Below are positions 1 to 64,000 of a stretch of 64,000 nt of DNA, in pieces. Numbering within the stretch: position 1 is the first letter of the stretch; the number at the start of each line of letters is the position of its first letter. The translations under genes were made by a program, and so were the position numbers. The notes under the pieces were generated by a model. The model saw only the letters and a program-made list of their open reading frames with translations. It had not been told where the DNA came from and did not search any database. Source of the stretch: Pseudomonas putida (GTDB lineage: Bacteria > Pseudomonadota > Gammaproteobacteria > Pseudomonadales > Pseudomonadaceae); contig NZ_JAETZZ010000008.1 in assembly GCF_022627325.1 (NCBI RefSeq), positions 186,001 to 250,000 on the forward strand, written 5' to 3'.

Positions 1-469
1 CGAAAAGATGCCGGCCGACCACCCTCGCCCAGGCATCGTGCACAACGACTACCGCTTCGACAACGTGATCCTCGATGCCGAAAACCCCATGCGCATCATT
101 GGCGTACTGGACTGGGAGATGGCCACGATCGGCGACCCACTGATGGACTTGGGCAACAGCCTGGCCTACTGGATCGAGGCGAGCGACCCGGCGCCGGTGC
201 AACTGATGCGGCGCCAGCCGAGCAATGCCCAGGGCATGCTGACCCGCCGCCAGTTCGTCGATTACTACGCCGAGCGTGCGGGCATCCGCCTGGACAACTT
301 CGATTACTACTATTGCTATGGCCTGTTCCGCCTGGCAGGCATCGTGCAGCAGATCTACTACCGCTTCTACCACGGCCAGACCCAGGACAAGCGCTTCGCC
401 CAGTTCATTCACATGAACCGGCTGCTGGAGCAGATGAGCCTGCAGGTAATAGCCAAGTCCACGCTCTGA
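1..469 (+). CDS. Phosphotransferase family (APH-like) protein, 3' part
   Basis: C-terminal portion of an aminoglycoside-phosphotransferase/choline-kinase fold protein; the frame is open to the window edge, so the start lies upstream. The catalytic loop is visible as HNDYRFDNVI (HxDxxxxN) and the metal-binding motif as VLDWEMATIGDP (DWE). In Pseudomonas this family is usually encoded with acyl-CoA dehydrogenases and SDR enzymes, and an SDR gene follows 23 bp downstream, so the two probably share an operon for catabolism of an acyl-CoA or alcohol. The phosphorylated substrate cannot be inferred. The ATG at position 8 is internal to the domain and is not a credible start. Confidence 0.85.
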   Translation, partial: EKMPADHPRPGIVHNDYRFDNVILDAENPMRIIGVLDWEMATIGDPLMDLGNSLAYWIEASDPAPVQLMRRQPSNAQGMLTRRQFVDYYAERAGIRLDNFDYYYCYGLFRLAGIVQQIYYRFYHGQTQDKRFAQFIHMNRLLEQMSLQVIAKSTL

Positions 470-492
470 CGACAGACAACAAGGAAAACAGC

Positions 493-1260
493 ATGTCCAA
501 GACCCACCTGTTCGACCTCGATGGCAAGATCGCTTTCGTCTCCGGCGCCAGCCGCGGCATTGGCGAGGCCATCGCGCACCTGCTGGCCCAGCAAGGTGCT
601 CACGTGATCGTTTCCAGCCGCAAGCTCGAGGGCTGCCAGCAGGTGGCCGATGCGATCATCGCGGCAGGCGGCAAGGCCACCGCAGTGGCCTGCCACATCG
701 GCGAACTGGAACAGATCCAGCAGGTTTTCGCCGGTATCCGCGAACAGTTCGGCCGCCTGGACGTGCTGGTCAACAACGCCGCCACCAACCCGCAGTTCTG
801 CAACGTGCTGGACACCGACGCGGGCGCCTTCCAGAAGACCGTCGACGTCAATATCCGTGGCTATTTCTTCATGTCCGTCGAAGCCGGCAAGCTGATGCGT
901 GAAAACGGCGGCGGCAGCATCATCAACGTGGCGTCGATCAATGGGATTTCGCCGGGGCATTTCCAGGGGATCTACTCGGTGACCAAGGCTGCGGTGATCA
1001 ACATGACCAAGGTCTTCGCCAAGGAGTGCGCGCAGTTCGGCATCCGCTGCAATGCCTTGCTGCCTGGCCTGACCGACACAAAGTTCGCCTCGGCGCTGGT
1101 GAAAAACGACGCCATCCTCAACGCCGCACTGCAGAAAATTCCGCTCAAACGCGTGGCCGACCCCAAGGAAATGGCCGGCGCCGTGCTGTACCTGGCCAGC
1201 GATGCCTCCAGTTACACCACCGGTACAGCGCTTAATGTCGACGGAGGCTACCTGTCCTGA
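493..1260 (+). CDS. SDR family oxidoreductase
   Basis: Short-chain dehydrogenase/reductase of 255 residues, normal size for a classical SDR. The Rossmann cofactor loop is SGASRGIGEA (residues 17-26), the NNA motif of the central strand is present, and the active site is Ser of NVASINGIS plus YSVTK (Y-x-x-x-K). The C-terminus has the usual tail (ALNVDGGYLS). The start at 493 is preceded by AAGGAAAA; a longer open frame upstream overlaps the phosphotransferase gene and is not family-like. The redox substrate is unknown. Co-orientation with the upstream phosphotransferase suggests a common transcript. Confidence 0.92.
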   Translation: MSKTHLFDLDGKIAFVSGASRGIGEAIAHLLAQQGAHVIVSSRKLEGCQQVADAIIAAGGKATAVACHIGELEQIQQVFAGIREQFGRLDVLVNNAATNPQFCNVLDTDAGAFQKTVDVNIRGYFFMSVEAGKLMRENGGGSIINVASINGISPGHFQGIYSVTKAAVINMTKVFAKECAQFGIRCNALLPGLTDTKFASALVKNDAILNAALQKIPLKRVADPKEMAGAVLYLASDASSYTTGTALNVDGGYLS

Positions 1261-2082
1261 TCAGGCCTTGATCGCCTGCAGGGTGTAACTCAGCGGCAAG
1301 CGCTCAGGCCCCAGGCGCAGGCGCCATTCGCCGTCGGCGCCTTTGTCCATCTGGCCGGGTAACGCCTCCCAGGGGATGCTCTGGTGCTCGACCAGTGACG
1401 TCAGTTGCAGCCCTTGCGCCAGCAGGGCACTGACGACTTCGCCCAGACCATGGTTCCACTCATGGGTTTCGGTCTGGGTGAGGCGTTGATCGCTGTCGAC
1501 GTAAGTCTGGTCGCTGTGCCAAACCGTCGGCGCTTCGTGCTCGAAGTAGGAATATTCCAGTTGCAGCCGGTCCTGATGGTCTTCATTGACGGCCATCAGC
1601 ACCGGGTGGCCATCGCGCAGAAACAGCCGACCGCCAGGTTTGAGCAAGGCCGCCACTGCCCGGGCCCAAGGCTCGATGCGCGGTAGCCAGCACAATGCAC
1701 CGATTCCGGTGTAGACCAGGTCGAAGGTGCCTGCCTGCAGTACCTGATCGGCCTCATAGACATCGGCTTCTACGTAGTCGATGGCTGTGTTGCAACGCCC
1801 GGCAAGGCGCCGCGCCTGCATCAGCGAGGCTGCCGAATAATCCAGCCCGCACACCAGCGCGCCCAAGCGCGCCAGCGACAAGGTGTCGGTGCCGATATGG
1901 CATTGCAGGTGAGCGGTGCGCAGGCCCTGAATATCGCCAAGGCGTGGCAGGTCGAAGCGTACGGTCTGGGAAAGGTGCGCCGGCTGCTGGACCAGCTGCT
2001 CGACCTCGTAGTCCTTCGAGGCAGCATGCAGCGGCGCGCGCTCATCCCAGCTGGCGCGGTTGAGTTGATGTGATCGGTCCAT
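1261..2082 (-). CDS. Class I SAM-dependent methyltransferase
   Basis: 273-residue methyltransferase whose N-terminus (NRASWDERAPLHA) and following HLQCHIGTDTLSLARLGA form the SAM-binding motif I region; GLDYSAASLMQARR is motif post-I and DLVYTGIGALCWLP is motif II. This arrangement is typical of small-molecule methyltransferases annotated simply as SAM-dependent; the acceptor is not evident. The start at 2082 has AAGGA 9 bp upstream; an in-frame ATG at 2115 would add residues that do not look like the family. The gene abuts the SDR gene tail to tail with no intergenic space. Confidence 0.85.
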   Translation of the reverse strand: MDRSHQLNRASWDERAPLHAASKDYEVEQLVQQPAHLSQTVRFDLPRLGDIQGLRTAHLQCHIGTDTLSLARLGALVCGLDYSAASLMQARRLAGRCNTAIDYVEADVYEADQVLQAGTFDLVYTGIGALCWLPRIEPWARAVAALLKPGGRLFLRDGHPVLMAVNEDHQDRLQLEYSYFEHEAPTVWHSDQTYVDSDQRLTQTETHEWNHGLGEVVSALLAQGLQLTSLVEHQSIPWEALPGQMDKGADGEWRLRLGPERLPLSYTLQAIKA

Positions 2083-2173
2083 GCTGTACGTCCTTGTCGT
2101 TTGAGTTGCGGCCATCGGCACCTTGCCAAGCGTGCCCACGCAGGCGCCGGCAAAGCCCCTAATCCTGCAAGCG

Positions 2174-2524
2174 TTACAGGCAGGTAGTCGCCGCCGCCCG
2201 CCGCTGCAGGGCCACGCCGTCATTCTTCTGCGCGTAGTAATCCACCCGCGTGCCGCCCGCTTGAGGATAGACATCCACGAACGACTCCGCTTCGCGGGTA
2301 TACACCGTCAGCCCACCTTGCTTGCGCGGCTGCAGATAGCCGCTGGCGTCGTCCCCGAACACATCCTCTTTCTGCCAACTGAACTGGATGCACTGGGCCA
2401 CCAACTCCGGCGCCTTTTGCGAATCGAGCTGTGCAGTCGGCTTGCCAGCACGGGCCGTATCCATGGTCGCTGAAGCACAACCGACCAATACCAGCGCCGC
2501 AGCCATCGGCAGAATTGCTCGCAT
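2174..2524 (-). CDS. Small lipoprotein, hypothetical
   Basis: 116-residue exported protein with a clear lipoprotein signal: MRAILPMAAALVLVGC, lipobox LVGC, Cys16 as the predicted lipidated residue. The remainder is soluble, with no recognised enzymatic motif, and ends in ATTCL; the two cysteines near positions 50 and 115 could pair. GAGGATG lies 6 bp before the chosen ATG, while a longer frame to 2617 is unsupported. It is divergent from the RcnB-like gene, so the 112 bp between them probably holds both promoters. Function unknown. Confidence 0.75.
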   Translation of the reverse strand: MRAILPMAAALVLVGCASATMDTARAGKPTAQLDSQKAPELVAQCIQFSWQKEDVFGDDASGYLQPRKQGGLTVYTREAESFVDVYPQAGGTRVDYYAQKNDGVALQRRAAATTCL

Positions 2525-2636
2525 GTTCCATCCTCGGGACAAAAAGAAGGCGACTCTAGCACTGCGCAGCATCGCGAGTGAATTGTCGGATGGGGGCTGT
2601 TGTCGCAGATAAGGCATGCCATCTCAGGAGATTGAA

Positions 2637-2939
2637 ATGAAAGTCCCTCGCCTTTTGCCTTCGCTGCTACTCGCCACCCTGCCCTGCCTGCCAATGATGG
2701 CGTCAGCCGCACCCTCGGCTCAAGAGAGCGTTACCGCACCAGAAACCCATAACCGCGAACTCAAAGTGGGCGACAAGGCCCCCGACCAGTACAAGCGCGA
2801 CGAAGCAGCTGTGGCCGACTGGAAAGCCAAGGGCCTGCCAGCACCGGAGAAGGAAAGCCACTGGGTACGCATGGGCGACCACTATGTGCTGGTGCAGATC
2901 ACCAACGGCGTGGTGCTGGCCATCCACCCGGCGTCCTGA
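2637..2939 (+). CDS. RcnB family protein
   Basis: 100-residue periplasmic protein with a signal peptide ending near MMASAAPS, followed by the RcnB-type core: GDKAPDQYKRDEAAVADWK, then HWVRMGDHYVLVQITNGVVLA. In E. coli RcnB modulates nickel/cobalt efflux, but most Pseudomonas members have no tested function. AGGAGA sits 5 bp upstream of ATG 2637. Convergent with the diguanylate cyclase gene, whose stop codon is one base away. Confidence 0.8.
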   Translation: MKVPRLLPSLLLATLPCLPMMASAAPSAQESVTAPETHNRELKVGDKAPDQYKRDEAAVADWKAKGLPAPEKESHWVRMGDHYVLVQITNGVVLAIHPAS

Positions 2940-2940
2940 C

Positions 2941-4104
2941 TCAACTGGCAGCGGTCAACGCCGCCATGTACACCGTGTTGCGCCCGGCTGCCTTGGCCTG
3001 ATACAGCGCCGCGTCAGCCTGGGCAAGCAGGCTCGCGGTAGTGTCGTGCGGGCCAGGCACGCCGCACCACAGCCCCACACTGAAGCGCAGCGTGATTTGG
3101 TCCCCGGCGAAGTGCGCCGGGCTGAGGGCAATGGCCTCCCTCAGGCCCTGCAGAGCTGCCATCGCGCCATTACGATCGGCTTGCGGCAACAGTAGCAGGA
3201 ACTCCTCCCCCCCATAGCGGCCCAGACTGTCGCGGTGACGCAGGCGCTGCTCCAACTGCCGAACGCAATGGCATAACACCTCGTCCCCGGCCAGGTGCCC
3301 GTACAGGTCATTGATACGCTTGAAATGGTCGAGGTCGATCATCGCCACGGCCAAGCTGCTGCGCTCGCCACGGGCGCGGTCCAGCTCGACGGCAAAGCGC
3401 TCGAGAATCGCCCGACGGTTATAGGTGCCCGTCAGTACATCGCGCAAGGCCAGGTGCTTCAACCGCGATTCGCTGCGTTCCTTGGCCATCAGCACCAGGC
3501 CAATGGAGTACATCATCACCGTTACCGTACCGATAGCGACGGAAATGCTCTGCTTGAGGTTACTGCTGTCGTAGCGCATTTCCACGGCAGTGCCATTGAT
3601 CACTGCCACCGCCCGCATGCCCAGCCCTACCAGGCTGACAAGGGCGCCAATCTGAAGCAACAGGTGCGCCCTGCCCGGCCGCTCCACGTGGCGCCGCACC
3701 CAGTACAGGATCAGCGTGCACTGCAGCATCAGCACCAGCGTCGCCAGCAGCATGCGCGGCTCCACGGTGTCGAGCAGCAGCATCAGGCCCACCAACATGC
3801 AGACGGGAATGATGAAGACCTGCCGCCAGGGCACAGCCTGCTCGCGCACGCGAAACAGGCTGGCCGAATAGAAAGCCAGGGCCAATGAAAGCAGGCTGTT
3901 ACCCACCCCATAGCTGAGCCACAGCGGGGCGTGACCATAGACGGTGTAGCAAACGTAGGCCAACGCATGGGCGAGCAAGCCGCAAGCGGTAAGCCACTGG
4001 TTGTCGTGGCGATTGGACCGGCCGACCAGCAACAGGCAGAACGCCAGGATGGTCGCGACCAGTGCAACGGCGGCGAACAGCGTGGGTGTATGGGCGATCA
4101 TCAT
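2941..4104 (-). CDS. Membrane-bound diguanylate cyclase (GGDEF domain)
   Basis: 387-residue protein with about seven hydrophobic segments in residues 1-205 and a GGDEF domain in residues 215-380 that makes cyclic-di-GMP from two GTP. The active-site loop is GGEEF at residues 298-302, and an intact product-inhibition I-site (RHRD, residues 289-292) lies exactly five residues before it, so feedback control is expected. The N-terminal membrane region is an unassigned sensor. The start chosen is the first of two adjacent ATGs, with GGTGAAT upstream. Confidence 0.92.
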   Translation of the reverse strand: MMIAHTPTLFAAVALVATILAFCLLLVGRSNRHDNQWLTACGLLAHALAYVCYTVYGHAPLWLSYGVGNSLLSLALAFYSASLFRVREQAVPWRQVFIIPVCMLVGLMLLLDTVEPRMLLATLVLMLQCTLILYWVRRHVERPGRAHLLLQIGALVSLVGLGMRAVAVINGTAVEMRYDSSNLKQSISVAIGTVTVMMYSIGLVLMAKERSESRLKHLALRDVLTGTYNRRAILERFAVELDRARGERSSLAVAMIDLDHFKRINDLYGHLAGDEVLCHCVRQLEQRLRHRDSLGRYGGEEFLLLLPQADRNGAMAALQGLREAIALSPAHFAGDQITLRFSVGLWCGVPGPHDTTASLLAQADAALYQAKAAGRNTVYMAALTAAS

Positions 4105-4325
4105 GATTCACCGTGTGGCAGATGGCCGTCTTCTTTGCGGCCTGTGCGCAAGTCTAAGCGCCCAGCCACAGCCGAGCCATGACCGAGCGGGACAGAACAG
4201 CTGCCGGCAAGCACGCCATTGATCGTCACCGCAGCAAAAAATTGTCCGCTCAGGAAACCAAACGGATCGATCACAGTCTCAGCATGTGCCCCGTAAACCT
4301 AAGCGGATCAAGGACCTATATCGTG

Positions 4326-4505
4326 ATGACCCGCCTTGCAAGTTTTTCTCTGATCGCCACTTTTCTATTGGTTGCCGGCTGCCACCATCATCACTACCAC
4401 GATGACGAGGGTGGATGGCGCGATGGCGACCGTGATCACCGTCACCATCAGCGGCATGACCGAGACGATGATGATCGCCGCTACCGTGACCGCAACTACC
4501 GCTGA
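4326..4505 (+). CDS. Small His/Asp/Arg-rich lipoprotein
   Basis: 59-residue predicted lipoprotein: signal sequence ending in LLVAGC (Cys19), immediately followed by HHHHYHDDEGG and then a low-complexity tail of Asp, Arg and His. The composition suggests metal binding at the cell envelope, but this is only an inference from composition. The AAGGA at about 4311 is somewhat distant from ATG 4326; a GTG directly before it (4323) is an alternative start. The next gene, a glycine-zipper protein, follows 51 bp later in the same orientation. Confidence 0.65.
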   Translation: MTRLASFSLIATFLLVAGCHHHHYHDDEGGWRDGDRDHRHHQRHDRDDDDRRYRDRNYR

Positions 4506-4556
4506 CACTACTTTGCACCCCATTCTTAACCTGATGAATTTCCGAGGCTCCCTATC

Positions 4557-4943
4557 ATGCGTCTGACTTTGCCTTCCCTTGCCCTTGGCCTGATGCTGTG
4601 CCAAGGCGCTTTCGCCGGTGACGGTACTGCCGCCATTGGCGGTGGCCTGGGTGGCGTCCTGGGTAATGTCGTCGGCCAACAGCTCGGTGGCAGCACGGGT
4701 GCAGCTGTCGGCGCAGGCCTTGGCGGCGCCGCGGGCAGCGCGGTGGCTGCGCGCAAAGGCAATCGCACCGAAGCCGCCATCGGCGGCGGCCTGGGCTCGG
4801 CGGGCGGTTCGCTGTTGGGCGGCAAGGTCGGCGGCTCGACCGGCTCGACCATCGGCGCCGGCCTGGGCGGCGCGGCAGGTGGCGCCATTGGCAACCACCT
4901 GGGTGACAACAACGGCAAGAAGCATCGCCGGCACCGTCACTGA
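4557..4943 (+). CDS. Glycine-zipper domain protein
   Basis: 128-residue protein with a signal peptide (cleavage near GAFAGDG) and two consecutive glycine-zipper repeats, for example AAIGGGLGGVLGNVVGQQLG and AAIGGGLGSAGGSLLGGKVG, ending in a basic tail KKHRRHRH. Such GxxxG-rich proteins associate with membranes; the family has members in outer-membrane stress responses, but the role here is unknown. The internal repetition is also clear at DNA level. Confidence 0.8.
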   Translation: MRLTLPSLALGLMLCQGAFAGDGTAAIGGGLGGVLGNVVGQQLGGSTGAAVGAGLGGAAGSAVAARKGNRTEAAIGGGLGSAGGSLLGGKVGGSTGSTIGAGLGGAAGGAIGNHLGDNNGKKHRRHRH

Positions 4944-4960
4944 TTCAGCACAGCCTTTGC

Positions 4961-4983
4961 GGGGCCGGCTTGCCGGCTCCTGC
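4961..4983 (+). repeat. REP-like element
   Basis: A ggggccggcttgccggctcc core with a near-palindromic centre, 17 bp after the glycine-zipper stop codon. The same core occurs at 52606, 52711 and 60981, so this is one of the dispersed REP sequences of P. putida-type genomes. Confidence 0.75.
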
Positions 4984-5134
4984 TTTCCGGGCCTCATCGT
5001 TCCCGCAAGCTCCAGCGCCTGAACCAGGCAGCCCCCTCCACGCTGACCCTCATCAACACCCTCTTCACCACAAGCTGCCACACTGAATGCTACTGTCTTT
5101 CGTGCCCCCTTGAGTGAAGGAACACCCCCGCCCC

Positions 5135-6964
5135 ATGAACCAGGAACTGCTCTGGGTCCTCGGCCTGCTGGCTGTCGTCATCGTGCTCTTCGTCATCAAC
5201 CGACCACGCATGGACGTCGTCGCGCTGATGGTGATTCTCGCCCTGCCCCTGTCGGGCATCCTCACCGTGCAGCAGGCCTTGGCCGGCTTCAGCGACCCCA
5301 ACGTGGTATTGATCGCAGCCTTGTTCGTGATCGGCGAAGGGCTGGTGCGGACCGGCATCGCTTACCGCATCGGCGAATGGATGAGCGACCGGGCCGGCAA
5401 TAGCGAGGCACGCCTGCTGGTGTTGCTGATGGTATCGGTGGCCGGGCTGGGCTCGGTGATGAGTTCGACCGGCGTGGTCGCGATCTTTATCCCGGTGGTG
5501 TTGAGCATCGCCGCACGCCTGCAGATTTCGCCCAGCCGCCTGATGATGCCGCTGAGCTTTGCAGGCCTGATCAGCGGCATGCTCAGCCTGGTGGCCACAC
5601 CGCCCAACGTGGTGGTGCACAGCGAGCTGGTGCGCCACGGCGAGCAAGGTTTCAGCTTCTTCAGCTTCACGCCCTTCGGCCTGGTGGTGCTGGTGCTGGG
5701 GATCGGCTACATGCTGCTGACACGCCACTGGCTCAATGGCGAAATACGCAAGGACGGCCGAGTGGAAAGCCGCCGCACCCTGCTCGACCTGGTGCTGGAC
5801 TACAAGCTCAACGGCCGGGAGCGGCGCCTGCGTATTCGCCCGCGCTCCCCGCTGATCGGCCATACCCTCGGGGAGTTGGAGCTGCGCACCCGGCATGGCG
5901 CCAACGTGATCGGCATCGAACGCCAGCACAAATTCACCACCAGGGTGATCGCCGCCGATTCGAGCACCGTCCTGCAGCAGGGTGATGTGCTGCTGCTCGA
6001 CCTGTTCGCCAATCGCGACGACCTGCGCAACCTGTGCCAGACCATGCAGCTGGAACCGTTGCACTTCAAGGCCGCGTATTTCATCGACCAGTCCCAGGAG
6101 CTGGGCATGGCCGAAGTGTCCCTGCCGCCCGGCTCGCAACTGGTGGGTAAAAGTATCCTGAGCCTCGCCTTTCGTACCCGCTACGGCCTTAACGTGGTGG
6201 GCTTGCGCCGTGAGCAGAAGGCGATCGACGAGCGCCTGGTAGAAGAGCCCCTGCGTCTGGGCGACACGCTGCTGGTTGTCGGCCCGTGGAAGGCGGTGCG
6301 CCAGTTGCAAAGCCAGCCAAAGGACTTCCTGGTACTGAGCTTGCCTGCCGAAATCGACCAAGTGGCACCGGCCCGTACCCGGGCACCCTATGCCCTGATC
6401 AGCCTGGCGGTGATGGTCGGGCTGATGGTCAGCGGCGTGGTACCCAATGTGATCGCCGCGTTGATCGGCTGCCTATTGATGGGGGCCGGGCGTTGCATCG
6501 ATATGAACAGCGCCTACCGCGCCGTTCACTGGCCAAGCCTGATATTGATCGTCGGCATGCTGCCCTTCGCCCAGGCACTGCAGCAGACCGGGGGCATCGA
6601 CCTGGCAGTGGGCGGGCTGGTCAGCCTGTTGGGCGACGCCGGGCCGATCGCCATGCTCGTCTGCCTGTTCATGGTCACAGCGGTGATCGGCCTGTTCATC
6701 TCCAATACGGCGACCGCAGTACTGATGGCACCCGTGGCGATCAGCACCGCGGCCCAGCTCGGCCTGTCGCCGTATCCGTTCGCCATGATCGTGGCCCTGG
6801 CCGCATCGGCGGCGTTCATGACCCCGGTTTCCTCGCCGGTGAATACCCTGGTGCTCGGCCCGGGCCAGTACCGCTTCGGCGACTTCGTCAAGGTTGGTGT
6901 GCCCTTCACTGTGCTGGTGATGCTGGTAGCGGTGGTAATGGTGCCGTGGTTCTACGGTCTATGA
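5135..6964 (+). CDS. SLC13/DASS-type permease with two TrkA-C (RCK_C) domains
   Basis: 609-residue inner-membrane transporter. Residues 1-200 and 415-609 are strings of hydrophobic helices with the duplicated family motifs ([11 protein letters not shown] near the C-terminal half). A cytoplasmic region at about residues 215-395 holds two RCK_C/TrkA-C domains ([13 protein letters not shown] and [15 protein letters not shown] mark their starts). This architecture occurs in sulfate, citrate or dicarboxylate permeases; the substrate cannot be read from sequence. AAGGA lies 13 bp before ATG 5135; an alternative GTG at 5114 lacks a ribosome-binding site. Confidence 0.88.
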
Positions 6965-7104
6965 AGCGAGAGGTTATTGGCCGTTATCCTGCGCGATCGC
7001 GGCAGATTGACATGAAGCGGCCGCTGGAAACACACTGACACGTTATTGCTCCAGGTGCCCTAGGCCGTTGCCCTGGATTTCGTCTCCGCTTGTCGGTCGA
7101 GCCT

Positions 7105-8514
7105 ATGGTTTATTCAGCCAAATCGCGCGTGTTGCCCTATGTCGCTCTGTTCGGCCTGACCTTCGCCCTGGCCCTGGGCGGTATTCTGGCGCGGCCGATC
7201 GAGTCCTTGTCGTTGTTCTGGCCCGTCAATGCGGTACTGACCGGCGTGCTCTTGCGCTACCCGCGCCAGGCCACCCTGCTGGGGTTCACCTTGGTCTGGC
7301 TGGGCATGGTCGCCGCCGACCTGGCCTGCGGCAGCGCCTGGCCGCCAGCGCTGTGGCTCAACCTGTGCAACCTGAGCGTCATAGTGACCGTGTGGCTACT
7401 GCTATCACGCTTGCCGCGCCTGCACCGGCGCATGCGCAGCCCGCGTGGGGTGCTCAGTGTATTCGGCGCCTGCGCGGCCGGTGCGACGGTGGCGGCGAGC
7501 CTGGCCTGTGCCATGGCTACACCCTGGTTCGAGCAATCGGTGCGCGCCACCTGGCTGGCCTGGTTCAGCGAACAATTCTCGACGGCGGTGCTGCTCCTGC
7601 CGGTACTACTGACGGCACCCTCCACACGGGCACTGGTGCGCAGCAGCGCCCAGGCGGTAGCCATGGCACCTTTATTGGTGCTGCTGGCCTCGCTGGCCTT
7701 CAGCATCGCCTTCGGCGGGCCAGGCGCGATTGCCTTTCCGATCGCGGCACTGCTGTGGTGTGCATGGACCTACTCACCGTTTCTGGTTTCGCTGCTGACC
7801 CTGATTGCCGGGAGCACGCTGATCGTCGCGGTGGCGCAGAACCTGATGCACTTCAGCGTGCCGCAAAGCGAGCTTGGGGTCACCACACTGATGTCGGCTC
7901 GCCTGGGCATCGCCATGCTGATCCTCGGGCCACTGGTGGTCGCCTGTGTCAGCCAGACCAATCGCAGCCTGCTCGCGCGCCTGGCGCATCAGGCCACCAT
8001 CGATCACCTGACCGGCGCGCTGACCCGCAGCGCCTTCAGCCGCCGCGCCAACGCCCTGCTCGACAGCCGGCAAAAACATGCACAGGCGCTACCGCTGACC
8101 TTGATGATGCTCGATATCGACCATTTCAAGTCGATCAACGACCGCCACGGCCACGGCGTGGGCGATCAAGTGCTTCGCCTGTTCGCCCGGACCCTGCAAG
8201 ACCAGTTGCACGGTGGCGAGCTGCTGGCGCGCATGGGCGGTGAGGAGTTTGTGGTACTGCTGCCAGGCCTGGCACCGGAGCGCGCCAGCTTCACCGCCGA
8301 ACGCCTGCGCAGAGCAGTCCAGGACCTGCACCTGGCACAGGGCGACGGGCGCCTGCAGATCACCGTCAGTATCGGCCTGGACGGCTGCGCCGGGCACGAG
8401 CCGGCGCCGAACCTGGACGACCTGCTGGCCCGTGCGGACCAGGCGCTGTACCGCGCCAAGGCCTACGGCCGCAATCGTGTCGAAGTGGCGAAGGCGCAGC
8501 GCCAGGTGATTTGA
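7105..8514 (+). CDS. MASE1-domain diguanylate cyclase
   Basis: 469-residue protein. Residues 1-290 are a MASE1-like membrane sensor (LSLFWPVNAVLTGVLLR is typical) and residues 300-465 a GGDEF domain with the active loop GGEEF at residues 378-382, predicting cyclic-di-GMP synthesis. Unlike the cyclase at 2941, the I-site position carries HGGE rather than RxxD, so product inhibition is probably lost. ATG 7105 is preferred; a TTG at 7090 is in frame. The 3' end is one base from the convergent TSUP gene. Confidence 0.92.
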   Translation: MVYSAKSRVLPYVALFGLTFALALGGILARPIESLSLFWPVNAVLTGVLLRYPRQATLLGFTLVWLGMVAADLACGSAWPPALWLNLCNLSVIVTVWLLLSRLPRLHRRMRSPRGVLSVFGACAAGATVAASLACAMATPWFEQSVRATWLAWFSEQFSTAVLLLPVLLTAPSTRALVRSSAQAVAMAPLLVLLASLAFSIAFGGPGAIAFPIAALLWCAWTYSPFLVSLLTLIAGSTLIVAVAQNLMHFSVPQSELGVTTLMSARLGIAMLILGPLVVACVSQTNRSLLARLAHQATIDHLTGALTRSAFSRRANALLDSRQKHAQALPLTLMMLDIDHFKSINDRHGHGVGDQVLRLFARTLQDQLHGGELLARMGGEEFVVLLPGLAPERASFTAERLRRAVQDLHLAQGDGRLQITVSIGLDGCAGHEPAPNLDDLLARADQALYRAKAYGRNRVEVAKAQRQVI

Positions 8515-8515
8515 C

Positions 8516-9274
8516 TCAGCCTATCAGCAAGTCCCAGGACAGCTTGGCGATCAGCACGCACAGCAAGACCAGGAACAGCCCGCGCACAAAGCCTGCGCCC
8601 TTGCGCACGGCCAGCCAGGTCCCGGTCAGCGCTCCAAGCACGTTGCATGCGGCCATGGGCAAAGCAATGGCATACAGCACATTGCCCGAGGGCACGAAGA
8701 ACACCAGCGCCGCGAGGTTGGTGGCGATGTTGACCACCTTGGCCGATGCCGAAGCGTGCAGGAAGTCCAACGCGAAAAAGCGAATGAACAGGAAGATCAG
8801 GAAGCTGCCGGTACCCGGCCCGAACAGGCCGTCGTAGAAACCGATGGCGCCACCGATCAGTACCGCCAGGCATTGCTCCTTGCGGCCGATCTTTGCCGGC
8901 GCGTGCAAGGTGCCGAAATCTTTCTTGCAAAAGGTGTAGATCGCCATCAGCACGATCAGCACCAGCACGGCTGGGCGCATCACGCTGGGCGGCACCAGCG
9001 ACACCGTGGCGGCCCCTGCAAACGACATGATGAACGCACTGAGCGCCGCCGGCACGATCAACCCCCAGTCCAGGGTGACCTTGCGAATGAACGAGCGCGC
9101 TGCGAACGCCGTGCCGCATACCGATGCCAGTTTGTTGCTGCCCAGCAAGGCCGCAGGTTGCGCCGTGGGCAGTACATTGAACAGTGCCGGAATCTGAATG
9201 AGCCCACCACCTCCGACCGCAGCATCGATGAGGCCGGCGGCAAAAGCGAACAGGGAAAGTACGGCGATATCCAT
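8516..9274 (-). CDS. TSUP (TauE/SafE) family transporter
   Basis: 252-residue membrane protein with about eight hydrophobic segments. The duplicated TSUP signatures are visible: GLIDAAVGGGGLIQIPAL near the N-terminus and GFYDGLFGPGTGSFL in the second half. The family exports or imports sulfite, sulfonates and related organic anions; the substrate here is unknown. It is divergent from a LysR regulator 103 bp away, which is the usual arrangement for a regulator controlling its neighbour. Confidence 0.92.
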   Translation of the reverse strand: MDIAVLSLFAFAAGLIDAAVGGGGLIQIPALFNVLPTAQPAALLGSNKLASVCGTAFAARSFIRKVTLDWGLIVPAALSAFIMSFAGAATVSLVPPSVMRPAVLVLIVLMAIYTFCKKDFGTLHAPAKIGRKEQCLAVLIGGAIGFYDGLFGPGTGSFLIFLFIRFFALDFLHASASAKVVNIATNLAALVFFVPSGNVLYAIALPMAACNVLGALTGTWLAVRKGAGFVRGLFLVLLCVLIAKLSWDLLIG

Positions 9275-9349
9275 GATGGCGCGGGTTCCAGGCAGTGAAA
9301 GCAGACTGCAAGGCTAATCAAAACGGCGCGCCTGTGTTGAAATGCCATA

Positions 9350-9364
9350 TTGCGAAAACTGCAA
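9350..9364. promoter_or_regulatory. Candidate LysR-type operator (T-N11-A)
   Basis: Between the divergent TSUP and LysR genes lies TTGCgaaaactGCAA, a dyad with the T-N11-A pattern of LysR operators, just upstream of the lysR ribosome-binding site. Binding there would fit autoregulation and control of the transporter. Inference from pattern and position only. Confidence 0.4.
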
Positions 9365-9377
9365 CCAGGAGACACCC

Positions 9378-10298
9378 ATGGCATTGGACATGCTGCGCGA
9401 AATCCAGGCGTTCGTCAGCGTCGCGCACAAACGCAGCTTCGTCGCCGCTGCGCGCGCCCTGGGCCGCTCGCCCAGCGCCGTTACACGGGCGGTGCAGGCC
9501 CTGGAAGACAACACAGGGTGCAAGTTGCTCAACCGCAACGCCAACGCGGTGACCCTGACCGATGCCGGCGAGCGACTACTCCCTCATGCCGAGCGCTTGC
9601 TTGATGTGCAACGTGATGCCACGGATGAATTGGCCGCACTCAGTGGCAGCGCCCAAGGCTGGATCCGCTTCGGCGTGCCGCAACTGCTTGGCGAACACGT
9701 GCTGCCGGCTGTGCTGGCGGCGTTTTCCCAGCGCCACCCACAGGTAACGCTGGACGTGCACTACCGTGACGAGGCGCTCGACCCATTGCTGGGCAAGCTT
9801 GATTTCGTGGTGCGCGGCGCGTTTCCACAATCAAGCGAGCTGATCGGTTATCCACTGTGGCGCTACCAGCGCCATCTGTATGCCAGCCCGGACTACCTGG
9901 CGCGCCATGGCATGCCCAAGCGGCCAGAGGATCTGGCTGACCATTCGCTGATCCTGCATACCGCCCCGCGCATTCTCAAGGCCTGGCACTTTTCCCGCGA
10001 CGGCCGAATTACCAGCCTGCGCCCCCATCCAAGGCTGCGACTGAGCTCAGGCGATGCGGTCTATCACAGTACGCTGGCCGGTGCCGGCATTGCCCGCCTG
10101 GCCGACTGGGTGGGCGAAGCACAAGTCAGCGCCGGCCGTTTGGTACGTGTTTGCGCTGATTACCGGCTGACATCCAGTACCGGCCAAGACCCGCAAATGC
10201 ACGCCGTGTATCCTGCCGGCGAGTTGCCAGCGCGGGTCCGTGAGCTGCTGCTGGCACTGCGCGAGGCAGGCAATGGGGGCAGCCGGCAGGCACGCTGA
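9378..10298 (+). CDS. LysR family transcriptional regulator
   Basis: 306-residue LysR protein: winged helix at residues 5-65 (REIQAFVSVAHKRSFVAAAR, then GRSPSAVTRAVQALE) and a periplasmic-binding-fold effector domain from about residue 90. AGGAGA precedes ATG 9378; the longer frame to 9342 is not needed. Divergent from the TSUP transporter gene, which is its likely target. The inducer is not predictable. Confidence 0.92.
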   Translation: MALDMLREIQAFVSVAHKRSFVAAARALGRSPSAVTRAVQALEDNTGCKLLNRNANAVTLTDAGERLLPHAERLLDVQRDATDELAALSGSAQGWIRFGVPQLLGEHVLPAVLAAFSQRHPQVTLDVHYRDEALDPLLGKLDFVVRGAFPQSSELIGYPLWRYQRHLYASPDYLARHGMPKRPEDLADHSLILHTAPRILKAWHFSRDGRITSLRPHPRLRLSSGDAVYHSTLAGAGIARLADWVGEAQVSAGRLVRVCADYRLTSSTGQDPQMHAVYPAGELPARVRELLLALREAGNGGSRQAR

Positions 10299-10357
10299 CA
10301 TCTGTTCAAAATCTGCTCAATTCAACAGAAGCCGCAAACGGCTTGGCTTACAGCATT

Positions 10358-10390
10358 TTATCCACAGACCTACCCACGTTTTTTGTGGAC
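10358..10390. promoter_or_regulatory. DnaA-box-like site within an inverted repeat
   Basis: TTATCCACA (10358-10366) is a perfect consensus DnaA box. A TGTGGA at 10384-10389 is its partial mirror, so the stretch can also fold as a short hairpin. It lies in the gap between the convergent LysR gene and the 64-residue ORF and may equally be a terminator stem. Confidence 0.35.
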
Positions 10391-10414
10391 AGATTTCCCC
10401 GCGTAAAGAAGGAC

Positions 10415-10609
10415 TTATCGCACGCGCAGTAGTGCTGCATTCGCCGCCTTGACCAGTTCGATCCACTCAACCGCACTGATCACGCCAGATTGTTCCAGCG
10501 CATCGGCACTGCGCAACGCCTGGTCGTATTCGTTTTCTTCGAGAATACCTGCGGCCAGGAAACGGCTACGCCACTCCAGCAGCGCTGAAGGGTCCTTCTT
10601 GCATTCCAT
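10415..10609 (-). CDS. Small hypothetical protein, 64 aa
   Basis: Soluble, charged, helix-prone protein (starts MECKKDPSALLEWRSRFLAA). It has no domain I recognise. Amino-acid use looks like a genuine Pseudomonas gene and a GGAG lies 13 bp upstream of the ATG. It stands alone between the LysR gene and a tiny membrane protein gene; function unknown. Confidence 0.6.
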   Translation of the reverse strand: MECKKDPSALLEWRSRFLAAGILEENEYDQALRSADALEQSGVISAVEWIELVKAANAALLRVR

Positions 10610-10803
10610 CTATCTATCGACTCCAAGGTAAAAGGCCGGCCCACTGCCGCGACTCATTATGACGCGAGCGGGAGAGTACACGAGGCCTTTTCACTTGAGA
10701 ATGACTTGCAGCTACCGCCAGTCTAACGGTATACCAAGGACCACTGGCGTGACGGCACGACGCGGGCCCGCGCGAGAAAATAGCCGGGCCGCAGGGAACG
10801 GTG

Positions 10804-10887
10804 TCAGCCGGGGGGGATGGTGCCCAGCAGGCCTATCAAAAGGGTCAGCAGCAGAAAACCACCCAGAAACAGCGCGAGCTTGCCCAT
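10804..10887 (-). CDS. 27-residue single-pass membrane peptide
   Basis: Tiny ORF MGKLALFLGGF...TIPPG: one hydrophobic helix (LALFLGGFLLLTLLIGLLG) preceded by a lysine, ending in Pro-Pro-Gly. AGAGG is placed 7 bp before the ATG, which supports translation. An in-frame extension to 11103 has no ribosome-binding site and unlike composition. Small membrane peptides of this sort are often regulatory, but nothing here shows a partner. Confidence 0.55.
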   Translation of the reverse strand: MGKLALFLGGFLLLTLLIGLLGTIPPG

Positions 10888-11384
10888 CAGAACCTCTTCA
10901 ATGTGATAGCGGGAATGAAGGCATTGTCGGCGCAGAGCTGATATGGATACAGAGTCAGGTCGGATGAAAAAAAGCGTATCAGATGCGCTCGCGGTCACCG
11001 CGACGCAGATACGCGCCCGGTCGACCGTGATCGCCAAGGTGGCAGTGGGTTCGTAGGCGTTCACAAGAGCGAGTTCGACCTGCCCGCCCCCGCACAATTG
11101 CAACTTTAAGTTTCAGCGCATGACTGGCCAGCCTGCCAACACCATCGTGCCTACTTGAACGGCTTGGTCATCGCCGGCTCAGCAATTACGGGCATCCGCC
11201 GCACGTCTGATCTACACGAATAGAAACAGCCCCTCGTTAATTTGTAGGAAGTTTTCCCCTCGGCTGTAGGCCGCATCTTGCTGCTGAGTATGTGCTGTAT
11301 GAAACCTCAGTTTCCGTTGCGATATCGAACTGCTAGGGTCCATTTTTCCTACAACGGCACGGAAGCCTTCAGCATGAGGGAAAC
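10888..11384. other. Non-coding interval
   Basis: About 500 bp without a convincing gene. The stretch at 11225-11345 is AT-richer than its surroundings and contains repeated tgtagg/ctgtag motifs, which suggests promoter or leader sequence for the small gene at 11385. I see no tRNA, mobile element or intrinsic terminator. Confidence 0.5.
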
Positions 11385-11570
11385 ATGGACCAGTTCAATA
11401 CTTCTGGCCTGGGTCTGCAAAAATGCCTGCTCGCATTACGCAAGGAGCGGGATCTTCTGAAAGCACAGGGCAAAGATGAGGAGGCGCAACGGCTTACACG
11501 TAAAATCGCGGGGATGGAGGCGACGCTGGCAGGGATGCCCCTGGAGATGAGGCCGGTGACACTGCAGTAG
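11385..11570 (+). CDS. Small hypothetical protein, 61 aa
   Basis: Charged, coiled-coil-like protein (LRKERDLLKAQGKDEEAQR) with no recognised domain. GAGGG is 5 bp upstream of the ATG, an unusually good ribosome-binding site for so short a gene, which supports it being real. The hairpin at 11619 follows its stop codon. Confidence 0.6.
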   Translation: MDQFNTSGLGLQKCLLALRKERDLLKAQGKDEEAQRLTRKIAGMEATLAGMPLEMRPVTLQ

Positions 11571-11618
11571 CGTACCTGTCCGTTTGCCAATGATCGCTCG
11601 TCACCACTGCGGGCTGGA

Positions 11619-11648
11619 TATCGAGCGCCGCCCGCGCGGCGCTCGATA
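11619..11648. terminator. Perfect 13-bp hairpin between convergent genes
   Basis: TATCGAGCGCCGC and its exact complement are separated by a 4-base loop (ccgc). No T-run follows on either strand, so classical intrinsic termination is uncertain; it may be a transcript-end stabilising structure or a weak bidirectional terminator between the 61-aa gene and arfB. Confidence 0.5.
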
Positions 11649-11729
11649 CTTGAGTGGGTGGCGGACAGCTTCGGCCGCGTGGCCATCGACCCCTAGCTTT
11701 TGGCGCAGATGGCGCTGGAGACCCCAGCA

Positions 11730-12143
11730 CTAAAAATCCACTTTGCCCCGCCCCGCCTTGACATTGCTCCGCCTGGCTTTGCCTTCCAGGCGACGGGTCT
11801 TCGAACCAAGGGTCGGCTTGGTGGGACGGCGTTTCTTCTCGGTCTTGCCGGCATTGATGATCAACTCGGCAAGGCGCGCCAGTGCGTCAGCACGGTTCTG
11901 CTCCTGTGTGCGGTACTGCTGCCCTTTGATGATCAACACCCCCTCGCTGGTGATGCGGCTGTCACGCAGCGCCAGCAACCGTTCTTTGTAGAACTCGGGT
12001 AACGAAGAGGCCGGGATGTCAAAGCGCAGGTGCACGGCGCTGGATACCTTGTTGACATTCTGCCCACCCGCGCCCTGCGCGCGGATGTAAGTCAGTTCGA
12101 TTTCGGCATCCGGTATCTGTACGTTGTTGGAGATGGTCAGCAT
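11730..12143 (-). CDS. arfB: Alternative ribosome-rescue factor ArfB
   Basis: 137-residue peptidyl-tRNA hydrolase of the YaeJ/ArfB type, which releases peptides from ribosomes stalled on non-stop mRNAs. The catalytic GGQ is in [15 protein letters not shown] and the basic C-terminal tail ([19 protein letters not shown]) is the segment that enters the empty mRNA channel. The ATG at 12143 matches the family start; the upstream in-frame extension does not. Size and motifs are normal. Confidence 0.93.
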
Positions 12144-12240
12144 GATCAGGCCCTTGCAATTGCCCCCGATTATCGCAGGGTTCTCGCGAGAAGAAATGAG
12201 TGAATAGTCCTTCTGCATCATCTCCCCTGTCACACTCGGA

Positions 12241-12624
12241 TTAACGAATGCCGGCGGGGCATGAGGACTGTGGGGGCGACATTGAATTTTCGTTGCCTGG
12301 AACAGCTAGGATCCACCGCCAGCAACCCGTCGCTGGCCAAGCGGTCCACCAATGTCGCTTCCTCACGCACATAGTCGGCCACCTCGTTCTATGGGGAACG
12401 AACACACCACCTATAGACAGGGGCCAGCGGCTCGTAGCGTCATTCCAATACAGCGGGTACACCACCACTCCACCTTGTGCCTCTTCCAGGAACCGCTCAG
12501 TGTCGGGTAGCAAGCCGGCCAGATCAGGCTCCAGAGTGACGCATAAAGCGATTCGCTTCGTTGAACGGTGGCACCCCTGGCGTAGGCACAAAAATTCAGC
12601 GCCTACTCGCTCTTCCGTTTGCAT
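12241..12624 (-). pseudogene. Frameshifted hypothetical gene
   Basis: The N-terminal two thirds reads as a plausible soluble protein (for example LEPDLAGLLPDTERFLEEAQ, then WPLSIGGVFVPHR). After about position 12390 this frame turns into Trp/Arg-rich nonsense. A one-base shift restores sensible protein (NEVADYVREEATLVDRLA, then [10 protein letters not shown]) up to the end. I infer a single-base frameshift in a formerly longer gene. The family is not recognised. Confidence 0.45.
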
Positions 12625-12654
12625 GAACTCCCTCTTTATAAACCTGCCTGCGTG

Positions 12655-12710
12655 CTAGCCCCCAGCTTGGGCGACTGTTGCAATAGCCCTCGTGGCAACT
12701 GGAAAACTTT
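12655..12710 (-). pseudogene. Relic resembling the 3' end of tssM
   Basis: The minus strand encodes FQLPRGLLQQSPKL (codons within 12660-12704), which matches the last residues of the intact TssM at 14173 (FRLPRGLLQQIPKM) at 11 of 14 positions. Similarity is also visible at DNA level over about 45 bp, then fades. It looks like the scar of a partial duplication or displaced tssM end. Confidence 0.5.
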
Positions 12711-12946
12711 ATGAAGTGAAGTACCTCGGCCAACCTTATTGAATAAAAGTAATATCGCTCCGGCTTGAGACTGATTAACCAGCCTCGCCGCTAAGCACGG
12801 TGATAGCGCAAAGCAACTGATCGGCAATTTCAGGCATAAGAAAGAAGACCCTGAATTTTTTGCTCAGCGATAATCACAGTACAAAAGCTGCAACCGTTTT
12901 CAACAGAACCACGGTGCGCACAATACGTATTGTCCATCGACCGCGC

Positions 12947-13190
12947 CTACCTGCAAATTGAATGTTCCCAACCCTTATAATCATCATAGTCAATCACGAT
13001 AACTTCTTTTTCAGGTTTCAGACAAAAGCGCCTGGAAAAACCAGAAACCGAGCTGTATGGATCTGAATAGCGAGCATTTATAAATACTTCGTAGACGGCC
13101 CCAGCGCTTAGCGCTTCTGCATCTTTTTCGCTGATCGCATCATTAGGGAGAACCCCATAACTCAGGCACTCCGAACTAAGCGCCGACTAT
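12947..13190 (-). pseudogene. Startless ORF fragment
   Basis: An open minus-strand frame of about 80 codons without an ATG reads like real protein: GVLPNDAISEKDAEALSAGA, then GFSRRFCLKPEKEVIVIDYD, ending WEHSICR. An in-frame TAG bounds it upstream. Local base composition is AT-richer than the core genome. Probably the 3' end of a lost T6SS-associated gene; family unknown. Confidence 0.4.
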
Positions 13191-13356
13191 TTTGTGCTGA
13201 AGTTTTTGAAGGCTCCAGGCTCAATCAATATGGGTAATTATTCCGACTCGTTATGGTTGTGCGAGGATGTTCTTGGTGAATTTATTAATGATCCGCGATT
13301 GGCGATTCATTTGCCGTAGTTCGGTTATTTGCTCGTCCATTTTTTTGATGGCATGT

Positions 13357-14136
13357 CTAAGTGACGTGCGTGTCTGGATACCCAAGTTGATGCTGCCATA
13401 CATGTGTCATTTCGTGGATAAACCACCACTTAAGCCTAGTCCTTTCGATCGAGAAGTCTTCTTTGAAGTCCGCAGGATGAAAATATATATGACCATTAGG
13501 CGCGATGGCCATTTCCTTGGGATGAAATGCAAAATATTTGTTATTATAGACCCTTACAGACCCATAATTTATTGAGTCCCTGAATAGCAGTCTGGCGAGC
13601 CCAACTTCACCTTCGGTCAATGGTCTATAGCCTTTCTCGACCGTGACATGTTTCTCAGATTGCCCAAATCCTTCTTTAGATGTATGGACACCATTCAAAT
13701 CCACCGAAAGCAAAACTTCTTCTGTATGTCCATCGCCGCAACATGGACTAAGATCCTCTACAAATATCTCAATTTTTTCAAAACCGATAGGTTCTGAACT
13801 CTTAATTCTCTCCGTGCATCCTGCATCATCGGTACAGCCGGAAACGATACGCCCATCCGCCAGTGTAATTATGTATTTACTACCGGCAGGCAGCATTTCA
13901 CCCTCAGAGGTCAGCCTGATTTTTTCATCAAACAGCCTACACTGACACATCCAGCCCAAACCGTGCCGATCAAGTATCTCGCACCCGCTAATAGCTCCAT
14001 TAAAATCTGCACCTACAATAGATTGGCCACTACTGGTTTGGAAGGACAGCTTGTCAAACTCAGTTCCAAACGACTGCTTGAATTTATTAATCACATCGAA
14101 ATATGTAGCGCAGTGACTACCACGTTGTTCACTCAT
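13357..14136 (-). CDS. T6SS-linked 'vgr-related' protein with HExxH motif
   Basis: 259-residue protein starting 36 bp after the tssM stop, with a very strong AGAGGGG ribosome-binding site, so it belongs to the tagO-tssA-tssM transcript. The C-terminal third carries the block typical of proteins annotated 'vgr related': YRPLTEGEVGLARLLF, MAIAPNGHIYFHP and FIHEMTHVWQHQLG, with a zincin-type HExxH (H241, E242, H245). Family members as I remember them continue well beyond this motif; here the protein ends 14 residues after it, and another frame continues (see findings). Eight cysteines cluster in the N-terminal half. Possibly an effector or processing peptidase; possibly truncated. Confidence 0.65.
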   Translation of the reverse strand: MSEQRGSHCATYFDVINKFKQSFGTEFDKLSFQTSSGQSIVGADFNGAISGCEILDRHGLGWMCQCRLFDEKIRLTSEGEMLPAGSKYIITLADGRIVSGCTDDAGCTERIKSSEPIGFEKIEIFVEDLSPCCGDGHTEEVLLSVDLNGVHTSKEGFGQSEKHVTVEKGYRPLTEGEVGLARLLFRDSINYGSVRVYNNKYFAFHPKEMAIAPNGHIYFHPADFKEDFSIERTRLKWWFIHEMTHVWQHQLGYPDTHVT

Positions 14137-14172
14137 CTAGTATCCCCTCTGATCAACGAGAGCCTTTGGTTC

Positions 14173-17100
14173 TCACATGGAAACGTCATGCGCCTGTGCC
14201 ATCTTCGGTATCTGCTGCAACAACCCACGAGGTAACCGAAAACCTTTGAACGGTTCCTGAGTAATGGGGTTGAATGCTTTTTCAGCGTTGAGCCTGTAGC
14301 GCATCACGCCATCGCCGGCCCTGAAGCTCAGGTCCACGCTGGCCGCCGTGCGTCCATTGAGCGAGCCACGGCTGAGCAAGCGGAACATCGACCAGGGGCC
14401 ACGGTATTCAAGGCTGCTGCTGTTGCCGTTCTGCCTCAGCAAGGTCAGGTTGCTGCGCACCTGCTGCCCCAGGGTGTTAGGCCAGACGATGCCGGTGATT
14501 TGGCTCGGGCCATGGGTGTAGGCAATCAGTTGGCCGTCCAGGTCCAGCAAACTTGTACGCTGATTGGCACTCAGGCCCAACGGCTCGATGCTGAACTGCA
14601 CGCTCAGGTTGCCGCGCTGATCGAAGAAGGTCTCACGGATACGGTCTGCCCGTTCCAGCTGTTCGATCACATCGCTACGGATCAGTGAATTCCCCTGATG
14701 GCCCGCTTGCAGGCTTTCGAGGTTTTCCTGCAGGAAGACCTTCAGGTATTGATCATGGAATCGCTGAAGCCGACCCTTCGGGCCAAAGAATGCCTCGAAG
14801 TCGTCCAAGGAGGCATCGGGCGCCCGCACCACGAAGGGGTAGCGCCCGGCCAGGCGCTGCTGGAAGAAGCTATAGACCTCAGCGTCCCAGCGCCGCTCCA
14901 ACTCACGCAGGGCTTCGACATTCAGCACTCGCGCCGTTTGATCGGCGACCTTCCGGACCTGATGGTTGATGGGTTCCGGCAAGCCAGTAGCCACCCGCTG
15001 CAGGGTGCCTATCGGGTCCTGCCCCGTCATCGAGAATCGCTGATGCACGGCCTGCAGCGCCGCCTTGCCTCTGTCAGGGCTATCCTGCACCGACTTGGCA
15101 TAGTCGTGCACGGCCGCGATCGCACCGAGGGTCTCATCGTAATAGCTGGGTTTCTCACCGGCTGCTTGCAGCATGGCACCCAGCCCAGCAAAGGCCCGTT
15201 GAATAGCCAATGCCTGTTGCTGCTCAGGTTTGCTATTTGCAGGCAGCAACGCTTCGGCTTGCGCAAGAGACTCTGCGCCCACGGCCGATGAAAGCGACGT
15301 ATTGTCCTTCACAGCATCCAATAGCCGATGCAGGGGCGCCGCAGGCCCGGTCAGTTGCTGCAGGATCGCGACCCCATGATCCAGATCACGGAAGTCAGCC
15401 ACCGCGAAGGCATTCAAGGCACGCCGCCAGCTGTCAATGAAATCGGCGCTGTACAAGTTACGCAGCCGTTCGCCTAGCGCCTCCCGGTCGGCATCCGAGT
15501 AATCAAGCTGACCGCGCTCACCCAGCGCCCACTGGTCGATCATCGCCATTTCCGCAAACCGCTGACTACGGGGTTCGAAGTACTCTTTGAAGCCTTTGGC
15601 GGTGAGCATGGGTGCTATCAGTACCCCCTCACCCTGCCCGGCGCGAGACGACAGCTGATACACCACATCGAACGCTGGCCCCACCTGATGACGCAGATCC
15701 AAGCCAACATGCAGCTGTTCCCCAGCCTGCTGTTTCAGGCTCGCATAGACTCGCTCTGGCAGGGGAATCTGGCGCAGCGTCTGCTGCACCTCGGCAATGC
15801 GCTGGCTGTACTGCGGCAGATCGGTATCGGCATAGGCCAAGGCATAGTTGAGGTGCCGCATCAGGTCGCGTTGCAGTTGCCCCTGGCCGGGATACTTCTG
15901 TTGCCACTGATGGGCGAACCAGTCCTCGACCCATTCGGGCCGGCGGTTCTGGCGGTCCTCCAGCATTCGATAAACACGAAGAGCAGCCATTTGCTGTTCA
16001 CTGCCAGGTGGTGCAGCGTCCATTGCATCGATCACGCCACTTGCCAGGGCGGGCAAGAAACGCTTGGAAAGCAACGCCAGGTAGGCCTCATCGACGCGGG
16101 GGCCGATGGCGCGCCCCTGGTACAAACCAAGATCGGAAATACCCGGCCACGCATCACGGTAGTTGCCAAACACCGACACGGCATCGCGAATCTGGTCCAG
16201 GGGCTCCAACAGGTTGCGCCCGGAGGGGTCCAGACGCTGGTCCACTTGGTGATGGCTGTACTCACTGCTCTTGGCAAGCACGTTGGCGGCCTTGGCGCCA
16301 TTGATGTCAAAGTAGCGCTGCCAACTGGCGATGGCGACGCAGAAGGCAAGCCCGCCTACTGCAGAACCCACCCACAGCAACCGCCGTTTGCTGCGTGCCA
16401 CTTTGATGTTGTCTCCGGCAAGCCCGGCTTCCTGGTAGATGACACGCCGGAAGGCATGCTGAATGAAATAGACCAGCGCCGGCCCCTGCGACTTGCCCTC
16501 ACGCAGCGGAAAGTCGGTGTTGTAGGGCTGCGCCGCCTCACGCACGAACGCGTTGAGCATGTCGCCCTGCTGCACGACCGAGGACCAGTAAACACCGCGT
16601 ACCAGAGCCGGGGTGGTGAAGCGGTCACTCGCGAGGGCTTCTTTCAAGAAGCCAAGCAGTATCGGACGCAACCCGATCAGCTGCCCATGCAGTGTGAACA
16701 GACGCGAGCGCTGTGCTGCACCGTTCAGGACGTCCAGCCGTTCGACCACCTGTTCGAACAGATCGTTGATCAACCGACGGTAGTGTTCACCATATTCCTC
16801 CAGCCAATCGTCGAACGTGCCGGCAGCCTCCAGCTTGAACGTGAAGCCCAGCATTTTTTCCCGTGTGGCGGCAGGCAGCGCGGCGTATAGCTGGTCAAAA
16901 CCGTCCAGCAGGTCGAATTTGGTCAGCACCACATACACTGGCAGGCGCGATCCCAACTGATTGCTTACCTCATACAACCGCGCGCGCAAGACATGCGCCA
17001 GTGCAACACGGTGCTCAGGTGCCCCCTGCAGCAGAGCAGGCAGGTCGACAACCAGCAAGAGGCCGTTGAGGGCTCTTTGGCTTCGGTTACGCACCAGCCA

Positions 17101-17778
17101 GCCCAACAGGTGTTCCCACAACCTGGCCGAGGTTGCAGGGGGTGGGTTCGATGTTTTCGATGCTTCGGACAACCCCGCCAACGCCCCCTGACGAATGAAG
17201 GCGCCCGGAGGGTCGATGATCACGGCGTCGTCACTGACCCACCAGCCTATCGGGTGTGCCAGTGCTTGCGCCTGTCGGCCCCGAGCTTGTGCTTTGTCGA
17301 TACGGGTCAGGGAAAAGCTTTGTTCAGTACGGTCGATAAAACTGGTCTTGCCGGCCTGTTCGTCACCCACCACCAGATACCAGGGCAGCCGATACAACGC
17401 ACGTCGGCCACCGGCGTTGTCCAGATAACGCGCCAGCCCTTGGTCTAATGCCTTTTCTTGTGCCTGAACGAAGGGCAATACATCGTCCAGCTCAGCGGCC
17501 ACCGCCTGCTGGCGCTGCGCCTGCAGGCGGCGCGAACGCCCGTGCAAGACCACCAGCCAGCAGAGCAGCGGCACCAACACAAGCGTCAGGCTAGCCAGCG
17601 CGCGATGCGCCACGCTCGCCAGCGGCTGCTGCTCGCGCCAGGTCCATTGCGGGCCGAGCCACCAGATCGCAGCCAGTAGCAAGACGGCGCCCAGCCCAAG
17701 CAGCAGCGGCATGGCCAGGCCGACACCCGTCAGCAGCGGCAGGCCCCAACGTTTAAGATGCTTCCACACTCGACTCAT
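14173..17778 (-). CDS. tssM: T6SS membrane complex protein TssM (IcmF)
   Basis: 1201-residue inner-membrane protein that with TssL and TssJ forms the trans-envelope channel of the T6SS. Two membrane segments lie at about residues 15-42 and 60-78, and a third precedes the periplasmic part near residue 430. The cytoplasmic NTPase has an intact Walker A GDEQAGKT (residues 138-145). The C-terminal periplasmic domain, which contacts TssJ, ends in FRLPRGLLQQIPKM. The start at 17778 has GGGAG 5 bp upstream and overlaps the end of tssA by 26 bp, implying translational coupling. Confidence 0.96.
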   Translation of the reverse strand: MSRVWKHLKRWGLPLLTGVGLAMPLLLGLGAVLLLAAIWWLGPQWTWREQQPLASVAHRALASLTLVLVPLLCWLVVLHGRSRRLQAQRQQAVAAELDDVLPFVQAQEKALDQGLARYLDNAGGRRALYRLPWYLVVGDEQAGKTSFIDRTEQSFSLTRIDKAQARGRQAQALAHPIGWWVSDDAVIIDPPGAFIRQGALAGLSEASKTSNPPPATSARLWEHLLGWLVRNRSQRALNGLLLVVDLPALLQGAPEHRVALAHVLRARLYEVSNQLGSRLPVYVVLTKFDLLDGFDQLYAALPAATREKMLGFTFKLEAAGTFDDWLEEYGEHYRRLINDLFEQVVERLDVLNGAAQRSRLFTLHGQLIGLRPILLGFLKEALASDRFTTPALVRGVYWSSVVQQGDMLNAFVREAAQPYNTDFPLREGKSQGPALVYFIQHAFRRVIYQEAGLAGDNIKVARSKRRLLWVGSAVGGLAFCVAIASWQRYFDINGAKAANVLAKSSEYSHHQVDQRLDPSGRNLLEPLDQIRDAVSVFGNYRDAWPGISDLGLYQGRAIGPRVDEAYLALLSKRFLPALASGVIDAMDAAPPGSEQQMAALRVYRMLEDRQNRRPEWVEDWFAHQWQQKYPGQGQLQRDLMRHLNYALAYADTDLPQYSQRIAEVQQTLRQIPLPERVYASLKQQAGEQLHVGLDLRHQVGPAFDVVYQLSSRAGQGEGVLIAPMLTAKGFKEYFEPRSQRFAEMAMIDQWALGERGQLDYSDADREALGERLRNLYSADFIDSWRRALNAFAVADFRDLDHGVAILQQLTGPAAPLHRLLDAVKDNTSLSSAVGAESLAQAEALLPANSKPEQQQALAIQRAFAGLGAMLQAAGEKPSYYDETLGAIAAVHDYAKSVQDSPDRGKAALQAVHQRFSMTGQDPIGTLQRVATGLPEPINHQVRKVADQTARVLNVEALRELERRWDAEVYSFFQQRLAGRYPFVVRAPDASLDDFEAFFGPKGRLQRFHDQYLKVFLQENLESLQAGHQGNSLIRSDVIEQLERADRIRETFFDQRGNLSVQFSIEPLGLSANQRTSLLDLDGQLIAYTHGPSQITGIVWPNTLGQQVRSNLTLLRQNGNSSSLEYRGPWSMFRLLSRGSLNGRTAASVDLSFRAGDGVMRYRLNAEKAFNPITQEPFKGFRLPRGLLQQIPKMAQAHDVSM

Positions 17779-19243
17779 CGTGACTCCCGTTTCTTGTTGC
17801 AATCAGCCCGCGAGGGATGGTGGATGCATACTGCTGAAGGCGTTGAAACACCTCAGGCTCCCAGGCGCTGGCGGAGGTTTCCTGCATCGTTCGAGCAACG
17901 CCTGCGCACAAATCCTGGGCCAGCCAGGACACACCCCGGGCAGCCAACAGATCAGCCGCGATCACGGTGGTATGGCAGCGCTCACGCAAACTACGGAAGT
18001 CCGCCTGCATTCCCTGCAGCCTGAGCAATACCGCTTCAACGCCGCTAGTTTCCAGCTGGCAGGCCAGTTCCTCTCGAAGCGTTGCGAATTCCTGAGAAGC
18101 CGCGCCCGAATCGGACTGCCCTTGTGCACCCCGGAGCCACGCCAGACATTGGTCGTCGACAAATACCCTGCCGTCGCTGAAGCACAGCTGCTGCAGCGCA
18201 GGTATGCGCTGCACGAACCGCGCACTCGCTGCGCGGATAGCCTCAGCCACCTCGCTCATCGCCAGGCGCGTGGCAGCGCTCGCTGCGAGAAAACTGCCAC
18301 GTATCCAGTAGGGACTGGCCGTCACGCTCTTTTCGATCCGCTGGAGGATGGCCACGTCAACTGCAGTGCCGGCGATGGCATCTTCATAGTCCCCGGCGAT
18401 CTCCTGCGGCACCGCCATCAGCTCAGTGCGATGGCCGTGCCTGGTTTCAGGCGCCGTCTGGATGTGGGCCCACAAGCCGAAACGACGCAACTGGTAGCCA
18501 GCAGGATCGTAGGGGTCCTGCTGGTTGATCAGCTCCGCCATGGTGAGCATGGCTCTTCGTGATTCACGCTCGTTGGCGAACGACACACGGGACATTGGCG
18601 TGGCGATGACCTCGGCCAACGACGCAGACTTGCTGCCTTTTGCAGGGGGCTTTTCCGTGGGGGCCTCAGTGAGCCCGTTAGCAAGCTCCATGTGCTTGCG
18701 TAGTAACCGATCCAGCTCGCTCAGGGCCGCTTCTTCGAGCTGCGCTGCATCGCGCTGCTGTTGCAGCCTTTGCAGTGCGCCCTGAGCCGCCGCCGCGTGC
18801 GCGGGGCTGAAGGTCAAGCGATCCAGGCGCGGTAATGCCTCGGCCAAGCGGATCAGTGTCAGGGCAACCAGCTTACGCTTACCGAGAAACCCTTTAGGGC
18901 CCGGTTTAGGATGTGCACTTTCCCAATAGGCTTCGACCATGCCGGCCAACAAGGCCAGGGTAAAACCCCAGTGCTCCCAGCATCGGCTACGTAGCCAAGC
19001 GACACTCAGGTGCGCGACGATGCGATAGTGCTTGCACGCTTGGCCCAAGTACTGGCGGGACGCTTCTTCGATGAATGCCCAATCGATGGAAGGCTCCTGC
19101 AGCCCACCCAGCTTGACCATCTCCTGGTCAATGGCCTGGTAGGTTTCGTCCTCCACGTCGAACAGGCCGGCAGGGTTCTGTGCGTCGATGGGGGCAAGCA
19201 GCCGGGCAATGTTCTGTGCGGTGACCTCTGCTACCAGCGACAT
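17753..19243 (-). CDS. tssA: T6SS protein TssA (ImpA N-terminal domain)
   Basis: 496-residue TssA, the protein that primes and caps the growing sheath. The ImpA_N domain is at residues 10-120 (LAPIDAQNPAGLFDVEDE, then WRSRCWEHWGFTLALLAGMV-like block), and a long variable linker precedes a C-terminal oligomerisation domain. The start overlaps the 3' end of tagO by 13 bp and the 3' end overlaps tssM, so tagO-tssA-tssM form one coupled operon on the minus strand. Confidence 0.93.
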   Translation of the reverse strand: MSLVAEVTAQNIARLLAPIDAQNPAGLFDVEDETYQAIDQEMVKLGGLQEPSIDWAFIEEASRQYLGQACKHYRIVAHLSVAWLRSRCWEHWGFTLALLAGMVEAYWESAHPKPGPKGFLGKRKLVALTLIRLAEALPRLDRLTFSPAHAAAAQGALQRLQQQRDAAQLEEAALSELDRLLRKHMELANGLTEAPTEKPPAKGSKSASLAEVIATPMSRVSFANERESRRAMLTMAELINQQDPYDPAGYQLRRFGLWAHIQTAPETRHGHRTELMAVPQEIAGDYEDAIAGTAVDVAILQRIEKSVTASPYWIRGSFLAASAATRLAMSEVAEAIRAASARFVQRIPALQQLCFSDGRVFVDDQCLAWLRGAQGQSDSGAASQEFATLREELACQLETSGVEAVLLRLQGMQADFRSLRERCHTTVIAADLLAARGVSWLAQDLCAGVARTMQETSASAWEPEVFQRLQQYASTIPRGLIATRNGSHDESSVEAS

Positions 19244-19863
19244 GCTTTGCGCGCCTCATCGATGAGTGGGTCCAGCCCATGGGCATCGAAAAGCAGCCCG
19301 TCAACGGCCGGGCTATCGCTCTGGACCTGAATGCGATAGGCCTTTATCAGCTTTTTGATCTGCTCGATGGCCGGCAAGCCTCTGCCAGCGTCAAGCACCT
19401 GGCCGTTTTCCGTCACTTGCCAGAGGGTAGGGACAGTTGAACCCCGCTCGCCCTGCAACTGCACGTTCACCCGACTGGCCTCGATGGGTTGTGCTGTAAC
19501 CAGTTGCAACCTGGAAATGTTTTGCACGCAGCTGATGACCAGGTAGGTATGCGGAGCGACCGAAGCAATCGCCGGCGCCGAGATCATCAGCCCATCATCT
19601 TCAGCCTTGAGGCGAAACGTCAGGTCCTCTGGGGGCCGCCCCACCTCGTTGGTCAACACACGACGCAACGTGGGCGAGTCTTGCTCCGGCGCGGACCATT
19701 GCACAGGCACAAGATGAGCAGGCGTTCCGGCCGATCTATCGAAACAGGCCAAACGCTCCAAATTGGAAACGATGCGCCGACAATCCTGATCGGAATACAC
19801 GGACATCGATAGAAAGCTGAGCACCAGTGCAAGACTTACTATGTAAGAATTTTTACCAGCCAT
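19231..19863 (-). CDS. tagO: T6SS-associated protein TagO (VasI family)
   Basis: 210-residue exported protein with a signal peptide (MAGKNSYIVSLALVLSFLSM) and the VasI/TagO pattern: DCRRIVSNLERLACFDR, then ISCVQNISRLQLV, ending with RIQVQSDSPAVDGLLFDAHG. In other T6SSs the family supports assembly from the periplasm. First gene of the leftward operon; AGGGAG lies 11 bp upstream of ATG 19863. Overlaps tssA by 13 bp. Confidence 0.9.
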   Translation of the reverse strand: MAGKNSYIVSLALVLSFLSMSVYSDQDCRRIVSNLERLACFDRSAGTPAHLVPVQWSAPEQDSPTLRRVLTNEVGRPPEDLTFRLKAEDDGLMISAPAIASVAPHTYLVISCVQNISRLQLVTAQPIEASRVNVQLQGERGSTVPTLWQVTENGQVLDAGRGLPAIEQIKKLIKAYRIQVQSDSPAVDGLLFDAHGLDPLIDEARKACRW

Positions 19864-20195
19864 CGCAAGTAACTCCCTTTCAACAACACACACTCCTTGA
19901 TCACCATCGAATCCAAATAACCATCAGGCACTTCAGAATCCGGAAATCGACAACAGCCTAGCTGATAAAATTCCTGTGCGACAAACAAATATTTTTTAAC
20001 ACTTTTGCACTCGACCAAACATGCAAACCAAGCGCATGTTTTTTTGGGCAACCCATACAGCCCGCCAGCTTGTTTAAAACCGTTGTTTTTTGTTTATACC
20101 GCAGACCAACATCAGGGAAATTTCCTACAAAACATACTGACGCACACCACATAACTTTTACGCACGCCCACAATTAAAAAGGGAGATATTCGGCG
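19864..20195. promoter_or_regulatory. Divergent T6SS promoter region
   Basis: 332 bp, clearly AT-richer than the flanking genes, separating the tagO and tssB operons; it must hold both promoters. Visible elements are a perfect 10-bp palindrome GGAAATTTCC at 20116-20125 and a run TTGTTTATACC near 20091. No convincing sigma-54 (-24/-12) site is seen. Short ORFs across it are not supported. Confidence 0.6.
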
Positions 20196-20699
20196 ATGGC
20201 AAAAGCCACAGGGTCAGTTGCACCTAAAGAACGCATCAACATCAAATACGTACCCGCTACTGGCGATGAACAGGCCGAAGTAGAGCTGCCGCATAAGATG
20301 CTGGTGCTTGGTGATTTCGGGTTGAAAGATGCCCGCGCCTTGGAGGACCGCTCGGTCATGCGCATCGATAAACACTCCTTCAACAATGTGTTGAACGATG
20401 CCGATGTCAACCTGGTGATGTCCGTGCCGTCCGTGCTCAGCACGGCCCCCGACGCAGAGCTCGCGGTCAGCCTGCGGTTCAAGTCCATCAACGATTTCGG
20501 GCCCGACAGCATCGCGCGACAGGTACCGGAGCTGAACAAGCTGCTGGAGCTTCGCGAAGCGTTGGTCGCCCTGAAAGGCCCCCTGGGCAACGTGCCCACG
20601 TTCCGCAAGCAACTGCAGCACCTGCTGAATGACGAGCAAGCGCGCAAACAACTGGCCCAGGAACTGGACTTGGTGCTTGAAGCGCCGAAAGAAGACTGA
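20196..20699 (+). CDS. tssB: T6SS contractile sheath small subunit TssB
   Basis: 167-residue TssB (VipA). The family start MAKATGSVAPKERINIKYVP is followed by the EVELPHKMLVLGDFG block. It intertwines with TssC to form the extended sheath around the Hcp tube. AAGGGAGA sits 9 bp before ATG 20196. First gene of the rightward T6SS operon; tssC follows 17 bp downstream. Confidence 0.97.
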   Translation: MAKATGSVAPKERINIKYVPATGDEQAEVELPHKMLVLGDFGLKDARALEDRSVMRIDKHSFNNVLNDADVNLVMSVPSVLSTAPDAELAVSLRFKSINDFGPDSIARQVPELNKLLELREALVALKGPLGNVPTFRKQLQHLLNDEQARKQLAQELDLVLEAPKED

Positions 20700-20716
20700 G
20701 ACAACGGAGCGTCCCT

Positions 20717-22207
20717 ATGCCAAAGCAAAACAACACGACTGTCGCGGTTGAAACAACGACCGAAACGCTGAGCAACGCCACCCTGCTCGACCAGATCATG
20801 GCAGAAACCAAATTGGTTCCCAGCCAAGAGGGTTATCAAGTCGCTCGCCAAGGCGTGTCTGCCTTTATTACCGAAATCCTTAAAAGTCATGACCCAGATC
20901 AACTCATCAACAAACACCGGGTCGATCAGATGATTGCGGAGCTGGATCGAGTACTCAGCAAGCAGATGGATGCCATCCTGCATGAACCCGAGTTCCAGCA
21001 ACTTGAATCCGCCTGGCGAAGCCTCAAGCTTTTGGTCGACCGAACAGACTTTCGCGAGAACATCAAGCTTGAAGTTTTGCACGTCAGCAAAGGTGATCTG
21101 CTCGACGACTTCGAGAACTCAGCCGACATCACCTGCAGTGGCATCTACAAACATGTCTACACCGCAGGTTATGGCCAGTTTGGCGGTGAACCGATTGCCG
21201 CGATGGTCGGCAACTACAACTTCGGCCCCTCCTCTCCAGATATCAAACTGCTGAGTTACATGGCCTCGGTGGGCGCCATGGCACACGCCCCATTTCTCGC
21301 GGCGCCGTCTCCTGAGTTCTTCAATCTCAGCAGCTTCGAAGAGCTGCCAAACCTCAAGGAGGTCAAGGACATTTTCGCCGGCCCACGGCATGCCAAGTGG
21401 CGTGCCTTCCGTGAAAGCGAGGATGCCCGGCATGTTGGGCTGACCGGCCCACGCTTCATGCTCCGCTCGGCCTATCATCCGCAGGAAAATCCGGTCCAGA
21501 GCTATCACTACCGCGAGGACATCGACGGGCAGCACGACAACTACCTGTGGGGCAACTCCGCCTTTCTGCTGGCCAGTTGCATCAACGACAGCTTCGCCCG
21601 CTACCGCTGGTGCCCGAACATCATCGGCCCACAATCGGGTGGTGCAGTCGAGGACCTGCCGGTGCACCTCTATGAGTCCTTAGGCCAGCTTCAGGCCAAG
21701 ATCCCTACCGAAGTGTTGATTTCCGACCGCAAGGAGTTCGAGCTGGCCGAAGAAGGCTTCATCGCCCTGACCATGCGCAAGGACAGCGACAACGCCGCGT
21801 TCTTCTCAGCCAACTCGGTGCAAAAACCAAAGAACTTCCCCAAGACCCCGGAAGGCCTGCGAGCGCAGACCAACTACAAGCTCGGCACCCAGCTGCCCTA
21901 CCTGTTCATCGTCAACCGGCTGGCTCACTACATCAAGGTGCTGCAACGCGAACAGATCGGCAGCTGGAAAGAGCGCAAGGACCTTGAGTCCGAGCTGAAC
22001 AAATGGATCAAGCAATACGTCGCCGACCAGGAAAACCCGTCTGCCGATGTGCGCAGCCGTCGCCCGTTACGTGCTGCAAAGGTCGAAGTTTCGGACGTTG
22101 CCGGTGAACCGGGTTGGTACCAGGTTTCTCTCGCCGTACGACCGCACTTCAAGTACATGGGAGCGAATTTCGAAATCTCCCTGGTTGGCCGGCTTGATAC
22201 CCAATGA
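20717..22207 (+). CDS. tssC: T6SS contractile sheath large subunit TssC
   Basis: 496-residue TssC (VipB). Hallmarks include FQQLESAWRSLKLLVDRTDF, ISDRKEFELAEEGFIALTMR and AVEDLPVHLYESLGQLQAKI. Full length for the family. The stop codon overlaps the start of tssE (ATGA), implying translational coupling. The N-terminal segment normally recognised by ClpV is present in outline although no clpV is encoded in this window. Confidence 0.97.
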   Translation: MPKQNNTTVAVETTTETLSNATLLDQIMAETKLVPSQEGYQVARQGVSAFITEILKSHDPDQLINKHRVDQMIAELDRVLSKQMDAILHEPEFQQLESAWRSLKLLVDRTDFRENIKLEVLHVSKGDLLDDFENSADITCSGIYKHVYTAGYGQFGGEPIAAMVGNYNFGPSSPDIKLLSYMASVGAMAHAPFLAAPSPEFFNLSSFEELPNLKEVKDIFAGPRHAKWRAFRESEDARHVGLTGPRFMLRSAYHPQENPVQSYHYREDIDGQHDNYLWGNSAFLLASCINDSFARYRWCPNIIGPQSGGAVEDLPVHLYESLGQLQAKIPTEVLISDRKEFELAEEGFIALTMRKDSDNAAFFSANSVQKPKNFPKTPEGLRAQTNYKLGTQLPYLFIVNRLAHYIKVLQREQIGSWKERKDLESELNKWIKQYVADQENPSADVRSRRPLRAAKVEVSDVAGEPGWYQVSLAVRPHFKYMGANFEISLVGRLDTQ

Positions 22208-22614
22208 GTGGATTTTTCGATGATTTGGTGACGAACCCGTTCGCAGGCCGGGCGCTGTCCAGGCAAGAAAACGCTACCCAGAAGTTCGCCGCCATCAAGC
22301 GCCACCTCGAAACGTTGCTCAACGCTCGCCAGGGTTGCTCACAAAGCAGCCCTGAGCTGGGCCTGCATGACTTCAACCGGCACGACGCAAGCAGCGGCGA
22401 CCTCCTGAAGCAAGTGAGCGCAGACATCCGCCGCACCATTGAGCGCTTCGAGCCGCGCGTGCACGTGCGAACGCTCAAGGCAGTACCCGATTGTCATGCC
22501 CCCTTGGAGCTGCATTTCCGGCTGGACTGCCACGTGCAGGTCAACAACCACACCGAGCAGCTGCAACTGGAGCTGCTGGTCAACGGCCATAACCGCCACA
22601 CCCGCGTGAGGTGA
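22204..22614 (+). CDS. tssE: T6SS baseplate protein TssE (gp25-like)
   Basis: 136-residue gp25-like wedge subunit that seeds sheath polymerisation. The pattern LKQVSADIRRTIERFEPRVH (which contains the conserved I-x-x-x-I-x-x-x-E-P-R signature) is intact. The protein ends in NNHTEQLQLELLVNGHNRHT. Overlaps tssC by 4 bp, with tssF starting 3 bp after its stop. Confidence 0.93.
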   Translation: MSGFFDDLVTNPFAGRALSRQENATQKFAAIKRHLETLLNARQGCSQSSPELGLHDFNRHDASSGDLLKQVSADIRRTIERFEPRVHVRTLKAVPDCHAPLELHFRLDCHVQVNNHTEQLQLELLVNGHNRHTRVR

Positions 22615-22617
22615 CCC

Positions 22618-24384
22618 ATGTCACTCAAGGATCGATTCAGCGAAGAGTTGCGTTATCTCCATGAACTGGGGAACGATTTCGCTCAGGACAACCCACAACT
22701 TGCCCGGCTGCTCGGCAAGGGTGGTAGCGACCCGGATGTCGAACGCCTGATGGAAGCCTTTGCCTTCCTGACCGCCAAGCTGCGGTTGAAGCTGGAGGAC
22801 GACCTGCCGGAGCTGACGCACCCGATGCTGCAGTTGCTTTGGCCCAACTACCTGCGGCCTCTGCCGAGCGCCACGATCATCCAGTTCACCCCACGCAAGC
22901 AAGCGCTCAGCCAGTCGCAGCGTATTCCCAAGGGCTCGCGGTTGTTCTCCAAACCCGTGGATGGCGTGCACTGCGAGTTTCGGACCTGTACGGCGGTGGA
23001 CATCCATCCGTTCGAGATCGAAGCGGTGAGTGCTACGCAGACGCTCGACAGTTCGGTGGTTCGGCTCGACCTGCGAACCTTGGTCGATCGGCCGTTGAAC
23101 ACCTTGGGCTGCGCCAGTCTCGATTTTCATTTGAGCGGTGATACGCAAACGGCCCGCACCCTCTATCTGTGGATTGCTCACTACCTCAAACATGTCGCGG
23201 TGACAGTCGACGGCGAGGTCCGCCGGCTGCCGGCCAGCAGCATCGTCCTCCCAGGGTTCAGCCCGGATGAAGCCTTGCTGCCGTACCCACCGAACGTGTT
23301 CGACGGCTACCGGATTTTGCAGGAGTACTTCATCTTTCCCGAGCGTTTCCACTTTTTCAGCGTTGCCGGCCTGGAGAAGGTCTGGCCCGCTGAGGCGGCT
23401 CAGGAGGTCTGCCTTGAATTTCACTTCACCCGGCAGTTGCCTGATTCGCTGCGGGTCGGCAGGGCAGACTTCAGCCTGTTCTGCACCCCCGCGGTAAACC
23501 TGTTCAGCCACAGCGCCGAGCCCATCGACCTGTCCCAACGGTTCGCCCAGGCTGAGCTTACGCCCCGAGGTGAGGAGCGCCACGCGTATGAAATATTCAG
23601 CGTCGATCGGGTCATCAGCACCCGCACGACAACAGACGGCAGCGCCGGCGAACACCTGCGAACCTTCCGAGCCTTCGAGTCGTTCGCCCATGAAATCGAG
23701 CACGTGCAGGGGCGCACAGCGCTGTATTACCGCTACATCATGGAACCGTCCCTGCGGGACGATAGCGTCACCCACCGTATCGCATTCGTACGCGCAGACG
23801 CCAACGCCTACATCGGCGAACTGGAAACAGCCTCCATCGACCTGACCTGCACCAACCGAGATCTGCCGCGGGCGTTGGCGGTCAATGACATCAATGTGAT
23901 TTCCGAGATCACGCCTCCCCTGGCCACCTACACCAACCTCTGTGCTCCAAGCCGCCCCTGTCGGCCGGTGCTGGACGGCCAGTTGCAATGGGCCCTGATC
24001 TCCAACATGTCGCTGAACTACCTGTCGCTGCTCTCGGCCGAGCCGTTGAAAGCGGTCATCAATGCCTACGACTTCGCCGCCCTGCATGACATCCAGCAAA
24101 CCCGTTCCACCCGCAAACGCCTGGACGGCATCCAGGATGTGCACACAGCCCCCCTGGACTGGCTGATCAAGGGCCAGCCCATTCGCGGCCTGCGTACACG
24201 GCTGAAACTGGACCAAAGCGCATTCCTCTGCGAAGGCGACCTGTATCTGTTCGGTTGCGTGCTCGCGCACTTCTTCGCCCTGTACGCCAGCATCAATTCC
24301 TTCCACCAACTGGAAGTGATCAACACCACCAACAACGAGCACTACACATGGCCAATCCAGACCGGCAAGCAACCGCTGATCTAG
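22618..24384 (+). CDS. tssF: T6SS baseplate protein TssF
   Basis: 588-residue TssF (VasA/ImpG), the large wedge component. The N-terminal signature is typical: RFSEELRYLHELGNDFAQ, then VERLMEAFAFLTAKLRLKLE and LTHPMLQLLWPNYLRPLPS. Size is normal. Its 3' end overlaps tssG by 37 bp. Confidence 0.96.
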   Translation: MSLKDRFSEELRYLHELGNDFAQDNPQLARLLGKGGSDPDVERLMEAFAFLTAKLRLKLEDDLPELTHPMLQLLWPNYLRPLPSATIIQFTPRKQALSQSQRIPKGSRLFSKPVDGVHCEFRTCTAVDIHPFEIEAVSATQTLDSSVVRLDLRTLVDRPLNTLGCASLDFHLSGDTQTARTLYLWIAHYLKHVAVTVDGEVRRLPASSIVLPGFSPDEALLPYPPNVFDGYRILQEYFIFPERFHFFSVAGLEKVWPAEAAQEVCLEFHFTRQLPDSLRVGRADFSLFCTPAVNLFSHSAEPIDLSQRFAQAELTPRGEERHAYEIFSVDRVISTRTTTDGSAGEHLRTFRAFESFAHEIEHVQGRTALYYRYIMEPSLRDDSVTHRIAFVRADANAYIGELETASIDLTCTNRDLPRALAVNDINVISEITPPLATYTNLCAPSRPCRPVLDGQLQWALISNMSLNYLSLLSAEPLKAVINAYDFAALHDIQQTRSTRKRLDGIQDVHTAPLDWLIKGQPIRGLRTRLKLDQSAFLCEGDLYLFGCVLAHFFALYASINSFHQLEVINTTNNEHYTWPIQTGKQPLI

Positions 24385-25364
24385 CCGACAAACTGCTCGC
24401 CGAGGCGCACCAGTACAACTTCTTCCAGTTGCTGGAGCGCCTGCACGGTTTGCACGGGGACAACCTGGAACCACGCTGGCCCGAACCGGCCACACGGCGG
24501 CGCGTGCGGCTTGCGAGCGACCCGCGGCTGACCTTTCCGGTGGCCGACGTGTACAAGGCCGAACGCATGCCAGACGCAGGAGACCGCTATCGCGTGTGCA
24601 CCACCTTCATGGGGTTGCACGGCACTGACTCGCCCTTGCCAACCTATTACTTGGAAGAAGTGTCGTACGAGCATGCCCACGGCATCGGTGTGCGGCCGGC
24701 CTTCTTCGACTTTTTCAATCACTACCTGCTGAGCCTGTTGTACCGCATCTGGCGCAAGTACCGCTATTACATCCGCTTCCAGCCGGGTGCTACCGATGGC
24801 TTCTCGCAGTACATCTTTGCCCTGCTCGGGTTGAACGACAAACAGCTGCGCGGCCACACCGCCCTGCCCTGGAGCCGGCTGCTCAGCTTCGCTGGGGTCA
24901 TTGCCAGCCGCAGCCGTGCACCGGGTACCGTTGCCGGCATCATTGCCCACTGTTTCGACTTGCAGCAGGTGCAGATCCGCGAATTCGAAACGCGCTCGGT
25001 CCTCACTGAGGCCAAGCAGCTGGTACGCCTTGGCCGCAGCAACGGCGAGCTTGGCAACTCCTTCATGGTCGGCAGCCGCACGCGAACCCGCAGCAGCAAG
25101 TTCACCATCGTGATCAGCGAGCTGGACCAGGAACAGTTGCGTGACTTTTTGCCCAGCGGCCTCAATTTCAATCGCTTGCGTGCACTGATCGATTTCCTGT
25201 TGCGCGACGGGCTGGCCTATGACTTGGAGCTGCGGATAAAGCGCAACGCGCTGTCATCCTTCTGCCTGCACCGCAGCCAAGGCGCCTATCTGGGCTGGAC
25301 CAGCTTTGTCGATGACCGCCACGGCCAGATCAGCCCTGTGGTGCGGTTCCGGGGGCGCTCATGA
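24348..25364 (+). CDS. tssG: T6SS baseplate protein TssG
   Basis: 338-residue TssG (VasB/ImpH), partner of TssF. Recognised from YNFFQLLERLHGLHG, PLPTYYLEEV and FFDFFNHYLLSLLYRIWRKY. The ATG at 24348 lies within the end of tssF; a longer frame from 24255 overlaps tssF further and lacks family sequence. Overlaps tagH by 4 bp. Confidence 0.95.
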   Translation: MANPDRQATADLADKLLAEAHQYNFFQLLERLHGLHGDNLEPRWPEPATRRRVRLASDPRLTFPVADVYKAERMPDAGDRYRVCTTFMGLHGTDSPLPTYYLEEVSYEHAHGIGVRPAFFDFFNHYLLSLLYRIWRKYRYYIRFQPGATDGFSQYIFALLGLNDKQLRGHTALPWSRLLSFAGVIASRSRAPGTVAGIIAHCFDLQQVQIREFETRSVLTEAKQLVRLGRSNGELGNSFMVGSRTRTRSSKFTIVISELDQEQLRDFLPSGLNFNRLRALIDFLLRDGLAYDLELRIKRNALSSFCLHRSQGAYLGWTSFVDDRHGQISPVVRFRGRS

Positions 25365-25918
25365 GCACATTGACCTTGAGCATCACCAACCTTGATCAGC
25401 TGCAACACAACGTCACCGCCCGCCATCAGTTCGACTGCGCGGGCGGCACCATCGGCAGCGCCGGGTGCACTTGGCTGATCAATGATCGTGAGCAGACCGT
25501 TGCACCGGTCCATTGCGAGATTCGCTGGATCGAGGGCAGCTTCTGCGTAATCGACCGCTGTCAGCGTACCTACCTGAATGACAGCCGCGAGAACTTGGGG
25601 CCACTCGCCCCCAGGCGTCTGGTTGAGGGTGACCAACTGGGGGTTGGTGCCTATCGCCTGCACGTTCAATTTTTACAGGCCGATTCACATTCCCTGGAGG
25701 AGCTGTTCAGTTCTAAACAGAACCTCCTTGACCGCTGGTTGCTAGAGGCCCCAGGCACCGCCTGGCAAACCGATTCAGGCGCCGCGCAGGTTGCCGCCGA
25801 TATCTGCTCGGCCTTCGCGCCAGGTATCGGCAACGACCCCTTGACGGCGCTGGATACAGCGACAAGCCCTGCCAACGAGCCCCCGCTGGACCATTTGATT
25901 GCAGGAGATCGCCCATGA
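25361..25918 (+). CDS. tagH: Short FHA-domain protein TagH
   Basis: 185-residue protein with one FHA fold at residues 15-105 (GGTIGSAGCTWLI, VAPVHCEIRW, NDSRENLGPLAPRRLVEGDQ). TagH/Fha proteins of other T6SSs are usually about twice as long with a conserved C-terminal domain. Here the tail is short and low in conservation. No PpkA/PppA kinase-phosphatase pair is present to phosphorylate a partner. Coupled to tssG and tssJ by 4-bp overlaps. Confidence 0.8.
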   Translation: MSTLTLSITNLDQLQHNVTARHQFDCAGGTIGSAGCTWLINDREQTVAPVHCEIRWIEGSFCVIDRCQRTYLNDSRENLGPLAPRRLVEGDQLGVGAYRLHVQFLQADSHSLEELFSSKQNLLDRWLLEAPGTAWQTDSGAAQVAADICSAFAPGIGNDPLTALDTATSPANEPPLDHLIAGDRP

Positions 25919-26709
25919 TGCGTCATTCACTCGTGGCCGGCCTGCTGGTTGCGCTGCTCGGACTTTCGGGGTGCACCTCCCTGAGCAAAATCGGCCAAGT
26001 GGTGATGGACCCCTCGGTACCCGTCGGGCCACCCAATGAACACCCCACTCAAGTCGCGTTCAGCATCAATGCCAGCCCAACACTCAATGGCAATCCGCAC
26101 AGCCTTGAAGTGGTATCCGAGTTGGAGCCTGTGATCGAGCCCAGCCCATATGCCGTTAGCCTGAGCGCCGGTGACCCTTACGTGCTGACCGAAAAAGTCG
26201 GGGCCTTGCATGAGTACCTGCAGGAACACTTCCCCGCCCTGTCGCCCGTCGACATGCCACTGGACGATGGCGACGATCCAGCGCGCTCCCCCCTGGAAGA
26301 AAGTACCCCCGGCAGCTACGAGGATCCGACCGTAGCCCTGACCTTGCCTCGCACCACCACCGTGGCTGCCGAGCCCATCGCTACGCCCATGGCCATCAAA
26401 ATCCTGCAACTTCGCGACGACTCGCTCATCCGCAACAGCGTGTACGAACTGCTGGACAAGGACCCTGCCAAGGCGCTGCGAAGCACCTACATACGCGATG
26501 ACGATTACTTGCTGCGCCCTGGCCAGTTCAAGTTCATCCCCTTTACGCCCATCGAGCCGGAGACACGCTTCGTTGCGGTGATCGCCGACTACCGGAACCA
26601 GGAAAACGCCACCTGGAGCCAGGTACTGCGCATTGCGCCCCGCGGCCACCAGATCATCTTGTCGGTATTGCTCAACGACACGCAGGTCCTGCTCAAGGAG
26701 GAGGACTGA
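25915..26709 (+). CDS. tssJ: T6SS outer-membrane lipoprotein TssJ with internal insertion
   Basis: 264-residue lipoprotein with lipobox GLSGC (Cys20), anchoring the TssM/TssL complex to the outer membrane. The conserved TssJ core is split: FSINASPTLNGN (residues 49-60) and then IKILQLRDDSLIRNSVYEL (161-179) with YLLRPGQFKFI. Between them are about 95 extra residues rich in Pro, Asp, Glu and Thr. TssJ proteins are commonly about 150-180 residues, so this is an insertion variant. Two adjacent ATGs (25915, 25918) are possible starts. Confidence 0.88.
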   Translation: MMRHSLVAGLLVALLGLSGCTSLSKIGQVVMDPSVPVGPPNEHPTQVAFSINASPTLNGNPHSLEVVSELEPVIEPSPYAVSLSAGDPYVLTEKVGALHEYLQEHFPALSPVDMPLDDGDDPARSPLEESTPGSYEDPTVALTLPRTTTVAAEPIATPMAIKILQLRDDSLIRNSVYELLDKDPAKALRSTYIRDDDYLLRPGQFKFIPFTPIEPETRFVAVIADYRNQENATWSQVLRIAPRGHQIILSVLLNDTQVLLKEED

Positions 26710-26761
26710 TGGTACCTGCAGCCGTGCATTTCTCGCTTACTCACGCTGACATGGAGCGCTC

Positions 26762-28099
26762 ATGAGTTCACGTAACCCCGTCCTGTGGCCTGAGGGCCTG
26801 TTCGTCAAACCGCAGCATTTCCAACAGGCTTGCCGTGCCGCCGAAGCGGCGTTGCATCAACGTCTTGGTAGCCTGAACGCCGCCTTCTACGGCTTCAGCG
26901 AGCTGCAGTTGAACGATGAATACCTGAGCCTGGGCAAGGTCGCCATCACCCGTGCACGAGGCATCATGCCGGACGGCACAGTATTCGATATCCCCGCAGA
27001 CCTGCCACCACCCCCACCGCTGGAAATCGAGGACGACGGCGCCAACGACAGCGAGATCTACCTGTGCCTGCCGCTGCGTACCGAAGGTGGCCGGGAGGTG
27101 AGCTGGCCCGACAATGCCGCCAACTTCCGTTACCGTGCCCACGCAGAGGAAATCAAGGACACCCACAGCGCCGACGGAGACTTGGTGCAAGTGGACCTGG
27201 CGGTGCCGAATCTACAGCTCAAACGCAAGGCCGAAGACAGCAGCGCTTATACACGGTTGGCTTTGGCCCGCATTCTGGAACGCCGCCCCGATGGCAGCCT
27301 GCAGCTGGATGAGGGGTTCTACCCCACCAGCGTTTCGGTGCGTGCGGTGCCAGCGCTGCAGCGTTTCCTTGAAGAAATCACCAACTCCCTTCGCGAACGT
27401 GCGCGCAGCCTGGCCGCCCGCATTGGCGCCTCAGGGCAGTCCGGTATCGCCGATATTCGCGACTTCAACCTATTGCAAGCCATGAACCGCTGGTGGCCGT
27501 GCTTCCAGCATCTGGCTCGGCAAGGGCAGACCCACCCCGAGCAGCTCTACCTGTGCATGAGCCAGGCCTGCGGTGAGTTCGTGACCTTTACCGACGAGAG
27601 CCGGCTGCCGCAGGAATATCCCGCCTATCACCATACCGCGCTACGCACCTCCTTCAAGCCGCTGGAAGAGACGCTACGCCGGGCACTGAGCACAGTCTTG
27701 CAACCACGCGCCGTTTCGCTGCCATTGGAGACGCTGGAGTACGGCGTTTTGACAGCCGCGTTGGAGGACCGCCGACTGATCGATGGGGCCACGTTCATCC
27801 TTGCAGTGCGCGCCGATCTGCCACCCCAGGCGTTGCGCCAGATGTTCATCCAGAAAGCCAAGATCACTTCACTCGAGGCACTGGAGGAGTTGGTGCAGTT
27901 GCAACTGCCCGGCATTCCCTTGAACACCTTGCCGGTGGCGCCTCGCGACCTGCCCTTCCATGCAGGCTTCAGCTACTTCGAACTGGATCGACGTGCCCCT
28001 GCCTGGGCGTGCATGAAAACAGCCAATGGGTTCGGGATTCATATTGCAGGGGACTTCCCTGGGCTAGAGCTGCAGTTCTGGGCGATTAGGAGTGAATGA
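26762..28099 (+). CDS. tssK: T6SS baseplate protein TssK
   Basis: 445-residue TssK (VasE/ImpJ), the trimeric adaptor that docks the baseplate on the membrane complex. The N-terminus PVLWPEGLFVKPQHFQQACR and the C-terminal HAGFSYFELDRRAPAWACMK are family signatures. A 52-bp gap separates it from tssJ, the largest within this operon. The stop codon adjoins the tssL start. Confidence 0.96.
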   Translation: MSSRNPVLWPEGLFVKPQHFQQACRAAEAALHQRLGSLNAAFYGFSELQLNDEYLSLGKVAITRARGIMPDGTVFDIPADLPPPPPLEIEDDGANDSEIYLCLPLRTEGGREVSWPDNAANFRYRAHAEEIKDTHSADGDLVQVDLAVPNLQLKRKAEDSSAYTRLALARILERRPDGSLQLDEGFYPTSVSVRAVPALQRFLEEITNSLRERARSLAARIGASGQSGIADIRDFNLLQAMNRWWPCFQHLARQGQTHPEQLYLCMSQACGEFVTFTDESRLPQEYPAYHHTALRTSFKPLEETLRRALSTVLQPRAVSLPLETLEYGVLTAALEDRRLIDGATFILAVRADLPPQALRQMFIQKAKITSLEALEELVQLQLPGIPLNTLPVAPRDLPFHAGFSYFELDRRAPAWACMKTANGFGIHIAGDFPGLELQFWAIRSE

Positions 28100-28100
28100 G

Positions 28101-28949
28101 ATGAAAAATGACACTCACAACAGTCAGGGTCACGATAAAAAGTTCTTCGGGGCGATAGAGAATGCTGATAGCGGGGCGAATACATCGCCTGCCGATCCTC
28201 AATCAGAACAACAGGCCCAGCCTGCTTCTGAAGGCTACCCCGCCGACCCGGAATTTCAACTGCGCGGTGGTTACGTAAACCTGATGCTGGACGCCGCCGC
28301 CCCCTTGTTTGGCCTGGTGATACGCCTGCGCACCTTGGATGCGTTGCCCAACATCCAGGAGGTGCACCAGCAGGTAAGCAACACGATCGTCAATATTCGC
28401 GAGGAGCTACGCCAGCACGGCTACGAGCCCGCTCAGTTGCTGGCGTACTCCTACGGCCTTTGCCTGTTCATTGATGAAGCGGTCATGGAAAGGCCCTGGG
28501 GTAAAAACAGTTGCTGGAGCCAGGAACCGCTGCTGAGCATCTTCCATGACGAAACCTGGGGTGGGGAGAAATTCTTCACCGTGCTGTCGCGCTTGATGCA
28601 GGAACCCAAGCGCTACCAGGACGTGTTGGAGTTCATGTACTTCGTGCTGTGCCTTGGCCTGAAGGGCAAATACGCCATCGCGCCGAAAGGCGAAGAGTCA
28701 CTGAACGGGCTTATTCACCAGCTCCACGGGATCATCCGGGAACTGCGCGGCCCCGTGCCGGAATCGGTCTGCGACCCCTACACCAACGTGGCCCCACGCA
28801 ACTTCCGCATGAACCGGCAATGGCCGTGGTGGAGCCCGTTAGTGATTTCCGCGATCGCCATGGCGGTGGCCTACGGCATCTACAGCTACCGGCTGCACTT
28901 GATAACCACCGAAGTGCTGGAGTCGCTCAACAGCATTTTGCAGCAGTGA
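28101..28949 (+). CDS. tssL: T6SS membrane protein TssL (DotU), short form
   Basis: 282-residue DotU/TssL. The conserved cytoplasmic domain runs from NLMLDAAAPLFGLVIRLRTL to about residue 225, with EAVMERPWGKNSCWSQEPLL as signature, and a single C-terminal membrane helix (WWSPLVISAIAMAVAYGIYS). It lacks the peptidoglycan-binding OmpA extension found in some TssL. ATG 28101 has AGGAG 9 bp upstream; a GTG at 28092 is an alternative that overlaps tssK. Confidence 0.93.
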   Translation: MKNDTHNSQGHDKKFFGAIENADSGANTSPADPQSEQQAQPASEGYPADPEFQLRGGYVNLMLDAAAPLFGLVIRLRTLDALPNIQEVHQQVSNTIVNIREELRQHGYEPAQLLAYSYGLCLFIDEAVMERPWGKNSCWSQEPLLSIFHDETWGGEKFFTVLSRLMQEPKRYQDVLEFMYFVLCLGLKGKYAIAPKGEESLNGLIHQLHGIIRELRGPVPESVCDPYTNVAPRNFRMNRQWPWWSPLVISAIAMAVAYGIYSYRLHLITTEVLESLNSILQQ

Positions 28950-29083
28950 ACAGCCGACAACCGACGCAACTGAATTCAACGGATTGACGAGGCGATTTGC
29001 TTCGTTGACAAGCCCATCGTTCCCGATGGCCACGCCACCCGGAGTGCGCGTGCTTTTTCCACATGGACGCAGGAGAGACTGCC

Positions 29084-29599
29084 ATGCCAACACCCGCCTA
29101 CATCAAGATAACTGGTCAAACTCAAGGCAACATCACCGCCGGCGCCTTCACCGCTGACTCCGTCGGTAACGTTTTCCAAGAAGGCCATGAAGATGAAATT
29201 CTGGTTCAGGAAATCAAGCATGAAGTGACCACGCCCACCAATCCACAGAATGGTCAACCCAGCGGGCAACGCGTACATAAGCCACTTATGTTCACAAGTT
29301 CGCTCAACAAGGCCACGCCGCTCATGTATGCAGCGCTGGTCACAGGTGAAAGGCTGCCGACCGTTGAAATCAATTGGTACCGCACCTCTATGGAAGGCAA
29401 ACAAGAGCACTTCTTCAGCACCACGCTCATAGACGCAACCATTGTCAGCATCAACACCGTCCTCCCCCACGCTGAAAACAAGGTGAACGAGAACTACACG
29501 CAACTGGTCGAGGTTGCGATGACTTATCGGAAGATCGTCTGGGATCACACCGTAGCGGGTACCAGTGGCTCTGATGATTGGCGAGCACCCGTCGCCTGA
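29084..29599 (+). CDS. hcp: T6SS tube protein Hcp (TssD)
   Basis: 171-residue Hcp of the Hcp1 type (AYIKITGQTQGNITAGAFTA, GRVHKPLMFT-like block, SMEGKQEHFFSTTLIDATIV, NYTQLVEVAMTYRKIVWDHT). It forms the hexameric rings of the missile tube. AGGAGA lies 7 bp before ATG 29084. The 134-bp gap from tssL contains a short CATCG/CGATG stem, so hcp may have its own promoter or a processing site. Confidence 0.96.
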   Translation: MPTPAYIKITGQTQGNITAGAFTADSVGNVFQEGHEDEILVQEIKHEVTTPTNPQNGQPSGQRVHKPLMFTSSLNKATPLMYAALVTGERLPTVEINWYRTSMEGKQEHFFSTTLIDATIVSINTVLPHAENKVNENYTQLVEVAMTYRKIVWDHTVAGTSGSDDWRAPVA

Positions 29600-29672
29600 T
29601 ATTCATGAATGCTCCGGGCGGGTTCACCTGCCCGGGCTTTGTGTCACCTCAGACGGCGGACAAGGATTGCTT

Positions 29673-31739
29673 ATGCCTAGCCAATCTGACTTGCGTTACA
29701 GCTTCCAGCCTCTAATTGGCAAAGCTGAATTCGAAGTGGTGTCGTTCGAGCTTCGAGAAGGGATCAGCATCCCCTTCGAGTTGGACCTGAAATTGGTCAG
29801 TTTCGAAAACGATATCGACTTTGGCCACCTGCTCGACCAACCCGTGCTCTTCACCATCTGGGAAGGCGAACGCCCAGTGCGCTACGTGCACGGCCTGGTC
29901 AGCCGTTTCAGCCAGGCGGAAAGTGGCTTCTATCGCACCTACTATGACGCACTGATCGAGCCCCAGCTGGCCCGTGCCAACCTGCGTTCGAACTGGCGCA
30001 TCTTCCAGCAGAAGACCGTGCCGCAGATTCTTGAATTGATGCTCCAGCGCCAGGGCATCAACCAATACCAAGTGCGCGCCAGCATGGACCATCAGGTCCG
30101 CGAATTCTGCGTCCAGGCCGGTGAGACGGACTTGGCGTTCATCGCCCGCCTGGCGGCCGAAGAGGGCTTCGTCTACCGCTTCGCGCACAGTGAAAAGCTG
30201 CACAAACTGATCATCACCGATCGGCTGCAGTCCCTGGGCCAGATCAGCCATGGCGCCATCAAAACCGACGATGAAGATGAAGGGTTCTACGATGACGACG
30301 AGCCTATAGACCCTAACCGCGTGCTGTACCACACCAACAGCGGTGGTGACCAAACCAAACCCTGCCTGCGCCGCTTGCGCTACAGCGAGCAGGTGCGTAC
30401 TGCCCGCCAAGTGCAGCGCGACTACACCTTTACCAACCCGGCCTACCGCCAGGAGCACAGAGCCGCCGGGCCCTTCCTGGAGCATCAGTCCAGAGAGTAC
30501 GAATACTTCGATTACCCAGGCCGCTATAAACGCGATGCCGTGGGCAAACCGTTCACTGAAAACCGCATCACTGCGCTGCGCCATGATGTCCGTATTGCCG
30601 AGGTCCAGGGCGATGACGTGCGCCTGCAACCGGGCCTCAGTTTCACCCTGACCGGTCACCCACGTGACGACCTCAATACGCATTGGCGGGTGAACACCGT
30701 TATCCATAAAGGCCACCAGTTCACCAGCCTGCAGGAAGAAGCCGCCGGCGCCGATGCAAGCACGCGCTACGAGCAGACCGCAGTGCTGGTCCCCGGCAGA
30801 ACCGAGTGGCGCCCTGCCCCATTGGCAAAACCGCGAATCGACGGGCCGCACATGGCGACCGTCGTCGGCCCACCGGGCGAAGAAATCTACTGCGATCAAT
30901 GGGGCCGGGTAAAAGTCAGTTTCCCCTGGGACCGCGAAAGCCAGAACAACGAGTTCAGTTCGTGCTGGCTGCGAGTATCTCAAGGCTGGGCGGGTGGCAG
31001 TTGGGGCTCGATGGCCATCCCTCGGATCGGCCAGGACGTGATCGTGCAGTACGTCAACGGTGACCCCGACCAGCCGATGATCACCGGGCGCACCTACTGC
31101 GGTGATCAGCTGCCGCCTTATGACCTGCCCGATCACAAGACGCGGATGACCATCAAGAGCCAGACACATAAGGGCGATGGTTTCAATGAGCTGCGTTTCG
31201 AGGATGAACTGGGCCGGCAGGAGGTATTCATCCATGCCGAAAAGGACCAGAACAACGTCGTCAAAAACAACGAGACCACCTTCGTCGGCAATGACCGCAG
31301 CGAACGCGTGGACCACAACGAAACCCTCTCCATTGGTGACCACCGCACTGAAGACGTTGGCAAGAACGAAACAATCAGCATCGGCGCCAACCGCAGCGTG
31401 ACCATCGGCGCCAACAAGACTGAAACCATCAGTCTCGCCAAGGCGGAAACCATCGGTTTGGCCAAGGCCCTGACCATCGGGGCGGGCTACCAAGTGAGTG
31501 TCGGTGCGGGCATGAACACGACAGTTGGGCTCAGCCAGAGCGAACAGGTGGGGATACATAAGTCGGTGATAGTCGGCAACACGTTCAACATCACCGCTGG
31601 TGACGAACTGAGCATCACCGTGGGTAAGTCCACGCTAGTGATGAAGTCCGACGGCACCGTGCTGATCAACGGCAGCAACTTTGACTTCAGTGCCACAGGG
31701 CCTGTGCAAATCAACGGCAAGGATGTCGATATCAACTGA
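29673..31739 (+). CDS. vgrG: T6SS spike protein VgrG (TssI)
   Basis: 688-residue VgrG. Residues 1-370 are the gp27-like base (FEVVSFELREGISIPFELDL), followed by the gp5 OB-fold (EEIYCDQWGRVKVSFPWDRE, then QGWAGGSWGSMAIPRIGQDV) and a beta-helix needle with repeated xxIGxN/xxVGxN turns up to GKDVDIN. No C-terminal toxin extension is present, so cargo is carried by adaptors encoded directly downstream. AAGGA sits upstream of ATG 29673. Confidence 0.96.
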   Translation: MPSQSDLRYSFQPLIGKAEFEVVSFELREGISIPFELDLKLVSFENDIDFGHLLDQPVLFTIWEGERPVRYVHGLVSRFSQAESGFYRTYYDALIEPQLARANLRSNWRIFQQKTVPQILELMLQRQGINQYQVRASMDHQVREFCVQAGETDLAFIARLAAEEGFVYRFAHSEKLHKLIITDRLQSLGQISHGAIKTDDEDEGFYDDDEPIDPNRVLYHTNSGGDQTKPCLRRLRYSEQVRTARQVQRDYTFTNPAYRQEHRAAGPFLEHQSREYEYFDYPGRYKRDAVGKPFTENRITALRHDVRIAEVQGDDVRLQPGLSFTLTGHPRDDLNTHWRVNTVIHKGHQFTSLQEEAAGADASTRYEQTAVLVPGRTEWRPAPLAKPRIDGPHMATVVGPPGEEIYCDQWGRVKVSFPWDRESQNNEFSSCWLRVSQGWAGGSWGSMAIPRIGQDVIVQYVNGDPDQPMITGRTYCGDQLPPYDLPDHKTRMTIKSQTHKGDGFNELRFEDELGRQEVFIHAEKDQNNVVKNNETTFVGNDRSERVDHNETLSIGDHRTEDVGKNETISIGANRSVTIGANKTETISLAKAETIGLAKALTIGAGYQVSVGAGMNTTVGLSQSEQVGIHKSVIVGNTFNITAGDELSITVGKSTLVMKSDGTVLINGSNFDFSATGPVQINGKDVDIN

Positions 31740-31753
31740 AGGGGTAACCCAAG

Positions 31754-33109
31754 ATGAAGTTTCGCAACCTGACGCCCTTTGACGTCATGTGCTTCAGTGC
31801 GCTCGCGCCTGACGGCCAGGAACATCCGGTCATCGCAATGAAGGTTGGCTATCGCCTTGAACCGGTTGAAGATCAGGCAGGCCGGTATCGCGCTATCGTC
31901 ATCGATAAAGACCCGCTACCGCTATGTAAAGCCGACACCTACTATGGCGAACCCGGTATCGGCTCTGTGCTCGAGGAAAGCGACCTAGCGCCCTTCAAAC
32001 CCCGCTGCGATGTCATCGTAGTCGGCCACTCACATGCGCCTGCAGGTCGTCCGGCACACACTTGGGAGGCTGGGATACGCGTCACATCCACCCGCCCCAA
32101 CATCGAGCTCTCTGATCCAGCGCCGCCAAAGCGTGCACCGGGTGTTCGCCTCACCGCCGCCGAATTGCAAGAGCATCAGGCCAACATCTTGGACGTGCGG
32201 CGACGTAATAGAGAACAGCGCACGCCGCAGCTGTTATTGGACAAAACACTTCGCTTCACCGGCCCGCGTGAGTTTCGCCATGGGCTACTGGGATGGCATT
32301 TGTCCGAACCAGAACTCGCCACCCGCGTTCCACTGCGCTGGGAATGGGCTTTTGGGGGGGCGAGCCAAATCGCCAACCCACAATTTGGGCGCGCACCCGA
32401 TGCTCCCGAGTTTCTTCTCAACGAAGTCTGCTTTAGCAACCCATTAGGCCGGGGATGGCTAGAGCACCACCATGGAAAGCTGCATTACGAGCTGACGGGC
32501 GACTTCCTTGAGCGCTTGCCGGCCGCCCAAATAGAACATCTGGACGATCCCATTGAACGCCTCGTTCGCACACGGCACCCGGCGGGCCCGCTGGATGCAT
32601 CAGCTATGGCCGATGTGGCAAATGGGTATGGCTACACGCCCGCAGGCTTTGGCGTCGTCGGCCGCGCCTGGTCACCACGTCTGGCTCTCGCCGGCACCTA
32701 TGATCAAACCTGGCAAGACAACCACTGGCCGGGTCTGCCGCAAGACTTCGACTTCGCTTACTGGAACGGTGCCCCCTCCGATCAACAGATCCCTCACCCA
32801 GCGCCCAACGCGCGCATCACGCTGTTCAATCTGACCGATCCATCATTGAGCGCTGACGGACGCTGTGACATCCAGTTACCTGGGCACAGACCTTTCGTAC
32901 TCATGCGTATGACCAACGGTGTGATGCTCCCGCTGCCCATGCTCACCGACACGCTACGCATCGATACCGATGCCATGACGCTGTCAATGACCCACCGCAT
33001 CAGCCTGCCCGGATCGCTCGATATACGTGTGCTCGAAGCACGGTTTGAGAGCAACCCTGACGCTCCGATCATCCGGCGGGCAAAACGCGGCAATAGGGAG
33101 CAGGTGTGA
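31754..33109 (+). CDS. DUF2169 T6SS effector chaperone/adaptor
   Basis: 451-residue protein of the DUF2169 family (MKFRNLTPFDVMCFSALAPD; DKDPLPLCKADTYYGEPGIG; PRCDVIVVGHSHAPAGRPAH; FRHGLLGWHLSEPE). DUF2169 proteins act as dedicated chaperones that load PAAR-domain effectors onto VgrG; the Agrobacterium Tde2 locus is the example I recall. It starts 14 bp after vgrG and is followed by the PAAR-like gene with one base between, so the three plus the effector form one delivery module. Confidence 0.9.
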   Translation: MKFRNLTPFDVMCFSALAPDGQEHPVIAMKVGYRLEPVEDQAGRYRAIVIDKDPLPLCKADTYYGEPGIGSVLEESDLAPFKPRCDVIVVGHSHAPAGRPAHTWEAGIRVTSTRPNIELSDPAPPKRAPGVRLTAAELQEHQANILDVRRRNREQRTPQLLLDKTLRFTGPREFRHGLLGWHLSEPELATRVPLRWEWAFGGASQIANPQFGRAPDAPEFLLNEVCFSNPLGRGWLEHHHGKLHYELTGDFLERLPAAQIEHLDDPIERLVRTRHPAGPLDASAMADVANGYGYTPAGFGVVGRAWSPRLALAGTYDQTWQDNHWPGLPQDFDFAYWNGAPSDQQIPHPAPNARITLFNLTDPSLSADGRCDIQLPGHRPFVLMRMTNGVMLPLPMLTDTLRIDTDAMTLSMTHRISLPGSLDIRVLEARFESNPDAPIIRRAKRGNREQV

Positions 33110-33110
33110 C

Positions 33111-33467
33111 ATGGCCGACAACGTAATGGCCCGCCAACAAGGCAAATGGACAGTCGTCAGCATCGCGCCCGATGTTTGCAAAACGCCCATGGGTAGCAGC
33201 ATTCCACCCGTGCCCTACCCCGTTACCGCAGAGCTCGATACCAGCACCGGGGTTGCCCAGAGCGTACGCGCCAATGGCCATCCGGTTGTGATCTACAAAC
33301 GTAGCTTTACACCCAATACCATCGGCGACGCAGCCGGCAAGGCGAAAGGTATAAAGAGCGGCACTGTAGAGGGCAAGTGTCACCCACTGGAGCACAGCAG
33401 TTCCGTGCGTGCCGAGGGGCGTCATTTGGTTCGTCATGGCGACTTGTTCTGGATGAATGGGAGCTGA
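33111..33467 (+). CDS. PAAR-like DUF4150 spike-tip protein
   Basis: 118-residue stand-alone DUF4150/PAAR-like protein: APDVCKTPMGSSIPPVPYPV near the start, a central KRSFTPNTIGDAAGKAKGIK block, and HPLEHSSSVRAEGRHLVRHG near the end. Such proteins sharpen the VgrG spike. In several bacteria the domain is fused to the toxin; here it is a separate gene 4 bp upstream of the effector gene. ATG 33111 follows GGGAGCAGGTGTGAC. Confidence 0.88.
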   Translation: MADNVMARQQGKWTVVSIAPDVCKTPMGSSIPPVPYPVTAELDTSTGVAQSVRANGHPVVIYKRSFTPNTIGDAAGKAKGIKSGTVEGKCHPLEHSSSVRAEGRHLVRHGDLFWMNGS

Positions 33468-33471
33468 TGCC

Positions 33472-34803
33472 ATGACGGATCAGCCCGTGCAACTGGACAC
33501 GCTTCATGTCCAGGTCCAGGAGGTAGCACTACGCAAGCTGCCAGGCGGCCCAGACAGGATGTTCATACAGACTGACGGCACCAGTAAGGTGTTGGTCGAC
33601 TTTGCAGATGGGGTCAGCGAATGGGGCGAGGCCCTTCAGCTTGACGAAGAACGATATGAAGCACTGCGCAAGGAGGCATTTCAGAGAGAACTTGCTGACC
33701 TGCAGGACATACCCACCTACACTGAACTCTACCCTCCCGCAGGCCGCGGTGGCGCTATCACCTCGCCCAATGGCAACACGCTGGGGCGCGTGAACGGTGA
33801 AACGCCTGCAATGGGTAAGGCTGCGAACGACGCCAATGCTGAGGTGGAAAGCGAGACGCCCGCGGAAGGGGTAACGGGCGAACAGGTGCTGGACGGTATT
33901 CAGTTAGGGCTGGATATTGTTGGCTTGATTCCGGTGGTGGGCGAGATCGCCGATGTCGCTAACGCCGGCATCAGCCTATCGCGCGGGGACTATGCGGGTG
34001 CCGCATTGTCGCTGCTTTCGGCTATTCCCTTTGCGGGTTACACAGGCACGGCAGGAAAAATAAGAAGACATGGCGCCAAGGCAGTGGTGGAGGCGTCGGT
34101 CAAGACTTCCAAGGAGGCTGTTGAGCGAACGGCGAGAGGAGCAGCGCAGAAGCGAGCCAGGGAGGCACCTGCACGTAAACAGGCGTCAGGCGGAAAGGTA
34201 CGGCCGAAGAAACTGCAAAAGAAAAAACCAGACTGTTTCGATCCTCGGCAGTCAGACGCCTACAAGAAGATGAGCGAGGCAGACAAGAAAGGGTATCTCA
34301 AAGAGTATGCTCGCCAGATCAAACGGCAGGAGGATTCAATTAACAGCATGTCGGCAAAAGAATTCTCTGATGCAAGGAGAATATTCAACGAAACCAAGCA
34401 AAAAACTGGAAATTCCGGCCGGAATCCTTTAGCAGAAAAAGCGCAGCGCGATTACCGAAGTGACAGACGTAAAGAAATCGAAAAGAGCATATACGAAAGC
34501 AAAAGAAACAAGGGCTTAGAGCCTAAAGTGGCGAAAGCTGAAGCTAAAAAAGAGAGCGGCGCTATCATGGAAAGACTAGCCGCTCTACACGAGCCCGATA
34601 TGATCGCGGGAGGTTGGGCCAAACCTGACCCCAAAGGGTTAGGAGACAAACGTATAAACAGCGCTATTGGTGGAAGTTGGGGACATAAGGCAAGAATTGA
34701 GACAATCGAACGCGCGGCAGAAAGAGCCATAAAGCAGGGCAAAGGTATGGACAGTATGAATGTAGAGCTAACCATTTGCCCTCCAGACAAAAGAAGGAAA
34801 TAA
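33472..34803 (+). CDS. T6SS effector with Ntox15-type nuclease domain
   Basis: 443-residue polymorphic toxin. N-terminal region 1-145 is unassigned. Residues 146-200 are hydrophobic and glycine-rich (GLDIVGLIPVVGEIADVANA, ALSLLSAIPFAGYTG), suggesting a membrane-translocation segment. A Lys/Arg-rich linker follows. The C-terminal domain from about residue 255 (CFDPRQSDAYKK) to the end resembles Ntox15, the DNase domain of Agrobacterium Tde1/Tde2. The catalytic HxxD is H373-EP-D376 in LAALHEPDMIAGG, then GDKRINSAIGGSWGHKA. Base composition becomes AT-richer along the toxin domain, as expected for an exchanged tip. Confidence 0.88.
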   Translation: MTDQPVQLDTLHVQVQEVALRKLPGGPDRMFIQTDGTSKVLVDFADGVSEWGEALQLDEERYEALRKEAFQRELADLQDIPTYTELYPPAGRGGAITSPNGNTLGRVNGETPAMGKAANDANAEVESETPAEGVTGEQVLDGIQLGLDIVGLIPVVGEIADVANAGISLSRGDYAGAALSLLSAIPFAGYTGTAGKIRRHGAKAVVEASVKTSKEAVERTARGAAQKRAREAPARKQASGGKVRPKKLQKKKPDCFDPRQSDAYKKMSEADKKGYLKEYARQIKRQEDSINSMSAKEFSDARRIFNETKQKTGNSGRNPLAEKAQRDYRSDRRKEIEKSIYESKRNKGLEPKVAKAEAKKESGAIMERLAALHEPDMIAGGWAKPDPKGLGDKRINSAIGGSWGHKARIETIERAAERAIKQGKGMDSMNVELTICPPDKRRK

Positions 34804-34806
34804 TTT

Positions 34807-35469
34807 ATGCGAGATTTAGATTTTGCTGAGTTCATCGAGTGCTTTGGAGAAGCCATTCAACAAACCCACGTTCCAGAAGCAAGCATTGCGAAATGGAAGG
34901 ATACACTTCCTCCTCTATTAATCCAATACTGGCAAGATGAGGGGTGGGCAGGATATGGAAACGGAATTTTTTGGACTGTTAACCCTGACGATTACGAACA
35001 TCTTAAAGACGTCTGGCTGAAAGATACACCGATGGAATTTCTTGATAGATTCCACGTCATAGCCAGAAGCGCTTTCGGAAACCTATACTTATGCGGCGAA
35101 AAAACCGGGCATAGTGCATCAGTTATCTGTAACAACAATGAGATACTTGCATTAAAAAGCCGCCTAAAACCTAAAGAGCTGGCAAATCAAAACATGACGA
35201 TACAATCACTATTTGGAACCAGCGAACCCGACGACTATGATAACACCGATTCAAACGGCAAACCTTTATTTGAGCGCGCACTTAAGAAATACGGCCCACT
35301 TGCCGTCGACGAAATGTACGGCTTCGAACACGCCCTTGTGGCAGGAGGGAAGCCCAGCTTGGAAAATCTTCGTAAAGTAAAGCTCGACCCTCACTTGCTA
35401 ATTCTACGTGATCTCGACACTCCGAAACTACCCCTCTCCAATACAGACCTAGAAAAACTGATGAAATAA
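34807..35469 (+). CDS. Tdi1-like immunity protein (GAD-like plus DUF1851)
   Basis: 220-residue soluble protein with an N-terminal GAD-like region (VPEASIAKWKDTLPPLLIQY, GWAGYGNGIFWTVNPDDYEH) and a C-terminal DUF1851-like region (LFERALKKYGPLAVDEMYGF). This domain pair is that of Tdi1, the immunity partner of Ntox15 DNases. It starts 3 bp after the effector stop, and its AAGGAAAT ribosome-binding site lies in the last effector codons, so toxin and antidote are co-expressed. AT-rich like the toxin domain. Confidence 0.88.
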   Translation: MRDLDFAEFIECFGEAIQQTHVPEASIAKWKDTLPPLLIQYWQDEGWAGYGNGIFWTVNPDDYEHLKDVWLKDTPMEFLDRFHVIARSAFGNLYLCGEKTGHSASVICNNNEILALKSRLKPKELANQNMTIQSLFGTSEPDDYDNTDSNGKPLFERALKKYGPLAVDEMYGFEHALVAGGKPSLENLRKVKLDPHLLILRDLDTPKLPLSNTDLEKLMK

Positions 35470-35497
35470 TCCAACTTTATTCGATAGGAATATCCCT

Positions 35498-35723
35498 ATG
35501 AAACGACCATTAGACGAAATAAGGATCAGACAGCATAGACATCGCATCAGCACAGGAAGTAGAACCTGAACTAAAATCAAACCACACACAGCTATCATTA
35601 CAGCCTTGTTTTACCATTGAGACCACGGGCAATCTAACTACATTTAATGTAAGCGGCCGGGGAAAAACCTACCGACCCCTTGTATTCCAGGCATACAGCA
35701 TTCAAACAATGCTTAGCCTTTAA
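35498..35723 (+). pseudogene. Frameshifted small gene
   Basis: An ATG at 35498 with TAGGA upstream opens a frame (MKRPLDEIRI) that stops after 23 codons. A second overlapping frame is open from about 35523 to the TAA at 35721 and reads as protein: SIDIASAQEVEPELKSNHTQ, LQPCFTIETTGNLTTF, GKTYRPLVFQ. A one-base frameshift would join them. Family not recognised; probably a decayed effector or immunity gene. Confidence 0.35.
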
Positions 35724-35748
35724 GCATCTTAGGAAGTCAGGATTAAGA

Positions 35749-36291
35749 ATGTTACTCACCATGGAACAAATTGAGTCTGAACTCAGAACGAAGTTTGAGC
35801 CTTTCGGCAGCGACATGAATGACCTTATCCTTAAACGCCGCACATCGCCCCGCAAAAATATAAACATACTGGAAAACTCGATCAGCGCAAAGATCCCAAG
35901 CGATTTTTTGATGTTCATCCAAGAGTACGACATGAACAATTTTACGCTTGGACCTATATCATTCGGCACACAAAAAGATTATATTGAGCAACTCATAGAA
36001 ATCAATACAGATAATGAATTTAGTCGCTGGTGGACAGGAAATCTAAGACCAAGTAACACCATTGCCATTGCAACCTCCGACCCTTATACAATATTGCTAA
36101 ATACGGAAAATGGGAAAATTTCTGCTATCACTAGCGAATCAAAAATGTCTGACTGGAAAACAATCGCCTGTAATTTTGAAGCATTTGCAAGAGGAGTCGG
36201 AACTATTTTCCTAAAACAAGGAAACGCTTCAGAAATAATACCTGCGGTACACGCAGAGAACGGTGAGTTCTGGGAAGAGCTTTTATCATGA
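35749..36291 (+). CDS. SMI1/KNR4 (SUKH) family immunity-like protein
   Basis: 180-residue AT-rich gene. The pattern IPSDFLMFIQEYDMNNFTLG, NTIAIATSDPYTILLNTENG and the C-terminal FEAFARGVGTIFLKQGN is that of SUKH proteins, which neutralise many contact-dependent toxins. No matching toxin is intact beside it, so it looks like an orphan antidote. AGGA precedes ATG 35749; ATG 35761 is an alternative start. Confidence 0.75.
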   Translation: MLLTMEQIESELRTKFEPFGSDMNDLILKRRTSPRKNINILENSISAKIPSDFLMFIQEYDMNNFTLGPISFGTQKDYIEQLIEINTDNEFSRWWTGNLRPSNTIAIATSDPYTILLNTENGKISAITSESKMSDWKTIACNFEAFARGVGTIFLKQGNASEIIPAVHAENGEFWEELLS

Positions 36292-36487
36292 ATAGGTGCC
36301 GTCCGCAGTAATACCTGAACATCTGCGACGAACCTATCTTGCAATCAGCTGTATACGCGTCTCGTCGCTTGGGCGACGGTAGCCATAACACCGTCATCGG
36401 GCGGCACTTATTGCACCTGCTCGACCAGAAGCGTGGGCATCCTCTGCCGCCCCCAACAACGGCCAAAGCCCAGCCAGGAATTGGGAG

Positions 36488-36849
36488 TCATGAGCCACTG
36501 GGGCAGTGATGGAGACGAGTACCGGTTCGAGTACAACCTGGAAGCCGGTGAAACCCTCGTCACGGACAATCTCGGCCGCCTTGATCACTACTTCTGGGGC
36601 CCATTGTAAGACGGTCTATAAACACATCGATCCGCTCGGCAACTGTTGGCAAGAAGATACTTTGGCCGGCCAACTGCTGAATAGCATCGACCCACTAGGA
36701 GGCGAATGGCGCTACAGCTACGATGATATCGGCCGCCTGATTGGACCCGAGATCCCCTCGGTCGCAACGAGCACATCAAATATTTGCGACACTGGGCATT
36801 GCCGGTCCGGGTCACGGATACAGCCGGGCGAACTCAGCAGTACGGCTAA
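36488..36849 (+). pseudogene. Rhs fragment, copy A
   Basis: Remnant of an Rhs core. MSHWGSDGDEYRFEYNLEAG up to HYFWGPL is read from 36490 to a stop at 36607-36609. After a one-base insertion relative to copy B (39298) the frame continues as TVYKHIDPLGNCWQEDTLAG and GGEWRYSYDDIGRLIG. A second frame change then gives RDPLGRNEHIKYLRHWALPV and a stop at RTQQYG. Not translatable as one protein. It sits between two immunity-like genes. Confidence 0.85.
36496..36848 (+). repeat. Rhs core direct repeat, copy A
   Basis: Near-identical at DNA level to 39298-39573, same orientation, for example aacctggaagccggtgaaac and aatagcatcgacccactagg in both. Copy A retains about 72 bp (36722-36793) that copy B has lost. 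Such repeats can serve as recombination points for exchanging Rhs tips. Confidence 0.85.
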
Positions 36850-36919
36850 CATTCAACCACTGGCAAAACATGGCTTCAGAAATTTTAGCAAAGATTCAGC
36901 GATCCTAGAAACGTTAGAA

Positions 36920-37501
36920 ATGGTGGAGCAGTCCCTGATACTAGACTTAGCAATCGCCCAACACATTGTGGATAGACGTATGAAAAACATCATAATGAAA
37001 TTATGGGAACAGGAGCTACTTCCAATAAAGGATGCCATCTACTTCTCCAGCGGAGAGGCTTGCTCGTGTAAAATTGCCACTTACCCATCGCCCAGTATAA
37101 AAATCGGAGAAAAATTCAGCCTGGAAGACTTTCATGCAACACATAAATGCGATGTTTGCCACATTGATATTCTCAAGGAAATCCCGCTTACTAATGGAGG
37201 CTATTGCTGCGTAGGTGAGGGAAGCTACGGACCCGAAGGATTTATTGCTTACTTGGACAAAGAAAAAGAACTTATCTGGGTAATTTATTCAGAGTCATCA
37301 AACCCTTTCATAGACGTCACCCAAGTCAACGACAAAACAATAAGCACTAGATCCACCACAGACATTAAAATTACCATTGACCTGGAAAACCCCCAAACCC
37401 TTGATTTTATTCAACAGCGATGCGACCAAGAAGGCGGGCTTACTCCTCTGCAAAAGAAACATTTGAAATACATAAAGCAAGAGCCACAGTGGTTTATCTA
37501 G
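36920..37501 (+). CDS. Orphan immunity-like protein
   Basis: 193 residues from ATG 36920 (a second candidate ATG is at 36980). AT-rich; soluble; mid-region with a Cys cluster (GEACSCKI, THKCDVCHIDILKE, NGGYCCVGEG) and then EGFIAYLDKEKELIWVIYSE, a sandwich pattern common in Rhs-linked immunity proteins. The open frame extends upstream into Rhs copy A, but that part is scrambled Rhs. No ribosome-binding site is clear, so the start is uncertain. Family not identified. Confidence 0.55.
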   Translation: MVEQSLILDLAIAQHIVDRRMKNIIMKLWEQELLPIKDAIYFSSGEACSCKIATYPSPSIKIGEKFSLEDFHATHKCDVCHIDILKEIPLTNGGYCCVGEGSYGPEGFIAYLDKEKELIWVIYSESSNPFIDVTQVNDKTISTRSTTDIKITIDLENPQTLDFIQQRCDQEGGLTPLQKKHLKYIKQEPQWFI

Positions 37502-37702
37502 TAGCTCGTAAATCCGGACAGAGAAATGACAAGCCTGACTCCATTTTTCGCATGGTCGGGCGCTGCAAAAAACACAATGGCGACAACGATAAAAATCTAA
37601 CTAGTAACTTCTTTACCTATTTCGTCCAAATTCGTAAAGCACAACGACTCGCCAGCCCATTTCGGGGCATGTATAAAATGCCCCAAACGAACGATCGCCA
37701 AC

Positions 37703-38005
37703 CGCCATGACGTCGAGCGTGACGCAATCGGCCGTCTTATCAGCAAGCGCACTGAAGATGGCACCACCGACTACGACTGCGACGCCGCCGACAACCTGCT
37801 GTCCATCACCTTCACGGACAACCAGGGTGAGAAGCGGCAGCTTGAATACACTTACGATCCTAACGGGTGCAGACGCTGGTCCCGCCCGACTAGCGCGAAC
37901 TCAACCACCTGTACTATGACAGCGAGAGATATAATTCCAGCAAGAGCGCCGCTTGTAGTACCTAAAGATGGCGGGATTAGAACCGCTTACCCGATATCGG
38001 AGTGA
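37703..38005 (+). pseudogene. Rhs fragment joined to a toxin tail
   Basis: One frame runs 100 codons to the TGA at 38003. The first part is Rhs core (RHDVERDAIGRLISKRTEDG, LEYTYDPNG). The expected Rhs continuation (RELNHLYYDSE) appears in another frame with a stop just before it. The last residues, RAPLVVPKDGGIRTAYPISE, no longer resemble Rhs but look like the C-terminus of a polymorphic toxin. The immunity-type gene at 38012 follows 6 bp later. This appears to be a displaced, inactive Rhs tip. Confidence 0.6.
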
Positions 38006-38011
38006 GTTTAA

Positions 38012-38506
38012 ATGAAAATTAAGATCTCAATCAAATCGTCAAATTTTGAAAACTTTACTCTCCGTAGCTACAACCCAGAGGAAGATGATGTTCGATCCAT
38101 ATTAATAGACATATGCCAATTTATTGAAAACCAGATAGACTTCAAGATTTCCGGATTCGGACAGGATAATTGGCCAGTGGACAGCGGAATTGATCTAGCC
38201 GTCTTCCTTGAGCAACTTCCGGACGCAATAAAGGCGGTAAAACAAAAAAAGAATCTAGCTCTAGACTTTTATGAGCAAGGCATTGAAAGACATTTGAAAT
38301 TTTCTGCCCCAGACATTAACGGCATGCATCAGATCGCCTGCACTAGCTACACCAGTTGGAAACCCGACCCTGAAGTCGAAGAAACCCACAACTCCGAGCT
38401 ATTGGAAATGCTATATATTACCAAAGAAACCTTTATTAAAATCCTCACAGAACTACCACCAAACATAATTAATCATCCATGGATCGTGGAATGGAAGAAT
38501 AATTAA
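38012..38506 (+). CDS. Immunity-like protein paired with a lost Rhs toxin
   Basis: 164-residue AT-rich gene starting MKIKISIKSSNFENFTLRSY, with a GGAGTGA ribosome-binding site that overlaps the stop codon of the upstream Rhs/toxin tail. It is soluble and acidic, with no recognised domain. Position directly after a toxin-like tail and composition unlike the core genes suggest an immunity protein that outlived its toxin. Confidence 0.6.
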   Translation: MKIKISIKSSNFENFTLRSYNPEEDDVRSILIDICQFIENQIDFKISGFGQDNWPVDSGIDLAVFLEQLPDAIKAVKQKKNLALDFYEQGIERHLKFSAPDINGMHQIACTSYTSWKPDPEVEETHNSELLEMLYITKETFIKILTELPPNIINHPWIVEWKNN

Positions 38507-38607
38507 AACACCCGAGGCATGGAATCTCATCTTGAGGATTTCTCCACGACAGCAGGGATATGCGCAGCAACGGTCTGTCCGGCATGGGCTGTAGTGTTCC
38601 ATAGAGG

Positions 38608-39747
38608 TTGAGTTGGGTCGCGTCTAACATCCACACGGCGGAGAACTATGGATCAACATCCACAACGACGAACCGACTGGAACTGGGACGCCTCAATGCC
38701 GGTGATGCCTTCGTCAATGTCGTGGACGGCTTGGCCTTCTTTCAGCTGGAGGACGGTCAGACCGTTGCCGAAGATATCCATGACGGGCTCTATCAGGTTT
38801 TCGATACTGACCCACTGAATCCCAAACGCTCACGCCTGATCAGGCTCGGCGACCGCAATCTCTATTGCCTCGACCTGCTGTACAACGAACAAGGGCGCCT
38901 GATAGCCCTCTATGACAAGTACGGTCAAACGGTCGTGCAGCTTCATTATGACGCCAGGCATTTCTGGCGGGTCAGAGACATATCGCGGGTTTTCCTGAAG
39001 GGCGGCGGAACACCGACTGTAGAACACAGCGAACTGCTGGTTAGCTATCGCTACACTGACAGCGGGCAACTGCATGAGGTACTGGATGCTACGGGGCAAC
39101 GGATCCGCCGCTTCACTTACACTCCCGAGTGCTACCTCAACAATCATCAACGGGCCAGCGGTGCTGTCCGCGAGTATGAATGGGCCCGCTTAGCCAGTCC
39201 TGAAGTAGGCCCTGCTCCCAAGCGTCTGAACGGGACGCCTTACCGCTTGCCTCTACTGCTGGAGCCTCAGCCCGATCACGAGTGGCGGGTGATTCGACAC
39301 TGGGGCAGCGATGGAGAAGAGTAACGGTTCGACTACAACCTGGAAGCCGGTGAAACCCTCGTCACGGACAATCTCGGCCGTCGTGATCACTACTATTGGG
39401 GGCCATTGTACGAGGTCTATAAACACATCGATCCACTCGGCAATTGCTGGCAAGAAGATACCGTCGCCGGCCAACTGCTGAATAGCATCGACCCACTAGG
39501 AGGCGAATGGCGCGACAGCTATTTGGCGGTCCGGGTCACCGATACAACCGGACGCACTCAGCAATACGGCTACGACAACCACGACATAGCGTTCCAACCG
39601 ACTCTAGTTGCTCGCCAGGTACTGCATCGCCTTACACCGCACGCTGGGGCTGGCCATGCTCTTTTCGATCAACTGGGTAGGCTTGTCGGCTGTGACCGGC
39701 GCGGGTTCACAACGATCCACAGCCGTAGACCTTGCGCACATGTTTGA
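38608..39747 (+). pseudogene. Rhs pseudogene, copy B
   Basis: Rhs core fragment: LELGRLNAGDAFVNVVDGLA, HDGLYQVFDTDPLNPKRSRL, then WRVIRHWGSDGEE. It is interrupted by TAA at 39322-39324 where copy A has TAC. The frame then continues through TLVTDNLGRRDHYYWGPLYE, followed by an in-frame loss of about 24 codons, and ends at 39747. Neither the usual N-terminal PAAR region nor the DPxGxxxGxNxY boundary and toxin tip is present. No start with a ribosome-binding site is seen. Confidence 0.85.
39298..39573 (+). repeat. Rhs core direct repeat, copy B
   Basis: Second copy of the repeat at 36496-36848. It is intact where copy A has a one-base insertion (ttgtacgaggtctat), but has a nonsense change at its start and an internal deletion around 39521. 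Confidence 0.85.
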
Positions 39748-39811
39748 GCACACGTCAGCAGAGGCTGGGCGCAGCTGATGTCCCTGGTTTGACCGTGGCT
39801 TTGACTGAAAC

Positions 39812-39840
39812 GAAAAAAAGACGCCTAAGCGTCTTTTTTC
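39812..39840. terminator. Strong bidirectional intrinsic terminator
   Basis: Stem AAAAAAAGACGC / GCGTCTTTTTT with loop CTAA. It has a T-run on both strands and can end transcription from the rhs bank and from tRNA-Gly/pgsA. Confidence 0.9.
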
Positions 39841-39881
39841 GATGACTTACAGACTTCGATCGAACTCTGTAGATCTATAAC

Positions 39882-39957
<76 letters not shown>

Positions 39958-40020
39958 GTCGTGATGGGTGCCATTCTAGCGATATCTAAAACGGCGTCAA
40001 CCCCTTGATTCAAAAAAGTT

Positions 40021-40581
40021 TTATTTTTGTTCCGAACCTTCACGCAGGTGTGGCCAGGCGGCCAGCAGGTAGTGGGCCATCGACCACAGCGTCAGCGCCG
40101 CAGCAACCAACAGCAACCCGTAGCCCAGAATCACCCAGAAGGTCACCAGCGGCGGATTGCCCAGCAGGATGATCAGCGCCAGCATTTGCGCTGCGGTTTT
40201 CCACTTGCCGAGGTTTGACACCGCCACATGCGCCCGCGCCCCGAGCTCAGCCATCCACTCACGCAGGGCCGACACCACGATCTCGCGGCCGATGATCACG
40301 GCGGCCGGCAGGGTCAGCCAGAAGTTGGCGTGCACTTGCACCAGCAGCACCAAGGCTACGGCGACCATCAGCTTGTCGGCCACAGGGTCGAGGAACGCGC
40401 CGAACGGCGTGCTCTGCTGCAGGCGACGCGCCAGGTAGCCGTCCAGCCAGTCGGTGGCGGCGGCGATGGCGAACACCGTGCTGGCGGCCATATAGCTCCA
40501 GTGATAGGGCATATAGAACAGCAAGATGAAGATCGGAATGAGCAGGACGCGTAGAACGGTGAGCAGGTTTGGAATATTCAT
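40021..40581 (-). CDS. pgsA: CDP-diacylglycerol-glycerol-3-phosphate 3-phosphatidyltransferase
   Basis: 186-residue inner-membrane enzyme making phosphatidylglycerophosphate, the committed step to PG and cardiolipin. The CDP-alcohol phosphotransferase motif [20 protein letters not shown] (D-G-x2-A-R-x8-G-x3-D) is intact and followed by VADK. N-terminus [20 protein letters not shown] is typical. It follows uvrC by 33 bp in the gacA-uvrC-pgsA order. Confidence 0.97.
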
Positions 40582-40614
40582 CGGTACGACTGGCTGCGGG
40601 TTGAGCCCGGCATT

Positions 40615-42438
40615 CTACTCGCTATGCAGGCTGGCATAAATCGACTCGGCAAGCTTTTTACTGATGCCGGGCGCTTTGGCAATTTCATCGATACTGGCGC
40701 GGTTGAGCTCTTGCAGGCCGCCGAAATGTTTCAGCAGGTCGCGGCGGCGCTTGGGCCCTACCCCGGCAACATCTTCCAGGCTGGACACCCGGCGGGCCTT
40801 GCCACGGCGAGCGCGGTGGCCGGTGATGGCAAAACGGTGCGCTTCGTCGCGGATCTGCTGGATCAGGTGCAGTGCCGGGTTGTCACCTTTGAGGGTGAAC
40901 TCGTGGGCCACGTCATTGAGGTAAAGGGTCTCGAAACCGGCCTTGCGGGTCACGCCCTTTGCCACACCGAGCAGGGTCAGGTCGGTGAAGGCCAGCTCCT
41001 GCATCACTTCGCGGGCCATGTTCAGCTGGCCCTTGCCGCCATCCACCAGCAGCACGTCGGGCAACTTGCCCTCGCCGTCCTTGATGCGCCCATAGCGGCG
41101 CGTCAGGGCCTGGTGCATAGCGGCGTAGTCATCACCGGCGGTCACACCTTCGATGTTGAACCGACGGTAATCAGACTTGAGCGGACCTTCAGGCCCGAAT
41201 ACCACGCAACTGGCGACCGTTGCCTCGCCGCTGGAGTGGCTGATGTCGTAGCACTCCAGGCGCTGCGGCACTTCGTCCAGGCCCAGCACCTCGGCCAGGG
41301 CCTCGAACCGTGCTGCCATGTGTTGGCGGTTGGCCAGGCGGGCGTTGAGCGCCTGTTCGGCGTTGGTCACCGCCAGTTGCTGCCAACGCGCGCGGGTGCC
41401 GCGCACGCGGTGGCTGATGGTCAGCTCACGGCCGCGCAGGGTTTGCAATGCCTCGCTGATTGCAGCGAAGTCCTCGTGCACCACGTTGACGATCAGTTCG
41501 CCCGGCAATTCGCGCTCGGCATTGCCCACATAGAACTGGGACAGGAAGGCGGCCATCACTTCGGACACCTCTTCCTCGATGCCTACCTGCGGGAAGAAGT
41601 TCTTGCTGCCCAGCACCCGGCCACCGCGCACGCTGATCAGGTGCACGCAGGCCCCACCGGGGTTGATGAATGCGGCGACTACGTCGACATCGCCGGAGCC
41701 GCCTTCCATGTATTGCTGGTCCTGGACCCGGCGCAGCAAGGCGATCTGGTCGCGCAGTTCGGCGGCCTTCTCGAAGTTCAGGGCCATCGCGGCCTTTTCC
41801 ATCTCGGCATTGAGCTCATTACCCAACTGCTGGCTGCGGCCCTCGAGGAACATCACCGAATGGCGCACGTCCTCGGCATATTCCTCTGCATCGACCAGGC
41901 CCACACAAGGCCCCTTGCAGCGCTTGATCTGGTATTGCAGACAAGGGCGGGTGCGGTTGGCGTAATAGCTGTCCTCGCATTGGCGTACCGAGAAGGCTTT
42001 TTGCAGCAGGCCGAGGCTTTCGCGAATGGCCCCGGCGCTGGGGTATGGCCCAAAGTAGCGCCCCTTGGCTTTTTTCGCGCCGCGGTGAATGCCCAGCCGT
42101 GGGAATTGGCCGTCGGATAAAAACACGTACGGGTAGGATTTATCGTCGCGCAGCAGGATGTTGTAAGGCGGCCGCCACTGCTTGATCAGGTTCTGCTCTA
42201 ACAGCAGCGCCTCGGTCTCATTGGCGGTGATGGTGGTCTCGACCTGGGCGATGCGCCCCACCAGCGCGGCCGTTTTAGGCGCCAGGCCAGTCTTGCGGAA
42301 ATAGCTGGCCAAACGCTTCTTGAGGTTCTTGGCCTTGCCCACATAGAGCAGCCGAGCCTCGCTGTCGAACATCCGGTAGACGCCCGGGCGAGCGCTGCAG
42401 GTTGCCAGGAACGCGCTGGCATCAAAAGCTTGGGACAT
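40615..42438 (-). CDS. uvrC: Excinuclease ABC subunit C
   Basis: 607-residue UvrC that makes both incisions in nucleotide excision repair. It has an N-terminal GIY-YIG nuclease ([20 protein letters not shown]), a UvrBC interaction region ([20 protein letters not shown]), a C-terminal RNase H-like nuclease ([33 protein letters not shown]) and terminal HhH motifs ([18 protein letters not shown]). Full length. It starts 5 bp after the gacA stop, so it is probably cotranscribed. Confidence 0.97.
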
Positions 42439-42443
42439 GAGGT

Positions 42444-43082
42444 TCAGAGGCTTGCGTCGACCATACCGTGGCGAACGGCCAGCAACGTCAGTTCGACGTC
42501 GCTGGTGACCGAGAGTTTTTCAAAGATCCGATACCGGTAAGTATTGACGGTCTTGGGCGACAGGCACAACTTGTCGGAGATGAGCTGAACCTTCTGGCAC
42601 CCAACGATCATCAGGGCAATCTGGATTTCCCGCTCCGACAGCGCGTCGAACGGCGAACCTTGCGGCTGGAACGACTTGAGTGCCAGTTGCTGAGCAATCT
42701 GCGGGCTGATGTAACGCTGCCCGGCAAACGCCAGGCGGATGGCCTGGACCATCTCGTCCAGCCCCGCGCCCTTGGTCAGGTAGCCGGCCGCGCCGGCTTG
42801 CATCAGGCGCGTGGGGAACGGGTCTTCCTCGCACACGGTCACGGCCACCACCTTGGTATCAGGGTGGCTGCGCAACAGTTTACGGGTAGCCTCAAGGCCA
42901 CCAATGCCAGGCATCTTGACGTCCATCAGCACGACATCCGGCTTGAGCTCCCGGACCAGCTTGAGCGCCGACTCGCCCGAATCCGCCTCCCCCACTACCT
43001 GCAAGCCGTCGATGTCGGCCAGCATGCGTGTAATACCGGTTCGCACCAGATCGTGGTCGTCGACCACTAGGACCCTAATCAA
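42444..43082 (-). CDS. gacA: Response regulator GacA (UvrY), TTG start
   Basis: 212-residue response regulator of the GacS/GacA system, which activates the Rsm small RNAs and so secondary metabolism, biofilm and T6SS genes. Receiver domain with phospho-acceptor D54 ([10 protein letters not shown]) and acidic pocket VVDDHD; LuxR-type HTH ([37 protein letters not shown]). Translation starts at TTG 43082, with GAGGTG 5 bp upstream; TTG starts are known for Pseudomonas gacA. Heads the gacA-uvrC-pgsA cluster. Confidence 0.96.
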
Positions 43083-43145
43083 GCAGACACCTCGTCAACA
43101 GGGCGATTGGATCCCGCCACCTTAACAAAATTTTTCAAGACGGGC

Positions 43146-43535
43146 CTAGCGTAAAACTTCCTTAGGGAAGGCCCTACGCTCACGCCACTGCGGCCGCATC
43201 GCATCACTGCGCCCTCCATCGCCCAACAGGCGCTCCAGCAAATGCCCGAACGCGGCTTTGTCGTCAGCAGCCAGGCGCCTGAACGCAGCCACTAAACCGG
43301 TTTCATCCGCCGTCAGACTGTCCAGTTGCGCGGGGGTGCGCACACCGCTGAGCACATAGAGCGCGTCCACACCTCTGGCCGCCAGCGCCGCTAGGTAATC
43401 GAGCCTTGGCGTGCGCTCGCCACTTTCATATTTGCCCTGGGCATTGGGTTCGACGCCGCCGATATCACCAAACACCCGCTGGGTCATCCCCAGCCGTTCA
43501 CGCTCTTCCTTAAGACGCGGACCGAGCCCATTCAT
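43146..43535 (-). CDS. XRE-family helix-turn-helix regulator
   Basis: 129-residue protein with an N-terminal XRE-type HTH (LKEERERLGMTQRVFGDIGG, GKYESGERTPRLDYLAALAA) and a C-terminal helical region (LTADETGLVAAFRRLAADDK) like those of phage-repressor-type regulators in Pseudomonas genomes. It stands alone upstream of gacA in the same orientation; its target is unknown. Confidence 0.88.
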   Translation of the reverse strand: MNGLGPRLKEERERLGMTQRVFGDIGGVEPNAQGKYESGERTPRLDYLAALAARGVDALYVLSGVRTPAQLDSLTADETGLVAAFRRLAADDKAAFGHLLERLLGDGGRSDAMRPQWRERRAFPKEVLR

Positions 43536-43714
43536 ACTGATGTTTCTCCTGCTTCCCTAGCCATCATCAAATACTGCTCACAACCCTGTGGGCCTTTGCA
43601 GACTACTCGGTCACTATGCCCATCGCACGCCGGAGTCGCAAGCCAGTATCATGCCTCCACCAAGCGCCGTAAGTCTTGATCTGCATGGCTTTTACAACAC
43701 ACATATGACGCGGA

Positions 43715-44146
43715 TCAGCCAATCACCTTCTGCATACGCACAAAACACTCATCCTCGCCCATTTCGACAAACCCTTGGCGCTGGTACAGCCGCCGCGCCG
43801 GGTTGCTCTTGAACACCATCAAGCGCAGCAATGGCAGCCTCTGCTGCGCCGCCTTATCGGCCAGCGCTTGCAGTACCCAACTGCCAACCCCTCGCCCGCG
43901 ATGCTCAGGCACCAGGTGCAGTTCGCGAATGAACAATGCCTGGCGGTCCTTGCTAAGGCTGCAGAAGCCCAGCACGGATCCCCCTTCCACGATCAGCCAC
44001 TGCTCCCGCCAATCCCAGGCCTGATCGAACGCCTCTTCGATCCACAACAGATCGAATTCCCGATAGTAGGCCAGCATGGCCCGGCGCGTGAGGTCACGGG
44101 CGAAGGTGCGGTGGGCATCGGTCGCAGGTATCAACTCAATGGGCAT
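43715..44146 (-). CDS. GNAT family N-acetyltransferase
   Basis: 143-residue acetyltransferase. The acetyl-CoA loop is HLVPEHRGRGVGSWVLQALA (Q/RxxGxG/A), with a C-terminal NPARRLYQRQGFVEMGEDE. Single-domain and of normal size; acceptor not predictable. ATG 44146 is preferred over the adjacent GTG. Confidence 0.9.
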   Translation of the reverse strand: MPIELIPATDAHRTFARDLTRRAMLAYYREFDLLWIEEAFDQAWDWREQWLIVEGGSVLGFCSLSKDRQALFIRELHLVPEHRGRGVGSWVLQALADKAAQQRLPLLRLMVFKSNPARRLYQRQGFVEMGEDECFVRMQKVIG

Positions 44147-44272
44147 CACACACCGCCTTGCTCAACCAACCGTGGCCGGGCACCTCGCGCTTGCAGCGGA
44201 TCATCGGGGCCTCCTGCATTGGCCTGCAGCCTTTCGACAGGCTCGGAGATTCACTGACCGGGTCACAGCGCA

Positions 44273-44968
44273 TCAACCTGGGATTTTCAGGCCCCGCTGA
44301 ACGGCTGGGCGCTCGAGAAAATCGCTCAGCACGCGCTGCACGTTCTTGAACTGATCGAAGCCGACCAGCTCACTGGCGTTATAGCGTTCCACCAGGTTAC
44401 GCACCCAAGGGAAGATGGCGATATCGGCGATGCTGTACTCATCGACCATCCACTGCCGCCCTTGCAGGTGCCGGTCCAGCACGCCTAGCAGGCGCTTGGA
44501 TTCGTTGACGTAGCGGTCCCGTGGGCGCTTGTCTTCATACTCCTTGCCAGCGAAGAAGTGAAAGAAGCCGACCTGGCCGAACATCGGGCCGATGCCGCCC
44601 ATCTGGAACATCAGCCACTGCAGCGTCTGGTAGCGGGTCGCCGGGTCATGGCTGAGCAATTGCCCGCTCTTTTCTGCCAGGTACTGCAGGATCGCGCCCG
44701 ACTCGAACAACGGCAAAGGCTGGCCGCCAGGGCCATCGGGGTCGAGGATCGCCGGGATCTTGTTGTTGGCGCTGAGGGAGATGAACTCAGGGCTGAGCTG
44801 GTCGTCGGTTTCGAAGCTCACCTTGTGCGGCTCGTAAGCCAGGCCGATCTCCTCCAGCATGATCGACACCTTGACGCCGTTGGGCGTAGGCAGCGAGTAC
44901 AGCTGCAGGCGCTCGGGGTGTTGCGCGGGCCATTTGCGTGTGACGGGAAATGCGCTGAGATCGGTCAT
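44273..44968 (-). CDS. Glutathione S-transferase family (YfcG/YghU-like)
   Basis: 231-residue Nu-class-like GST. The N-terminal thioredoxin fold has TPNGVKVSIMLEEIGLAYEP and NNKIPAILDPDGP, and the helical domain contains MFGQVGFFHFFAGKEYEDKR and WMVDEYSIADIAIFPWV. The TPNG motif is that of disulfide-bond reductases YfcG/YghU. The start at 44968 is family-like; the longer frame is not. Confidence 0.9.
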   Translation of the reverse strand: MTDLSAFPVTRKWPAQHPERLQLYSLPTPNGVKVSIMLEEIGLAYEPHKVSFETDDQLSPEFISLSANNKIPAILDPDGPGGQPLPLFESGAILQYLAEKSGQLLSHDPATRYQTLQWLMFQMGGIGPMFGQVGFFHFFAGKEYEDKRPRDRYVNESKRLLGVLDRHLQGRQWMVDEYSIADIAIFPWVRNLVERYNASELVGFDQFKNVQRVLSDFLERPAVQRGLKIPG

Positions 44969-45041
44969 GGTCAACCTGTGCCAAGGGAATGAACCTGTCA
45001 CTTTAGTAACATCCCGGGCGGCTGACCATCACCTGCCGTTG

Positions 45042-45542
45042 TCAGCTCACTTGGCCATGGGCCTTGAGCTTGAGCTTTTCGGTATCCACACGGACGAACA
45101 CCGAATCGGCGCTGACTGTCAGCACATCCCCCGCCCAGACCTCGCAGATGACCCGCGTCTTGCGCCCGACTTCGCCTTCCACACGCGCCTTCAGCAGCAG
45201 CTCGACACCCAGAGGTGTGGGTTTGAGGTAGTTCAGGCCCAGGCTGCCGGTGACACAATCGATACGTGGCAGGCTGCCCGGCGTACGCCCTTCGGCCCGG
45301 TAGTGGTAGGCCATGGCAGTCCAGTTGGAATGGCAATCGACCAGCATCGCCAGCAGGCCGCCGTAGACCAGCCCCGGCCAGCCGGTGAACGTGCCGTCGG
45401 GCGTGTGGCGGCACACCAGGTGGATACCGTCGGCGTCCCAATGGCTTTGCACATGCAGGCCGCTGGGGTGGGCAACGCCGCAGCCGTAGCAAATACCATC
45501 GGGTGCGGCCAATGCCTGCAGGCAGAGCGCTTGTTCGTTCAT
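45042..45542 (-). CDS. PaaI-type thioesterase (hotdog fold)
   Basis: 166-residue hotdog-fold protein with CYGCGVAHPSGLHVQSHWDA near the start and PGLVYGGLLAMLVDCHSNWT, the loop that carries the active site in PaaI-like acyl-CoA thioesterases (HGG in most, YGG here). Substrate unknown. Confidence 0.82.
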   Translation of the reverse strand: MNEQALCLQALAAPDGICYGCGVAHPSGLHVQSHWDADGIHLVCRHTPDGTFTGWPGLVYGGLLAMLVDCHSNWTAMAYHYRAEGRTPGSLPRIDCVTGSLGLNYLKPTPLGVELLLKARVEGEVGRKTRVICEVWAGDVLTVSADSVFVRVDTEKLKLKAHGQVS

Positions 45543-45641
45543 ACGCGTCCTTTACGTGTGGCAATGGGTAGGGATGCAAGCTGCATGGTAGCGCCGCGCC
45601 TGGCATGCACCAATGCAAAGGGGCGCAAAGCGCCCCAATGT

Positions 45642-47024
45642 TCAGGCAGGCTGCGCCACCGCCCTGGCACCGCGCTGAGTCAGCGAAACCAGCAAGATGA
45701 ACAAGGTCACCCCGGCCGTCATCAGGGTCTCGTAACGGTACGCATCACTGAACAGCATATAGCCCAGCACCATCACGATCGTGCCGATCACCAGCCAGGT
45801 CAGCCAGGGGAATAGCCACATCTTCAGCTCCAGCGCACGCCCCTCTCGATCGGCACGGGCCCGCATGCGCAATTGCGATACGGCAATCACCAGGTACACC
45901 AGCAAGGCAATCGCACCGGTGGTCGACAGCAGGAAGCCGAACACCTTGCCGGGGAACACGTAGTTGACGAAGCAGCCGGCAAAGCCTGCCAGGGTCGAGA
46001 AGACCACCGCAACGGTCGGCACGCCGGCACCGGAAATACGTTTGGTCATGCTCAGCGCCTGGCCACGGGCACCCAGGGAATACAGCATGCGCGAAGCGGT
46101 ATACAGGCCGGAGTTCATGCAACTGGTGACCGCCACCAGCACCACCAGGTCGACCAGCAATTTCGCACCGGGCACATTCAGCACCTCAAGCACCCGCTGG
46201 AACGAACCCACCGCCTTGAGTTGCGGATCGTTCCAGGCCACCAGCGACACCACCAGGAAGATCGAGGCCAGGTAGAAGATGGCGATGCGGTACACCACCA
46301 GGTTGGTGGCGCGGCGGATCTTGTCTTTCGGGTTGGCGGTCTCGTCAGCGGCAATGGTGACGATCTCGGCGCCGAAGAACGAGAAGATGGTGATCAACAC
46401 GCCACCGAGCACGGTACCGAAGCCATTGGGCATGAACCCACCGCTGTCCCAGAGCCGGCTCACCCCTGAGACCTCGGCCAGTGGCCAGAAGCCGAACACA
46501 GCCAGGCTGCAGACCACGATGAAGGCAATGATCGCGACCACCTTGACCAAGGCAAACCAGTACTCGAACGCACCGAAGTTCTTCACGCTGACCAGGTTGG
46601 TGCCCGACAGCACGAACATGATCAGGAAGGCGAATAACCACGACGGTACCGCTGGGAAGTAGGCGTGCAGGATGTCAGCACCGGCGATGGCTTCGACCGG
46701 GATGATCAGCACCCAGAACCACCAGTAGAGCCAGCCGATGGTGAACCCTGCCCAGGGGCCGATGGCCTCGGAGGCGTAAGTCGAGAAGGAACCGCTGTTG
46801 GGGTTGGCAATGGCCATTTCGCCGAGCATGCGCATCACCAGCAACACCAACAGGCCCGTCATGGCGTAGGAGATGAGAATGGCCGGGCCAGCGGTGGCAA
46901 TGGCATTTGAGGAACCGATGAACAAGCCGGCGCCAATGATGCCGGCGATGGAAATCATCGACACCTGACGGGAGGTCAGGCCGTGCTGCAGGGAACGCTG
47001 TTTCTTGTTTTCTAGCGAAGCCAT
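45642..47024 (-). CDS. GABA-permease-like amino acid transporter
   Basis: 460-residue APC-superfamily permease (amino-acid transporter AAT family) with about 12 membrane segments. N-terminus LQHGLTSRQVSMISIAGIIG AGLFIGSS and EIVTIAADETANPKDKIRRA are closest to GabP. Start at 47024 has GAGGG upstream; the longer frame to 47225 is implausible. It is divergent from a LysR gene, and a GabT-like aminotransferase follows that regulator, which supports 4-aminobutyrate or a related omega-amino acid as substrate. Confidence 0.85.
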   Translation of the reverse strand: MASLENKKQRSLQHGLTSRQVSMISIAGIIGAGLFIGSSNAIATAGPAILISYAMTGLLVLLVMRMLGEMAIANPNSGSFSTYASEAIGPWAGFTIGWLYWWFWVLIIPVEAIAGADILHAYFPAVPSWLFAFLIMFVLSGTNLVSVKNFGAFEYWFALVKVVAIIAFIVVCSLAVFGFWPLAEVSGVSRLWDSGGFMPNGFGTVLGGVLITIFSFFGAEIVTIAADETANPKDKIRRATNLVVYRIAIFYLASIFLVVSLVAWNDPQLKAVGSFQRVLEVLNVPGAKLLVDLVVLVAVTSCMNSGLYTASRMLYSLGARGQALSMTKRISGAGVPTVAVVFSTLAGFAGCFVNYVFPGKVFGFLLSTTGAIALLVYLVIAVSQLRMRARADREGRALELKMWLFPWLTWLVIGTIVMVLGYMLFSDAYRYETLMTAGVTLFILLVSLTQRGARAVAQPA

Positions 47025-47228
47025 GGAGAACCCTCGAATGGGTCGGCCGTCGCAGGGACGGCTGAAAAAGTTGGAGCAGAATTCATCTAAGTCGTGATGC
47101 TGTTTTTCTTGTTTTGCAGTTGCCGGCGGTGCACTTTCCTCCTCTTCGCAGTACCGGTTGTCATCGTTGATCCAGGTCAGTATTAATCTATAGGGCGAGG
47201 TCAACAAACGACCTTTTCGAAGCACATG

Positions 47229-47243
47229 ATTCCAGTATGGAAT
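47229..47243. promoter_or_regulatory. Candidate operator of the divergent LysR regulator
   Basis: Perfect dyad ATTCCA-gta-TGGAAT between the permease and LysR genes. The TGGAAT half recurs twice upstream of the aminotransferase gene (48193-48198 and 48223-48228). Pattern-based inference. Confidence 0.45.
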
Positions 47244-47278
47244 GAACTCCTTCCTTTTTTGCTCGGTACGCGCCTGCC

Positions 47279-48175
47279 ATGTCCAAACGCCTGATGCCCT
47301 CGACTACCGCCCTGCAGTGTTTCGAAGCGGCCGCCCGCCACCTGAGCTTCACCCGGGCGGCGCAAGAGCTGCACCTGACCCAGAGCGCCGTCAGCAAGCA
47401 GGTCGCGCAGCTTGAAGAACTGCTTGCACACTCGCTGTTCCAGCGCGTTCGTCGGCGCCTGCACCTGACCCCGGCCGGCGCCCTGTACCTGACCGAAGTG
47501 AACAAGATCCTCAACCAGATCGACATTTCCAGCCGCTACATCCTCAGCTATGGCGACGAAACCGAAGTGCTGCGCATCGCCACCCAGCCCACCTTCGGTG
47601 CTCGCTGGCTGGTGCCCAGGCTCAGGGGCTTCGGTGACCGCTACCCGCGCATCCACCTGGACATCCGCAACGAGCTGGAGCCCTTCGACCTGGCGCAGGC
47701 CAAGGCGGACATCGCCTTCTTTTTCGGCCAGGGCACCTGGCCGGGGGCGACCTGCATCGAACTGTTCAGCGAAGAAGTGGTGCCGGTGTGCGCACCGCAG
47801 CTACAGGCCAGGCACCGCTTCGACAGTGCCCAGGCCCTCACCGAGCACCGCTTGCTGCAATGCGCATCTCGCCCGGAAGCCTGGCACGAATGGTTTCTGG
47901 GGCTGGGCCTGCACAGCCAGAACAGCTACCACGGGCCACGGTTCGACACGTTCTACCTGTGCATCCGTGCGGCCATCGCAGGTTGCGGCATCGCCCTGAT
48001 CCCGCGCTACCTGGTGGCCGAGGAGTTGAGCGAAGGCAAGCTGGTAGTGGCCTGGGACCACCCGGTGGCGAGCAATGGGCGGCACTTCATCGCCCATGCC
48101 GAGCACGCGGCAGAGGTACCGAAGATCAGGGCCTTCGTGCAGTGGATTGGTGAACGCGTGGCAGAGGGAGACTGA
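47279..48175 (+). CDS. LysR family regulator (GcvA-like)
   Basis: 298-residue LysR protein: HTH at residues 1-62 (STTALQCFEAAARHLSFTRA, LTQSAVSKQVAQLE) and a substrate-binding domain resembling GcvA-type regulators (IATQPTFGARWLVPRLRGFG). It lies between the divergent permease and the co-directional aminotransferase and is their likely activator, with an omega-amino acid as plausible inducer. Confidence 0.9.
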   Translation: MSKRLMPSTTALQCFEAAARHLSFTRAAQELHLTQSAVSKQVAQLEELLAHSLFQRVRRRLHLTPAGALYLTEVNKILNQIDISSRYILSYGDETEVLRIATQPTFGARWLVPRLRGFGDRYPRIHLDIRNELEPFDLAQAKADIAFFFGQGTWPGATCIELFSEEVVPVCAPQLQARHRFDSAQALTEHRLLQCASRPEAWHEWFLGLGLHSQNSYHGPRFDTFYLCIRAAIAGCGIALIPRYLVAEELSEGKLVVAWDHPVASNGRHFIAHAEHAAEVPKIRAFVQWIGERVAEGD

Positions 48176-48186
48176 CCAAGTTCGCG

Positions 48187-48228
48187 AATCCATGGAATGA
48201 TCGCAATCGAATAATTCGTTTGTGGAAT
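48187..48228. promoter_or_regulatory. Repeated TGGAAT half-sites upstream of the aminotransferase
   Basis: AATCCATGGAAT (48187-48198) and a second TGGAAT (48223-48228), 30 bp apart, match the arms of the dyad at 47229. This supports a common LysR-regulated regulon. Spacing differs from the first site, so this is tentative. Confidence 0.35.
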
Positions 48229-48280
48229 AGCACTTCGACGCGCTTCGATAGTAAGAAACTCGAACAAGGTCTGCGTGCCC

Positions 48281-49525
48281 ATGAATCTGGAAAGTATCAG
48301 CCAATCCATTGCCATCGTTCATCCGATTACACTTTCCCATGGCCGTAATGCCGAAGTCTGGGATACCGACGGCAAACGTTACATCGACTTCGTCGGCGGC
48401 ATTGGCGTGCTCAACCTGGGCCACTGCAACCCGGCCGTGGTCGCGGCCATCCAGGCCCAGGCCACGCGCCTGACCCACTCTGCCTTCAACGCGGCCCCTC
48501 ACGGCCCTTACCTGGAGCTCATGGAGCGCCTGCGCGCGTTCGTGCCGGTCAGCTACCCGCTGGCCGGCATGTTGACCAACAGCGGCGCAGAAGCAGCAGA
48601 AAACGCCCTCAAGGTCGCCCGCGGTGCCACCGGCAAGCGCGCCATCATCGCCTTCGATGGCGGCTTTCATGGCCGCACACTGGCCACCCTGAACCTCAAC
48701 GGCAAGGTCGCGCCCTACAAACAAAGGGTCGGTGAACTGCCGGGGCCGGTCTACCACCTGCCCTACCCCAGCGCCGACACCGGAGTCACCTGCGAGCAGG
48801 CGCTCCAGGCCATGGACCGCCTGTTCAGCGTCGAGCTTGCGGTCGAGGACGTGGCGGCGTTCATCCTGGAGCCGGTGCAAGGCGAAGGCGGCTTCCTCGC
48901 CCTGGACCCGGCCTTTGCCCAGGCGCTGCGCCGGTTCTGCGACGAGCGCGGGATCCTGATCATCATCGACGAGATCCAGTCGGGTTTCGGCCGCACCGGG
49001 CAGCGCTTCGCCTTCCCGCGGCTGGGCATCGAGCCGGATTTGCTGCTGTTGGCCAAGAGTATTGCCGGTGGCCTGCCGCTGGGGGCGGTGGTCGGGCGCC
49101 AGGCGTTGATGGCTGCGCTGCCCAAGGGCGGCCTCGGCGGGACCTATTCGGGCAATCCGATTGCCTGTGCGGCGGCGCTGGCAAGCCTGGCGCAGATGAC
49201 GGATGAGAACATTGCCACATGGGGCGAGCGCCAGGAGCAGGCCATCGTCAGCCACGTAGAACGCTGGCAGCAACGCTTCCCGTTCATCGGGCGCCTGACA
49301 GGCGTCGGTGCGATGCGCGGGATCGAGTTCGTCAATGCCGACGGCAGCCCTGCCCCCGCTCAGCTGGCCAAGGTCATGGACGCGGCGAGGGCCAAAGGCC
49401 TGTTGCTGATGCCCAGCGGCAAGGCGCGCCACATCATTCGCCTGCTGGCCCCCCTGACCATCGAAGCCGAGGTGCTCGAAGAAGGGTTGAACATCTTCGA
49501 GCAGTGCCTGGCGGAGTTGAACTGA
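48281..49525 (+). CDS. GabT-like class III aminotransferase
   Basis: 414-residue PLP-dependent aminotransferase, class III, closest in pattern to 4-aminobutyrate-2-oxoglutarate transaminases (IDFVGGIGVLNLGHCNPAVV, TNSGAEAAENALKVARGATG, IIIDEIQSGFGRTGQRFAFP). The PLP lysine is K259 in LLAKSIAGGLPLGAV. ATG 48281 is preferred over GTG 48275 for its spacing to AAGG. With the GabP-like permease it would feed GABA or a related amine into succinate semialdehyde; no semialdehyde dehydrogenase is adjacent. Confidence 0.88.
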   Translation: MNLESISQSIAIVHPITLSHGRNAEVWDTDGKRYIDFVGGIGVLNLGHCNPAVVAAIQAQATRLTHSAFNAAPHGPYLELMERLRAFVPVSYPLAGMLTNSGAEAAENALKVARGATGKRAIIAFDGGFHGRTLATLNLNGKVAPYKQRVGELPGPVYHLPYPSADTGVTCEQALQAMDRLFSVELAVEDVAAFILEPVQGEGGFLALDPAFAQALRRFCDERGILIIIDEIQSGFGRTGQRFAFPRLGIEPDLLLLAKSIAGGLPLGAVVGRQALMAALPKGGLGGTYSGNPIACAAALASLAQMTDENIATWGERQEQAIVSHVERWQQRFPFIGRLTGVGAMRGIEFVNADGSPAPAQLAKVMDAARAKGLLLMPSGKARHIIRLLAPLTIEAEVLEEGLNIFEQCLAELN

Positions 49526-49528
49526 GGC

Positions 49529-49831
49529 TTACAGGCCCAGCTCCTGCGGGGTCAGCATGTCGGACTCGAAAGCGATCCAGCCGCCTTCGAGTTCGGCGTG
49601 GCCGTTGACGATCGGACCGTAGTAGGTGAGGCCGTTCTCAAGCGTCACGCAGATATGCGTGGCCGGTTTTTCCGGGGCCGCGAGCGTGCCGACGAAATGC
49701 ACCTTCTTCAGGGTTTCGGTCACGGCTTCCAGGCCAACACGCATGCTGGGGTTTTCCGAGGCCTCGACATCGCCCCCACGGTCTTCGGCGCTGATGGTGA
49801 CGGTGGCGGTGTACGGGAACTGGGTGCTCAA
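49529..49831 (-). CDS. Hypothetical protein, 100 aa, TTG start
   Basis: Small soluble beta-rich protein (FPYTATVTISAEDRGGDVEA, ICVTLENGLTYYGPIVNGHA). No domain recognised. Translation appears to start at TTG 49831, with GAGGTAA 6 bp upstream and no usable ATG nearby. It converges on the aminotransferase gene with 3 bp between. Confidence 0.7.
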   Translation of the reverse strand: MSTQFPYTATVTISAEDRGGDVEASENPSMRVGLEAVTETLKKVHFVGTLAAPEKPATHICVTLENGLTYYGPIVNGHAELEGGWIAFESDMLTPQELGL

Positions 49832-49970
49832 GCGGGGTTACCTCGGTATTGGATGCAGGCTTGCGGGCGCGTAGATTACGGCAGCTGTACGCTGTTGTCT
49901 CTAATGGCCTCCCCCGGCTTGATCTGTTAGGGTGCGCGCCGATGCACGCCACACCACACGAGGACACCGA

Positions 49971-50396
49971 GTGAGCGCCGAAGAACCCCTGATCGCCGAC
50001 CTGTTCGAGGTCGACAAACGCCTGACCCTCAAGCCCGTCGTGGACTTCAACAGCTACCTGCGCAACGCGTTTGGCGAAGGCCCGTGCCGCTGCCACCGCT
50101 GCAGCGAAGGTGGCGACGAAAGCACCTATACCCACGCCCACAGTTTCCTGTTCGAGGGCGGCCAGTGGCACCGACGTTTCGCCAGCACCGCCGGCAGCGA
50201 CGTCGCGCAGGTACTGAAAAAAGCCTGGCTGTCGTACACCAAGGCTGACCTGCCCTTGGTCGGGGCCCTAGACCTTGCCACTCTCAAGACCTTTACCGAA
50301 GCGGCGTTGCATGAGCGCCTGCTGGCCCTGCTGCCCGCCAGCGGCCTTGCCCGCGAAGTGGACGGCCAGTGGCTGCTGCAAGCCCAGGCCGACTGA
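49971..50396 (+). CDS. Hypothetical protein, 141 aa, GTG start
   Basis: Soluble protein starting at GTG 49971 with GAGGAC 5 bp upstream (SAEEPLIADLFEVDKRLTLK). It contains a CRCHRC motif (GEGPCRCHRCSEGGD) that could bind a metal, and the rest is helical. No family recognised. It lies 73 bp upstream of the EF-G gene in the same orientation. Confidence 0.7.
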   Translation: MSAEEPLIADLFEVDKRLTLKPVVDFNSYLRNAFGEGPCRCHRCSEGGDESTYTHAHSFLFEGGQWHRRFASTAGSDVAQVLKKAWLSYTKADLPLVGALDLATLKTFTEAALHERLLALLPASGLAREVDGQWLLQAQAD

Positions 50397-50414
50397 CGGC
50401 CCGGCGGTAAAGCA

Positions 50415-50447
50415 GGATTCTCCCGCTCTGCTACCTTGGGAGAATCC
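50415..50447 (+). promoter_or_regulatory. Perfect inverted repeat in the EF-G leader
   Basis: GGATTCTCCC (50415-50424) and GGGAGAATCC (50438-50447) form an exact 10-bp stem with a 13-base loop, 22 bp before the EF-G start. There is no T-run after it, so it is more likely an operator or leader structure than an intrinsic terminator. Confidence 0.5.
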
Positions 50448-50469
50448 GCTCATCCGCAGGTAGTCCGTC

Positions 50470-52581
50470 ATGGCCCGTACAACGCCCATCGAGCTGTACC
50501 GCAACATTGGTATCGTCGCCCACGTGGATGCCGGCAAGACCACGACCACCGAGCGCATCCTGTTCTACACCGGGGTCAACCACAAGATGGGCGAGGTGCA
50601 TGATGGTGCCGCGACCATGGACTGGATGGCCCAGGAGCAGGAGCGCGGCATCACCATCACTTCGGCGGCGACCACGGCCTTCTGGCAGGGCTCGACCAAG
50701 CAGTTCGCCGACAAGTACCGTTTCAACATCATCGACACCCCCGGCCACGTCGACTTCACCATCGAGGTGGAACGTTCGCTGCGCGTGCTCGATGGCGCCG
50801 TGGTGGTGTTCAGCGGTGCCGACGGGGTGGAGCCACAGTCCGAGACCGTGTGGCGGCAGGCCAACAAGTATCACGTCCCGCGCCTGGCCTATATCAACAA
50901 GATGGACCGCCAGGGCGCGGACTTCCTGCGCGTGGTCAAACAGATCGACAAGCGCCTGGGGCACCACCCGGTACCGATCCAGCTGGCCATCGGCAGCGAA
51001 GAAAACTTCATCGGTCAGATCGACCTGGTGAAGATGAAGGCGATCTACTGGAACGACGCCGACCATGGCACCACCTACCGCGAAGAAGAAATCCCGGACG
51101 AACTCAAAGCATTGGCTGACGAATGGCGCGCGCACATGGTCGAGGCGGCGGCCGAGGCCAATGACGAGTTGACCACGAAGTTTCTCGATGGCGAGGAACT
51201 GAGCATCGAGGAGATCAAGGCCGCCCTGCGCCAGCGCACCATTGCCAACGAAATCGTGCCGACCATCCTTGGCTCATCGTTCAAGAACAAAGGCGTGCCG
51301 CTGATGCTCGATGCGGTGATCGACTACCTGCCAGCGCCCTCCGAGATCCCGGCAATCAAGGGCACCGACCCGGACGACGAAGATAAGCACCTGGAACGCC
51401 ACGCCGACGACAAAGAACCGTTCTCGGCCCTGGCGTTCAAGATCGCCACCGACCCTTTCGTCGGTACGCTCACGTTCGCCCGGGTGTACTCCGGCGTGCT
51501 CAGTTCCGGCAATGCAGTGCTCAATTCGGTCAAAGGCAAGAAAGAACGGATTGGCCGGATGGTGCAGATGCATGCCAACCAACGTGCTGAAATCAAGGAC
51601 GTATGCGCCGGTGACATCGCGGCCTTGATCGGCATGAAGGACGTGACGACCGGCGACACGCTGTGCGACATGGACAAACCTATCATCCTCGAGCGCATGG
51701 ACTTCCCGGACCCGGTGATCTCCGTGGCCGTAGAACCCAAAACCAAAGCCGACCAGGAAAAAATGGGCATCGCCCTGGGCAAGCTGGCCCAGGAAGACCC
51801 CTCGTTCCGCGTGCGCACCGATGAGGAGACTGGCCAGACCATCATCTCCGGCATGGGCGAACTGCACCTGGATATCATCGTCGACCGCATGCGGCGTGAG
51901 TTCAACGTCGAGGCCAATATCGGCAAGCCCCAGGTGGCCTACCGCGAGAAGATCCGCAACACCTGCGAGATCGAGGGCCGCTTCGTTCGCCAGTCCGGCG
52001 GGCGCGGCCAGTATGGGCACTGCTGGATCCGCTTTGCGCCAGGTGATGAAGGTAAGGAAGGCCTGGAGTTCATCAACGAAATCGTTGGCGGTGTGATACC
52101 GCGCGAGTACATCCCGGCGATTCAGAAAGGCATCGAGGAGCAGATGAAGAACGGCGTGCTTGCCGGCTACCCACTGATCAACCTCAAGGCTGCGGTATAC
52201 GACGGCTCGTATCACGACGTCGATTCCAACGAGATGGCCTACAAGATCGCCGCCTCCATGGCCACCAAGCAACTGTCGCAAAAAGGTGGGGCGGTGTTGC
52301 TGGAGCCGGTGATGAAGGTCGAGGTGGTCACGCCCGAAGAATACCAGGGCGACATCATGGGTGACCTTAGCCGGCGCCGGGGCATGATCCAGGATGGCGA
52401 CGAGACGCCCGCCGGCAAGGTGATCCGTGCCGAGGTGCCACTGGGAGAAATGTTCGGCTACGCCACCTCGATGCGCTCGATGACTCAGGGGCGCGCCAGC
52501 TACACGATGGAGTTCACCCGTTATGCCGAGGCGCCGGCGAGCATTGCAGACGGGATTGTGAAGAAGAATCGCGGGGAGTGA
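50470..52581 (+). CDS. fusA: Translation elongation factor G, isolated copy
   Basis: 703-residue EF-G, the GTPase driving ribosomal translocation. G1 is [15 protein letters not shown], switch II region [21 protein letters not shown]4 YINKMDR; domain IV contains [16 protein letters not shown]. It is not flanked by rpsL/rpsG/tuf as the housekeeping str-operon copy is, so it is probably the second Pseudomonas EF-G (EF-G2/FusB type). Preceded by an inverted repeat and followed by REP elements. Confidence 0.95.
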
Positions 52582-52605
52582 ACCGCGCGAGGGCTGCGCC
52601 CTCGA

Positions 52606-52732
52606 TCGCCGGCAAGCCGGCTCCCACCTCGCCCGCGCAGCGCTTCAGGGCTGCGCTTTACCTGTGGAAGCAACCGGCTTGCCCGATTTCTAAAAATTGG
52701 CGCAATCCAAGTGGGAGCCGGCTTGCCGGCGA
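52606..52732. repeat. Inverted REP pair
   Basis: TCGCCGGCAAGCCGGCTCCC at 52606 and its exact complement ending at 52732 (22-bp arms, 83 bp apart) lie between the convergent EF-G and SulP genes. This is a REP doublet of the P. putida type. Confidence 0.88.
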
Positions 52733-52759
52733 TAGGGCCGGCACTGCCCCATCAAGAAC

Positions 52760-54202
52760 TCAGTGGTGTTCGCCAGCCCGCTTCAACAGCTTCTTGCAAC
52801 GCTCGGACAGATGCACCACCCGCAGCTGCTTGCCCGCCTTGGCATAGCGCTCGCGCAAGGTCTTCAATGCGGCAATTGCCGAGTAATCGACAAAGCTCAC
52901 ATGCTGGCAATCCAGGGTAACCTTGGCCGGGTCACCCGCCGGGTCGAACTGGTTGAGAAACGGCGTGACCGAGGCGAAGAACAGCGTGCCATGCACCTGG
53001 TAATGCTTGATCCCCTCGGCATCTTCATGGCTGTCGGCATACAGCTCCCGAGCATGCTGCCAGGCAAAATTCACCGCTGCGATGACGATACCGAACAATA
53101 CGGCCGTGGCCAGGTCGGTGAACACCGTGACCACCGTCACAGCGATGATCGCCAGCACATCACTGACCGGCACTTTGTGCAGCACGCGCAAGGACGCCCA
53201 GGCGAAGGTCTGCTGGGCGACCACGAACATCACCCCGACCAGCGCCGCCAACGGAATACGCTCGATCAGCGGCGACAGGAACAGCACGAACAACAAGATC
53301 ATCACCCCCGCCACCACGCCGGACAGCCGGCCGCGGCCATTGGAGCTCAGGTTGATCACCGTCTGGCCGATCATCGCGCAGCCGCCCATGCCACCGCACA
53401 AGCCTGAAACCATGTTGGCCGCCCCCAGAGCCACGCACTCGCGGTCCGGATAGCCGCGGCTCTCGGTAATCTCGTCGGTGAGGTTCAGGGTCAGCAGGGT
53501 CTCCAGCAGGCCGACCATGGCCATCAGCACCGCGTATGGGGCAATGATCTTCAGCGTTTCCAGGTTCCAGGGCACGTCCGGCAGGGCCAGCGCCGGCAGC
53601 CCACCCGCGATGTGCGCCATGTCTCCGAGGGTGCGGGTTGGCAGGTCAAGCAGGTACACCAACACGCCAACGCCGAGGATCGCCACCAGCGCTGGTGGCA
53701 CGGCGCGGGTCAGCTTGGGCAGCACGTACACCACCAGCATGGTCAGCGCCACCAGGCCGATCATCAGCCACAGCGGCGTGCCGCTGAGCCACTGCTCACC
53801 CGCCTTGAAGTGCTCCAGCTGGGCCAGGGCGATGACGATCGCCAGGCCGTTGACGAAGCCAAGCATCACCGGATACGGCACCAGGCGCACCAGCTTACCC
53901 AGGCGCAGCAGGCCGAACAGGACCATCACCACTCCGCCCAACAGCACGGTGGCCAGCAGGTACTGCGCACCGTGCTGCACCACCAGGGCGACGATGACCA
54001 CCGCCATCGAGCCGGCAGCACCGGAGATCATGCCCGGCCGGCCACCGAACAGCGCAGTCAGGGTGCAGATGATGAAGGCGCCGTACAGGCCCATCAGCGG
54101 GTTGAGGTGCGCCACCAGGGCGAAGGCGATGCACTCGGGCACCAGGGCGAATGAAGTGGTCAGGCCGGCGAGCAGGTCGGCGCGAAGTCGGGCGGGTTTC
54201 AT
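52760..54202 (-). CDS. SulP family anion transporter with STAS domain
   Basis: 480-residue SulP protein: 10-12 membrane segments (RADLLAGLTTSFALVPECIA, FGGRPGMISGAAGSMAVVI, GLCGGMGGCAMIGQTVINLS) and a cytoplasmic C-terminal STAS domain at about 385-478 (VTLDCQHVSFVDYSAIAALK). Family members move sulfate, bicarbonate or dicarboxylates; substrate unknown. AGGAT precedes the ATG at 54202; the long in-frame upstream extension is not credible. Confidence 0.92.
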   Translation of the reverse strand: MKPARLRADLLAGLTTSFALVPECIAFALVAHLNPLMGLYGAFIICTLTALFGGRPGMISGAAGSMAVVIVALVVQHGAQYLLATVLLGGVVMVLFGLLRLGKLVRLVPYPVMLGFVNGLAIVIALAQLEHFKAGEQWLSGTPLWLMIGLVALTMLVVYVLPKLTRAVPPALVAILGVGVLVYLLDLPTRTLGDMAHIAGGLPALALPDVPWNLETLKIIAPYAVLMAMVGLLETLLTLNLTDEITESRGYPDRECVALGAANMVSGLCGGMGGCAMIGQTVINLSSNGRGRLSGVVAGVMILLFVLFLSPLIERIPLAALVGVMFVVAQQTFAWASLRVLHKVPVSDVLAIIAVTVVTVFTDLATAVLFGIVIAAVNFAWQHARELYADSHEDAEGIKHYQVHGTLFFASVTPFLNQFDPAGDPAKVTLDCQHVSFVDYSAIAALKTLRERYAKAGKQLRVVHLSERCKKLLKRAGEHH

Positions 54203-54306
54203 GAGTATCCTGTGATGCTGGGCCAGGCGGCCGATACTGGAAAAACAAACGAAGGGCGGGATGTTACGGAATTTGTCTGGCTGAGACCACCGCAAGCAGG
54301 CCAGCC

Positions 54307-55461
54307 CTAGCCGCGCGCCAGCCACTCGGCCATTGCCACATCTTCCAGCGCGTACTCGCCACGATTGGCCTTCCACACCAGCTCCTTTTCCCGCAAGGCA
54401 TCCAGGGCTTTCTGCACATTGGGTGTGGTGGCATTGGCTTGAGCAGCGGCCTGTTCCAGCTTTCGATTGACGTCGATGAAGGTCTGCTCGGTGAAAGGCG
54501 AGAACGGCTGCCGGGCCAGCGTGCGCTCGGCCATCACCGCCAGCACCGCCTGTTGCAAGGCAGACAGCTCGTTCCAGGCACTTTCGTAGTCGCTCCACAC
54601 CCCGGCCTGATGGTTCAACGCGCCGGTGCGCAGCAGCTCGCCAAGGTTACCTGCTTCGCCCAGCCCGATACTCACCTCGGTCAGCAACTTACCGAGCATC
54701 TCCGGGCGCCGGCCCACACGTTCGAAGGCATACTCCAGGTCCTCGGCCTTGAACTGGTTGCTGGCCGCCAGACGGCCATTCCAGACAGCGGTCACGAAGT
54801 CGACGAAGTCCCGCCCCAACAGCGGAAACGCTGTGATGCTGGCACCATAGAATGGCTGCTTGCTCTTGAGCACCAGATTGGCCAGCTTGTCCCGGCTGGA
54901 GCCGGTAAACACCAGGCGCAGCCCATCCGGGCGGTCACCCCGGTTGAGGTGGTCGCGCGCCGCCTTGAGGGCGAACATGGCGTTCAGCCCACCCTCGCTG
55001 TTGAGGGCATGCTGCGCCTCGTCCACTACCAGCACCACCATTTGCCCACACACCTGATGCAAGACCGCAAGCGCCTGGGCCAGTGTGGTACCGGCGGGCA
55101 GTTGCGGCCGGGTGAAATCCCAGCTGAGCGTGCGCAGCAGGTTGATCTTGTCGATACCCGCCTTCTTCGCGGTTTTAGCCAGGGTGCTTTCAAAACGCGC
55201 CAGAGCGCTGCCGATGGCACCACTGATCAACTCGGCAGGGTCGGCATCACGGTCAGACCACAGGTCGACATACACCGGCAGCCAGCCACGTTCCAGGCAG
55301 GCTGGAATGAAGTCGTTGTTCAGGAATGTACTCTTGCCCGTGCGCCGTGGCGCTGCGAGGAACATCCCCGAGCTGTAGTCGACGAACGACTCGCCAGCCA
55401 GGTCCCTTACCAGGGCTTTAGCCAGCTGTTCGCGGCGGAAGATCGGGCGGGCAAGGCTCAT
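54307..55461 (-). CDS. AAA/STAND-type ATP-binding protein
   Basis: 384-residue cytoplasmic ATPase: Walker A APRRTGKSTF (about residues 37-46), Walker B VVLVVDEAQH, sensor-like RLVFTGSSRD. The C-terminal quarter (LSALQQAVLAVMAERTLARQ, NVQKALDALREKELVWKANR) looks like a winged helix, as in archaeal-type ATPases fused to DNA-binding domains. Function unknown. Its ribosome-binding site lies inside the left arm of the 55467-55522 palindrome, pointing to autoregulation. Confidence 0.75.
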   Translation of the reverse strand: MSLARPIFRREQLAKALVRDLAGESFVDYSSGMFLAAPRRTGKSTFLNNDFIPACLERGWLPVYVDLWSDRDADPAELISGAIGSALARFESTLAKTAKKAGIDKINLLRTLSWDFTRPQLPAGTTLAQALAVLHQVCGQMVVLVVDEAQHALNSEGGLNAMFALKAARDHLNRGDRPDGLRLVFTGSSRDKLANLVLKSKQPFYGASITAFPLLGRDFVDFVTAVWNGRLAASNQFKAEDLEYAFERVGRRPEMLGKLLTEVSIGLGEAGNLGELLRTGALNHQAGVWSDYESAWNELSALQQAVLAVMAERTLARQPFSPFTEQTFIDVNRKLEQAAAQANATTPNVQKALDALREKELVWKANRGEYALEDVAMAEWLARG

Positions 55462-55466
55462 GGCAC

Positions 55467-55522
55467 TATCCTGAATTATCCAGACGACTATAATTTATGG
55501 TTTATAGAATAAATTCAGGATA
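55467..55522. promoter_or_regulatory. Nested palindromes in a divergent promoter
   Basis: Outer arms TATCCTGAATT (55467-55477) and AATTCAGGATA (55512-55522) are exact complements. Inside them CTATAA (55488) and TTATAG (55502) form a second dyad. A consensus TATAAT lies at 55489-55494. The left arm covers the ribosome-binding site of the ATPase gene. Looks like an operator controlling both directions. Confidence 0.6.
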
Positions 55523-55602
55523 AAAGACAGCGTGTGATGCACGACAGGCACGAGTCGCGCAATTTTGCCATCATGTTGATTCCACCTGCGGAGATCATGG
55601 AC

Positions 55603-56337
55603 ATGGCGCTACGCCCCCTTTTAACTTCCCTGCTGCTGGCCGCCAGCCTGGCCGCCCACGCCGCCACCGAAGTGCTGCCGCTGCAGTACCGCAGCAGCGC
55701 CGAGCTGCTGCCCGCCGCCCAGTCGTTCATCGGCAAGGACGGTAGCGTCAGCGCCTTCGAGAACAAGTTGATCGTCAATGCCAGCCCCGAACGCATCGAC
55801 GACCTGCGCACCCTGCTGCAACAGCTGGACACCGCGCCCAAGCGCCTGATGATCAGCGTCGACAACAACGACAGCAACTACCAGGACAACCGTGGCAATG
55901 CACGCATCATCCATTACGGCACCAGCAACCGGGAGGGTGGCCTGCAGCAGGTCCAGGCCAGCGAAGGCCAACCCGCGCTGATCCAGGTCGGCCAGAGCAT
56001 CCCGGTCACCAGCACCAGCACCGACGGCTACGGGCGCATCCAGAGCACTACCGAATACCGCAATGTCACCCAGGGTTTCTACGTGACCCCAAGCCTGACC
56101 GGGGAAACGGTTCGTCTGCAAATAAGCACCAATAATGACCGCATCAGCCATGAACGTGCTGATGTAGTGAAAGTGCAAAGTACCGACACGACGGTGACCG
56201 GCAAGCTCGGCGAGTGGATTACCCTGGCAGGATTCAACCAGCAGAGCCAGGCCGAGCTCAATGCGTCAAGCCGCACATACAGCACCCAACGGGGTGAAAA
56301 CATGACTTTACGTGTCAAAGTCGACCTTCTCGACTGA
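55603..56337 (+). CDS. Exported protein with secretin-N-like domain
   Basis: 244-residue protein with a signal peptide (MALRPLLTSLLLAASLAAHA). The next region matches the short secretin/TonB domain: VLPLQYRSSAELLPAAQSFI, ENKLIVNASPERIDDLRTLL, QLDTAPKRLMISVDN. The C-terminal half (QVGQSIPVTSTSTD, QGFYVTPSLTGETVRLQIST) resembles the start of a secretin beta-domain but ends before a full barrel. No type II, III or IV pilus genes are adjacent. ATG 55603 is preferred; 55597 is possible. Confidence 0.75.
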   Translation: MALRPLLTSLLLAASLAAHAATEVLPLQYRSSAELLPAAQSFIGKDGSVSAFENKLIVNASPERIDDLRTLLQQLDTAPKRLMISVDNNDSNYQDNRGNARIIHYGTSNREGGLQQVQASEGQPALIQVGQSIPVTSTSTDGYGRIQSTTEYRNVTQGFYVTPSLTGETVRLQISTNNDRISHERADVVKVQSTDTTVTGKLGEWITLAGFNQQSQAELNASSRTYSTQRGENMTLRVKVDLLD

Positions 56338-56829
56338 GCCCAGGCGAATCAAGGCCTCGACCAAAAGCCTTGAAACTGACCGACAAGTCGCATTAGACCA
56401 AAGATGTAGTAAGCACAAAAAAGCACTACAAAACATTTGACAGCTTCTTTTTCCCAAGGGCATGATGGCCTCGCTCCCGCTAATCAGGGGCCCTGGCAAG
56501 GGCCTTCGAGGCGCCCTCCTCCCACCCTTGGAGGCACTCGTGTCTATACGGCCCACAAGGCGGTTCGACGGGATTGCGACTGCAACGAAGAAGTTGTCCC
56601 GAGGGACGGAAGCGCATCACCGCAGTTCTGGCAATCGCGTAGCACCGCAGCAAGGCATCCACGAGCCGACCTGTCGGCGCATGCCCTCGCCCGGCCTGCA
56701 ACCCCTTCCCCCTCCGAACCTTCCCGTTCGCCGCCGCACTCCCCCGGACAGGACAGCCGCCACGCCCCTGATTCGCTTCGTGAGCATCAGCACAATTACC
56801 CCAAGATCGATGCGACGAGGTTTATTTCC
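56338..56829. other. Leader and promoter region of aceA
   Basis: 492 bp without a convincing gene. Near 56364 TTGAAA and, 17 bp on, TTAGAC could form a sigma-70 promoter. GAGG precedes the aceA ATG. Open frames across 56462-56839 lack codon bias and a ribosome-binding site, so I treat the stretch as regulatory. Confidence 0.5.
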
Positions 56830-58155
56830 ATGGCACTGACACGCGAACAGCAAATTGCAGCCCTCGAGAAAGACTGGGCCGAAAACCCGCGCTGGAAAGG
56901 CGTGACCCGTACCTACACCGCCGCCGATGTCGTTCGCCTGCGTGGCTCCCTGCAGCCGGAGCACACCCTGGCCCGCCTGGGTGCAGAAAAACTGTGGAAG
57001 CTGGTCACCGAAGGTGCCCACCCGTCCTTCCGCCCTGAAAAAGATTTCGTCAACTGCATGGGCGCCCTGACCGGCGGCCAGGCAGTGCAGCAGGTCAAGG
57101 CCGGCATCCAGGCCATCTACCTGTCTGGCTGGCAGGTGGCCGCCGACAACAACTCGGCCGAGTCCATGTACCCTGACCAGTCGCTGTACCCGGTCGACTC
57201 CGTACCGACCGTGGTCAAGCGCATCAACAACTCGTTCCGCCGCGCCGACCAGATCCAGTGGAAAGCCGGCAAGAACCCCGGCGACGAAGGTTACATCGAC
57301 TACTTCGCACCAATCGTGGCAGACGCTGAGGCCGGTTTCGGCGGCGTATTGAACGCCTACGAGCTGATGAAGAACATGATCGAAGCGGGCGCTGCCGGTG
57401 TGCACTTCGAAGACCAGCTGGCCTCGGTGAAAAAGTGTGGCCACATGGGCGGCAAGGTGCTGGTACCTACCCAGGAAGCCGTGCAAAAGCTGGTGGCAGC
57501 TCGCCTGGCCGCTGACGTATCGGGCGTACCGACCATCATCCTGGCCCGTACCGACGCCAACGCCGCCGACCTGCTGACCAGCGACTGCGACCCCTACGAC
57601 CAGCCGTTCGTGATCGGTGAGCGTACCCGTGAAGGCTTCTACAAGGTACGCGCCGGCCTCGACCAGGCCATCGCCCGCGGCCTTGCCTACGCGCCGTATG
57701 CCGACCTGATCTGGTGCGAAACCGCCAAGCCGGACCTAGACGAAGCCCGCCGCTTCGCCGAAGCGATCAAGAAGGAATACCCGGACCAGCTGCTGTCGTA
57801 CAACTGCTCGCCTTCCTTCAACTGGAAGAAGAACCTGGACGACGCCACCATCGCCAAATTCCAGCGCGAGCTGTCGGCCATGGGCTACAAGCACCAGTTC
57901 ATCACCCTGGCCGGCATCCACAACATGTGGCACGGCATGTTCAACCTGGCGCACGACTACGCCCGCAACGACATGACCGCTTACGTGAAGCTGCAGGAGC
58001 AGGAGTTCGCCGACGCCAGCAAAGGCTACACCTTCGTGGCGCACCAGCAGGAAGTGGGCACCGGCTACTTCGACGACATGACCACCGTGATTCAGGGTGG
58101 CGCATCGTCGGTGACGGCACTGACCGGTTCGACCGAAGAAGAGCAGTTCCACTGA
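56830..58155 (+). CDS. aceA: Isocitrate lyase
   Basis: 441-residue isocitrate lyase, first enzyme of the glyoxylate shunt, cleaving isocitrate to succinate and glyoxylate. The active-site loop KKCGHMGGK (residues 201-209) carries catalytic Cys203; further signatures are [19 protein letters not shown] and [13 protein letters not shown]. The start is [21 protein letters not shown] long unrelated open frame upstream is not part of the protein. Malate synthase is not adjacent, which is usual in Pseudomonas. Confidence 0.97.
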
Positions 58156-58174
58156 TAGTGGCTTGCTGTTGAAC

Positions 58175-58212
58175 AAAAGCCCGGGGCTTGTGAAAGCTCC
58201 GGGCTTTTTTTC
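58175..58212 (+). terminator. Intrinsic terminator of aceA
   Basis: AAAAGCCCGG paired with CCGGGCTTTT around a short loop and followed by a T-run, 20 bp after the aceA stop. Confidence 0.93.
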
Positions 58213-58548
58213 ATACAAGCTTCTGGTTGTTTTCAGAGAAAGAGCGCACGCAGGCCTGAGTTGTTCATGCCGGAGAAAATTTGGCTGCCATGCTAGCCTC
58301 GTCACGTCGCACTGACTTTTCTTTCACTCAATTTTCACGGCAACGAGCGGATACTGCAGCCATCCCTACGTGATAGACGCTCCTTTGCCCGCCCCTCCCG
58401 GCGGGCTTTCTTTTGCTCGCGATTTGCCATGGCCTGCCTCGTCCATGGCACCATTCATTTCAGAACGCTGCCCATCGGCGTGAACCTTCAGGGCTTTGCG
58501 GGCTCAGTTGTGCAGACAGCGCTTGCACCATCGAGAAAGGGATTTGTA
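58213..58548 (+). other. Leader/possible small RNA region ending in a second terminator
   Basis: 336 bp between the aceA terminator and the OPT gene. A second intrinsic terminator, GCCCGCC-cctccc-GGCGGGC followed by TTTCTTTT, lies at 58387-58410, about 140 bp before the OPT start. There is no ORF for it to terminate. The interval 58240-58410 could therefore be a small RNA or an attenuated leader of the transporter gene. Confidence 0.45.
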
Positions 58549-60306
58549 ATGGGACATGCTCCACCCGCCGCTCTGCCAAAGGTTCGCATCGAACGTGAAC
58601 TGAGCCCGCGGGCCGTGCTCACCGGCGCGCTGCTGGGCATCTTGCTCACGCCATCGAATGTGTATGCGGGCCTCAAGATCGGCTGGTCATTCAACATGTC
58701 GATCATCGCGTTGCTGGTCGGCTTCGCCCTGTGGCAGGGCATGGCGGGCCGCGCGAAGGGCCGGCCCGCGTGGACACTGCACGAAAGCAATATCAACCAG
58801 ACCATGGCGTCGGCGGCTGCTTCCATCATTTCCGGCGGGCTGGTGGCACCGATCCCTGCCTATACGCTGCTCACCGGCAACCAACTGGACCCAGTGCCGA
58901 TGATCGCCTGGGTGTTTTCCGTAAGCTTTTTGGGCATCTGGATCGCCTGGTATCTACGCCTCGCCTTGCTCAACGACCGTGACCTGAAGTTCCCCGAAGG
59001 CATGGCGACCCTGGAAACGCTGCAGCAGATCTACAATCATGGGCGCGAGGCCATGGCTCGCATCAAAGTGCTATGCAGTGCAGCGCTGCTGTCAGGGCTG
59101 GTGAAGTGGATTGATGGCTTCGTCTGGGCCATACCGCGCTGGGCCCCCACACCTGCGCTCGAACGCCTGACCTTCACTGTCGACCCTTCACTGTTGCTTA
59201 TCGGCTTTGGCGGCATCATCGGCATTCGCGTGGGCCTGACGTTGCTGTTCGGCGCTGCGCTGGCCTGGGGTGGGCTAGCGCCGTGGCTGATCGACCACGC
59301 ATTGGTAGTGATCGCCCCTAACGCCAGCGGCCCCCAGTTCGCCGCGTTGGTGGAGTGGCTGTTGTGGCCGGGCGTAAGCCTGATGGTCTGTGCGACCCTG
59401 ACGTCATTGGCAATTCGTCTGTTGCAAGTGCCACGGCGGTTGCCTGCGAATGAGCCAGAACGTCGGGCGCCGCGTGTCAGGGCACGGTTTTCGCCAGGGC
59501 CTGCATCGGGTCTGCTGCTGTCCATCGCTCTGGTCGTCGCCCTCCAGGCGCTGCTGTTCGGGATCGATTGGTGGATGGCGTTGTTGAGCATTCCTTTGGC
59601 GATTTGCCTTGCTGTCGTCGCCGCACGCGTCGTCGGTGCCACCGGCATTGCGCCGATTGGCGCGATTGGCAAGCTGTCGCAACTCAGCTTCGGCCTGATC
59701 GCCCCGGGCCAGGTGGCCATCAACCTGATGAGCGCCAACACGGCAGGTGGCGCGGCCGGGCAGGCCACTGACCTGATGAACGATTTCAAGGTTGGCCTGG
59801 CGATCGGCGCCACCCCGCACAAGCAGCTGGTTGCTCAATGCATCGGTATTTTCATAGGCAGTGTGGTCGGCGTACTGGTTTACCTGATGCTGATCCCGGA
59901 TCCGCAAACCATGTTGCTTACCGAGCAGTGGCCTGCGCCGGCTGTCGCGACCTGGAAAGCGGTGGCCCAGACGCTGACACATGGCTTGGGCGCGCTGTCG
60001 CCGGAAATCCGCTGGGCGATCTTGGTCGGCAGCGCCGTTGGCGTACTGCTGGGCATGCTGGACAGCCTGCTACCGCAACGGGCGGCACGCTGGTTGCCGA
60101 GCACCGCCGCGCTGGGGTTGGCATTCATACTGCCAGCGTCGATCGCAATGATGATGGGCTTTGGCGCAGTGCTTACCTGGCTGATCAACTGCCGATGGCC
60201 GAGAGTCACAGAGCGCTTCGCGATCACAGCGGCCGCAGGGTTGATTGCCGGTGAAAGCATCACGGGCGTTGGGGCATCGTTCTGGGAGATGCTTAGGGCG
60301 TTGTAG
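58549..60306 (+). CDS. OPT family oligopeptide/metal-chelate transporter
   Basis: 585-residue OPT protein with about 14-16 membrane segments. Hallmarks: LTGALLGILLTPSNVYAGLK near the N-terminus, WTLHESNINQTMASAAASI, KFPEGMATLETLQQIY, and QATDLMNDFKVGLAIGATPH. OPT members carry peptides or metal chelates; substrate unknown. AAAGGG precedes ATG 58549. The 120-residue upstream extension has no family sequence. Confidence 0.9.
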   Translation: MGHAPPAALPKVRIERELSPRAVLTGALLGILLTPSNVYAGLKIGWSFNMSIIALLVGFALWQGMAGRAKGRPAWTLHESNINQTMASAAASIISGGLVAPIPAYTLLTGNQLDPVPMIAWVFSVSFLGIWIAWYLRLALLNDRDLKFPEGMATLETLQQIYNHGREAMARIKVLCSAALLSGLVKWIDGFVWAIPRWAPTPALERLTFTVDPSLLLIGFGGIIGIRVGLTLLFGAALAWGGLAPWLIDHALVVIAPNASGPQFAALVEWLLWPGVSLMVCATLTSLAIRLLQVPRRLPANEPERRAPRVRARFSPGPASGLLLSIALVVALQALLFGIDWWMALLSIPLAICLAVVAARVVGATGIAPIGAIGKLSQLSFGLIAPGQVAINLMSANTAGGAAGQATDLMNDFKVGLAIGATPHKQLVAQCIGIFIGSVVGVLVYLMLIPDPQTMLLTEQWPAPAVATWKAVAQTLTHGLGALSPEIRWAILVGSAVGVLLGMLDSLLPQRAARWLPSTAALGLAFILPASIAMMMGFGAVLTWLINCRWPRVTERFAITAAAGLIAGESITGVGASFWEMLRAL

Positions 60307-60702
60307 CTGCAGGAAACAGCATTGCACACACGGCAGCGCCAGTGTTTTTGCCTGCCGTGAGTGAATGTCAGCTCTGGGTCTAGGTGTTTTCCGGTTGTGT
60401 TCGGAAAATCAGACTTTTTCCCTTTCATGTAGTCCATTTCCCAAACATACTGCAGCCGCCTGATTTCCGTTGCGGTCGCCCTGCTCGCGCTCTAGTCTCG
60501 GCCTGTTGCTGCACAACAGCGACACGGCTTTGACAGGTCGTAACGGTTTAAGCACATGGCTTTCCTTCTATGGTGGCTGTGCGTGGGGCACGCTTGCGTG
60601 CGCCGGAACTTTGCTTATTCCGCCGGTCTGTCAACCCACGTACAGCTGCCACCCTTCTGTTTGACAGCGGCGAGGTGACGGCATCCATAGAGGTAATAAG
60701 CG
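60307..60702. other. Non-coding interval upstream of a small-gene pair
   Basis: 396 bp. A peptide-like frame at 60470-60664 (STWLSFYGGCAWGTLACAGT) has no ribosome-binding site and is probably accidental, or reflects a conserved structured leader. TTGACAGCGG at 60660 may be part of the promoter for 60703. No terminator is obvious after the OPT gene. Confidence 0.4.
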
Positions 60703-60945
60703 ATGTTGAAGATGGTTCCCGATCCACCCCACGCCCTCCACAATCTCGAAGACACTCTCATCCAGGCCGCAGACTTCGCTAACTGCGCGCTAGCCGTTGC
60801 GCATCAGGCGATGCTTGTTCAGCCGCGGTCGCCTGCGTCGGCTCTGATGAGGGCGTCGACACATGAACTCGAGTCGCTGCGTGTGCTGCTTGAGGCGGCA
60901 TTGATTCAGGTCCAGATGCCGGCCGAGCCGCGAACCCTGCACTGA
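60703..60945 (+). CDS. Small DUF6124-like protein
   Basis: 80-residue helical protein (VPDPPHALHNLEDTLIQAAD, ELESLRVLLEAALIQVQM). The NPP/DPP start, the central alanine-rich helix and the LxxLLxxA C-terminus recall the DUF6124 group of small Pseudomonas proteins, a tentative call. AGAGGTAA lies 7 bp before the ATG. A DUF3077-like gene follows, and the two types often occur as neighbours. Confidence 0.6.
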   Translation: MLKMVPDPPHALHNLEDTLIQAADFANCALAVAHQAMLVQPRSPASALMRASTHELESLRVLLEAALIQVQMPAEPRTLH

Positions 60946-60948
60946 GTC

Positions 60949-60965
60949 GACAACACTGTGTTGTC
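60949..60965. promoter_or_regulatory. 17-bp palindrome
   Basis: GACAACAC-t-GTGTTGTC, perfect 8-bp arms, 3 bp after the stop codon of the small gene at 60703 and upstream of 61097. Candidate operator for the second small gene. Confidence 0.4.
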
Positions 60966-60980
60966 TGGGCGGGCACTGAC

Positions 60981-61000
60981 GCCGGCAAGCCGGCTACCGA
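60981..61000 (+). repeat. REP-like element
   Basis: gccggcaagccggctaccga, same core as the REP pair at 52606-52732, lying between the two small genes. Confidence 0.7.
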
Positions 61001-61096
61001 GGCATGCGCGGCACTGCTTGAGGCTGGTGTCGCGACAACGGGCGCAGCTTACCCGCGAAAGGGCCCGCTCAGACCCTGGATGCTTCGGAGAGATCA

Positions 61097-61393
61097 ATGC
61101 CTAGCGACGAGCCGGACGTAAAAACCACCGTGGGCAAGACCACGTTCTTTCAAGGTGAACACCAGACCCACCCCCTGTTTCGCGTCGAGGCCGGCATCCC
61201 TTGCCAGTCTGCCCGGGAGCAGGCTTCGGAACTGATGGGTTATGTGCGGGAATTGACGATCATCGGCGTGCTGGATGAGAACCCGATGATGGTCTGGGCA
61301 GCGCATTACCTGAGTGCCTTGGCCAAGGCGCTGATGGATGATGCCGAGTTGGGCATGATGCGCCGAGAAAGAGGCCCGGCATCACTGAGGTGA
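61097..61393 (+). CDS. DUF3077-like small protein
   Basis: 98-residue protein with the DUF3077 pattern: FRVEAGIPCQSAREQASELM followed by MVWAAHYLSALAKALMDDAE. GGAGAG is placed 5 bp before ATG 61097. Members are abundant in Pseudomonas and of unknown function. It forms a pair with the gene at 60703. Confidence 0.75.
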   Translation: MPSDEPDVKTTVGKTTFFQGEHQTHPLFRVEAGIPCQSAREQASELMGYVRELTIIGVLDENPMMVWAAHYLSALAKALMDDAELGMMRRERGPASLR

Positions 61394-61429
61394 AGTTGAA
61401 AGCACTGCAAAAGCTGCTGCCACCGATTT

Positions 61430-61915
61430 CTAAGAAGGCTCGCTCAACGTCGCCGAAACCGTTACCCAGCGCTCCCGCAAATGACGCGGATAGCCAGCAA
61501 ATCTCTCGCATCCTTTAATCAGACACAACGCTTGAGCACGGTTTTGGATCGGTCGTCGGACTTGACGCCTGGCAACATCCCTCGCTTTGATCCACCGGCA
61601 AGCCTCGATCTCGTTGCGAAGTCGAGGTTTGTCACTAGCCACTAGCCCTGCGTGCTTCGAACAGGTAATAAATCACCTTCTCTTCGCGGTACACCGAGAC
61701 ATAGCGAAGCTCATCAAAGACTAAACCTGTTTCTTCCGCCATTTCCGCATAGCCGCCTGCCGAGGGGTCTCCTCGCGTTCTACGCTGCCGCCCGGCAGGT
61801 TCCACTTCGCGTTGCGATTGCGCACAAACAGCACTTCGCCATCTTTTTGCTAGATCACGGTAGCGCGAACTTTGATGACCTTGCGTTCGGCTGTAGCAAT
61901 GCCCGTTGCCTTCAT
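61430..61915 (-). pseudogene. Broken Nudix hydrolase gene
   Basis: Read from ATG 61915: MKATGIATAERKVIKVRATV, then an in-frame TAG (61850-61852), then KDGEVLFVRNRNAKWNLPGG SVEREETPRQAA. A frameshift inside the Nudix box is followed, in another frame, by EMAEETGLVFDELRYVSVYR and EEKVIYYLFEARRASG, with a stop at 61634. A third frame supplies the C-terminus (NEIEACRWIKARDVARRQVR) to 61430. At least three lesions, so the gene is dead. Confidence 0.85.
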
Positions 61916-62621
61916 GGAGAGTTCTGATGGGTTGGGGCCGGACTTGGGCTCTGCGGCCCCTTTATGCCAAGCCTATGCCTGCTTTGTGTCCGTTAAATGA
62001 CCGCCAGTGATCTCGACCGTTCAAGCTATTCTCTTAGTTGGAAAAACTTCAGACAGCTCAATGCGATGTTCCGCTCATCCCTCAAGCTGAAAGATATTGG
62101 AAGCGCTTCCGACATAAACCATACCCTAGGGTGTTTCCAGAGCTAGCTTTCTATCCCCCAGAAACGCAAAAGGCAGGCCCACTTTCGCACTTAGCCAACT
62201 GACTTAACTGATAAAAACAAGTAAAAGGCAATCCAACAAAAGTCAGCAGCCTGAAGTCTGCAAATGCCATTTCAATAAATCAAAAACAGGCATATCAAGA
62301 AATATTGAATGAATTATCTAGCGCGGAAATATGGACTGAAATATGGGCCTAATGCATCTGATCTATTTTTTCCTTACACCGAACAGCTAAGTAGTCCATT
62401 AACATGGCGGAGTTTTTCTGCCCCAAATGGCATGCCATGCATTTCAAAAAGTGGGGGCTGGGGAGGAATCGTCAGGCTTGAGTGGGCACCCACCACAAGC
62501 GCTTTTTCTCATCCGCTTCCACCTCCCCTGCTCCGATAGCTTTACCCGCACTGTGATCGTCGAGATAATGGCATTTTAAAATCAAAATACCTGCCAACAG
62601 TAGGCATCACATGGAGCTCGA
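61916..62621. other. AT-rich interval without supported genes
   Basis: About 700 bp with composition below that of the core genome. A 49-codon frame at 61997-62146 and a 76-codon frame at 62309-62539 start with ATG but lack ribosome-binding sites and recognisable sequence. The stretch may be degraded accessory DNA. Confidence 0.5.
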
Positions 62622-63380
62622 ATGAACCAAGCACAACCCCCCGTGTTTTCTCCCCGCACCAACCAGATCACCTCGCTGGCAGCTAGGATCATGACCGGGC
62701 TGGGCGTTGTCCTGGGCGGCATGTGGGCAATCATCACCTACCTGGTACCCGACCCAAGCGTATTCGGTTTCGGCTTCATTAATTGGCGCAACATCGTGCT
62801 GCTGGTCAGCGTATTCACTGTTCTCGGCGCGCTTTCGCTATGCTGGCAAATCCGCAATTTACCGAAGATGCTCCACGGGGCGACCCTCACCCTGCTGATC
62901 GCCGGTCTGTCGTTCATCTTTTTCATTCTTGGCACCGAATACGCCAAGCCGACGTTCGAGTTCGCCAAGGTTCAATCCATGGTCGTCGAGAATGACGGCA
63001 ACAACCTTTTGGGCAAGCGCATGGAAGTAGTGGACAGCGTGCGTGTTGAGTTGGTGGGTTGCGAGAACATCGGCCGCTATCCCAACTGCACCTTCACTCT
63101 CACCAACCTGGAAATGGACCGCGACTTCCGGTTCGAGAGCGCCAGCCGGTTCTTCGATGAGTCCGGTGCACCGGTGTCGATCAAGGAGCTGCGGGTGGGC
63201 CAACAACCAGTGAGCTACTGGAACAGCTTCCAAATCCTTCGGAATGTGCCGACCACCGTGATCTTGGTGTTCCAGGAAACCGACCGAAAGGTCGAGCACA
63301 GTCCGTCGATCAAGCTGATTGTCTCGACGCGGGACAACGGCACCCAGGCCCTCAAGTTCAACGATGTGACCTTGAAGTGA
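62622..63380 (+). CDS. Membrane protein of unknown function
   Basis: 252 residues with three hydrophobic helices in the first 110 (IMTGLGVVLGGMWAIITYLV, NIVLLVSVFTVLGALSLCW, ATLTLLIAGLSFIFFILGTE) and a soluble C-terminal domain of beta type (VELVGCENIGRYPNCTFTLT, FQILRNVPTTVILVFQETDR) that is probably periplasmic. GGAG is 6 bp upstream of ATG 62622. No family recognised; isolated among degraded DNA. Confidence 0.75.
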   Translation: MNQAQPPVFSPRTNQITSLAARIMTGLGVVLGGMWAIITYLVPDPSVFGFGFINWRNIVLLVSVFTVLGALSLCWQIRNLPKMLHGATLTLLIAGLSFIFFILGTEYAKPTFEFAKVQSMVVENDGNNLLGKRMEVVDSVRVELVGCENIGRYPNCTFTLTNLEMDRDFRFESASRFFDESGAPVSIKELRVGQQPVSYWNSFQILRNVPTTVILVFQETDRKVEHSPSIKLIVSTRDNGTQALKFNDVTLK

Positions 63381-63487
63381 GTACTCTGCCCCCCTTTTGA
63401 AATGGCTTCAACTGCCCGACATGCACTCTGCCATCCGCGTCCCAGCGGCGAGCTCGCGCCCGCCGTTGCTTAAGAAAAACTTAACGC

Positions 63488-63514
63488 GGTGTCCGAGGTT
63501 AGTTGACCACTACA
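63488..63514. mobile_element. Possible insertion-sequence end (scar)
   Basis: ggtgtccgaggttagttgaccactaca read in reverse begins TGTAGTGGTCAACTAACC, the style of terminal repeats of IS3-family elements. No transposase gene is attached. It lies exactly at the point where the truncated frame at 63517 becomes open. Assigned from memory of such termini. Confidence 0.35.
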
Positions 63515-63602
63515 TGCTTACCTCAAGCAGGCCGTAGATAAACGGCAAGGGGAAGAAACCGCAAGCGAGGCTATCAACCTGCGCCTGAAATTCATTAGGA
63601 AC

Positions 63603-63926
63603 ATGGTGTGCTTCCGACTGCCACGGGACATCATGGCGATCAACAAGATCCAGGCTGATGTCCTGGCGAAGAGGGGCTACGAACCTGGTGATTTCAGCTT
63701 CTTTGCGGAGCAGCTCGAAAACCTATTCCTCGACCCACTGCTGACGGCTTTGGACGAGTATGGAATCCCCACGCAGATTTCCACCCAGATCAAACACCTC
63801 ATTCTGCCGTCAGATAATCTGAACGACCTTTTGGCCAAACTCCGCGCGCTAGCCCCACGCTTGGAGCATCTCCGGCTTACTGGGTTTGAAAAAGGCGTAA
63901 TGCACTGGGCTGTAGCCGAGATGTGA
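63603..63926 (+). CDS. 5'-truncated hypothetical gene
   Basis: The frame is open from about 63507 and protein-like from 63517 (AYLKQAVDKRQGEETASEAI), but the first ATG is at 63603, with only AGGA two bases away; a further ATG is at 63633. The rest, MAINKIQADVLAKRGYEPGD to LRLTGFEKGVMHWAVAEM, is soluble and helical, resembling the C-terminal end of a longer protein. Abrupt onset next to an IS-like end suggests loss of the 5' part. Family unknown. Confidence 0.5.
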   Translation: MVCFRLPRDIMAINKIQADVLAKRGYEPGDFSFFAEQLENLFLDPLLTALDEYGIPTQISTQIKHLILPSDNLNDLLAKLRALAPRLEHLRLTGFEKGVMHWAVAEM

Positions 63927-64000
63927 CAGCTCCCCCCTGGCATAGGGGGGGGCGACCTCGTGTCCGCCAGCCTCGGGCCGGACTCTGTCTTTCGTGAAGG

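What the first reader, a model, noticed from the sequence alone, without database searches (positions are those of the whole stretch)
12655..12710. Scrap of a second tssM 3' end
FQLPRGLLQQSPKL matches the end of the intact TssM (FRLPRGLLQQIPKM) and lies 1.5 kb downstream on the same strand, flanking the HExxH gene and other relics. The cargo between the two copies may have been inserted along with, or flanked by, duplicated tssM sequence.
Basis: seen in the sequence. Interest (0 to 1): 0.5.

Follow-up and report, generated by a model that had tools for sequence, protein, structure and literature searches.

The report
Original tssM tail displaced by effector cassette
The short scrap is the bacterium's original end of a type VI secretion gene, pushed downstream when a toxin-and-immunity cassette arrived carrying its own version of that gene end: a small fossil of how bacteria swap weapons, by a route already known from other species.

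Summary
Window 12636-12710 (-) is a true tssM 3' end (24 codons plus stop). It is not a copy of the intact tssM's end; it is most likely the original end. Its DNA matches the native tssM tails of P. pudica, P. inefficax and P. parafulva at 58-59 of 72 bases, but the intact tail only at 36 of 72. It is followed by the start of the gene that follows tssM in Pseudomonas sp. LB-090624 and P. parafulva. The intact tssM body is mostly closest to P. pudica/P. inefficax, but its last 13 codons, and possibly ~118 bases, look foreign. Between the tails lies a cassette that is intact in a same-species genome (G215): a stand-alone HExxH effector of the VgrG2b C-terminal family (PDB 6h56, E 3e-32) and an overlapping putative lipoprotein immunity gene. 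In the window both are broken. Best explanation: homology-facilitated illegitimate recombination, anchored in the tssM 3' end, with the native tail left as debris. No donor was found. The mechanism has been proposed for T6SS effectors in Vibrio cholerae and P. aeruginosa; unusual here is the anchor, a core apparatus gene.

The parts
14173..17802 (-). tssM, intact, last gene of the minus-strand T6SS operon; body mostly closest to P. pudica / P. inefficax
   Evidence: TIGR03348 VI_IcmF, 920 bits; L017/L018 best or tied best of 23 relatives in 14 of 18 200-bp windows
14173..14290 (-). replaced (foreign) tssM 3' end; well supported for 14173-14214, probable up to 14290
   Evidence: changepoint against P. 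pudica at +27 (21 of 42 versus 113 of 927 differences; 0 of 2000 permutations as strong); 22% versus 11% differences from -49 to +27, p=0.008 uncorrected
13374..14136 (-). first 254 codons of what is in G215 a 349-codon HExxH metallopeptidase effector (VgrG2b C-terminal / Tpe family); C-terminal part broken off
   Evidence: 96% to the G215 protein; G215 protein versus PDB 6h56 E 3.2e-32
13182..13373 (+). 192-bp segment inverted relative to G215, holding the end of the effector and the start of the immunity gene; short stretches on both sides are missing
   Evidence: blastn of window against G215; protein fragments on + strand
12950..13183 (-). C-terminal half of the putative lipoprotein immunity gene
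   Evidence: 96% over 78 codons to the G215 ORF
12711..12949 (-). rest of the insert, without a recognised gene; right junction at 12710/12711
   Evidence: present in G215; no DNA match in the other genomes
12636..12710 (-). displaced native tssM 3' end (the scrap), AAAG... to stop TAA
   Evidence: 58-59 of 72 bases, and 20 of 24 codon positions (22 residues, stop, one beyond), identical to P. pudica, P. inefficax and P. parafulva
12206..12624 (-). relic (frameshifted) of the gene that originally followed tssM, starting MQTEERV
   Evidence: 70% DNA identity from the scrap through 12257 and 84% over 12255-12206 to G081 (= LB-090624), directly after its tssM; protein match in two frames

Best explanation
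The scrap is the resident tssM 3' end, displaced. An incoming DNA fragment carried the 3' end of another lineage's tssM followed by an effector gene and its immunity gene. It paired by homology within the resident tssM 3' end, so tssM stayed whole but gained the donor's tail. Its other end was joined without long homology at the resident tail (position 12710/12711). The last 24 codons of the resident tssM were left stranded behind the cassette, followed by the old next gene. This is homology-facilitated illegitimate recombination. Shown: the two tails differ in origin, the scrap and its flank are native, and the cassette is intact in G215. Inferred: the donor (not found), the recombination pathway, and the antibacterial role of the cassette. 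The event predates the split of the window strain and G215, which share it. Afterwards the effector-immunity pair broke in the window strain, while G215 gained about 17.5 kb between scrap and arfB.
For: Scrap versus native tails 52-59 of 72 bases in five relatives, versus intact tail 36 of 72; the G215 scrap 54-61 of 72 with the same five. Scrap plus flank aligns across the native stop and into the next gene in P. parafulva and LB-090624. Intact tssM body nearest P. pudica/P. inefficax in 14 of 18 windows with an abrupt change at its 3' end. The intact tail past the motif is still tssM-like: 4 of 21 mismatches to the tail in G390 (L084), while 20,000 random window 21-mers came no closer than 5 to any of 39 tails. 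Cassette continuous in G215. Paired motif copies in only 2 of 398 genomes, the same species. Published precedents with the same logic: PMC5361080, PMC11751169.
Against: No donor: besides the window genome and G215, cargo DNA matched only as short patches around the HExxH region, in three of 298 genus genomes (48-136 bases) and two of 398 family genomes (42-50 bases). The left breakpoint is not sharp: over the whole 72 bases the intact tail is no closer to another lineage (at most 44 of 72, and that to P. pudica/P. inefficax themselves). The excess of differences at -49 to +27 is significant only against P. pudica and P. inefficax (p 0.008 and 0.007), not against P. parafulva (0.07), P. wayambapalatensis (0.23) or LB-090624 (0.45), and LB-090624 itself shows a diverged tail without any such cassette (p=0.0025 against P. 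parafulva). Some tail divergence could therefore be ordinary. Microhomology at the right junction cannot be judged without the donor.
Confidence: 0.75

Rival explanations
1. Site-specific integration of a small mobile cassette into the tssM 3' end, which restores the gene with its own 3' end and leaves the old end at the far side (attL/attR-like; shared core AAAGGTTT).
For: The layout (gene with new 3' end, insert, displaced old end) is that of integrases that target gene ends; the intact tail and the G215 scrap share AAAGGTTT.
Against: No recombinase-like ORF in the insert by eye, which is nearly filled by effector and immunity gene; no plasmid match; divergence of the intact gene appears to begin up to 49 bases before the shared string, though that start is uncertain; paired copies seen in one species only.
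Confidence: 0.12
2. Tandem duplication of the tssM 3' end (or target-site duplication) with later divergence.
For: Two copies on the same strand 1.5 kb apart.
Against: The copies share 36 of 72 bases, but the scrap shares 52-59 of 72 with five other species. A duplicate made within this species would resemble its sister copy.
Confidence: 0.03
3. The scrap is the footprint of a second, tandem T6SS cluster that was deleted, not of the present tssM.
For: Such footprints seem to exist: LB-090624 holds an orphan tssM 3' end of 133 codons next to a FAD-type gene (name by eye) of the kind that flanks tssM in 6 of the 24 relatives, with no T6SS gene seen in the 8 kb read.
Against: Needs two clusters of the same lineage side by side and two events; the body of the present tssM and the scrap tail are nearest the same relatives and together make one native gene.
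Confidence: 0.07
4. Chance resemblance of a short peptide.
For: The match inside the window is only 14-16 residues.
Against: DNA-level homology over 65-118 bases to native tssM ends in five species.
Confidence: 0.01

Closest known systems
Sequential displacement of T6SS effector genes in Vibrio cholerae (PMC5361080; passages and section 13 read)
   Same: Proposed: incoming effector-immunity module anchored by homology on one side and joined illegitimately on the other; old 3' material shifted downstream.
   Different: There the anchor is the region upstream of the effector-immunity module (vgrG-3 effector region in the worked example), and what is retained is immunity genes or an effector 3' end. 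Here the anchor is tssM, a membrane-complex gene, and the debris is its 3' end.
[quoted passage not shown] passages read)
   Same: One breakpoint in the 3' end of a structural T6SS gene beside the effector, the other less precise and downstream.
   Different: Dominant breakpoint in vgrG there; tssM here. The displaced 3' end is still readable here.
VgrG2bC-ter-PA0261 (Tpe-Tpi) metallopeptidase effector-immunity family (PMC6899460; passages read)
   Same: HExxH domain (6h56, E 3.2e-32); adjacent ORF with a lipobox-like start (by eye).
   Different: Stand-alone form without the VgrG- or PAAR-like part (named by eye) of other Pseudomonas homologues; broken in the window.
Pseudomonas putida K2/K3 T6SS, group 1.2 (PMC5363822; passages read)
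   Same: Two divergently transcribed core-gene operons.
   Different: Membership not tested by phylogeny; absence of clpV not tested.

Membership tests
TssM/IcmF 3' end (scrap) | DNA homology to tssM 3' ends of relatives including the stop and the following flank | tested here: met
Homology-facilitated illegitimate recombination | one side a homologous crossover, seen as a mosaic of the resident gene | tested here: met
   odd 3' end on a native body; exact breakpoint and donor lineage unresolved
Homology-facilitated illegitimate recombination | other side joined at no or very short homology | tested here: inconclusive
   native homology begins abruptly at 12710; donor sequence unknown
Homology-facilitated illegitimate recombination | uptake of linear donor DNA | not testable with these tools
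   no donor found
Site-specific integrative element | recombinase gene in the insert | tested here: not met
   none by eye among ORFs of the insert in the window (50 aa or more) or G215 (90 aa or more); an integrase acting in trans is not excluded
Tpe-Tpi (VgrG2bC-ter) effector-immunity pair | HExxH metallopeptidase domain of this family | tested here: met
   G215 protein, PDB 6h56, E 3.2e-32, residues 79-296
Tpe-Tpi (VgrG2bC-ter) effector-immunity pair | adjacent immunity gene targeted to the envelope | tested here: inconclusive
   overlapping ORF in G215 with a lipobox-like start read by eye; weak tblastn match about 0.8 kb behind one of the homologues (27% over 90, E 5e-4 in a set of 20 loci, L045); no Pfam, NCBIfam or PDB match
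Tpe-Tpi (VgrG2bC-ter) effector-immunity pair | toxicity in the periplasm relieved by the partner | not testable with these tools
   needs the bench

The most novel reading that the evidence does not exclude
The tssM 3' end, at the edge of this class of T6SS cluster, is a recurrent docking and breakage point: effector cassettes and whole clusters come and go by recombination there and leave tssM 3' tails as footprints. Support: the window species, and an orphan 133-codon tail without a cluster beside it in LB-090624. tssM 3' scraps could then be searched for as markers of past weapon turnover.
Probability: 0.2. Interest if true: 0.45.

Novelty: new member of a known kind. Interest (0 to 1): 0.32.

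Why it matters
It is an unusually readable scar of effector gain. Resident tail, foreign tail, cassette and old neighbour gene can all be assigned, and the polarity (which tail is old) is clear. It suggests that a core membrane-complex gene can serve as the homology anchor for gaining an effector cassette, beyond the vgrG and effector genes in the papers read. It also shows the later fate: effector and immunity gene broke together in one lineage and stay whole in another.

Tried and rejected
Duplication of the intact tail: rejected (36 of 72 bases against 52-59 of 72 with five relatives). Chance peptide: rejected. arfB as the ancestral neighbour of tssM: not found in the relatives checked. Plasmid-borne cargo: no DNA match in 72,556 plasmid records. 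Donor search: apart from the window genome and G215 no cargo DNA in 298 genus genomes or 398 family genomes beyond short patches; effector homologues in 17 other genomes of 398, 31-43% identical, and for the window's piece in 5 other genomes of 95. Donor lineage from the tail: unresolved; past the motif the closest tail is in G390 (4 of 21 mismatches) but tails of all lineages range from 4 to 19, and from -59 to +27 the closest is G392 (11 of 86; P. pudica 16). Paralogous donor inside the genome: the two other IcmF-like genes found in G000 are 29% identical. Pfam and NCBIfam: no family for effector and immunity; Pfam: none for the 12241 relic or for a 70-residue piece of its LB-090624 homologue. 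Terminator or promoter scan of the insert: unremarkable. Literature search for described tssM fragments or duplicates: four papers listed; one read in passages (IS-split tssM in E. coli), three seen in the listing only. Not tested: phylogeny of the T6SS class, clpV absence, structure prediction.

Full report
Observation. On the minus strand at 12704-12639 the sequence reads FQLPRGLLQQSPKLGASTQAGL, then a stop. Against the intact tssM end the DNA aligns as one ungapped 49-base block, score 21, above all of 500 shuffles (maximum 15) and 1,925 other window places (maximum 18). Six of eight mismatches in the nine conserved codons are at third positions. The repeat finder did not report the pair. 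The region occurs once in the window's genome.

Relatives. A scan of genome contigs with TssM gave 24 loci. The scrap with its flank matches, at DNA level, the end of tssM and beyond in P. parafulva (81% over 118 bases), P. pudica (86% over 71), P. inefficax (85% over 71), P. wayambapalatensis (85% over 65) and Pseudomonas sp. LB-090624 (73% over 109). Counted over 72 ungapped bases from the F of FxLPRG, the scrap shares 59, 58, 55, 52 and 59 with P. pudica, P. inefficax, P. wayambapalatensis, LB-090624 and P. parafulva, at most 47 with the other 19 loci, and 36 with the intact tail of the same genome; the G215 scrap shares 61, 60, 57, 54 and 57 with the same five. The intact tail shares at most 44 with any of the 24 loci. 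So the scrap is the native tail and the intact one is odd.

The intact gene is a mosaic. In 200-bp windows its body is best matched, or tied, by P. pudica or P. inefficax in 14 of 18 windows among 23 relatives; other relatives win in the windows at 1000, 2400, 2800 and 3000 (the partial locus L039 was left out). Against P. pudica, differences rise from 97 of 850 bases (-900 to -50 relative to the motif) to 17 of 77 (-49 to +27; p=0.008, uncorrected; P. inefficax 0.007) and 21 of 42 after +27; the best changepoint is at +27 and none of 2,000 permutations reached it. The same test is not significant for the window against P. parafulva (0.07), P. wayambapalatensis (0.23) or LB-090624 (0.45). P. 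pudica against P. inefficax, P. wayambapalatensis and P. parafulva shows no excess (p at least 0.77), but three pairs with LB-090624 give p=0.0025, 0.057 and 0.076, so the left breakpoint is uncertain, between about 14290 and 14214. Beyond the motif the intact tail still resembles a tssM tail, 4 of 21 mismatches to G390 (L084), against 9-11 of 21 for the five native-type relatives; 20,000 random window 21-mers never came closer than 5 to any of 39 tails (that set included the window's own tail, so its 'observed 0' is not used). The donor therefore looks like some tssM lineage, but which one is unresolved, and it was not found.

Gene order. Downstream of the scrap comes ATGCAAACGGAAGAGCG..., also the start of the sequence after tssM in LB-090624 and, slightly changed, P. 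parafulva. In LB-090624 (G081) homology to the window continues from the scrap through 12257 (70%) and over 12255-12206 (84%). The window ORF at 12241-12624 matches it in two frames, a frameshifted relic. arfB is on another contig than tssM in G081 and G117, about 1 Mb away in G057, and was not found in G072.

The cassette. A same-species genome, G215 (one contig), has the same layout: 98.6-98.8% identity on both sides, the scrap and flank at 94% and the cargo at 96-97%. There the effector is one open frame of 349 codons, overlapped by an ORF with a lipobox-like start (read by eye), then the scrap. The effector matches the VgrG2b effector domain, PDB 6h56, E 3.2e-32. Homologues were found in 17 other genomes of 398; several lie at the end of VgrG-like proteins or behind PAAR-like N-termini (named by eye). 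The immunity ORF has no named family. In the window a 192-bp piece spanning the end of the effector and the start of the immunity gene is inverted and short stretches around it are missing, so both are broken. Between the two strains the effector piece has 11 synonymous and 10 replacement codon differences in 254, tssM 27 and 12 in 1,210.

How rare. The motif FxLPRGL[LM]Q as exact DNA was found in 31 of 398 genus genomes, 35 places; the reversed control pattern gave 8. Of the 30 of 35 places that came as loci, 24 are tssM ends, 4 are unrelated and 2 are the scraps. Two copies within 2 kb occur only in the window genome and G215. G081 and G134 have two copies on different contigs. The second in G081 belongs to an orphan tssM 3' end of 133 codons beside a FAD-type gene (by eye) of the kind found behind tssM in 6 of 24 relatives, with no T6SS gene seen in 8 kb.

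Mechanism and comparison. The simplest account is homology-facilitated illegitimate recombination: homology in the tssM 3' end, illegitimate joining at 12710/12711. Kirchberger et al. 2017 propose this for V. cholerae effector-immunity modules, including a shifted 3' end of an old effector (section read). A 2025 P. aeruginosa study reports it with the dominant breakpoint at the 3' end of vgrG (passages read). The experimental case in P. stutzeri is known to me only as cited there. No paper describing tssM as such an anchor was noticed in the listings (20 of 261, 15 of 61, 10 of 11 and 4 of 4 papers listed), few of which were opened; these cover open-licence papers only. The effector family and its immunity are described in PMC6899460 (passages). 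The window's cluster has TssA, TssC, TssG, TssJ, TssK, TssL, TssM and VgrG by Pfam in two divergent operons, as in the K2/K3 clusters of P. putida (passages).

Verdict. A genuine and informative scar, ordinary in kind.

Noticed in passing
L119:3619-4017 (G081:C22, Pseudomonas sp. LB-090624): Orphan tssM 3' end of 133 codons beside a FAD-type gene (by eye) like that flanking tssM in 6 of 24 relatives, no T6SS genes seen in the 8 kb read: looks like a footprint of a lost cluster.
   Followed up: partly
L120:1272-1382 (G081:C87): A 37-residue tssM-like relic (residues 974-1010; stops in the match), about 8 kb from another IcmF-type gene.
   Followed up: no
L041/L042, G215:C1:3704231-3721763: About 17.5 kb, mostly metabolic, transport and regulator-like ORFs (by eye), between the scrap's flank and arfB in the same-species genome, in place of about 394 bp present in the window.
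   Followed up: partly
window 13182-13373: 192-bp inversion with missing stretches on both sides broke effector and immunity gene together.
   Followed up: yes
window 33457-35469: Ntox15 toxin-domain protein with adjacent GAD-like/Tdi1-type immunity protein, downstream of VgrG and a DUF2169 protein in the same T6SS region.
   Followed up: no
window 14176-14241: The C-terminal 22 residues of TssM give a sub-threshold Pfam hit to the Arc-like DNA-binding domain (19.9 bits, cut-off 20.4); probably chance.
   Followed up: no
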